Shown piece after piece: positions 1-45,639 of a DNA stretch of 45,639 nucleotides. The notes under the pieces are model-generated. The model had not been told where the DNA came from and did not search any database. It was given only the letters and a program-made list of their open reading frames with translations. The stretch lies in NCBI GenBank assembly GCA_000697055.1, contig JNDT01002404.1:1-45639 (forward strand), in the 5' to 3' direction. Numbering within the stretch: the stretch's first letter is position 1; each line of letters begins with the position of its first letter. Made by a program: the position numbers and the translations under genes. The DNA comes from Saksenaea vasiformis B4078. Taxonomy: Eukaryota; Mucoromycota; Mucoromycetes; Mucorales; Saksenaeaceae.

Positions 1-2
1 CA

Positions 3-628
3 CGCCGCCGCACACATCATATCCACAATCCCGACATACAGGAGATCCAATCAGGGATTACCACATCAAAGACGGTGAATCAGCAGGTGTTTGTGGAGAG
101 CCTGCGGTCCATCTTTCCGCACCTCGAGCGTCTTCTCCAATTTTATAACCGAGAACGAACGTTGCGCTGGACCACCTATCGTTGGTCACAGCGGGCACTT
201 CATGAATGTGTATGCGCGTGAGAGGCGATACGAACAGGAGAGAAGACATCATTGTGGCATATGGAAGTGCAAAATTCAGTCATACACAGGTGGGACATCG
301 ACCAGTCCCTGTCAAGACTTTTCGCCGCAGACTCTCACACTACATCACGATGTTCTTCATCAATGAATTTAGGACCAGCCAAGAATGCTCCAACCTTTGC
401 AGGCGTGGTCAGCATAGACGTCAGATTCAGCAAAGTATGTCCTCTGTACATGCGGAAACAGATTTTCTTGATCGACCAGGACCAGCCCTCCACGCTGTGA
501 AACATTGCCAAACATGTCGCACAATCTGGAATAGGGACGTGAACGCCGCAAGAAACATACTCCATATCTTCTGGCACATGCGCGAGAACGACGGTTCTAG
601 GCCATTTGGATTCGCAAAGCAAGCATAG
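3..628 (+). pseudogene. Fanzor (eukaryotic TnpB-like) endonuclease, C-terminal relic, frameshifted, cut by window edge
   Basis: This is the C-terminal half of an RNA-guided RuvC endonuclease of the Fanzor family. Frame one is open from 3 to a stop at 219-221 and contains a basic helical stretch (FYNRERTLRWTTYRWSQRAL) typical of the region after the first RuvC motif. The protein continues in a second frame from about 206: VAYGSAKFSH, then NEFRTSQECS with the alternative catalytic Glu, then HCQTC of the zinc ribbon, then WNRDVNAARNI with the last RuvC Asp. The stop is at 626-628. The frame change near 205-225 and the CxxxC spacing in the first zinc knuckle (ECSNLC) suggest decay, although an intron at the join cannot be excluded. 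The N-terminal half with the first catalytic Asp lies outside the window. Family assignment is firm; pseudogene status is an inference. Confidence 0.8.
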
Positions 629-996
629 AAAGCCATTGGGGTGGGTGTCCTCGGATAAAGCCTACCCCATGCTTACATCTTCGGGTATGTACTCTCATGT
701 GTGATTCCTTTGGATTGCCTTTTGGTCCTACGTGGCAATTGAGTAGTTCTTTGACCACAGCAAAGGGCTGTAAGGCAAGCAAAGGAGGTAAAATCCAGAA
801 TAGGACACTAACGCTAGTCTTCTTTTTCAGATGTACGTGTACAACGCAATATGGATTTGGAAGATAACACAGATGGACTTTGTAAAAAAGGATTAAACGG
901 TTGTTAATCTCTTATGCTAAGGAAGAAGTAATTGTGGCGCCATATGGTAGTAACAACCTTGCACCGTCCTTTCTTTCTTTCGTGTTATATCGCAGA
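629..996. other. Gap between Fanzor relic and alcohol dehydrogenase relic
   Basis: No gene is seen. The stretch ending at about 995 (TATATCGCAG just before an ATG) resembles an intron acceptor, so a 5' exon of the dehydrogenase relic may once have lain here. The words ATTGTGGCGCCATATGG near 932 resemble the VAYG codons of the neighbouring Fanzor relic, but too little matches to call a second copy. Confidence 0.4.
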
Positions 997-1566
997 ATGA
1001 CAGAGCAGTTCGTCGGATATGCAGGACTTCGGCCTCTTGTTAGAGACGACAAAGAAACACATCTAAAATCATTCGATTTTGAGCCACGTCTACTTGACGA
1101 AGAAGAGGTTGGGATTGTCGTAGCTGCGTGTGGAATGTAAAATTCAAAGCTCTCCCGTTTATCTGCTTAACAAAATTACTAGCTCTGATTCCGATATTTA
1201 TCCACTGACTGGCGTATGTATATATATGTGCGCGTTTATGTTGAATCCAGGTAACTGACAACCAACTTTACTGCTCTTCCCTTTTAGGTTTGGAAACGAA
1301 GCTACATACCCACTAATCCCGGGCCATCAGTTCATTGGAAAGATTACTGCTGTTGGCTCGGCTGTAAAAAAAAGAAAAAAAAATTAAAACTAGGCGACTG
1401 TGTTTGTGTGAGCCTGTTTGTCACAGTTGTGGCCAATGCACTTACGGTAAATCCGAGTTTGATCAGCTGTGTGCAAAGTGGTGACATACGATGGCGTATA
1501 TAAGAATTTCGTACATACGGGGTATAAAGCAAGTGTAGGTTCCTACGACAAATCTGTTGCAAGCTG
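997..1566 (+). pseudogene. Zinc-dependent alcohol dehydrogenase (ADH6/ADH7-like), decayed
   Basis: Three pieces of a medium-chain zinc alcohol dehydrogenase lie in order but not in one frame. The first (997-1138) reads EEEVGIVVAACGM, the start of the GroES-like domain. After about 150 nt a second piece from 1289 reads YPLIPGHQFIGKITAVGS, in which the usual GHE zinc-ligand motif is GHQ. It runs into an A-rich stretch and a stop near 1385. After a further frame change, CHSCGQCTYGKSEF and LCAK give the four-Cys structural-zinc lobe, followed by VVTYDGVYKNFVHT and then stop codons at 1564-1566. The CGSD catalytic segment and the whole Rossmann domain are missing. The family is clear from these motifs. 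Frame changes, missing parts and position beside Fanzor sequences indicate a dead copy. Confidence 0.75.
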
Positions 1567-1911
1567 ATCTTAAAGTCTATTGTATGCATATCTAATCGTA
1601 CTATTTCGCGAATATACCTGCTCCTAGTTTCGAAAAACAGGTATTTTCGCTGGGTCTCTGTGGGAAAAAAACTTTTTGATTGAAATGTCTGCTTACATGG
1701 AAACTGCGCCTTAAATTAATTTAAAAGACGTTGTATAATATGTGAAGGAGCGAATTGTCGACGGCAGAGCCTCTACAAACATCTATGGCTCTTACCAATA
1801 TGGGGGCTCCGTGACCATGTCTGTAGCCCTGAAATCCCCGATTGTTAGACCATTTACGGAAATCAGACCCAGTCCTTTACCTGTCATACAAAGTGACGAG
1901 TGAGCAGTTCC
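1567..1911. other. 3' flank of the Fanzor gene
   Basis: No protein-coding signal is seen. This stretch lies directly downstream of the Fanzor stop codon (minus strand 1914-1912). In TnpB and several Fanzor loci the guide RNA is read from DNA adjoining the gene, so this is one place to look for it. A short inverted pair TACCTG/CAGGTA lies near 1616-1643. Nothing further can be claimed from sequence alone. Confidence 0.4.
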
Positions 1912-4900
1912 TTACTGCCTAACTGTCCTGGACAGTGCTGCCGGGCGAGATGCTAACTGACATCCTGATTCGATGTAACGAACAAATATATCACGAATAT
2001 TTCGGCCGGCATTAACATCTCTGTTCCAAAACTAATCAAATAGTTAAGTATCAACGTGTCAACCCAAGCAGTCCGGCTTACTAGAGATGTTCTGATTCCT
2101 CGTCTATCATATGCGCACTGAGGGCACAGTCGGATAGGATAGACAATATTTCTGTAATTGTTGCGAGCTATTCCTATGTTAAAGAAAAATGTACATAAGC
2201 TGGACTAAGTCATACCGGGTCGGCGTCTATTGGGGCATTCACTGCTTAGATGCAGAATCTGCTCGTCGTCACCTAAGCAATATTGACGTTTGTGCTTATG
2301 ATGCTGGCGTCTGATATACTTTTTGCTAGAGATTAATGCATATGAGTCAGGTTTCCACTGTGTCCATTTGTTTCCCAAACATACCGATGATTACACAGTT
2401 GCATGTTATAGTCACGGAAATCGACTGTGTCGTGATGACAGATGCTGCATACTTTGCTGGTTTTGTACTCGTCTACGCATATGACTGGACATCGCTGTGC
2501 TAGCACCTCGCAAAAGGTCTACATGGATAGTAAATGTTAATAGGATTCTCACTACCAAGAGAACTTCAACACCCTCACCTTCACCGGTAACGGTGCATAC
2601 GTCTTGTAGCCTCCACTATGCAGGTCGACATCTCTGTATGCCACAAATGCCCGGCGCTGGCCACGTCTACTGTTTTGTGCCTCACGATGTTGACGACGTT
2701 GGCGATACCGCGCTTTTTTGTTCTGTTTTTGCACATTTGCGACCGGAGGCTGATGCAGAGAGATAATTAATGAACGAAGAATAAGCAGGCAAATGCTCAC
2801 CAGGGTTGAATTGGGATAAAATCCCCCGATCTGGTCTGCGATAACGTCCATGGTCATACTTCTGGAAGAGCCCTGCAAGGCACGCCTTTCCCTGTGTCTG
2901 TAATGACGGTTGAACTCATCCGTTCTGGGAAAGTCCATTCAATATGACCACATATTGACAAGAACATTCTGTAGCTACCTCTGTTTTTCGCTGAATTGTA
3001 CCGTGAGAAAGCGCTGGAATTCCGGAACAGATGAGGCCGTCTTAGGATGTTCCGAAAGACGATCGTAGACTTCCTGCATGTTGGCAATTTCACGATTTTT
3101 CCTTTCTATCTGAAGACTCCAGTTAAATTTGGAGCTGGATCTAAAAAAGCATGCAGTTATTGCACTGACTACATACAGGATCTTGTTCTTACTGGTAATA
3201 ACCGTTCGTGACAGAAAATGTATGGCTATTTCTTGCCTCTTCGTCATGAAGATCCTCCGCTGTGTCTACGGCGGTCACAAGGGAACGAATACCTACGAAA
3301 TACATATATAGCCTTTGTTAGATTCTTCATAGCAAGGAGCATACCAGGATCGATTCCCACGATGCGAGTTCTTTCAGGGTCTAAATGGCGTGCGACCGTT
3401 AAGCCCGTGGGCTCCTTCTTCAAATGATAGATGCCACACTGCAAATCAGAGAAATCCCTGTTACGAGGAAGGAACTGAAAGTCTCTCTGGGAGGACGGAT
3501 AAGATGCTGAAATGCAACCTTTCTGTTAGCGTGCTCCACGGTATAACAAAAACTGGACTGACCTTGGTTTGGTTTGCGAGATTTAAATCTGACTGCCACC
3601 ATAACACCATCCGTCTCAAAGCCATAATCAAACTCTACTTCTGGTAGCTCATCGTTGTTTATCCCTTATATGAACAAGTGTAAGGACATTACTTCCATGC
3701 AGTTGAATATGACCAAACCTTGTGCCCGGCGGCGGCGAGGCATGACTCTATCAAGACAAAAAATTGCTTCCCAAAGTTGTTCGCGGTATACCATGTCCTT
3801 GAGCGCATTATTGAAGGTATGAAAGCCTTGCAAAGGACCCTAACGTAAGAGTGTCAATTTTTCTTCGGTCAATTTATGCTTTTTTTTTTACGAGAACATA
3901 CTGCTAGATTTTCCGGGAGATTGGTAGTAATGTCTTTAAGCGCCCAGTAAAGTATTTTACCGGTGACGGGGAAGTAACCTAGTGTAGTATTATTGCTTAG
4001 CTCATATTATGGTTCAAGCAAGGTCACTAGGTTTCAGCTTACCTATCTGGTTTTTAGACATTGGAACGAGAGTCCAGCCTTTTCCATTGAGTTCATTTGT
4101 TTGCTTAAGCATCAATGCTGAGAGACGAAGCATACAGGGAAGCAACCGCTGGTTTTCATCATCACTGAGGTCTGCGGCTATATCTACATTGCCAAGGTTT
4201 TCCTGGTAAACATTCTGAAACTCTCTAGGAGGCACCCAACTGTAAGTAATCGTGAGGAAGAAACTACGTTAATATCGTTTCTTGTCATACCCATAAAAGA
4301 CTTCAAGGTCGGTGATTGAATCATCATCTAAAGTTGTCCATGCATTACGGTCAAAAAGTTCTTGTGCTGTTATTCCCTGGACATATCTGGATGCTACAAA
4401 TTTGAAGCAAGGCGATATCACGTAAACAATGTAAAGCAAATACATTAAGCAGTGGAGTAGTACCTAGGTTTCTCGCATCGTGTCGCTGATTTTGCGGGTG
4501 GTTCGCAAATAGTTCATCAAAAAAGGCGACGAAGGTTCGCTTCATATATATTTGAAGATTCGACGTGATGTGTAGGTATGTGTCTATAAATACGAAAAGT
4601 TTGTGTTTTCTTCTTCTCAAATAGTTCCACTTACTAGCAACTATTTTCCCCGCAAATGACGGGGCCAGCTCTCTTAACATGTATGTCAACGTGAGAAACC
4701 GGTAGTTTTATGCAGAAGTTATAAGTGTATTTGGCCTTACAAATTTACATGTATACCTTCTCCCGTCGCTGGGTTCATTCTGCAAGTATGAAAAAAGTTT
4801 TCGAAAGTCTGCCGTAGATCGACACACCAGCGGTAGTTTGACTATTGATCATGGGAGCAGATTTAGTTTATCCTGATAACTTCCTAACATCACTACGTAC

Positions 4901-5316
4901 AAACGCTACCCGAATGTTTGTGCTAGGATCTCGAGTCGGGATCATTTTAAACGCGGCAATAAAAAAGACTTCGTTATGGACAGGAGGAGAGGTCTCGAAC
5001 TGCCCATCGATCCAACGATGGATGTGCAAATTGACAAGCAACATTGCACACTGACAAGCGGTTGCGTACTGTTCTGCCACTGAACGAAAGACGCCCTATA
5101 TCAGCTTGTACTTAATATATTTGAAAGATTTTATATGAGAATTCCATAATACAGTACCCTGAGCTGCTTGTGGCTTCCCTGCAGAAAATTGCAAAGCTTC
5201 AATTTTCGAACAAATGAGTAGTCGCGACCAGGCAACTGCACGATGGGGGTGTTCTGGTACCCATACCGTCTCCTGCGGGCCGGGGGCTCTCCAACTTCGT
5301 TGTGTTGTCTATCCAT
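1912..5316 (-). CDS. Fanzor RNA-guided endonuclease, apparently complete, 19 exons, 774 aa
   Basis: complement(join(1912..2031, 2082..2173, 2216..2325, 2385..2518, 2579..2749, 2801..2924, 2979..3140, 3193..3292, 3345..3506, 3563..3664, 3719..3839, 3902..3933, 4043..4239, 4291..4393, 4464..4583, 4635..4670, 4757..4841, 4901..5095, 5158..5316)). All 18 introns are GT-AG and all phases agree, giving one frame without stops. Landmarks are TDG at 367-369, VVGIDPG-type RuvC-I with Asp436, VAYRD at 602-606, VDEYKTS with Glu640, zinc ribbon CSIC 647-650 and CPQC 721-724, and WNRDVNAGRNI with Asp740. This is the motif order of Fanzor proteins, eukaryotic relatives of TnpB that cut DNA guided by a noncoding RNA. 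The start is the first ATG of an open 53-codon exon. The acceptor of exon 4 (4670) is the least certain. No transposase gene is visible beside it. Identity as Fanzor is strong; activity is not shown. Confidence 0.88.
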
Positions 5317-5470
5317 GTTTTTGGGAATAAAAAGGAAGGGAGATTTGTTGTCAAATAGTTAGATGGAATATATGTGAACTCGTAGGACTGTTGTTTCGTT
5401 ATCCATGATGGGACGCTGCTAATAGGCTAACAGTTTTTGCACCTTGGTGTCTGCTGAGCCTTTCAGCAAG
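5317..5470. promoter_or_regulatory. Fanzor 5' flank up to the MULE-like element
   Basis: Upstream DNA of the Fanzor start codon. It is A/T-rich, with no ORF and no clear core-promoter motif. It ends at the 9-bp duplication TTCAGCAAG (5462-5470) that borders the inserted element. Confidence 0.35.
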
Positions 5471-5867
5471 GAGAATTGCTACGAACACTCAGATTCTGCC
5501 TCTTAGTGACACTCATGTAACATAATTTAGAGAACTGTTAAATAGGTAGCTTCGAATTCTCTATGAAATCTGATCGTACGCAAATATCAACGAGTTGTCA
5601 AGCCTCCGTGGATCGACTGCTTAGGCTTTGATAGATGAAGTGATGATATCTATTTGTAGGCGCTCGATGAGGGTTTAATTTACGGGCATTCAGCTCATGG
5701 GCGCTCATCTTGTGGACGCTAGCTGCACAAATACCTACGATTTGGTTTTTATTTGAGGATGGTCATACGTGCATTAAAATTCGGTAAGGTGTTTGTCCAG
5801 CCGCCGGCAAAAACACATTACATGAGTGTCCCTAAGAGGTAGATCCTGAGTATCCGTAGCAATTCCC
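5471..5867. mobile_element. Non-autonomous Mutator-like element (MITE), about 397 bp, with 9-bp target duplication
   Basis: Terminal inverted repeats of about 50 bp begin GAGAATTGCTACG on the left (from 5471) and, read on the opposite strand, GGGAATTGCTACG on the right (from 5867). By eye about 43 of 50 positions match. Both ends are flanked by the direct repeat TTCAGCAAG (5462-5470 and 5868-5876). Long terminal repeats with a 9-bp target duplication are the signature of Mutator-like elements. The interior has no transposase or other coding region, so it would need a helper element elsewhere. The repeat mismatches suggest an old insertion. Confidence 0.75.
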
Positions 5868-5876
5868 TTCAGCAAG

Positions 5877-6371
5877 GTATGGCCAGTGCAAACAGGCAGT
5901 TAACTTTGTAAATGATGACGTACTGACAGACAGCTACATTCAAATATACATACAAGTAACTATTATGATAAGCACAAGGGCAATCTGCCCAGAATTCTGC
6001 GATGGTGACCGAGAAATATTTTTCTACAACTTCCATATTGGTATCAATGGAAAATGATAAGAAGTGTCATTCTCTTTGTCATTGGGCCCTCTGGCCAGGG
6101 ACCCGTCATCCAGGCCATAAGGCCTTTTTTTGTTTTGAATATTTCGAATAGATAGGCTCAGGATCCAGAAGGCAGATTAGGCATGGGCAATACAACAACG
6201 TTAGATCAAGAGAATACTGATTATGCGTTTTTAAAAAACGCAATTGGCTTGTGCAACTCATATGTCAGCCTACCATCCATTTTACTGTCTCTAAAAATAT
6301 TTAACAGTAAAGAAACAAAGATTAGGAACCTCTATGCCTGTTAGATTCTTGTATACCATTAACGGTTGTCG
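5877..6371. other. Noncoding stretch right of the MULE-like element
   Basis: No recognised gene. It contains a small GC-rich palindromic patch (GGGCCCTCTGGCCAGGG and GGCCATAAGGCC near 6085-6125). It also holds a possible last exon of the small minus-strand ORF: a splice from 6383/6384 to about 6288 would extend that ORF to a stop at 6221-6223. Confidence 0.3.
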
Positions 6372-6608
6372 TTACGCCACTGGTGTGGTAGATTTCCTCA
6401 TTTCGCCACCCATTTTTTGCTGCAATTGCTGAAAACTGGCCTCAAAAAGATTTGCTACTACCTCGTCTTCTTCGAAAACCTCCTCTGAAACGTTGGCATC
6501 AACGGAAGCGAATACTTCTTCATGATGCATGTGGTCGTTGTGTTGCTGTTGCGGAGTGTTCATAGCTGACAGCAAGAAGCAAGCTTCCTTTTGGAACTCC
6601 GTCGCCAT
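6372..6608 (-). CDS. Small acidic protein of unknown function, 78 aa
   Basis: This is an ATG-started ORF that I do not recognise. It begins MATEFQKEACFLLSAM, has a Gln/His-rich stretch, then a strongly acidic segment (SEEVFEEDEVV) and an amphipathic segment NLFEASFQQLQQK, as expected of a helical binding peptide. A GTAACG donor inside the GTG-GCG codons near the end and a TTTTTAG acceptor about 95 nt later would replace the stop and add about 20 residues ending at 6221; I cannot decide between the two. Three copies of a 41-bp repeat lie just upstream of the ATG. It could be a real short gene or the 5' exon of one. Confidence 0.45.
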   Translation of the reverse strand: MATEFQKEACFLLSAMNTPQQQHNDHMHHEEVFASVDANVSEEVFEEDEVVANLFEASFQQLQQKMGGEMRKSTTPVA

Positions 6609-6613
6609 AGAAG

Positions 6614-6736
6614 TCCGAAGATTAACTGAGCGATTTTATTTGCTGTCTTTAACATCCGAAGATTAACTTGAGATATTCATTCGCTGATTTTTGATTCCGA
6701 AGATTAACTCGTCATTTTTATTGGCGCAGAATACCA
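6614..6736. repeat. 41-bp tandem repeat, three copies
   Basis: Units start at 6614, 6655 and 6696, each opening with TCCGAAGATTAACT and each 41 bp long; the later parts of the units have diverged. The array sits 6 bp upstream of the start codon of the small minus-strand ORF and about 190 bp upstream of the eL42 start codon. It could be promoter minisatellite sequence or repeated factor sites. Confidence 0.7.
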
Positions 6737-6923
6737 CGGACACCGCAGGCGAGCCAATATGGGCGCTTCCGTCGGATAATGAAAATTTCCGTGCTTCAAG
6801 CATGGTCACGGAGCTAACAATTTGATCTTCCGCCACCATGGCCTCGCGACGCCGGTGGTGGGTGGCGCGTAGGAAAAGGGAATCGGGATAAAGTACGGCT
6901 CTCTCTCTCGTTCGCCGATCGCT

Positions 6924-7495
6924 ATGGTAAATATTACGATTCCAATACGAGATGGATTAGAGACGGATTAGAGATGGATGGATGGATAGATGACAGTAAC
7001 CACGCGGGATATTTTAGTCGAAAATAGTTTAACATTATTCATGGGGGACAAAATTGTGGATCATGGGATGCAGCCATGACAATGCTAGCAGAATAGTCGA
7101 ATTGATATCCATTACCTTTGTTTAGGTTAACATCCCCAAAACCAGAAACACCTTCTGCAAGGGCACCAAGTGCAAGAAGCACACTCCCCACAAGGTCACC
7201 CAGTACAAGGCTGGTAAGGCCTCGCTCTTCGCTCAGGGTAAGAGACGTTACGATCGTAAGCAGTCCGGTTATGGTGGTCAGACCAAGCCCGTCTTCCACA
7301 AGAAAGTACGTTAAAGAGGAGAGAGAAAAATATGCAAACCGTTGACCATGATTATAGGCCAAGACAACCAAGAAGATTGTGCTCCGTCTTGAATGTACTG
7401 TCTGCAAGTACAAGATGCAGCTTCCTATCAAGCGTTGCAAGCACTTCGAATTGGGTGGTGACAAGAAGACCAAGGGTGCTGCTCTTGTTTTCTAA
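6924..7495 (+). CDS. RPL42: 60S ribosomal protein eL42 (L36a/L44), 106 aa
   Basis: join(6924..6926, 7126..7305, 7358..7495). The first coding exon is only the ATG, followed by a GTAAAT donor and a 199-nt intron ending TTTAG. The protein then reads [13 protein letters not shown], with [38 protein letters not shown] and the C-terminal KGAALVF. At 106 residues it has exactly the family length. It is a component of the large ribosomal subunit near the E site, with a four-Cys zinc site. Residue 56 is Pro, the form associated with cycloheximide sensitivity in yeasts. An AATAAA lies at 7519-7524. The gene converges on STN1 with 58 bp between the stop codons. Identification is certain; the ATG-only exon rests on phase agreement and the lack of any other suitable ATG. 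Confidence 0.95.
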
Positions 7496-7553
7496 GAAGT
7501 TCATTTGTTTGACATGCAAATAAAAAAAGTCGAAAAACACAATCACCCACACA

Positions 7554-8853
7554 TTATAGGACGATCTTGTATTCTCGGGCTGCGGTATGATACAGTATAC
7601 TGTCGAGCACCATCTTTTTAAGGCAATGGATGATCCTTTCTCGCGACAAACGACTATATATTTCTTCGCTGATCACTCGCTGGATGATATATTCTCGAAG
7701 TACGCCACCTATAGCGATAGTTTAGATATAAATCAATCTGGATGGCAATTTACCATGATGAAGGTCTGTGCCTGTGGAACTCTCTTCGATAATCTTTAGG
7801 ATGACGTCTTGCAGTTCTTCGTTTGTCAAGACTCGGTATATGCCAGAAGGTCCATCGACTTGGACAATTTTCCCTGCTTTTGCTAATGCATTGACAGCCG
7901 ATACAAAAACCTCAGTAACCTGACGAGGTGAAGGATTTGTAACGTTGAGCTATAGAAAAGAGTGCTTTGAGTGGATATCGAGGAAGCGAAGAAAATTTAC
8001 CTTTTCGATCAGTATTTCTTGTGCCATATCCTCTAATTCTGGATCCCCTCGGCCAGCTTCATGACATGAGAAGTATTCATTTCGGTATTCTTCCTCCAGA
8101 TATTGAAAGAGTGCTTTTTGAAATGCAGGTCGAGGCACTTCATCCGTCTGCCAAGCGTATCTGTAAACGAAAAAAAAAATGCTCCTTTTTGCGTACCTGA
8201 GTATTATTGACCAATTGCATGTTATCCTCGCTCATGTCCAAGTAATTCTTGATGCCTTTTTCATTCTCTACGACCGCTTCAGGTAAAAGAAATGGCTTTT
8301 TATACCATTTCTTGAGTAAAGCCATGGCCTTGACTACATGAGCAACCTCTATATTTGGATCGGAAATTTGGGCTATTTTGAGGTAAAACGGAAGATGATT
8401 TCTCTATGGTCTTACATAAACACTGTATGTTTATTTGTCTTGAGCCTCTGTGCTCTCCTATAGTTCCGCTGATAGATAGACTGGCGCCTAATGACGGCTG
8501 GATTTGTGTTGCAACCGTGTCTTTCCATTGACAGCAGTCGATACAACCAGTGCCGTCGTCCACTTTGCACCATAAATAAATAAGACATGAACAATAAAAG
8601 AACTTACGGGTATATGTTATATTGTGATGCGTTTGATCCACAGCAACAACAACGCCACACAGGGTGACATGCTTAATGGGGTGTTCATAGAAATTGTACA
8701 GGTCTAATTTATTAATGTGTGTCGTTTTGCCGGGTGATGCTCACCTTTACGTTGCTCGAGTTGTTGTAGAGCGTGAATGTCTTTTATCAATAACTTCAGG
8801 TGCACTTGATGCACGGGATCGAGACCGTAGAATGCAGCATCCAGAGTAGCCAT
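7554..8853 (-). CDS. STN1: CST complex subunit STN1 (telomere capping), 341 aa
   Basis: complement(join(7554..7708, 7754..7949, 8001..8147, 8197..8372, 8416..8562, 8608..8703, 8745..8853)). The N-terminal half is the Stn1 OB fold: YEHPIKHVTLCGVVVAVD, then LDDGTGCIDC, then ISGTIGEHRGSRQINI. The C-terminal half is predominantly helical with the look of the winged-helix region (VFVSAVNALAKAGKIVQVDG, GIYRVLT). Stn1 binds single-stranded telomeric DNA with Ten1 and Ctc1/Cdc13 and recruits polymerase alpha-primase. The start is the ATG that opens MATLDAAFYGLDPVHQ; an upstream ATG is out of frame. For exon 5 the acceptor at TTGGCAG (8148) was chosen because the earlier TTTACAG gives an immediate stop. 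The fold-level assignment is strong. Confidence 0.85.
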
Positions 8854-9912
8854 GAAGTTCAAGAAACGGTCATAGCTGAGTTTTCAAATGGAACAAGCAT
8901 AATTATTTGTTACTATCATCGATCAAATAGAAACTCAACGATGCTTGAATAACACAAGAGTCATGCTTGTCTGCTAACGTGACAATTCATCTTGACGTCG
9001 GTTTTGTTCTGAATTACCCCATATATGGATTCATGTAAACCGTCAAAGGTCTACAAATCTGGAAGGGGTGACATCAAATGACAGTGTGATAAGCGATGGT
9101 TACATGACCATCGAGTTACTTGCAAAAGGTACAAATAATGCAAGATGGTTTATGCAATGCACATTGTAGGATTACATAATGAAATAATAGTTAACAATTG
9201 TTGACAGGCAGTTAGTTTAGAGATAACAAGAAAATGTTGAAGAAAAACAAGGGGAATACATTGGGCGCCAAACGACATAACTCTTCTAAGTAAGGAGAAG
9301 TGTAAAGTTGAGAATGTTTTATAAACCCTAAAGAAAGGGAGAAACAATGGCATAATCTATCTATGATTCCAAACAAATCTACACATAGACATCAAGTAAT
9401 ATAAATGAATTAGATTGGTAGATTTGTAAACTATACAGCTAAAATGATAATAGTGCTATTCAGATAAATACTCTATAAAATACTATACTTTACAGTTGTC
9501 TCCTCGTTTCAGGAGACAGTAAGAAAAAAGCGAAAAAGAAACAGCGACAAATACAGAAACTCAAGCTTGAACCAAATAAAGAAATTCTCGTCCTGATTTT
9601 TTTTTTCTTCTGCGCGTGGTATTCTCTCCTTGTTTCTCTCTTCTTTTCTCTCTCTCTCTCTCTTTCTTTCTTTCTCTTCTTTTCTTTCTCTTCTTTCTCT
9701 CTTTTATTCTTCCATTTTCTACTTACTTCTTCTGCTTCTTCCTGCTTCTCCTCTTCTTTCTTCTTGTTAGTATACATAACACAGTCGCTTTGTTTCGTTG
9801 CCTGTGGTACCTCATTACTTTATGGCTTAGGTCGTTCTTTACTAACAACAAGCAAACAACTTCATTGTCAGGGCCCTTCTTATAATCGCTCTATGCTTTT
9901 CATCTTGAAGGA
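8854..9912. promoter_or_regulatory. Divergent intergenic region between STN1 and the spectraplakin-like gene
   Basis: No coding region is seen in this roughly 1-kb stretch. It is A/T-rich to about 9480 and then holds a long C/T-rich tract (about 9600-9770) immediately upstream of the 9913 start. Such pyrimidine tracts are common near transcription starts in filamentous fungi. Both flanking genes probably draw their promoters from here. Confidence 0.55.
9613..9768 (+). repeat. C/T-rich low-complexity tract
   Basis: A run of almost only C and T on the plus strand, including a (CT)n stretch near 9646-9662. It lies in the probable 5' UTR or core promoter of the gene starting at 9913. Confidence 0.8.
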
Positions 9913-12900
9913 ATGAGCACGTCATCGTCAAACGTACCCTCCCCATCGACGTCAAGCCGATTTAAAGCAACTGCTCTCGGCTCGACTGTGGGTCGATCGG
10001 GTTCTAACTGGTCACTTTTTCGAGAAGCATTGACACCTTCCACTTCTACCACAAGAAAAACAAACTTCAACAAAGGTCATAACGATGTAGGAGAAGATCT
10101 CGTGCGTAATATCAGTTCGGATTATCAGGAAATCCAGAAACGCACATTGACCAAATGGATTAATGTCCAACTCAGTACAGTCGACGATCGCATTAACAAC
10201 ATTGAGACAGACCTAAGGGATGGAAGACGTCTTTTGAAACTTCTTTCAATTGTTTCTAAAGAACCAGTACCGAAACCCGAGAAAGGGAATACACGTATCC
10301 ATCAAATCACAAACATTGCCCAGGCAGTAAAGTTCCTTGAAAAACAACTCGGTTCGGACGCATTATCTGATATTGGAAATGAGGACATTGTTGACGGCAA
10401 TCTGAAGAAAACTCTGGCTCTTACTTTCTTCATCATGTTGAAATATCAGATTCAACTCATTTTAACAGAGGAAGATGAGGAGTTTCTAAAATCGATGGAG
10501 GTAACTAACTGTCCTATAAATATCCCACATAACTAAATTCAAACTGTTCAGAATCATCAATTCAATGACATATATCAAAAAAGTAATACCCTACAAAGTG
10601 ACAATTTTCTCAGCATACCGTCACAGCATGGAGAACCTGCCACTCCTCTACCGACTTTGTCTGCTACTCTTTCCAATCGGCGAAAACGTAGCAACTCAAC
10701 AGCATCTGATAAAGGGGGGAAAAGTTCATCGGAAGCCAAACTGGCCCTTCTTTACTGGGTTCGTCTACAGTTAGAAGATTACGTTGCAAGGCACATCATC
10801 TCACCTGTGCAGGATTTTTCTCATTCTTGGCGAAATGGTTTGGCGTTTTGTCTTCTCATCCATAAACACGATCCTGCATTGATACCCGATCTGTTCGCTA
10901 CACATATGCAAGGGAACATGTCAGAAAGGGAAACATGGCATAAACTATTGGTCATGGCCTTTGACTTAGCTGCAGACCATATGAACATTCCTAGATACCT
11001 TGAACCGGAGGATCTCACCGACGTTGATTACCCACACGAACCAAGCATCATGTTGTATATCAGCGAGTACTACAAGGTGATGTCAAAAACTCAGAAAGAA
11101 GAATCTATCGAAGAAAAGAAGGGCAAAGCAAGCAAACGAAAAGCAGATGTTGCGATAATAGCAGGGGAAGAAGAAGTGACAAATCAAGAAGATGCATCCT
11201 CCGTTGACGATGCGCCTGCGGCCGATGGAGACACAGACTCATCAAAAACCACCCCAGAAATGATCGTCTCTCCGCCAGCGGATGCCCCAGAGACGCCAAA
11301 ACCGACGCCGCCGCAGAGTAATAAATCACCATCCTTCCAGCTCATGGATTCACCATCAGAAACAACACAAACATTGACAGCATTATCAGAAAACATTGAT
11401 GAATTACCCAAAAACATGCATCCAACATTAGACCAGTTCATTGCCGCGTGTGATGGAATAGCTACTTTTCTGCGGAACAGTCATCGCGCCGTCAACGCGA
11501 TACCAATAGAATTAACTACAGCAGAGATCGTTTCTGAATTTCTCTCGACAACCTCTGCCATTGAGGAACAACTCGCAAAGGAAGCAAAAAACTTGGACAC
11601 AGCGAAAGAAACAAGGGATCGTTTGATGGAAGACTCTCGTACCTTAACCGATACACAAAAAGCACGTGTCATGTGGGTGTACGACGCGCTGCAAGTCAAG
11701 TGGAACGAATTTGCGGAACTTTTCGCTGCGAAGCAACGTGAACTACGGATCCATGGGTTACATATGGACGAAGATGAGAAAGGTGCAGCGTACTTCCGCC
11801 AGGAGGCCGCCATTGTCGAAGGAGAAATTGACACATTGCAACGGTCTCTGGGAGACATACAACCAAAAAGTACCAACGAACACGACGTTACATACACGAT
11901 GCATCCGCTGGACGGGTCGCAGATGATTGCAGAAGAGTTTGAGACATCCCTAAAGCATGTTACTACGCTCATTGATGCATTTAATTCGACAACCTGGAAG
12001 GCTTTTGGAGAATATGTCGATAGACTTGTGCCAGGAGTGGCTTTCCTCGTATCTGCTCGGAACGAGGCTGTACAACAGAAATACAAATCCCTTAATAATG
12101 CGCTGATACAGACAAAGCGGGACAAGAACGAATTCAGTCGGGGCGTGCTGTTTGCCACCATAACAAAGGCAATGACAGATGAATTGGAAATTGTACAGAA
12201 AATGATGGATGATACAAAATCTGCCATTACCAACGACGCCATCCAAAATCTGGAAGAAAGAGTAAACTTTGTACGATCCACCATCTACGCCGTTCGCGAG
12301 GAATATGTTGGTTTACTTACAATCAGTGAGGAAGAAGAAGAACCTGATCGGAATGCCTTTTACCAACGATTCATTGAGCATCTAAATGATGTGGAAACCA
12401 AGTATGAAACAGTACGCGATTGGGTCGATCAAGTCCGCGTGTGGTTTGTCGAAGCAGAGCGCATTAGGAAATGGATTGGCGAACATATCGATGTGATTGA
12501 ACAGAGAAACGAGGCGCATCCACTCGATCCACTAAGCGCGGAATTATCCGTGACGGACGAAGATGCATTTCGATTACATGAAGAACACGAAAAACTCAAA
12601 CTCGAAATCGAACGCTTTGATGGAGACGACATGACTCGACTGCGATCCCACGTGAAAACCTTAACTGTCGCCGAACGGGACAGAGAACTCAGTCCAGCCG
12701 ATACATCGACCATCGAAATTACGCTCACGACGTTGAACATGCTTAACCATCTTACTGTTCTTTTGCGAAAACGGTCTCTTGCACTCGACACGCTTGTTCT
12801 TCGTGTTAAATGGGAGGATTTGTTTGGAAAAGCTGTCCAATGGGTTGCTCGTATGGATGGCGAACTGGACCGTTTCTTAAGGGAAAAGGCTCGATGGTCG

Positions 12901-15900
12901 GAACAAGAGGGAGATTATGGCGAGCATGGAAAGTTTGAAAGATACATTGAGGATATTATTCGAACACTGGTCAAGATAGAACAAGCAATTGCCGATTTCG
13001 ACCAAGGCGACTATACAAACGTTCTTGACGCTTATCAAGAAACAGAAGATATGAACGGAGAACCGCTACCTGACTACCTGGAAAGGCGCCAAACAGGCTT
13101 CGAGAGGGCATTCGAGGATTTAATGAAGCGTAGCAGCTTTGTCCGCAGCGTCGTTGAACAGCTACTTGCAGTCACTGGTTATGTATCACAATTTAAGGAG
13201 CTTCGTGATGAAGGAGAACAGTTACGCGATATGATGCTGGCTGCCGCCAAGAGCTATGGTCCATTCGATGAGGAAGAGGTTTACTTGGAACGCGTCCAGA
13301 GGTTTAAAGAAGAATGCGCTACGTTGATCACCAATGTGGAAACTCGTATCCCCTTCCCAGAAGCACCAAGGATGTCCACTGCCATCGGTGCTTCAGACGC
13401 ACATGATACAGAAATCACAAATGAAGCCATTCGAAGCACGATGAGCGCCTATAGCATGAAGCTTGCTCTTATTGCGGAGGGACTCGATCAGCTTTTAACG
13501 TCACGCAGCAACATGGCCATGCTACAAACACGCTCTAGCTCTGCCTACGACGAGATGGTTCGCATGACCAACTGGATGGACGAACGCATACGTTCGCTCA
13601 GTAAGTCTCGTTTCGATATCTATGCGGACAATGCACAGACGGTCATGGACGAAGAAGAAGTATTACGTCTTGAAAAAGAACGGGATGGAATTGCCACACG
13701 TCTCAGTCAGATTGAAGACGATGATATGATCAAGCTGCTCGAAGAAATTAAAAATCTGGAAAATGATATTGGCGTGTCCAACGCTGAGTCTGTGAATCGT
13801 AATGCACTTGTCAGTGGCGTTCAGAATCTTGAACGAAGCCATGAACAGTTGAAAAATCTCCTTGCAAGCCAATCGAAAGAACTGGATATCATGAAGAAGC
13901 GTGTTTCATGGGAATCACAATGGGCCAAGACGAATCAATGGATTGTTACTATTGCGCGCAAATTATGGGATTTCAACATTAAAAAGGCACGCTATGATCC
14001 AGCCAAAGATAATGTTGATAAACCGTCCTATGGAAACGACAACGAAAACACGCAAGCTCTTCAATTCCTCCAGGAACGCACTGCTGAGATCACTGATCGC
14101 CAGATGAATGCAATCAACGAACTGTACGCTGAGCTTGCAGAGGGCTATGCAGATTTGGCGCAAGATAGGAATGCTGAGCCAGTGCCCAATTGTATTGCAT
14201 CCAAGCAGTCTGAGATGAAGCAAAAATGTGACGAATTGAACCACTTGACGACCTACGCTTCGGATCTCATGACACAACGATCGACTGTAACAGAGTTTCT
14301 TTTACGTGTACAAGATGCGCAGCATGAGGGCGAGAAAATTCGTGATGGTCTGACGAAGTTTATGCGACGTATCATGGAACATGACACGCATAGTTTTGAT
14401 ACGAGGACGACATCGTTTAAAGAAGAAATCCAGAAAATTACGGATGAATGCGTAAAAATCATACCATATCCTGAGTTCTCAGGCGTATTCCTGCGACATC
14501 TCCAGTCAACCGAAACAGACGAATCAAATGCGCGTATCAAGGATCAAATCAAGGCCTTAGTTGACCGTAAAATGGAGGAACTTCGGGAACTGGAGAAGAC
14601 AATCGATCTCCTGCTTGATGACTCTCGAGAAGCAGACCGCATGAAGACCCTTGTCAATCAGTACGACACAGAGGCTGGTCAACTTCGTCAATGGATTGAG
14701 GATCATATCCAGCAATTGAAGCGACAGCATATCGACGTTGCAGCGGAATACCTTGCCGACACTTCCGATGACCACATAGCTACTCTGCAACGAGAGCAGT
14801 CGGATCTCTTCTTAAAAGTACAGGAGTTCGAAGGAAAACAAGTCAAACTATTACACGATAACGTCGCTCAACTCGTGGAAAACTCGATGCAGAAAAAGAG
14901 CAATCGATCGGTTGACGTTTCGGTGGCTGCAAGGAGCCTCGGTGAGACCATGGCGCATTTGGCTCAGCTGAAGCAAGGGCTGTCTGATCAGTCAGTTACG
15001 CTTGAGGCAGCGATGAAGCGTATGGTTTGGGAGAAGAAACTCCAAGACGGTATCGCTCATTTGGAAGGTATGAACGAACGACTCCGTCAGTTCAACTCGA
15101 AAAAGAACAAGTGGATTGCGCAGGATGATTTGTCAGAAAACCATATGCAAGTCTTGGAACGCGAATTAGACGAACTCAACCAGGAAAAAGATCTCTTTGT
15201 GGACGAAATGATGCCAGAGATCCAACACTGTTACGAAGAATTCGTGGACTATTTCCCAAGACTCTCCCGACCCATGGCCACTCCCGATCACTTTGAAGCG
15301 CAGATGGAATCGCTCGGACGTACGTGTACCAGGTTCCAAGAGAATATGATTACGCGATCGAAGGAATTGGACCTGATTAAACAACGTTCTCGCTGGGAAG
15401 ATGCTGTGCATCAAGCACTGGAATGTCTAGCTGAACATGAAACAGCTGTCGAGAAATTCGTTGCAGAAAAAGCCCGATGGCATCCTGATACAAAGGTTAC
15501 AGAGGATGACGAACAGCTACTACGAAGTGCGTGGGCAGAGCTCAAGGCGAACTACGAGCATTTTCAGGAGGATAGAACCACGGCTTTACGCGATACATTT
15601 GAAAAACTTCGTGAATCGGCTGCCATGTACAATGCCAGCTTGATGTCCGACGCTTTTCTGAAGCGAATGCAAGACATCGAAAATGCAGAAGATCGCATGA
15701 AAGATTATTTGGATTTTGCCAACGAAGTGGTGACTCAGCGTTGCTTGGTGGCTGCGTTTGTTCTGAGAACCGCACAACTGGAACAATCAGCGGAAATGAT
15801 ACGCGAGGAATTCATTGCAGCCAATGGCGATCCTTCCGTTCATTTTGAACGACTAGAGCGATTCAAGGATGGCGTCAACGATGTCCGACATCATCTTGCG

Positions 15901-18900
15901 GCAAGCATCCCCTATCCAATACGCTCAGAGGACACGACACAACTACGTTTGGAAGATGAGACGATGAATAACGTTATTCGCGACGCAATTGAGACCAAAA
16001 ATGTCCGCTTGCAGGAACTGTCGTCGAGCCTTCAGCTTTTACTTGAATCAAAGGAACGTGTTTCTCGTCGCAGAATGTCACTGCATTCATTCAAGAAGCA
16101 GGCACAAGTATGCGAAGCATGGATTTCATCGCGTCAGGAGCTTCTTCGCAACAGCATTAAAGTACTGGACACCACAACCGATCTAGACATTGCTCAGTTG
16201 AAGGAAGCTGTGAGTGCAGCCAACAGCATTGAAACCGCTATGAAAGCGCAGGACAACGTGTATACGGTGTTAAAGACAGCTTACGACAAATGTGTTTCAG
16301 CGTTTGCTGACAAGGTTCCAGAAGAAGAGGATGACGAAGAACTTGCCAAGGAATTGCAGCAAACTCTTCCTGTGCAGGAAGAACTTACGACAGCTTGGCA
16401 TGCGCTTTTGAGCGAAGCAACGAAGACGACAAAGATGATGACGGCGGTCTTGATCCCTGTCGAAATCTCCGAACGTATTAAGAAACTACTTGGTGCTGTC
16501 CGCGAGTTGCACAGCCAGATTGAACAGGCCGATCGAGCAACGGTAAGCGACGATGAGATATCGTTGTGGCAGAAACGGGTGGATTCGCTGGAAACAAAAG
16601 ACTACAACAATCTTCATGCAAAAATTGCCGATCCAAACCTTGCTTTGAGCTCAGAAATGACAGAGCATGCCAAGTCTCAACTTGATCTCGTTGCCGATAT
16701 TGTGTTGACTATACGCAGGGATTTGACCCATCTGTATGATGTTGTCAACTTAAATAGACTACGAAAGACCTATGCTGAAAACGCCGCTATTTTGAAGAGC
16801 AAGCTTGAAAAAGAGCTTCTTGCATTGACAGCGATTCAGAAAGAATTCAAGGTGATTGTTGTTAATGATCGAATAACCCAGCATCAGTCGTTAGTGTCTG
16901 CCCACAAAAAGTCAAAAGACCGCATGAACGATTGCAAGGAGGCGTTTGACGACTTATGCGCCTACTACAACCTTATCCTGGCACAAGATCGTGCTACTGA
17001 CGTCGAGACCACTCAGAAAGAATCCACGCATCAATGGGAAACTGTACAGATGGCGTCTACTTCCCTTTCTTCCCTTGTCTCTTGTACGTCCAAATGGCTA
17101 GAATGCTACGATAAACTGGAACAATTGCAACATACCCTCGATGAAGCGAAAGAGTGTCTGGAATCACTTCAGAACATGCCTGCCAATATGGTCACAGAAA
17201 CGCTGAAGAACGTGGAAGTGAAACTGAACGCGACAGCGAAGGTTTTGTCTGAATTAGAGACCACGACTGCCCATTCTGAGGACGCAGACAATGCTGCACA
17301 ATTTAGTCAACACCATGCGCAGGTTGTCGACCAACTACAGCAGCTCCGAAAGTCACTAGAAGAGCATCAGTTGAACTGGAAACGATCGTCCTTGAGCGAT
17401 GCATACCAGCAGTGCACCAGTCGTCTGCGCCAACTATGCGAAGAGAAGCTTGGCATGGTACGGAGTGTGGGCGCAGCGAATACAGACGTAGTGGCAAAAG
17501 AGTTGCACACTATCCGCGCCGTTGTCAAATCCAGTAGTGTGGCTTTGGCCGAAGCACAGACGTCGTATGCAGCGTACAAAGATGAAATGGAAGGAACCGT
17601 CCAAGAGCAAGGAAAGGTCTTAGTCGAGGAACTCGGCTATCCCGCAGACGAAATCGAGAAGACGCATCGACTCTTAACGAGCCTTATTGACGAGCTGAGC
17701 CGAGCTATCATTGGCGAAAAAGCTTGTGTGGATGCACTCAAGGAGATGACGAAGCATGCCCAAATGGGTTCAAGTGTCACAGATGCTTTGGGCGACTTCG
17801 AGCGTGTGCTCTCGGAGCAGTCTCATGGCAAAGCGATCACACTTGATTTAACGGAGATCGACCGTCGATGCGAATCATTGGAAGACTCTGTCACGAGCTT
17901 CTCCAAATTTGGATCAGAAGTGAAAAATAATGTCGATGATCTCATTGGCGATGAACGCAAGCAACTTGTTGCCAAGTCTGTGGATCAACGTTACGAAGCG
18001 GTGCATGCTCGATGGGTTGAGTTACAAGCCTCGGCTGACAAGCTACGGGCGCATATTGAAGAAAACGAAAAATGGCGTCAGGCGGATGCTAAATTGTCGG
18101 AAGCAATTCGATATGTTGGTGACATGAAAGAGCGAGTGAATGCACTTCAGGTAGCCGGCAAGAGCATGTCTGTTGAGGAGCAGGAACTCGGCGAACTGCA
18201 GGAGGAGGTCAATACGACACTGGGTAAGAAGACTAAGGAGGTGGATGCGTTGATAGACGCTGTTATGGACAAGGACGGTTCGTTGAAGCAAAAGCGAGAG
18301 CGTCTGGCGGATGCTATTGTTGATCTACGCCGATTGATGCATACCAAGCAAAAAGAGTCCTCCGAAGAGGGCAATGTGAACGAGTTCATGACTATTATTA
18401 ACAAAATCAACGAAGAGGTTGCTCAGCTCATGGTGGCTGTCGATAATACAGCACCTCGACATGCCGCTATGGTTAACAACAAATACAGCAAGGCCGATTT
18501 GCAAGGGTTGATTAAATCATTAGTGGCGTCATACAAACAGCATGGATCCAAAGTGTCCAGTCTCATCACACAAGCCAAGGCAGAGTCTAAGAAACAATAC
18601 CTGGATGACAATGAACTTGTGTCGCAAAAGCTTGCTGAAACGATCAATCAGTGGATCAAGGCCAAGGCGGCTGCGGCAGCGCGAGAGCGCGAATTACAGG
18701 ACCTTGTTAATGATCTCAATCACGAATTTTTCATGAGATTAGCGAATACGCCAGCAGCAACACCTCTCGCACGTCGCAGAGAATCATCAGCACGGCAAAC
18801 GCCACCTGTGCCTCGACAAGCTCCACGGAAAGTGAACGAGGTGACACGCCGGGTGCAGACACCCGTCTCTGGAACAAACTCTGCTCAACAGAAACCTACC

Positions 18901-19586
18901 TATGTTCCCGATCCTACAAGCAAACTCGATTTGGAACTTGGAAGGATTGTCAACGAGAGTCCCTACAGGGTTAAGGTCAAGATGGTTCCTGGAGAGGTTG
19001 GTAAATATTGGTTTGGTGATGAAAACCCGCGATTGGTCTACTGCCGTATCTTGCCAAGTCAGCTGGTCATGGTACGTGTAGGTGGTGGCTGGGTCGAGCT
19101 GTCCAAGTAAGTACTATCGCCATTGTATGAACCTAAGGCTAACTGTAAATTTGCTTTTGTCGTAACGGCTAAGGTTTTTAAAAGGCAAGTGGAAGAAAAA
19201 AAAAGGAAGGGAGGGAAGGGCAAATAGCTGACTCCGGTTTATCACTAGATCATGGGCTTACTGAAGGTGTCCCTACTTCTCGAACGGAATCCGAATCGTC
19301 TTCACCATCAGCTTATCAAGAATGCTATCTACAAACAGTCCGATCTGTGTCGCCGTCTGGTCGGGTTACGATCCGTGGTGGTGGAGGCAACAGCACTAGT
19401 CTAGCGCCCAGCGGATCGTCGAGCAAGTCCTCCAGCAGTCGGTCGCGATCGCCTGCATCGAGTGGGTATGTCGACGGTGATCGGTTCATCCGTGTAGATC
19501 AGGCTGGAAATCAAGTCTCTGTGAAAATGAAAAAGGCAGAAGAAGGTGCTAAAATGCCTATTATCTCTAAAAAACGATATACCTGA
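9913..19586 (+). CDS. Spectraplakin-like giant cytoskeletal linker: tandem CH, spectrin-like repeats, GAS2; 3,163 aa
   Basis: join(9913..10500, 10552..19106, 19174..19184, 19249..19586). Residues about 57-165 form the first calponin-homology domain (EIQKRTLTKWINVQL, DLRDGRRLLKLL) and about 255-370 the second (ALLYWVRLQLEDYV, DFSHSWRNGLAFCLLIHKHD). Together they make a spectrin-type actin-binding domain. More than 2,500 residues of helical, heptad-rich sequence follow, with recurring spectrin-like words (WE....QWV near residues 948, 1313, 1687 and 1809; IPFP/IPYP near 1128, 1500 and 1981). The C-terminus has a GAS2 domain (YWFGDENPRLVYCRILPS, MVRVGGGWVELSK) that binds microtubules in relatives, then an Arg/Ser/Gly-rich tail. 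This is the architecture of spectraplakins, which link actin to microtubules. No EF-hand pair is evident before GAS2. Intron 2 and the 11-nt exon 3 are described separately. Confidence 0.85.
19107..19248 (+). other. Two introns around an 11-nt microexon in the GAS2 domain; second intron is GC-AG
   Basis: Intron 2 (19107-19173) starts GTAAGT and ends GGCTAAG. The 11-nt exon 19174-19184 encodes FLK plus split codons. Intron 3 (19185-19248) starts GCAAGT, the usual sequence of GC-AG introns, and ends CACTAG. Only this path gives the conserved GAS2 text GGGWVELSKFLKDHG and keeps the frame open to 19586. Reading straight through gives a stop two codons after VELS. Confidence 0.75.
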
Positions 19587-20136
19587 AAAAGGTTTGCTTT
19601 GTATCAATAGTTCCATATTAGAAAAACGCAATAAATGTGTTTTTGTGTCAAATAGTATGTAACGAAATTGCCTGCTAAATATAGACCATTGTGTATTGCC
19701 AACCATATCTTTTCCCGGTCGCGCCATCTATCATCAGTGCGCATTTACCGGGAAAGATGGATGTCCCAAGATCAATCAGCCTATTCATTGCAGGGTGCAT
19801 CCTTTGCCTATCAATTCTCCACGTGTAAAATATCTGTTCTCTCTTGGTGCGCGAAAACTAGTTATTTGCTCGCTCTATCTACATTAGCCAAGAAAGAGGT
19901 ACGCTGGAAGCTCATATAACGAGTGAGAAAAATACTCTTCATCGCACGAAACTAAATCGAATACGCCTTATTTGTCAAGGAGTCATGAAAATGTGTACTT
20001 CCTTGTCCAAAAAGGGTGAGAAACATCTTTTTTATGATTGAAGATCACAGTTCCGATCATATGCTACGAAAGGTTAAAATAATATCATGTTGGAAAACAT
20101 GCTAGATGATCGTTCGCTTTTCTTTCTTTTCCCCAA
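19587..20136. other. Intergenic region with polyadenylation signal
   Basis: The 3' end of the spectraplakin-like gene, with an AATAAA at 19630-19635, 44 nt after the stop. The remainder is promoter-side DNA of the F-box gene. No further gene is seen. Confidence 0.6.
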
Positions 20137-21981
20137 ATGCAAGTATTGTCTTTTGAAATCATTCAGTCGATTGCGACGTTTTTACCAGCAAACGATCAAC
20201 GGTCGTCTCTTTGTGTTTGTCGGGCATGGTATGAGCCGTTTCTTCGTACTTTGTATCGCACTATTCGAATTCACACGCGCCATCAGTTCAAGCTATTCTA
20301 CTACGGTCTCCGGCCATGCAATGGGCTTCTTGTCCGAGAACTCTACCTACTTGATGGTGTAGGCATTACTGCACATGAAATGGAACACCTGGTGGAACAA
20401 TGCCCTCTTTTGGAGACATTTGACTGCTCTGCCGATGGAAGCTGGAAACGTCTTGCGTCGACGACACTTCTCCGCTGGAAACATCTTCGTCGTATCTCGT
20501 CGCTCCATCCTCACTTTGTCGATGCCATTTCGTCTGCGTTTGCCGGCCAATTGACCCATCTCACGCTTCGCGGTAATTATGCCCGGCAAATGCATACTTG
20601 TTCTGCATTACTTCCTTTTTTGGCATCTCTCAGTCAGCTTCAAGCATTAACGATTGGTGACGCGGAGGATACGTGGGCTTGCAGTCCGTTGCCTCTCAGT
20701 TTATCAGAAATCCATCAGCGTTTGCCTTCACTGGGCTATCTCGAGTTGTGGAACATTCTTCTTGGCTCATCCAACGACACCGACGTTGTTCAGGGCGCAG
20801 CCAAGTTGCACACACTTAAGTTAATGAGTCACATGAGCAGTTGGCATTGGTTCGCTTACTTGGCTACAATGTACCCAAGTATGGAGGCATGTATTCTGGA
20901 CCTACGACTAAGTGTAGCCCTTGAACGGTCGATGACGCCAAGAGATTTTCTCGAGATACAGGAAACGTTTTTGACGATGGCTCGTTTCTGCACCAAACTC
21001 ACGACTCTGGAAATCGATGTTTCACCTCGAATGTGGCCAGGTCGACGCTTTTTCACCACACTGCAAACCGTTGGTACACGTCTCAAAGAATATCATGATC
21101 GCCATCAACGTTGGACATCATCAATGCTTGATTCTCTGGTGCTATGTGGCGCATCGACGCTTGTTACAGTACGTCTTGCGTTGTGGAAGGGAATGCACGA
21201 TTTAATGGATGTACTGCGGCCGCTAAGCAAGTGCCGGCAGTTAGCTTCGCTTCACCTCAACTGCGGCAAGGCAGATTTTGTGGTGCGTCATGGTGTTGCA
21301 GTCGATGCTATTCTGGGTCATCTGCCCACGTTGAAACATCTGACGCTTCACATGTGCACTCTTTTTGTTGAACTGGAAGAAAAGAGGAGGAAGAGGAAAG
21401 AAGAGAAGCACCATGGACTTCGAAAGCTTGTTCTAGAGGATGTGCGATTTACAACGGTCGTCCTGGATTATGTGTCACGGTGTTGTGTAGTACTTTGCGA
21501 TTTGCAGTTGGATTACTGCATCAAGTTACGTGATCACACAGAGCAGGAGATCCGCATTGATATGCCTGAACAAACATTCCGATCCATCCGCATAGATCAC
21601 ATGTGCCTCAGTCCCAGGGAAAAAAGGCGGTGCCATGCAGACAGTACGTTACTCGCTTTGACGCAGCTAAAGGGCCGGACGTCAAGACAACAGCAGCAGG
21701 AGACGCGGTGGTACCACATGGGTGATGTGAATAGCAGTACGTTGTACGAATATGACGAGGCGGCGCGGATGTGCGGCTGGCGCTTACAAAGACTAAACCA
21801 ACAGCAAATACAGCTTATTAAAGGTTTCCGGATGACATCGGAACATTGGCACGCTCTTGAAACAACAGTACGCGACGCCTATACGACAAAAAAACAATGG
21901 ACGAAAGATTTGATGTACGGCTATGTCTATATCCGTTGTCGATCGGTTGATAAGTTGACATTCAATAATGTGAGACGGTGA
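20137..21981 (+). CDS. F-box and leucine-rich-repeat protein, 614 aa
   Basis: Single exon. The N-terminal 45 residues are an F-box (LSFEIIQSIATFLPANDQRS, then CVCRAWYEPFLRTLYRTI), which in relatives binds Skp1 within SCF ubiquitin ligases. The rest shows irregular leucine-rich repeats (HLVEQCPLLETFDC, LTHLTLRGNYA, LRKLVLEDVRF, CVVLCDLQLDYC), the usual substrate-recognition region. A Lys/Arg/Glu-rich insert (EEKRRKRKEEKHH) lies near residue 418. The substrate cannot be inferred. F-box-LRR proteins are numerous in Mucoromycota and this one has no closer recognisable subfamily. The start is the first ATG of the frame and directly precedes the F-box. Confidence 0.85.
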   Translation: MQVLSFEIIQSIATFLPANDQRSSLCVCRAWYEPFLRTLYRTIRIHTRHQFKLFYYGLRPCNGLLVRELYLLDGVGITAHEMEHLVEQCPLLETFDCSADGSWKRLASTTLLRWKHLRRISSLHPHFVDAISSAFAGQLTHLTLRGNYARQMHTCSALLPFLASLSQLQALTIGDAEDTWACSPLPLSLSEIHQRLPSLGYLELWNILLGSSNDTDVVQGAAKLHTLKLMSHMSSWHWFAYLATMYPSMEACILDLRLSVALERSMTPRDFLEIQETFLTMARFCTKLTTLEIDVSPRMWPGRRFFTTLQTVGTRLKEYHDRHQRWTSSMLDSLVLCGASTLVTVRLALWKGMHDLMDVLRPLSKCRQLASLHLNCGKADFVVRHGVAVDAILGHLPTLKHLTLHMCTLFVELEEKRRKRKEEKHHGLRKLVLEDVRFTTVVLDYVSRCCVVLCDLQLDYCIKLRDHTEQEIRIDMPEQTFRSIRIDHMCLSPREKRRCHADSTLLALTQLKGRTSRQQQQETRWYHMGDVNSSTLYEYDEAARMCGWRLQRLNQQQIQLIKGFRMTSEHWHALETTVRDAYTTKKQWTKDLMYGYVYIRCRSVDKLTFNNVRR

Positions 21982-22410
21982 ATAGTGGAAGCTTAGAGAC
22001 CCTGTTAGCCGAGCTTTCGATTCCATGCCGCTTAAAGGGTTAGCCGGAATCCCTCGGAAGGATTGCCAAAACAAGCTTTGTATACTTGCTTACCGTTTCA
22101 ACCCGAATCCTTTACCTGATGACGAAACCACGCATTGTCTTTCTGTAATAAAGCTAACGTGAGATAGTGGATGATCTATGAAGGCATGGCGGGGCGCGCA
22201 TGATGCAAGGAGAACCAAAAAAAGACAAAGCCGATTCATTATGGTTTTAAGCAAGCATCACTTCCACCAATAAACCAGAAGATGAAGCTCGGCTAACCGT
22301 TTAGTCGATCATCGTGATGTGAGCCTTATAAGAAGGGTACATAAAGTACTGGGAGAGAGGGGCAAAAAGAAACAAATTCTTCTTCCCTCTTACTTCTCCT
22401 TTTTACTATC
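21982..22410. other. Intergenic region holding a 13-bp inverted repeat
   Basis: No gene seen. A perfect 13-bp inverted repeat, GTTAGCCGAGCTT at 22004-22016 and its complement at 22285-22297, encloses about 270 bp. The sequence just before 22411 is pyrimidine-rich (TTCTTCTTCCCTCTTACTTC), as in many fungal 5' leaders. Confidence 0.45.
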
Positions 22411-22656
22411 ATGCTGGACTCTGTGTTTCACTTCTTCAAGCATTCTAAGCAAGTCAATCCTGGCCATGAGGACGACGAACCATCCACATCCATTGCTAGA
22501 CCAAAGTCACTACAAGTACTATCAAAATTCCTGAATGATCCAATGCGAACAACAAACACGCCATCTAAACTCGGCAGCTTTAATGACCCCATGAGTGTCG
22601 GCAAGGGTTACCCTCACGGATCTGTAGGCTATGATGTGACAAACACCAATGCTTAG
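22411..22656 (+). CDS. Small hypothetical protein, 81 aa
   Basis: ATG-started single-exon ORF, preceded by a pyrimidine-rich leader and followed by A/T-rich DNA with AATAAA-like words (near 22821). The protein starts MLDSVFHFFKHSKQVNPG and then contains two NDP segments (KFLNDPMRTTN and SFNDPMSVGKG), which look like a short imperfect internal repeat, ending GYDVTNTNA. It has no signal peptide or membrane segment. I do not recognise the family. The compositional bias and leader favour a real gene, but it could be chance. Confidence 0.5.
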   Translation: MLDSVFHFFKHSKQVNPGHEDDEPSTSIARPKSLQVLSKFLNDPMRTTNTPSKLGSFNDPMSVGKGYPHGSVGYDVTNTNA

Positions 22657-24796
22657 ACATGGCTCTGCCTATTTGTTCTCCTCTCTTCTCGCGCCTACAA
22701 TCAATATATTTATTTTTGTCTTTCCCTGTCTCTACATTTTAGCCATTTATACCAAACATGCTAGGACGCGTGTACATATCCTCAATTTTTTTCTTTTCCT
22801 TTTTCTTTTCTTCATCATAATAATAAACGAATGACTATTACATGACGACGGTAGTGAGATGTTTAAGGGGGACGATTCAAAAGCAGCATGTCGTACACTA
22901 GGTAGATCAATACTACAAAAAAGGAAAATAACCCAAAAAGGCGGATGGCCGAGGCGGCACTCGATGCAGCTGGATTTGATTTTCCCAACATCAGCTGTGA
23001 GAAATGTAAGGTTGTCCTGGTTTGTTTATCATGGGATAGGGCATCTGCAAGAAATACCTATTTTTCAGAAGGTTTTATAAGCTGTGCCGTAGTCAACTGT
23101 GGGATAAACACGCATTGTTATGCGCTCTCCACTCATTGCAGATTGGTTGAATCTATCTCTGACAGCTGATCATAAACTACGCTAGCTAGCCTGAAGAGAT
23201 AAAGAGATTGAGATAGAGATAGTTCCTTAACCGTTCCTGGTTACAGTACAGCCAAGATAGTCAAGACAGTGTGTGACCTCGTCTGTGCTTGACAACATGA
23301 AACACAAGCTAATAAACATATCTGCTACGGCAAATCACCGCTAGCCATTCCCCAAAAAAGAAAAGAGTATATCAACTGTCTTTCACCTAAACAACAATAA
23401 GCGCACTAGGATAATTCACGATCTGCAATATATTCTAAAAGGATCCTAGTGTAAAAAAAAAATCTATGTTTATATCCGATGCTAGGATGGTTTACGGAGA
23501 TGAGTTCGTAAAGGTAAGCAACCGGCGCACATCGATCGATGATTTCATGAAGAGGGGAAGTGGTCTAGACAAAGCGTCGTCATTGCTGAACACGTGGATA
23601 TATCCAAGTTGGTTAGTTCTTTGCTAACGCTAACCTACGAAAGCCCCATTGTCGTTAAAGAAAAAAAAAAATGGATTTGTACGCATGCACAATGTGACAA
23701 TAAAAGTAGAAGATTAGTGTATTTCCGATTTCACGGTTGGCATTGTTACTCCTGGACGTTACAAATCTGAAAATGACATTTCATCCAAGAGTTATATTCG
23801 TTTTCCTTTTTCTAAGGTCTAATCTTTCAAAGTCATTTATATCACGAACGATACTCTCCTGTAAACGTAAGACAGAACGCGTTGTAAATAAAATATAAAA
23901 AAAAAGGATAGCTGTACAAATTACGCTCCTGCAAAGAGCCACGTTTGCGCTGAGAAGAGTCTGACTGTACGGTCCTTAGTACGACAAGGTCTTACTCTAC
24001 CTCCGTCAACTTAGCTTCTCGATGGACATAAATAAATTCATAGCTAGTAAATGGAATAACACTTGGACGTCATTTTGCTTACCCACGAAGGTTAATTCCA
24101 AGCGCACACCGTGACTAGCGGAAGCGGCGTGGAACTTATTTTGACAGCGCAGCTCAGTGGTAAGTGGTACGCACTGCAGAGGCCTTGGAAGTGGTACAAC
24201 GTCTGACGTTCTGTTGCGGAGCATGAACGATGCTGAGTGTGTGTATTCACATCTATACTTACTGAAATGATGGATGAAAGCCATCATCACAACCGAGATG
24301 GTGCGTGACAGGGGTCATGCAGGGACAAACAACAGACAAAATGACATGAGTGATTTTGCATGTGCATTCTACCGCAAGTACGTATGGGATGTTAAAGAAA
24401 AACAGAACCACAGCAAAAAAGATCTATGCATCCCTTTAAATACCCATCACACCTCGTTACTTGTAATTGGACATTTAAACAATGAAAGAGAACCAGTGAA
24501 CCAATAATGTAACAGCATAATGCACTTTGACTTGATGCATAAAGGTCTACATACTTCCTCACGCAAGATTCAAGCATACGGCACACCAAAAGAAACTACT
24601 TTCCAACATAAAGCTTATTTAGGACTAGCGCGCCAAACAATCGAAAGGTGGTGCAAAGTTGCTAGAGATCCTATAACTCTTGGCACGAAGTGATGCAGCC
24701 AAGACGACGCTGCATTCGCGGCTGTGACTGCTATCCTTACAGCGACGAGCGCTCTCTGCTCCGTGTGGTGGAGTGACCTGCTGGAGACTACTGACC
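22657..24796. other. 2.1-kb stretch without recognisable gene
   Basis: Only short, unsupported ORFs are present. A fragment at about 22945-23030 reads AEAALDAAGFDFPNISCEKC in one frame and looks weakly protein-like, but it has no continuation. A hairpin pair CACTAGGAT/ATCCTAGTG lies at 23404-23412 and 23443-23451, followed by an A-run. The last 100 bp or so is the UBA2 promoter. Confidence 0.5.
23404..23451 (+). repeat. 9-bp inverted repeat (possible hairpin)
   Basis: CACTAGGAT at 23404-23412 pairs perfectly with ATCCTAGTG at 23443-23451, leaving a 30-nt A/T-rich loop, and is followed by A residues. It might be a terminator-like or small-RNA hairpin. At this length chance is a real possibility. 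Confidence 0.3.
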
Positions 24797-27267
24797 ATGA
24801 CCAGAGAAAGGTATAATCAGACAATTTTAGGAAAGACGCTCTACGAAAAAGTGAGTTCGAGTCACGTACTTCTCGTTGGTGCAGGTGGTATCGGATGCGA
24901 ATTGTTGAAAAATCTTGTGTTATCAGGGTTTAAATCGATCCAAGTCGTACGTTTTTAGTATTCAATGGCTCCACAGCATGGTCTCTTGACGCGATTTAAG
25001 TAGATTGACTTGGATACGATCGATATTTCAAACTTGAATCGCCAATTTCTCTTTCAAAAACAACATGTCAAAAAAGCAAAAGCGCATGTAAAGTCTTTTT
25101 GTTGTCTTGCTTCTTTTCTCATCTAAACACCATAGGTCGCCAAAGAGTCAGCTCTTAAATTCAACAAAGATGTCAATATTGCTTCACATCAAGCCAACAT
25201 TAAAGATCCTCAATTTAGCGTCGAATGGTTTAAGCAGTTCACACTAGTCTTTAATGCACTTGATAACTTGGGTAACAAAAGGAAAAAAATACTTTGCATG
25301 AAGCACGTGTTAATATGAGAGCAAAAAGACGCACGACGTCATGTCAATCAAATGTGCTTAGCTGCCAATGTGCCCTTGATTGAATCAGGTACCACTGGCT
25401 ATTTAGGCCAAGCCTATGTCATCCAAAAGGTGAAGCAAAAAAAGATGAAGGAAAAAGAGGAAAGAGTTGTAACCCAATTTCTTCTGCAGGATATTACCGA
25501 GTGCTTTGACTGTCAACCCAAACCGACACCGACCACCTTTCCTGTGTGCACGATTCGAAGCACGCCTAGCGCCCCCATTCATTGTATCGTGTGGGCGAAA
25601 AGTTATTTGTTTAGGTTCGTTTGCATGTCTCTGTTGCATTAAGGAAAATAACATGGAAAATGTATGTAGTCAGCTATTCGGTAATTCAGAAGAGGAAGAT
25701 GCGTTGGAAGCAAATGCTTCGGAAGATAATGGTGAGATATGCTTGTTATACGAAGTATCTTAATGAAGAGATCTTTAGCAAAGGAACTGGAAGCACTTGC
25801 GCGAGAAGCAGAGGAGTTGAAGACAATCAAGGCAGCTGTCGGCACAGAAGAGTATGCAAGATTAGTATTTGAAAAGGTAAACTACGATAAGCCTATGCAC
25901 ACACAGCCCATGTTAAAAAAATTATGTAGGTTTTTGTTTCTGACATCAATCGTTTGTTGGCAATGAAAGAGATGTGGAAGCATCGGTCTCCTCCGACGCC
26001 CTTGGACTATGATTCGATTGAGATTGAAGCAGAAATTGAACTGAGCAATAGGGAAGAAAATGGAGGATCGGCCACAACGGGACTGACAGATCAGAATGTC
26101 TGGCCGCTGTGGCAGTCGTTTGACATTTTCAGGGATAGGTAAATACAACAGGATGGAATGTTCGCGCCGGGACTAAACCACCAAAAAGCTTGAACCGTCT
26201 TTCCGGACGGCTACTTGCTCTTCAGCAAGGAAACAAAGATGCTGCCTTATCATTCGATAAGGACGATGAGGATGCAATGGATTTCGTCACAGCAACAGCC
26301 AACATGAGAGCTCATGTTTTTGGTATTGACGAAAAAAGCCGCTTCGATGTCAAATGTACGCCATGATTTCCTTAAATTTTGTTTTCTTACAACTTTTTGC
26401 AGCCATGGCTGGGAATATTATCCCTGCTATTGCTACCACGAATGCTATTATTGCTGGCGTCGTGGTGATGAAGGCATTTGCGGTGTTGAATGGAGAAACG
26501 AGTACCGTCAAAAGAGTAAGGGCACAAGAAGAATGTTAGTTAGGAGCTGATACGATAAATTCACGACATAGACCTATCTTACCACGGTTTCACCTGCACG
26601 CTCGCATTTGCTGATGAATGAGGCCCCATCGGGACCAAATCCTGAATGCGGTGTCTGTTGTGCAACAAGTGCGACACTCAAAGTAGATTTTGAGCGGGCA
26701 ACGCTGCGAGACCTGATGGACAAGGTCATTAAGGTAACAATCGAAGATGGCGGTGCTGGTATGACCGAAGACGTTGCCATCATGGAAGGAAATAGGTAAA
26801 AAGAAAAAAAGATCCAGTCGATCGATCCTTGCTAGAGGTTCATTCTTGAAATTAGGATCGTTTATGACATTGATTTGGAAGAAAATCTGGATTTGTTGAT
26901 GAAAGACCTTGGTATTCGTGATGGTTCTATCTTGCGTGTGTCGCCAGACGAAGGAAAAGAAGTTGACTTTGTTGTGCAGTCGTTGTAAGTGTAGAAAAAA
27001 AAAACGTTCCTGGATTGTGGGTCGTACTGACGGATTGGCAGTTCGGCAAATGACGCGATGGATCCTGCTGTGCGACTTTCCAGCCCGATGCCCAAATTAA
27101 GTTATACGAATGTTACTGCAAGTTTAAAGCGTGAGCGCGAGGAGCATGAGGAGCCAGCAGCCAAAAAGGCAAAATTGCGCCAGGATGAGGCGATTGAGGC
27201 ACCTGCGGAGAATGAAACGATTGAAGTGAAGGATGACAAGAGCGATGGTGTTATTCTGATAGATTAG
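24797..27267 (+). CDS. UBA2: SUMO-activating enzyme subunit UBA2, 607 aa, 13 exons
   Basis: join(24797..24946, 25004..25087, 25136..25271, 25329..25429, 25490..25614, 25670..25731, 25779..25876, 25930..26138, 26189..26355, 26403..26515, 26572..26795, 26856..26984, 27042..27267). With AOS1 it adenylates SUMO and carries it as a thioester before transfer to UBC9. Visible landmarks are the nucleotide-binding [13 protein letters not shown] (from 28), DNLDARRHVN, zinc ligands CFDC (162/165) and CGVC (441/444), the catalytic Cys177 in [20 protein letters not shown], a ubiquitin-like domain from about residue 450, and a basic C-terminal [17 protein letters not shown], probably nuclear targeting. Introns are 48-75 nt; all phases agree. 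The intron at 25430-25489 is a multiple of three without stops, so its retention would add 20 residues. The start is the ATG of [12 protein letters not shown]. Confidence 0.95.
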
Positions 27268-27357
27268 CTTTTTTTTCGCAAGTGTCGGAACAAAAATGGT
27301 GTACAATAATTGAGTATAAATAAGCAAGCGCTTTCCGTTGATTGATTTCCCTTCAGT

Positions 27358-28114
27358 ATGATGATAAGAAGTAGCAAACGACAACGAGTGGGCGATGAGG
27401 CCTCGTTCCTCACACTCAATGCACGCGTTCATGACATCTATACGTACGCGCTACACCAAAAGAAGATTAAGTATTTCCAATTAGCAAGAGAATTGGAGCG
27501 ATGCCGATGCGTCGTGTTTTTTGTTTACGAAGCAAATTTGCAAGTAGCACTGGGCAACAGCAAGGCACACGGCTGATCCTTACTTCTCCTTTCTTTTCTT
27601 TAGCACATTAAGTGCTGCAAACGATCTTCTGCACATCGAGTTGGTTTCTTTTTGAACTTGATGGACCAAATTAGCATACCTAATCCTTGTAGAGCGTGGT
27701 TTCAACTGTTTAAGAAATTGGACGCCGTGCCAGTCGCAATCTCCACAGACACTGAGCAAAGCCATTACGCCTTTGCATCGCAGTTTGAATGTCCACTTTC
27801 GTTTTTCCTATGTAAGTTCCTCATAGCAGACGTGTTCCGCCCATTTTGATTTTTCCTAAAGTGTCAGACCGAACATGGTCCATATCAAGAATGCTTGGTG
27901 TTTTGAACGAATACATTGGCTTGGCACGAAGGTTTTTTTTTGACATGTTTCTTCTGTGCACAGAACGTTTTTAAATCATACATCTAGAACCATCGTTGTT
28001 GTTGACAAGGACCAATGTATACGATTTATCCGTATGCTCCATGCAGACGAAAGCTATCCAATGACAGACGTGCTTTCCATTGTGCAAAATTTATGCAGAT
28101 CTGTTCATGTGTAA
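27358..28114 (+). CDS. Peroxiredoxin-like (AhpC/TSA, BCP/Dot5 type) protein, 204 aa, divergent
   Basis: join(27358..27543, 27604..27811, 27862..27931, 27964..28114). The thioredoxin-fold core is recognisable: CVVFFVYEANL, AVPVAISTDTEQSHYAFASQ, FFLLSDRTWSISRMLGVL, GLARRTFL and TIVVVDKDQCIRFI, matching the order of PrxQ/BCP thiol peroxidases. The candidate peroxidatic Cys is C66 or C67 (HIKCC). The Thr usually three residues before it is absent, so peroxidase activity is doubtful. The N-terminus is basic (RSSKRQR), compatible with a nuclear location as in yeast Dot5. It starts only 90 bp after UBA2 on the same strand, so its promoter must be very short or lie within UBA2. Family assignment is good; specific orthology is not claimed. 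Confidence 0.7.
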
Positions 28115-28413
28115 CCTAACACAAACATACCATCCTGCACGTCTGTGCACGAAATAATAAAAATTCATCTCGCTGTTTCCCTGCAAATACTAATAAAACG
28201 AACTAGCGTTATGCAGTCCATTCTACCGGACTCTACATTTTACTCGATGAGACAACAGAAAAGACCACATCGGATTACGTTTGTCGAAGGAAAAAAAAAA
28301 AAGAAAAGGACGTTGGTAAACATTGTAACATTTTTTTATTTTCACTCAGCATGAACTATTGAGTGGAAAACGAGGTAACAAAAGAAGAAGAATGACGTGT
28401 GCTAGTTATTTTA
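28115..28413. other. Convergent 3' region
   Basis: DNA between the peroxiredoxin-like gene and the secreted peptide precursor, which converge here. It contains AATAAT/AATAAA-like words (near 28155 and 28190) and an A-run at about 28291. No gene is seen. Confidence 0.5.
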
Positions 28414-29088
28414 TTAGACACGTCCAATCTTTGGTGCTTCTGTGGCAGCAGGAACTTCGACATAAACATGTTCAACGTGCTGAACCAACTTGGTAACGTA
28501 GACAGGCTCAGGTGTTTCCTTGGGTGTCTCTTTTTCTGCTGGCATGGATGCCTTGGGCATCATCATCATAGAGCCCGAGGCAGATGCTGAGGAGGATGCC
28601 ATGGCGGGGCTGTGTGGTCTCTTCTTATGGCGGGGGGTTTCGAGGGAGGGGGATGCTTGGTTGTTTGCTCGCTTGCTCAGGACGGCAGCGGGAGCGGCAG
28701 ACGACGATGGAACGGCCGCGGCGGAATAGGAGGAAGCGGGTTGAATGAAGCCCTTGATCAAGTCAGCAAGGTCGCGTTTTCCAAAAGCGCGAGCAGAGAC
28801 GCTAGCGGTAGGTACAGAAGCTGCGGCCATACCTGAGGGGGCGGCGGCGGATGCTGAGTCGGTCAACAGACGGGGATTCAGGATGTTCTTGATATAGTCC
28901 ATAATATCACGCTTAGCCATGCTGTGTGAGGATGGTGTAGCAGAAGCGGCGGCGGCGGCAGATGCGGAAGAGGCAGCAGAGGCAGCGGCGCGGACGGAGC
29001 TGACCTGAGCGGGATAGAGACCTTCGGGTGCGGCCAAGGTAGATTGGGCAAAGAGCACAGCAAGAGCAGTAGCTAGGACAAGACGCAT
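28414..29088 (-). CDS. Secreted Ala/Ser-rich precursor with Lys-Arg sites; candidate Kex2-processed peptide gene, 224 aa
   Basis: Single-exon gene with a classic signal peptide (MRLVLATALAVLFAQSTLAA, 1-20). The mature part is low-complexity Ala/Ser/Pro sequence broken by dibasic sites KR at 59-60, 104-105 and 139-140 and KKR at 155-157. The first two sites are each followed by a related amphipathic peptide: DIMDYIKNILNPRLL (61-75) and DLADLIKGFIQPASS (106-120), sharing D-[IL]-x-D-x-I-K-x-[IF]-[IL]-x-P. Fungal pheromone-type and other Kex2-processed repeat proteins have this plan. The C-terminal 45 residues differ: Thr/Pro/Glu-rich, then KLVQHVEHVYVEVP. I do not recognise a named family. Alternatives are a structural cell-wall protein or a secreted small effector. 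Secretion is well supported; processing and signalling are inferred. Confidence 0.75.
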   Translation of the reverse strand: MRLVLATALAVLFAQSTLAAPEGLYPAQVSSVRAAASAASSASAAAAASATPSSHSMAKRDIMDYIKNILNPRLLTDSASAAAPSGMAAASVPTASVSARAFGKRDLADLIKGFIQPASSYSAAAVPSSSAAPAAVLSKRANNQASPSLETPRHKKRPHSPAMASSSASASGSMMMMPKASMPAEKETPKETPEPVYVTKLVQHVEHVYVEVPAATEAPKIGRV

Positions 29089-29412
29089 GATGCAGAGCAG
29101 ACAAAAAGTGACAGAATTCCCTTAGAGAGCCAACAACATTGTATTTAAACGATCTGGCTGGGGAATGCCAACCCAAAGATCTAGCCATAGTTCCGTTTCC
29201 AATCTTCCTCACATACCACTACGAAGAAAAAAGTATAAGCTGACGGACTGGCATTCAAGCCATCTTCATCCAACTTATTGATTCAACATGGTAACACAGG
29301 TAAAGCTCACTGTTAAAAGTTTATTGAGAGAATGTGCATACCGTCGCTTTCAGAAGATCGCGATTTCTTATCGATCAAAAAAGAATGAGTTTATTGCCCA
29401 CAACGTATATGG
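29089..29412. promoter_or_regulatory. Promoter region of the secreted precursor
   Basis: 324 bp between the 3' end of the SWIM gene and the ATG at 29088. It contains GTATTTAAAC about 50 bp upstream of the start codon (around 29140-29149), a plausible TATA-like element on the minus strand. Otherwise nothing is recognised. Confidence 0.4.
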
Positions 29413-30872
29413 TTACAGCCCAAGCTCATCAAATAAATCATCAGTAGTCATTTTCTTGTACTTATCATCCTTATCTGCTGAGCTAGTACTTTGTTCACTC
29501 GGTGTCTGCGACAATGGGTCCAAAGTGAAACTCATGGTTTGGCCTTGGAGACTGCTTGTATTCTCGCGCCAAGACATGGCTTCGCCATCTTCATGATGGG
29601 GCATGGACGATGTTTGCCATTCGAAACCATCGTCCGTCTCATTGTCACTATCCGACACCATAAGATCCGAGCGACATGCTTCCTTGGGCTGTGTGTCAGG
29701 ACGAGGCGAAGCCTTTCCTTTGTCTGAAGAAGAAGACACCTTTTTCGTGTTCGGGTGATAATCATCATCCGACGATGCATAGTTGTCACCTTCATCGTCT
29801 GTTGATTGGCTCGTCTTTTTCTTACGATTGATAATCCGCTTTTGTACCTTTGGCTTATCCTCTGCTTTTTTCGACTTTCTCGCTCGTTTGGGCGGCGGTT
29901 TTTCTTTCTCGTCGTCTACTACTGTTGCCCATGGCAATTTCCGCCTACCGGTTCTGACAACGACAGGTGTTGGTCTGGACGGCCCTGGACTGTTTTTCTC
30001 CTGTCGAGACGGCAACGGCTGGATCTCCTCCTCCTCCGATTTCTTAAATTTGCCAGGATCAACTGAAAATTGAAGTAGGAGCGCTGTGCAATGTTTACAT
30101 TTTCCCTCTTTGCCAACAGGACAAGAGCAAAGGCCACCCTTAATCACTACTACATACCATTCAGGTTCTAGGCATCATGAAACCCGTTTCACTTGCCTGA
30201 TCGATCGTTACTCATATTCACGTGCAGTGTGTATGGTTTTTGTGCAGTTCCCTTTGCCTCCGCCTGAATAGTGACTTGTCGGGCATTTTCAGAGATTTTT
30301 AATTGATCTAACGTATTAAGAAGCAATTGACCGCGCTGAAACACAGCAGGATTGCCAATATATCCCTGGATCTCTGATTCACTTATTCCGCTAGTCAACA
30401 TTTCCGGTGTTGCTCTGTTTTCATCTGTCGATCGCTGCTGCTGTTGTTGACTAGATACATCGACAGGGGCTGATAAATCAACAGGACCCGTCTGGGTTTT
30501 CATCATGCCTTGTAGTTTAGCTTTCCATGTCACTGCAACCGAGGGATCCTTTTCAGACAGTGAATAGATAGCAGGCAGCGAAACAAGTCGAGAGTTACCG
30601 AAACAGATACACTATGTATCCCTTTTTCATCCAATATTTCTACGTGAGTAAGAGTGGCCCTCGATAAAAGAGGTAAAATGCATTCAGCTTGAGAGCTAGG
30701 CTCCAGTCCTCTTGATAAAAAAAAAGCCCCTTAAGTTCTGTTTCTATGTAGTACCATGAACTTACACTGTTTCAAAGGACAGGTATCGAAGATCATCCTG
30801 TTTGCTCGTCTGGCCTTGTAGTACGGATAACCTATGTTTTTTCTCCCCTTTAATATTTTTCAAACCCGACAT
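29413..30872 (-). CDS. SWIM zinc-finger protein of unknown function, 436 aa
   Basis: complement(join(29413..30167, 30212..30548, 30599..30710, 30766..30872)). The protein begins MSGLKNIKGEKKHRLSVLQG and has an N-terminal domain I cannot name (QDDLRYLSFETVGLEPSS, LLSRATLTHVEILDEKG). A segment VFQRGQLLLNTLDQLKIS then leads into the SWIM motif CSC...CKHC (GGLCSCPVGKEGKCKHCTAL), preceded by a predicted strand EWYVVV. The C-terminal half is Lys/Ser/Asp-rich and disordered with several nuclear-localisation-like clusters (KRARKSKKAED, NRKKKTSQS), ending in an acidic helix TTDDLFDELGL. SWIM fingers bind DNA or protein. The intron at 30168-30211 (44 nt, GTAACG donor) is short; a GC donor 19 nt later fits the phase equally but would leave only about 25-29 nt. 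A nuclear role is inferred. Confidence 0.7.
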
Positions 30873-30877
30873 TGTAC

Positions 30878-32172
30878 CTACAAATCATTTTTCCAGAGCT
30901 TGGCTTGTTTAGAGGTAGGTATAATATTGAGTCTTAGGCGATAGATGGTGGAAACATAGGAGGGACAATCCTGAAACTGTCCCACATCGTCTGACCAGGT
31001 CATGTAAATGGATTCGGATAAAGATAAATGATGACGATGCTGAAGCCTTGCGTAGATAAAATTAAGTAAAAGAAAAGCAGTTCAGTTCGCTCTCAATTAC
31101 CATGCTAGTTTGCCACCGATTGGTTCTTCTCGACGCTGCCGATAATCTTGGAGGTACAGATAGATTGGACATTTCACGGCAAATGGTTCAATAGATGACC
31201 ATAATACTTTTCGATAGTTATCTAAAAGTTCCTGTTGTCTATAGCAATGCTGTGTTACGACGATTGTCTTTTTTTTATCATGCCATTCTTACTTTTCTAT
31301 CGGGCTTTGGGCGAATTGCGGTATATCACCGTAAATTTCTTTTTCATTCATGATGATAATCAATGAGCTGAGATAGAAAAAGCAATAACCTATTCATGTA
31401 ACCATCTTCTTTTTTGAGCCACGCGATTTTTACCTGAGTTGGTGTAATTCATGTGCTACCTCCATCCAACCAGCTATAGCAGATTGCATAATCTCGGGAA
31501 AGACGATTCCCTTGTCGATCGAAAAATGACCCATCTCTTTGCTTAAATTGACAATAAGTGCCTAAAAGGAAAGTGTCTATGTGAATACCTTCAAAAAAAA
31601 TTAGGTTTACCTTTTTGATAAACGGATCATTTGCAATACAAAATGGTTTCACATAATCCAAGCATTCCGTCTGCCGGCCTTTGTCGGCTGTAAATGCTGT
31701 GAACGCCTCAGCATCGAAAGGCATTTGACAACGTCTGTGCCACAAATCATCTTTCAGTGACATGCTCCAGCCTGACAACAAGCTGCTTTGGAATGCTGTC
31801 GAAGGAATCACACAATAGTCCATGCCGAGACGCGGACGGCATTTGTACAGGAATCGCAAAAGATCGTCGCGCGTTTTGGGTAATAGTGGTTTCATAAAGT
31901 GGACGGCAACTTTTTTATTGTTTTGCTAGTAGTGCCGGTATTTGCATCGCAATGAGCACCCCGAGAAAAGCGATCATGCACAATGAGGGAGGAAAACTTA
32001 CAGAATCGACGACATTAAGGATGTCACGCGCAAGCTGTCGAATATGCGGGAGGCTTTGTGCCCTGTCATCAGGGCAGTACAAAGCATGATCCTTTTCTAA
32101 ATGCTCATGGTAGTATAAAGCGGCAATAGCTGGCACTGCCTGTAACCATAGGATATCGTATGGCATTGCCAT
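30878..32172 (-). CDS. Conserved-looking protein of unknown function, about 5 exons
   Basis: complement(join(30878..31046, 31101..31238, 31293..about 31369, about 31449..31925, 32002..32172)). It starts MAMPYDILWLQAVPAIAALY and contains sequence with the look of a folded, conserved domain: FLYKCRPRLGMDYCVIPSTA, SGWSMSLKDDLWHRRCQMPF, IEPFAVKCPIYLYLQDYRQR and LSESIYMTWSDDVGQF. I do not recognise the family. Phases agree for exons 3-5 and 1-2. The junction between exons 2 and 3 (about 31370-31460) is not resolved, because the obvious donor after LDGG does not match the phase of the next exon. Its stop codon (30880-30878) is only 5 nt before the ATG of the SWIM gene on the same strand, so the two may form one transcript or be a single gene split by my exon calls. 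Confidence 0.55.
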
Positions 32173-33311
32173 GCAAAAGAGAAAAGGGACTGCTACCGAA
32201 TTTTGCTTAAGATCTTTATTCAATCAATCAGTGTCAATCTGTGCTGATAGAATACAGGAAACATCAGAAAGTGGTGATCTGTTCGTTCCTTTTGTTTACA
32301 TGACAACGGCGGCCGTAGTTTCAGAAATATCATTGACAACCTCTAGACAACAGGTGGCGCGTCCTGACGACTGTTGTATTTGCATGTATCTTATACGGTT
32401 GAAGCACCCTTCGCACAATGGGCTTCGCAGCGTTTTAGCTAATACAGACTCTCAATGCGACCCAAGCCCCTTCTGGATTTTCAGAGGAAGATCGTGCCCA
32501 GCGTGCTGTGGAAAACATAAAAAAAATCGTTCTGCATGTTCGAAACGGAACCACTGGGTCGGACGAAATTTTTTTTGAACGATTTGACTAGTGTATGTTG
32601 ACAATAATTAACAGCCCTGACGACAGGCCTGAGTTTTCATTGCGCCATGTTGTCCGGAATTCCCAAGCGAGCGAATAAGTACAAATAAAAGCTTTTTCAA
32701 TCAGAAAAGGATCACATAGATTAAGGCAACACGACGATGTGGTCTCACGATTCGCATGCTGCGTCATTGTTATTACTGACCAAGTATACCTTCTGCGAAA
32801 AGGCTAAACCTATGCCAAAGCGGCAATGGCGTTGTGATGCCTTCAATGCGAGCGGAGTTTTTTGATGCCTCGGTTATACAGCAGTAACCGCGTGCTTGTC
32901 TGATGGACACAGTCTGGCAGATCCGATCTGCACAGGTCTCGCCACCTACTCCCCTTTTCCTTTGTTATCATCTTCGCCTTTGTCGTGTGCTCTCGACAGG
33001 GGCAGGTAGTTCAATAATAGTGCCACTGCTCTTTTAGGCAGTTGCTATGAGAAAGGGAAGCTTTGGCATACAGCTTAGGCAGACAGACTGCTCAGGCGTG
33101 TTTTACTGAGTTCTGCGAGATATTGTGTATACTACGCAATTTATGTGCCAGACAATTTTTTTTTCTACGGAGCACGATATACTGCAAGCCAATGTAAGTA
33201 GCGGTATTGCTAAGATAGTAATGTCGCACAACGTTATTGATCTGGCTTTTCTGTCGGCCATTTCTTTCCCATTTTCGTTTTTTTTATTTTTTTTTTTCTT
33301 GTTTCTTCGTC
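32173..33311. other. 1.1-kb intergenic region, no confident gene
   Basis: One plus-strand frame near 32495-32589 reads EEDRAQRAVENIKKIVLHVR and stops at 32587-32589. It is preceded by a good acceptor (TGGATTTTCAG) and a branch-like GCTAATAC, but I found no upstream exon in matching phase. A T-rich tract (about 33280-33300) precedes the membrane-protein gene. Confidence 0.4.
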
Positions 33312-34727
33312 ATGACCAACATGCAATGGCAGACGCCATGGACAGGTCCACTGGCTAAAAGCCTATATTTGCTACAGTGTTTAACATTACTACATGGTAA
33401 TATTATAAATTGTCCTTTTTGTTAATAAATTCAAACCTGTTTGTTTTCGTTAGTGGAAGCCGTTATACCAACAAGCACGATGAATTCAGGTACAAACCCT
33501 GGAACCAGAAGAAAATAGTTACCAATAGCCCTTTCTACAGAAACCACCACAACCGCACATCGTGTTATTTCAGGATCTACGCTTGTCCTTCCCACCCGAA
33601 GCGCAACTGCAGATTTGACCGACATGAACCTATCACCCTTATTTGGCTCTGTCACACCCACGTTTTCTACTAATACCATGGAGGTCACGACCTCCTGCAC
33701 GCAATGTAAGATTCGTAACGCAAAAGAGGGGAGGGAGGTATTGACATTTTCCTCTATGAGCTTAGTATGTAACGCCGCACCGACAACCAACACTGCTACT
33801 CCTACAATGGTCAAATCGAACGGACTTAATGAAACCCAGATCGGGGCCATCATTGGTGGAGCTTCCGCGGGGCTACTTTTGATAATCCTTGCGTGTTGTT
33901 TATATCTTCGTTCACGGCGAAAAAAGCCAAAATTCCAACGCGGTCGTGGTATTACACCATCGATGGTCTTCCATCGAGATACTACTTCCAGCACCGGGCC
34001 TTCTGCGTCAGATCGACGAAGCACCTACTCATTTAATACCCCTACGACCGCTTTTGGATCGCATAATTATACGCCCAGCGCACCTTCGGAGAAAACAACG
34101 GCACAATTGGATGAGCTCTACAATATCAAGAAATATAATATTCAGGCTCGACCACGTAATGAAGATCCTGCGATGCGTGCCAGCCAAGCAGGTGCACGGT
34201 TATCCAAGTATAATTATTTGGCCCAAGCGTTTTCGCAGATGCGGGCATCCTATGCAGCTAATGAGCCGAAACTGGTGTTACCTGACCCTGTTCATCATCA
34301 TGAATCGTTACGACCACATACACTACAATACGCCGCCTTGGATTCCTCACAGACCCTACCTCCCTCCTCCTCATCCTCGCTTTCACCAGCACCACGACAG
34401 GAAAGAAAACAAGCCCTCACTCCCACCTCCCTCCAACCAAACACATCCAACCAAGGCATCGCAATGGCGTACCCCGACAGCGATGTTCACTCTTTAGCGC
34501 CACGAATTACGATTGTTAACGAACATGACGTACAGGAAGAAGTCATTGATCCCTATTGCCACGATCCTCATCCCATGGTACGAGACAGTGTCGTTTCAGA
34601 AGTCAGTCAGTACAGCACCTTTTCCAGTGGTTCCAACCCCTATCGTTATCCCCATGATCCTCATGTGCGTCGAACGGACGATCTAAAGCCATCTACGAAC
34701 AATCCGCGAACGTATAACTATTTTTAA
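33312..34727 (+). CDS. Single-pass membrane protein with Ser/Thr-rich ectodomain (sensor-like), 404 aa
   Basis: join(33312..33396, 33454..33489, 33574..33705, 33766..34727). An N-terminal hydrophobic segment (SLYLLQCLTLLHVEA) probably serves as a signal peptide. About 75 Ser/Thr-rich residues follow, including a short Cys pair (SCTQLCNAA), then one membrane helix at about 110-132 (IGAIIGGASAGLLLIILACC) and a basic stop-transfer RSRRKK. The cytoplasmic tail of about 270 residues is polar, Ser/Pro/Tyr/His-rich and probably disordered. The layout is that of fungal cell-wall stress sensors and Mid2/Wsc-like proteins, but no WSC domain is present. Intron 3 (33706-33765) is a multiple of three without stops and may be retained. 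The ATG at 33312 is chosen because it starts the hydrophobic exon; a second in-frame ATG lies 9 nt later. Confidence 0.7.
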
Positions 34728-36574
34728 TGATTGTTACACAATAGTCTCCTAATTATTTATCAGCAACAAGGAAACGCTAACCTTTTTTTTTAATCCGCAA
34801 GTGAATGTGGGAATTCCGTGACAAGAAGTTAGCTTATTGAAAAAGAATGATACATCGAACCCATGGGCTTAAGCTTATATCCATAAGAGAAATGTAACCA
34901 CGCGTCCCTTCGTACATCATAAATTTATATTACTTGTTTCTCTAGAGACGCAAAAGCATGGATGGCTAGTCGAAAATGTGATTATTTTTATCGGTTGCTT
35001 CGCTAACCAAATATTTCTGCTTAGTCCAGCCAAAGAGAAAGGGGGAAAGCGAAGAGGCTACGGCGAAAATACGCCAGTGGTTCATCGAAATCAATTACCC
35101 TTGTCATGCTCATCGTGTTACGTTCTGTTGACAAGGTCCCCGCAAGCCAGTCGCGCAATGAAACTTATTTGCACGGCTATACGTTGCCAATGCTTAAGAT
35201 TCATGCATGATAGCTTATTTCTCGAGTTTATCGTTTCCTTGCTGCGAGTACAAAGTTTTAAAAGAGACTTAATGGTGCGCTGCAAGTCATCGTAGGACAT
35301 AACGTCGAAACGAATGACAAAATAAATGAGGAGAGCTCGCCACACACAGTTTCAAGCATTTGAATTTTTTTTTGTTTCTGCCAAACAAATCGCTGAGTCG
35401 GTTTTCTAAAAAGACGTAGGTCGATATACGTAAAGAATGGTTGTGGGACCATCCTTTTGCTGTTTTTATCCCGATTTGGTAATACCATGTAGCACGCATT
35501 CCCTTGTTATGTGTACAATCGTCACTAGGAATCGTACGAGCCCTTCCTAGAAAAAGATGGTAGGGGTTACCCTAGGCATAGCAGAAATAGACTGCTTAAT
35601 GGGATATTTTTTTTGTCTTACACTGGAAACAAGTTGTTTTGGTCATCTAGATCGACTGTCTGCAGCAGCTGATCCTCAATCATTAGTCATACAGTGTCCA
35701 GCGTTTCTGTTTGAGCAAAAAAAAAAAAAAAAAAATGTCTCTTCCACGGATTGTCATGCCTAACGAGGTTCGAGAAATGAACGGACGTCAACGTGCGTAA
35801 TCATGATTGTTCCGAAAATTCGTTCGTCACAAGGTACATGTGCTTTACTGTTGATAGGCTTGGCATGACAATGAACTGAGAAACAGGACATTAAGACAAG
35901 GATCTTCTTCGTTTTAGACAACATTGGACGATCGACAAGTAGTTGTGAAAACCTCAGACGGCGCCTTTTTTTTTCTTCCTTATTACCGGGTGCCGGTTCT
36001 TGCAGCACTTTCCCGTTGCGAAACAACGAAACCAAACAATAGCTGATAGCGGAGTGTAGCTGGGAGAGCCAATAAAAGGATAGGCGAAGCCTTTCTTGTA
36101 CCACATTCCTTGTCTCAGAACCATGTTTCGTGTGTCGAAACACTAAAAAAAGAAGACAAAAAAACAAGGGATGAGAAGGGAAGGGAGGAAAGGCAAATGG
36201 AAAGGGTCAGTGTGCTACCCACTTCTTCTACGTAATGGATGGTATCCTGGAAATCGGGATCTGCTTATCAGTTGCTCAATTGAAGTCTTAGCACGATACA
36301 AATCTAAAGTCCGCGATCTGCTTTTGGTATGAGAGAAAAAGAACTTTATGGTACAAAAGGAAAACATTACATCATAAACATCAAGGGGCTTAATGGGAAA
36401 TAAGAAGGAAAAAAATTCATAGAAAAAGCATACAAGACTATTATACAAGGCAGTTTTGGGGTACCCGATGTAAATGGTAAGCTGATAGTAGATTGTTGTT
36501 GGTGGATGGTTGTCTTAACGGGATGAGTTGGTTGATTGCATGGAAGAAGAATTTTTTTTTGTGTGTGTGTCTTT
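34728..36574. other. 1.8-kb convergent intergenic region
   Basis: It lies between the stop codons of the membrane-protein gene (+) and CSL (-). Several ORFs of 60-135 codons exist on both strands, but none shows family motifs, signal peptides or splice-consistent extension. A 19-nt A-run is at 35717-35735. Each flanking 3' UTR probably takes a few hundred bases. Confidence 0.55.
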
Positions 36575-39303
36575 TCAGAACGCATAGAATCTGTCGGTTC
36601 GATAGACAACGCCATCTCCTCGAACGAGTAAGACGGGTAGTCGTCGTTTGCCATCTTCATCTAGACGTGTTACGGGACTTTCCAGCAATTCGCGTGTATC
36701 TGGCACAACGCAAGAGATGTGTTCGCGTGATTTGTAATCTGTGTGCGCGGCTTTCACGTCGCCAAACCAAATGGCCAGATCGCGTGTAAAATTTTCGCCC
36801 GACATACTCAGCATCGATTCCTTGCTATTGATCTGCGTGACAACGGGGAAAGGCGCCAATGGAGTAGCCGTATCACGTTCAAAGGGAGCATTGAAACCGT
36901 GCGGATCGTCTGCCGAGGGGGTCCAGAACGTATAGGTTGCGCAATCGGTACCGACAATGGTCCACACTGCCGCATCCGAAACGTCTTCAGTCCAGCATGC
37001 TCCCCCTTCACCAGCAGGGGAAACATTGCCTCGATTTTCCTTGATATCATTCATGGAATTGATTCGCCGGCGTTGCAACGAAAGGGAATGAGAGGAAGCA
37101 GTAGCCTTGGTAGGAAGCGGCGCCGATGACCGACGCTGGTGGCTGGTGTGATTGGCCCGTTTATCGTCGCTCACCAAGGTACGGGCAGAAGTTGTCTTGT
37201 ACATCCCAACAACATCATTGAGGCAGGCCAAATAGGTGACAGGGTGTGCGGATTGGGGCAAGGTCCACCCAGCTGCTGTGGAGGGAGTGAAGGATGGAGG
37301 GGACACGGTAGCATGCTGTGCCATTGTAGGATCTTGCACGATTTGGAACGCAATCTTGTGTAATTGTGACACGGGATCACCCAAGGCTTCGTCGCCGCAT
37401 TCACCTCCACCGCCTGTGCGTGACAGACTGGAAAGCTGATGGCCACCTAGCACCATACTCCCTTTATCAACTTTTCGAATAACCATCACCGGGCTGACAA
37501 GACCAGTCGATACGCATTGGAGCACGACGGGTTGGTTGTAATGGATCGCGATGGGTTGATGATGAGAAGCGGTTTGAAGGGCAATGGCGGGGGGGGGAGG
37601 GAAGTGTGGGTTGGTAGGATGATGCAAGGGACGCATACTGGTGTCAGGACAACGGGAGGTATCGACTATCCAAATGACAAATGGATCCCAGGAACCAGTC
37701 CTGGCAACAAAGCAAGTGCCTCCGCCATTGTTGTTCGATTTCATTGTACATGCATTCGCGTTACTGGCTGCTGCATTGGAAACACCCAGATACTTCGTTG
37801 ATACGGTTTGCGATCGAATACGATTGAACAACGATACGGTGGTACCATGATGAATACACACTAAAATAAATGACGATAATGTTAGATAAACATGTTCCTT
37901 TCCTCCCCTGAAGGGCGAGTTACACGACTTACATTCCATGTTCTTCACACTTTGTCTTTTCTTGCTTGGTTTACTAATCACCTTGATGCCTTTGCTTGCC
38001 AATGTGCCAAGCTGGACTCCATTTCCTAATTGGATCTTGACCATCACCTCCACGCGTTTCCTCTTTTCATCCGCATCGTTGATATGCAGTTGCTTTGATA
38101 CGCATTTTCCCGACATACTGGTGTCACCCGACGCAGCGGCCACGGCTGATGAAGCGTTGTCGAGGATACCGTTGGGTGAATGCCATTCAAGCACGCCTGA
38201 CTGACTGGTTGACTCGCCTGAAATTTGAACGGTCAATGCCGGAGGATGCATGGTTCGTGAAGGGAAAAGTGATTGATTTGTTTCATCGGAATTGGAAGAG
38301 GTCCACCAGTTAGCTCCCATGAGTAACGTCGTCGGAGGTGGACAAAGGAATCTATAGGGTAGTAGAAATTTCGTTTAGCTATAAACCGCGCTTATCTTTA
38401 ATTTTTTTATTTATTTATTTACCTTTTCTCGGTCCCGTAACTTTTTTGTGCGACCTTGCTGGTCAGGATCATCACGGTCCGTTCACCATGGTATTGGTTA
38501 CCATTCGCAGTGGGGGTTGGATGGAAGTATTGCTGGATCAGAGGTTTCAAAGCAACAGCAGAGGAAGCGCCTTGGATCATCCGGGCGGTCACCATGCTGT
38601 TCTTTTGGCGTTTCTTATCATCAAGCGCAGATTCAAAGCCAGTGGCGGCGGGTTGCAAGGGTGTGATGGGTGGCGATGGGGACGTAGACGACATGGTGTA
38701 GGTTGGGGATGTGGGTGGCGAGCAGGGTTTATGACGCTTGTTATTGGTTTCCATAAGCCAATCCACGTCGGTCAAGGCAGAAGGGGTGATGGTCGTTGAT
38801 TGGAAACCGTCGAATAAATTCAGTGTCAGAAGGTCGTCGACGGCAGGATGTTGTTGTTGTTGTTGTTGGTCAAGCAGTTGGTGTTCCTGTCCAAGCAGGC
38901 AGGTGTCAAGCGATTTGTTTTCTTCTAATGATTCAAGAAAACTCGAGGGAGTCATAGTTTCCGGGCGCAAGGACAAGGAACGAGTTCTGTCGTTGGTGTT
39001 CAATGATGAAGTACCCAGTAATTGATGTAGGTCCAACATGTCAAAATCCTGCCTTTGGTTGTCAAATGAATGATAATTGAGTTCACCCACAGCAACAGAA
39101 TGGCGCCTTGACTGGGAGCCTGACGATAAGATAGCATCTTGATCAAATGGAGGAAAAAAGGCATCCATATTCAAGGCATCCGAGAAAAGATCACAGGCAG
39201 GTGAAGTAGGTGAAGAGCAGACATATTCAGACCAGATATCTTGTTGTTTTCTCTTTCGAGATGCAGGTGCAGTATCGTTCATGGTACAAGTTGTGCTAAG
39301 CAT
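36575..39303 (-). CDS. CSL-family (CBF1/Su(H)/LAG-1) transcription factor, 861 aa
   Basis: complement(join(36575..37860, 37933..38351, 38423..39303)). After about 250 residues of Ser/Gln/Pro-rich sequence (with a QQQQQQ run) comes the Rel-homology N-terminal domain: GERTVMILTSKVAQKSYGTE, KRFLCPPPT, then CVSKQLHINDADEKRKR, GTLASKGIKVISKPSKKRQS and NMELCIHHGTTVSLFNRIRS. These are the hallmark DNA-contact segments of CSL proteins. The beta-trefoil domain follows (CFVARTGSWDPFVIWIVDTS, VLQCVSTGLVSPVMVIRKVD, DPVSQLHKIAFQI) and then a C-terminal IPT-like domain (WFGDVKAAHTDYKSREHISC). CSL proteins bind GTG(G/A)GAA sites; in animals they are the Notch effector, while fungi have CSL without Notch. 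Large linkers in the trefoil domain are usual for fungal CSLs. Translation may start at M1 or M8 (MNDTAPASRKRK). Confidence 0.93.
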
Positions 39304-39819
39304 AGTAATTTTTTTTGTTGTATATTTTTTTTAATCGACCAGCGAAAAAGAAAAAGGAAAACAATACACAAAGGAAAAAAAGGTGTGGGGCAAACCTTTT
39401 TAAACGGAACTTGGGTAATGTTGCACAAGCAAACATCACTATTGGATAAAAGTAAAAGATGCTTTGCTAAAAAAAGGTCCACTGTTCCAACCCCACATTT
39501 TTACAAAAACCAATCATTTTGCTCCTGTTTTAGTCCCGTCCGCCTCCAAGAGGTTCATTACCCCGGCCGGCCTAAATCTTTTTACCACGCCACATGACGT
39601 TTCCCTTATCAGAAGACAGCCCTTTTTCTTCGTATTCCGTGGCCGAAGGAGCGGGTTGTACAGCGCTTCCCTCCCCTCGTTTTTTAATCAAACAATGCCA
39701 ACAGACAATGCACCAATCATAATTCAAACGACGCTATTTCTTCGTCATATCATTTCCCTTTATGCAAACTAAACAAAAAAAATGTCAGTTGGGCTCTCGC
39801 TATGTCTCATGTTCTGGTT
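39304..39819. promoter_or_regulatory. Intergenic region upstream of CSL, downstream of ARPC4
   Basis: About 515 bp with T-rich and A-rich runs just upstream of the CSL start and nothing coding. It serves as the CSL promoter and the ARPC4 3' flank. Confidence 0.5.
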
Positions 39820-40692
39820 TCAGACAGGTACCTGGCTCAAATAACTTTCGGCAACAGTTCTGGCTCGAGTGTTAACACTCAGCTTCATCTCCGAGATCTC
39901 CTTATCAACCTCTTCCATGAAATGAACAATGAAGTCCACTAATTTATGCTTATACATTTGTTCTGTATGTGCGTTTGTGATAAGGAATGAAATATCATAA
40001 CCCTACAACGCCCCAAAAAATCACCATGATTTACTACTAAACCCTAGATGAATCTTTTTCTCCATTGAACTTACCTCCACGGCCTTTCGGCGAAGAATCA
40101 CAAAGTTTTCGGCTCTCAGCATCAAAAATCGTGCAAATTTGTGACACAGAATACGCTCCAGATCATCTGCTTGCTTGATCTTGATACTCACTCGGATCGA
40201 GTTGACGGAAGGTTCAATCAACACTTTTTCATTCTCATTACGGCTGATAATCAAAGGGTTCATTAACACCTCCTTGGATTTTCTACATTTGTTGTGTTCA
40301 GTCAAGAAAAAGAAGGAGCATGGCTATCTGTTTAAATTGTATACCCTGATTCAACCTCCGGAGTGTTGTGTCGCTCGGCAACTTGGGACGAAAAGTTGTC
40401 CAAGCATAACGCAGCCGTCAACGTTGAACGTACCGCGGTCAAATAAGGACGAAGTGTGTTCGACTAAAAAAAAAAAAAGATAAAATGAGCTGAATGCTTC
40501 CATGATGGTGCCATCATCGTTGTCATCATCTCAATTGGCGAATGAGAATGTCATCACGCGTCTGCTCTTCAGTTCTCGGTTCTCATTGTCCTTTTTTTTG
40601 ACTGGTAACCATCGTTTTGTCCATAGAAACCAATATAACTCTGTGATAGTCGAACAAGGTATGAAAAAAGAGAAATGAACATGGCTTACCAT
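39820..40692 (-). CDS. ARPC4: Actin-related protein 2/3 complex subunit 4 (ARPC4), 170 aa
   Basis: complement(join(39820..40002, 40075..40282, 40345..40463, 40690..40692)). The protein reads (M)[20 protein letters not shown], then [60 protein letters not shown] and [19 protein letters not shown], matching ARPC4 from end to end at the usual length (168 in animals). It is a core structural subunit of the Arp2/3 complex that nucleates branched actin. The first coding exon must supply only the initiator Met. The best candidate is the ATG at 40692-40690 followed directly by GTAAGC; an ATG at 40612-40610 followed by GTTACC is an alternative. Confidence 0.93.
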
Positions 40693-40899
40693 GAGTTCCT
40701 TTGTCGTTAAGTTTCTCTATTGCTTTGCCAAGCGAGCAGAGAGAATGTCCAACCCGCTCGTTGTCGGAGTATGAAATGTAAAACGTCATCTGTTTGAGAG
40801 ACCGACGGGGCGCTCTCGCCCAGACCATTAGGAATCGATAGGCCCGGCGATAAGAGAGTACACAATATAGGCTGCGGTCTCCGCGGTAGGGCCGAAACA

Positions 40900-41350
40900 A
40901 TGTCTCGATCAAAACAATGGCGCGAAGAATGGCTAATTGGCTCTTCCCATGTCTCAGGTACCATAGGATGTAAAGTTCTTTTACTAAACGTCACCAATAG
41001 CTCTTTGTTCGGCTTCATCCACCTCGTGGTGGAAGGGGAAGTGAAACATCTAATACTCAAAACAGGAAATTTTTGCCTATCCACGATACCCAATGTCGTT
41101 ACTTCGTACCACACCAGTAAAAAAAAAAACTAGAGCTTCTTCTGCAGAACGGAAAGCGCCACAAAAAAAAAGAAAAAAAAAGATAGTTTTGACAAGGGCG
41201 CCTTTGAACAAATGTACAATCATGATTGGTAAGTTATTTTTCTTGCTCCTATACAATAAGAAGAAAAACAAAGTTTGCGTTTATCCTCATTCTCCAGAAT
41301 TTACAGTTAACGTTTTTTTTCTTTTGGCTGCGTGAGATTGTACTATTAAA
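40900..41350 (+). CDS. Uncertain small spliced gene, unknown product
   Basis: An ATG at 40900 opens MSRSKQWREEWLIGSSHVS, and several good short introns follow. One is 40957-41000 with a TACTAAAC branch site and CACCAATAG acceptor. Another is 41228-41298 (GTAAGT to CTCCAG). One phase-consistent path gives about 70 residues including ATKKKKKKDSFDKGAF; an unspliced path gives 77 residues; and a separate ATG at 41093 opens a very basic peptide (SLLRTTPVKKKTRASS). I cannot decide which is used or whether any is. Its 5' end faces ARPC4 across about 200 bp. Confidence 0.3.
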
Positions 41351-42045
41351 ATCTGTTAAACTGTCGCCCTTCTAGAATCACTAGTCTAAATACGTCTTGA
41401 ATAAATAATAATAAATAAACAAATGCTAACTTGTCAAAATTCATCACTTTAGTAACAATAACATGATATCCGGATGTTTAGAAAGAAAAAACAGGGTAAC
41501 CCTACAATACCTTGACTTACTATATGAACTTAAGGTTATAGCATCTATTTCCAAAGTGACAGTTGATCACATCTAGAGTATTGTGGGAACGGGTACACCA
41601 GATCGGGTTTGAACAGAACTTTGTTAATAAAACTCGGATGAATGACGGGATCTCTTTTTCCCTGATGCCATTAAGACGATATCTGACCTTGAACACCACC
41701 GAACTTTGGCGTCTCACAGAACCCTTTCGTTAACGCCATGTAAAACCATTGATTGTCCATTTTGCTGCGAGATTTGATAGCATTTCCCGATTTGTCCATA
41801 CCCCGCTTTTTTTCTTTTCTTTTTGGCATATCTATAGAAGCCACGACCTCATAGTAGTAACTCCGTTGCGTCGTTACTGGTGTGATACGAAGTACGAAAC
41901 AACAATTCAGGACGATCAGCCACGTTGCATTTTTTTGGGGGGGAACACTTTATCGTTTTTGAGCTCAGTCAGAAAGTGGAGAAATAGCGACTAGAGACCA
42001 ATAGGCTAGACTCTATGTATCTATTGTAAGTAACGTTTTCATATA
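41351..42045. other. Intergenic region, no gene seen
   Basis: A/T-rich DNA with AATAAATAATAATAAATAAA near 41400, compatible with polyadenylation of a plus-strand transcript. It ends at the stop codon of the para-aminobenzoate synthase gene on the minus strand. Confidence 0.5.
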
Positions 42046-45000
42046 CTAATGATCTTCAAGGTATTCTCGGACACTAAAAACATGATGAATACGTCAAAAA
42101 CAGTGCCATCTTTACTTACCTTGGCGCCACGCTTTTTGTCTTGAGTAATGTTTCCTTCCATTCTTCCTCAGGATTTGAAAGGAATGTAATAGCACCACCA
42201 CCACCCACTGACAGGCTCACTAGATTAGGTCATTTTAGAAAAAAAAAAGAACACTAATCCTGCCAATTCTTTTTTCTTTTTTACCTCGATCTTCTTTCGT
42301 CGTTACGATAGCCGTACGAATAACTACATTAAAATCGACCGCTCCATCCAGAGAAAAGTAGCCGAGACATCCGGAATAAATGCCTCGAGGTTTATGATGC
42401 TCCAATTGATCTAGTAATTGGACAGAACGAAGTTTTGGTGCGCCTGTCATGGATCCTACAAAGAAAAATAGTCAGTTTGTACTTGCTTTTCGAAATACGT
42501 TCGAGCTACCTGGTGGAAAACACTTTCGTACTGCTGCCACACGATCTACGTGTGGCTTTAATGTACCTTGAATCGTTGATACGAGATGGTGAACTTTCTC
42601 ATATGTTTCGACGTGTATAAGTTTGGGAACCCTGACGGTACTGGGCTCGCACACCTGAGCCAGATCATTACGGATCAAATCCACAATCTGTTACCGTTTC
42701 ATTGAGCACAACCAACCAAACAAATACACATCTTCTACGTACCATTAAGTTCTCAGCTCTTTCTTTCACATCCTGCCACAGTCGTTGTTTGCGTTGTTCG
42801 TCTTCTTTGCGGCGTGAAGCACAGTCTTCATCCCCATCACAATCGGTCTCGCAGGTGCAGACAAGTGCACGCGCCATCGTCCCCTTGATAGGCTTCATCT
42901 CGGCAACGCCATCCGAAGTGATCTTTAAAAACCGCTCTGGACTGCTGCTGAGGATCGACAAGCGATCAAATGATAAAAGACCTGAGTATGGTGCAGGGTT
43001 GCTCTTTCGTAGATAATGCGCGTACAGTTGCCAAGGCAGATCCTTTGGCGCATCGGGTATGTCGCATCGGAAGCGTGTGGTAAGACAAATCTCGTACGAC
43101 TCACCTTCCTTGATTTGCTGGATGCATTGCTCAATTGATTTTAGATAGGTGTCACGCTGTACATTCGCAGTGAAGAGGTCGGACCCTTTGATCTGGTCTA
43201 CATCAGGGCCAGGCGTAGAACAAGCAGACGATATCGGTGTCAAACTAATGTATTCGTCCGCTAACTTTTTACGCCGAATGTTTTCGGCTGTCCTTAGTAC
43301 GATTTCTTCTGCACGGTTCATCCATGCCTCGGCCATGCCCGGCTCTAGACCGACATCGGGTAAAGTGCTGCTATCTAGACGACGTTGTTTGACTAGACTG
43401 CAAACGTGTACACACCGTGTATCATGATCAAAAACCCAAAACCGGTCCACAAAATGGAAAGCTGCATCCGGCTCTTCCTTACAAGTACAACAGCCGGCCA
43501 CCGTGTGGTCACGACAGGTACATTGCTGTTCAGGAGGTACGACATATCCGTCCATGCTCTCGCGTTTCATCTCATATCCGAAGTAACCCACAAACCCTCC
43601 TCGGAATGCTGTTTTTAGCGACTGTCCGTCCAAAGGATGTACGGTAAGCGGACCAAACCGGGCAAGCAGGTCAGCCATGTGATCAAAAAAGGAGTGTTGG
43701 AGTGTTTCGGTTCGTTTTCCGTGCCGATCTTCGGTGGTGAGTTGACGATGAAGTGTTGAATAAGTCAACGTTAGTGATGGTTCGACGGACAAGATCGATA
43801 GTTTGGAATAAGGCGACGCTTTCTATTTTCCTATATTAACTAGGAAAAAAAAACTTTTTTTGTGATGACATTACCCTACTGCTGTCAAGCCAAACAATCG
43901 AGTTGAGCTTGACACCGCTTGTGACTAGCTCATTTGCCAGGTGTTCAGGATCAACCCATTTTGGACAGCAGGTTCTGGTATACAGTTCAAGAGGTAGATG
44001 CTCCGCCGAAGTTAATTGGCAAGGGAATTTCGGAGCAGTGATCGAATGAGCGAGAACGGCAGGATCGAGCGTCATGCTTATTCGGTGATGCTGCATAAGA
44101 TAAATATGTTTAGCTTAAATTCGTGATCCGCTATCAGGAAACCTTTTTCATCCAAACACATGTTTGTTCTGCAAAACTGCGCATCATTTCGAGGCCATGT
44201 TCAGTGGACACAGATTCTGGATGGAATTGAACTCCCCAAAGCGGCAATGTCCTATGTTGGAATCCCATCACTGTGACAAAGCCTTCCGTGGGAGCAGATA
44301 GATGTGGTAAAAAGTGATTCCGTCTCTCTTCGTCTGTTTTCTTGTCATCATCCAAATAGGATGCATTTTTCAGAGCTTCCACGTCCGCATCATTTTCGTA
44401 GCATAAAGCAGTGAGCACAAGGTCATCGGGAATGGCTGTCAACATTGCCCTTAGCCGCTGTTCAAATAAGAAATATCGCTCAACATACACGCTTTCTCGA
44501 CGACAAGTGAATGATAGCGGACTGCCCAAAAAGGTGAGCTGCAGCCGTTCAAAACGTCAGCATAAGTGGTCCATGTATCTTGACGGTGAATTTGTGACAT
44601 ACGACCATGCATGATTCGTGACGCATAACCAACCTAATTCTCGCTCATGTCAGTACCCAGTCTCGGAATCCCTCTGCTTATTTGCCTGGTACCTTGCCAC
44701 CCATTATATGAGCAATCCCTTGATGGCCCAGACATATTCCAAAAATAGGGCGATGGAATTCTGTGCAAGGTTCCAGTTGCGCTTTTAGTAATGGAGTACA
44801 TATACCGAAATCCTGGAAGAGAGAGGGTCAGACCCTTGAATAATTTGCAGTAAAAACATACAGCATCACGCTCAGGTCGTCCAGGACCGGGTGATATAAT
44901 TATATTGTCAAAATGCGGCAGAATATGTTGTTTAAACTCGTCCCTATTTTTTTATGCTTAAGATAATCCTGCAAAAAAAAAAAAAAAAAAAAAAAAAAAG

Positions 45001-45159
45001 AAACCGGCGTTACCAAGAAAACTGGTCATTCCGAATAACGACGACATTGGCTTCATTGTCACAAAGTTGAAGTAGGTTAAAGGTGTAGGAATCGTAATTG
45101 TCAATAATGAGCGTTCTAAGTGCTTTTAAATCAGCTCGCGAGGGTGTAATAAGCTCCAT
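42046..45159 (-). CDS. ABZ1: Para-aminobenzoate synthase (fused glutamine amidotransferase and chorismate-binding domains), 854 aa, 11 exons
   Basis: complement(join(42046..42073, 42120..42219, 42285..42455, 42510..42687, 42743..43822, 43875..44090, 44143..44457, 44505..44633, 44693..44812, 44862..44943, 45014..45159)). It makes 4-amino-4-deoxychorismate from chorismate and glutamine for folate synthesis. Residues 1-264 are a class I amidotransferase: [27 protein letters not shown], nucleophile Cys103 in [10 protein letters not shown], and His238/Glu240 in GVQFHPES. From about 270 comes the chorismate-utilising part: [47 protein letters not shown] and [19 protein letters not shown]. The fused layout separates it from fungal anthranilate synthase. 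Two Cys-rich inserts are odd (see findings). The donor after RYHSL (44504, GTCGTC) is unusual and may be three bases later. The start is the ATG 17 residues before [10 protein letters not shown]. Confidence 0.93.
44973..44999 (+). repeat. 27-nt poly(A) run (poly(T) on the gene strand) in an intron
   Basis: A 27-nt A-run within intron 1 of the para-aminobenzoate synthase gene. On the gene strand it is a poly(T) tract about 30 nt before the acceptor I use at 44944. A CAG directly after it offers a competing acceptor, but that reading hits a stop. Confidence 0.8.
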
Positions 45160-45327
45160 AATAATATTGCAGATAAGCTTTGAACTGATGTCTCGCAATA
45201 TCTGATCTCTTTTTTTTATTTCAAATGCGGTCACGTTCGATCTCTTTCTTTTTTCTTTTTTTTTTCCCACCAATGAAAGATATATAAAAGGCAGGTAGAA
45301 ATGGGGAGGCCAAGATGCACGATTTAC

Positions 45328-45639
45328 TTACTGTATTTTGAAGAAACATTTGCGTTTCTGGAAATGTGATTTTGCGTCGCTTAAAGACCAAGCTTGCCCT
45401 AGCATGAGATTATATATAAATTGTTTAGTTAAAATAGAAAGTGTTCATGAAATTCTCAGTTGTGTACTTACCATAGCCATACGCTACCACTGGGTCCAAC
45501 TTAGCCTTTGGCGACGCATAAAACATTTCCAGCATCGTAAATGTTTCAATGATGAGTATTACACACAATCCTTTAGAAGAAGTCTTACCGGTGCAAGCAC
45601 CTAGAAAAGAGGATATTAGTAAATGAAACATAGCATACA
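45328..45639 (-). CDS. Partial gene entering from the right edge, unknown product
   Basis: Minus-strand exon-like segments occur here. One (about 45467-45535) contains MLEMFYASPKAKLDPVVAYG and ends in a GTAAGT donor. Another (45329-45400) reads QAWSLSDAKSHFQKRKCFFK, again followed by GTAAGT. The phases join correctly (GG split codon). A 12-nt segment at 45590-45601 is bounded by an acceptor and a donor. Where the product continues is unclear: it could end here, or splice in frame to the para-aminobenzoate synthase exon. No family is recognised. Confidence 0.35.

Follow-up and report, generated by a model that had tools for sequence, protein, structure and literature searches.

A multi-copy transposable element of Saksenaea vasiformis with a predicted intron-rich Fanzor gene and a candidate omega RNA

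Introduction

SPu-1 of Spizellomyces punctatus, the element that encodes SpuFz1, is a multi-copy element with inverted ends, which carries a Fanzor1-type gene as its sole gene and a conserved RNA at its right end, while no transposase was found inside it (PMC3627910, PMC10432273). Both SpuFz1 (PMC10432273) and the SfAV Fanzor1 (PMC10711439) are reported to have an RNA at the right end, whose guide measures about 15 nt. Two fingerprints mark Fanzor proteins, the DPG of RuvC-I and a glutamate that precedes the zinc ribbon by six residues, and both are also carried by some cyanobacterial TnpBs (PMC10711439). Additionally, the Bao-Jurka motif describes Fanzor proteins as D-X(125,275)-[TS][TS]XX-C4 finger-X(5,50)-RD, and residues G500 and E536 of SPu-1 are reported as extremely conserved in Fanzor1 (PMC3627910).

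The stretch of DNA analysed here, referred to as the window, comprises 45,639 nucleotides of contig JNDT01002404.1 of Saksenaea vasiformis B4078. With a probability of roughly 80%, its positions 1805-6755 hold one copy of a multi-copy Fanzor transposable element with a likely RNA-guided nuclease, and, as far as its sequence can tell, this element resembles SPu-1 in being multi-copy, in its inverted ends, in a Fanzor gene, probably of Fanzor1 type, as the only selected gene found and in the lack of a transposase found inside it, with a candidate counterpart of the conserved right-end RNA. Nothing on this Fanzor element appeared among the best-ranked titles of a literature search.

Structure of the Fanzor gene

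The gene model was derived by dynamic programming over an alignment of the gene region from 15 copies in the same genome, the window among them and C643a entering without its 5' end, with an exon search that rewarded synonymous change and conserved GT/AG. The model scored 251 in the sense direction, 36 in antisense and at most 6.1 across 10 column shuffles. On the minus strand, the predicted coding span extends from 5316 to 1912 and encodes 779 residues in 19 exons, separated by 18 GT-AG introns of 47-103 bp. Exons 1-5 are placed at 5316-5158, 5095-4889, 4841-4741, 4672-4635 and 4583-4464; exons 6-10 at 4360-4291, 4224-4043, 3978-3902, 3839-3719 and 3664-3563; exons 11-15 at 3506-3345, 3292-3193, 3134-2979, 2924-2801 and 2749-2579; and exons 16-19 at 2518-2385, 2325-2216, 2167-2082 and 2031-1912.

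Barring any single splice site cost between 0.05 and 17 score units, and introns 2, 3, 5, 12, 13, 15 and 17 have near-equal boundary alternatives (at most 1.3 score units) that alter few residues. Splice sites occupy matching places in the aligned copies, each being retained in 71-100% of them. The intron number is firm as a prediction, with splicing deduced from this conservation. A preliminary description had already proposed 19 exons and 18 GT-AG introns at 1912-5316, and the 15-copy model arrived at the identical coding span. The 774 residues first counted give way to 779, a difference that can be explained by the near-equal boundaries in seven introns. The long residence in the genome that had been suggested from the high intron number fits the introns at common positions across the aligned copies.

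Fanzor landmarks and relatives of the protein

All landmarks named in the preliminary description (TDG, DPG, VDEYKTS, CSIC/CPQC and NRDVN) are present in the 779-residue model, and only their numbering had to be revised. The aspartate of RuvC-I, formerly Asp436, is D445 within GIDPG (residues 443-447; codon at 3349-3351, minus strand); the glutamate of RuvC-II, formerly Glu640, is E647 within VDEYKTS (2468-2470, minus strand); and the aspartate of RuvC-III, formerly Asp740, is D745 within NRDVN (2017-2019, minus strand). FETDG lies at 374-378, CSIC at 654-657 and CPQC at 726-729. The DPG at 445-447 and E647, which the six residues YKTSKV separate from C654 of the zinc ribbon, reproduce the published fingerprint and thereby bear out the Fanzor identity first proposed. 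The Bao-Jurka motif is found as well, with 204 residues in its first spacer, TSKV, CSIC/CPQC and 14 residues ahead of RD. The two CxxC pairs of the zinc ribbon are separated by a 68-residue insertion (658-725), in which His and Arg are abundant and additional Cys occur, and which is far longer than the 12-18 residues of the regular expression given in PMC10711439.

On the spliced protein, the Pfam TNB profile (PF07282) aligned at the correct location with 21.5 bits, below its cut-off of 26.3, which is a score threshold and not a defining Fanzor trait. Profile-profile comparison matched a second Fanzor-like ORF in the genome with an E value of 2.3e-5 over RuvC-II, the zinc ribbon and RuvC-III, and the TNB domain of this partner reaches 56.8 bits. 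Solved Fanzor structures were matched neither by the sequence nor by the profile of the window protein, no NCBIfam family was matched, and the AlphaFold2 model of homologue P0001, with P0002 and the window exons as extra rows, had a pLDDT of 44.8, too poor for use. Among 5.8 billion proteins, searched by a method that needs shared short words, two relatives were found, namely P0001 from Fennellomyces sp. T-0311 (31% identity over 95% of the hand-drafted window protein) and P0002 from Zychaea mexicana (29% identity over 43%). By these comparisons, the window Fanzor belongs to a divergent branch with two distant database relatives. Furthermore, G612 and E647 of the family are 35 residues apart, compared with 36 in SPu-1, a comparison of spacing only, with Arg612 in the window copy; given this near-identical spacing, G612 is probably the counterpart of the conserved Fanzor1 glycine, G500 of SPu-1.

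The Fanzor-type zinc-ribbon family PF07282 has at least 137 matches in the 38.7-Mb, 666-contig assembly, in which the window is contig C656, and the hand-drafted window protein has 216 matches in the genome, mainly exon-sized. Some of the PF07282 matches lie in stop-free long frames (452 and 772 aa), and intron-rich and intron-poor Fanzors seem to coexist in this genome. Near the contig start, a second, different Fanzor C-terminal piece is located at 206-628 on the plus strand (PF07282, 37 bits), placing two Fanzors within 1.3 kb of each other; against solved structures this piece gave weak matches only, with E values of 0.012 or worse.

Ends, duplications and copy number of the element

Homology between copies begins at 1803/1804, where one or two G are common with the duplication, and ends near 6755; after allowing for the duplication, the element was placed at 1805-6755 (4951 bp, minus strand), with ends GGCTC...GAGCC. 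The 8-bp target-site duplication AATATGGG flanks it at 1797-1804 on the left and at 6756-6763 on the right. Reading outward, the ends are ACAGACATGGTCACGGAGCC and, in most copies, ACAGACACCGCAGGCGAGCC, and ACAGACA lies 13 bp inside both GGCTC/GAGCC ends, with ACGGACA on one side in the window. Exact 8-bp direct repeats, all different, are present in five of the seven copies with both ends, C633 and C458 being those without a duplication. The right end of C666 is short by 6 bp, the end of C363 reads GAGCT, and the 8-bp repeat of C478 is displaced by one base. Two pairs of half copies on separate contigs, C414/C294 and C360/C415, share 8-bp repeats, and we infer that each pair is a single insertion divided by the assembly. 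With up to three mismatches, the right end occurs 38 times and the left end 21 times in the genome, while the reversed control does not occur. As judged from the copies, the element has the inverted ends and fixed-length duplications of a cut-and-paste DNA transposon. The inverted repeat I2 (1806-1835/6785-6814) was rejected as the element's ends, its right arm lying outside the element.

A MITE of 396 bp, with 48-nt inverted ends (88%) and a 10-bp duplication TTCAGCAAGG, is nested in the element at 5472-5867; it is variably present among the copies, and C633 shows a clean empty site. Five MITE carriers (window, C363, C665, C626 and C666) have differing target duplications, which indicates that the element moved after the MITE arrived. 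In C665 and C666, the 5' MITE-bearing part is about 97% identical to the window and the gene part is far older (dS 0.17 and 0.30); both copies look recombined or gene-converted.

The Fanzor gene is the only gene under apparent selection found within 1805-6755. A 78-aa ORF upstream of it (6608-6372) was rejected as a second protein, with a pN/pS of 1.29 over all pairs among 14 matched sequences, and no other ORF of at least 120 aa was found in the element save one overlapping the Fanzor exons. Among candidate transposases, the hAT dimerisation domain has 50 matches in the genome, none of them within 5 kb of the listed element ends, and the IS1595 family has none; the KDZ family also has no match in the genome, a weak absence since none was found in the control genomes either.

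Selection on the family and the state of the window copy

Purifying selection on the Fanzor family is indicated by dN/dS values of 0.12-0.27 in 62 of 63 copy pairs, these being the pairs with at least one of six less broken copies out of 91 possible among 14, with C643a excluded. The preliminary description had considered selection or recent activity likely, which is supported for the family but not clearly for the window copy. The exceptional pair is that of the window and its nearest copy, C363, with a dN/dS of 0.94 and 27 nonsynonymous to 8 synonymous changes, a ratio near the neutral expectation (binomial P 0.84) and distinct from the 82:122 of the older pair C626-C633 (Fisher P 7e-5). On the window's own branch, the 13 nonsynonymous and 6 synonymous changes lie above the selected background (P 0.027) and are compatible both with neutrality (P 0.27) and with weak constraint. 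Judging by these substitutions, the window copy is drifting, with changes accumulating about as fast as expected under neutrality, and its failure may already have begun.

An unbroken reading frame and GT-AG borders at each of the 18 introns are found in five of the 15 aligned copies (window, C363, C626, C633 and C401); C665 has an open frame with two donors reading AT, and nine copies are frameshifted under the gene model. The correct junctions had been taken as a sign of selection or recent activity. The frame is indeed uninterrupted, but in this family it is no proof of an active enzyme, since C363, whose frame is also open, carries D745H at the third catalytic Asp. One or two donors each have changed from GT to AT in C665, C623, C585, C277 and C643a, a change that a bias towards G-to-A (C-to-T) mutation in repeats may explain.

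It is about an even chance that the window copy is a dead or dying relic, whose frame is open only through recent insertion and whose protein is already inactive. Besides the near-neutral ratio against C363 and the frameshifts in nine of the 15 copies, this reading draws on 11 private residues of the window at positions where the other copies are fixed or nearly so, among them G612R, A614V, R633C and K634E ahead of RuvC-II. Codon 612 (2633-2635, minus strand) encodes Arg in the window and Gly in the other 14 aligned copies as well as in P0001. However, the window copy keeps the three catalytic residues, the zinc-ribbon cysteines and 18 of 18 splice sites, the changes on its own branch reject neither neutrality nor weak constraint, and the loss of activity through G612R is itself something that we infer.

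Candidate omega RNA at the right end

At the right end of the element, positions 1805-1950 on the minus strand form a predicted scaffold with hairpins at 1936-1922, 1918-1904 (with the stop codon inside) and 1897-1883, followed by a terminal hairpin at 1828-1805. From an alignment of eight sequences, five of them from more divergent copies, RNAalifold recovered all four hairpins unaided, and in three of the pairs both partners had changed. A manually written structure had 88.7% of its cells paired, a proportion that fell to 25-37.5% after sliding by 1-3 columns. Its covariation score was equalled in none of 500 shuffles, while three doubly changed pairs as such are not unusual, being found in 72 of 500.

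Across 23 copies, mean pairwise divergence is 4.9, 9.6 and 7.9% in the three parts of the 3' region and 5.3% in the last 60 nt of the coding sequence. Introns 17 and 18 diverge more than the 3' region, by 19 and 17%, and exons 17, 18 and the first half of 19 by 7-8%, so that conservation of the 3' region roughly equals, and does not exceed, that of these exons. Synonymous change amounts to 0.102 over the last 14 codons and to 0.306 over the preceding 26, and 6 of 110 sliding windows of the same 14-codon length have a lower value. Rfam contains no family that matches the right-end RNA, and RNA copies without the gene were sought and not established. Taken together, the four hairpins and three compensated pairs point to a candidate omega RNA.

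That the hairpins are instead DNA-level transposase sites or a product of coding constraint, with no guide RNA involved, seems unlikely. The terminal hairpin does share sequence with the inverted repeat, coding sequence extends over hairpin 1 and part of hairpin 2, and the window's right-end RNA folded alone is no better than its shuffles (z -0.04). Yet hairpin 3 is noncoding and shows an A-U to G-C double change in two of the eight rows, and the hairpins and their spacing are retained where the rest of the 3' region has diverged.

Target sites and neighbouring genes

A one-sided target motif lies beyond the right duplication, reading TCGGATAATGAA in the window (6772-6783, plus strand) and GCGGAGnTTnAA in the family. 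In 18 right flanks, G occurs at +8 in 15, C at +18 in 13, G at +19 in 13 and G at +20 in 17; further out, G is found at +22 in 11, T at +24 and +25 in 10 and 12, and A at +27 and +28 in 11 and 13. C478, whose GCGG lies one base farther out, was excluded from this count. The best six columns carry 5.3 bits, compared with a maximum of 2.57 in 2000 within-flank shuffles, and 20 left flanks showed no comparable motif, save a G adjoining the element in 18 of them. By manual count, an exact CTCCG stands 16-18 bp from the left end at 8 of 17 exact left-end matches, three of these eight sites being independent of the motif discovery set. The motif lies 9-14 bp outside the duplication and so does not occupy the position that a TAM has in SPu-1; we read it as a transposase preference or a promoter landmark.

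By manual reading, seven of 12 right flanks (window, C363, C666, C458, C399, C224 and C240) hold a gene directed away from the element, with its start at a distance of about 84-197 bp. A binomial estimate that assumes a 4% background, for a reading made post hoc, gives 1e-7 for seven of 12 and 6e-5 for five of 12. Such a nearby outward start was not seen at C665, C626, C633, C415 or C294, where in the case of C294 a DUF5917 gene is aimed towards the element about 450 bp away. The Pfam scan covered nine of the 22 flank ORFs and the eL42 of the window, leaving out those of C626, C633 and C415; L44 (window), ThiS, Proteasome, Aminotran_1_2 and G-alpha exceeded the cut-off, the flank ORF of C363 fell below it (20.2 against 27), and that of C458 had no Pfam match. 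By eye, the left flanks of C632 and C626 also seem to hold nearby gene starts.

In the window, the gene for ribosomal protein eL42 is located at 6924-7494 on the plus strand, with Pfam L44 on one exon. An intron separates its start codon, placed by eye, from the rest of the coding sequence; this codon is 169 bp away from the element end, with the element upstream and head to head. On the other side, 1000-1480 (plus strand) holds an apparently broken remnant that by eye resembles the N-terminus of an alcohol dehydrogenase. Targeting of tRNA genes was rejected, with no tRNA gene in 11 loci, and so was GCGGAG as a common promoter word, with 14 matches in the window against 12.9 expected. A near-match to GCGGAG at 27205 lies inside an apparent coding sequence (by eye).

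Tn7 and CAST elements recognise a site and insert at a set spacing from it. That the present element is likewise site-directed, reading GCGGAGnTTnAA, inserting about 16 bp away in one orientation and often at promoters, with the Fanzor and its RNA helping to choose or keep the site, is an improbable proposition, in which the landmark GCGGAGnTTnAA is seen as similar to the element's own right end (ACGGAGCC). Very improbable is a Fanzor that the host has recruited for a role of its own, unconnected with the transposon. Strong purifying selection and 18 introns would suit it, but the selection spans dispersed copies with different duplications, single copies decay, and no fixed host gene is apparent among the 15 aligned copies.

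Proposed mechanism

In the preferred reading, that of a multi-copy Fanzor transposable element, the Fanzor protein would likely bind the predicted omega RNA from the element's right end and serve as a DNA nuclease guided by it. This RNA would comprise three hairpins, the terminal hairpin and then flanking DNA, with the guide matching the occupied site, a layout modelled on SpuFz1 and the SfAV Fanzor1. Cutting of the empty site could then lead to repair that restores the element, resulting in its retention in the genome. As the element yielded no further gene under selection, movement would likely be driven in trans by an enzyme that would leave 8-bp duplications and prefer GCGGAGnTTnAA on one side. 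The dN/dS values suggest selection while copies multiply and drift after insertion, and the window copy would represent the drifting stage, in which the predicted frame and catalytic triad are intact and 11 private residue changes are present.

The genome offers dozens of element ends and copies that differ in age, with paralogues that are intact, drifting or dead, as well as a candidate for the right-end RNA and a target signature that is sharp and confined to one side. Such copies allow a test of whether Fanzor aids retention, targeting or neither in eukaryotic transposons. Additionally, a divergent, intron-rich branch barely linked by sequence search suggests that surveys may undercount Fanzors in early-diverging fungi.

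Comparison with known systems

Alongside the shared features, SpuFz1 differs in having a single open frame, about 2.1 kb and putative TA duplications, compared with 18 predicted introns, 4.95 kb and 8-bp duplications in the window (PMC3627910, PMC10432273). By our own reading, the CATA TAM of SpuFz1 matches the conserved CA and TA at its left end, whereas the window motif is not beside the end. The Fanzor1 elements of Mucor, Rhizopus and Phycomyces (MCi, ROr and PBl; PMC3627910) come from the same fungal group by nearest proteins. Like the window element, MCi-4, ROr-4 and PBl-3 carry a Fanzor without their own transposase, but they are MuDR-like with 9-bp duplications, while MCi-2 has duplications of 11-12 bp and MCi-5 of 6 bp; within the parts of PMC3627910 consulted, none of the MCi, ROr and PBl elements combines 8-bp duplications with a one-sided motif.

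Multi-exon Fanzor1 genes are also known from CRe-1/2/3 of Chlamydomonas, where five or ten exons are supported by ESTs, although these elements have Helitron-type ends and the window gene has 19 predicted exons (PMC3627910). ESvi-1B, an IS4-type Fanzor1 element, shares perfect 8-bp duplications with the window, yet it is a single copy, encodes an IS4-type transposase and has 18-bp inverted repeats (PMC3627910). Finally, the SfAV Fanzor1 is virus-borne, with 4-bp TTAN duplications and an RNA that was sequenced there and is predicted here, but its right-end RNA, like that of the window, has a predicted fold of three stems, in which both the inverted repeat and the duplication take part (PMC10711439, PMC3627910).
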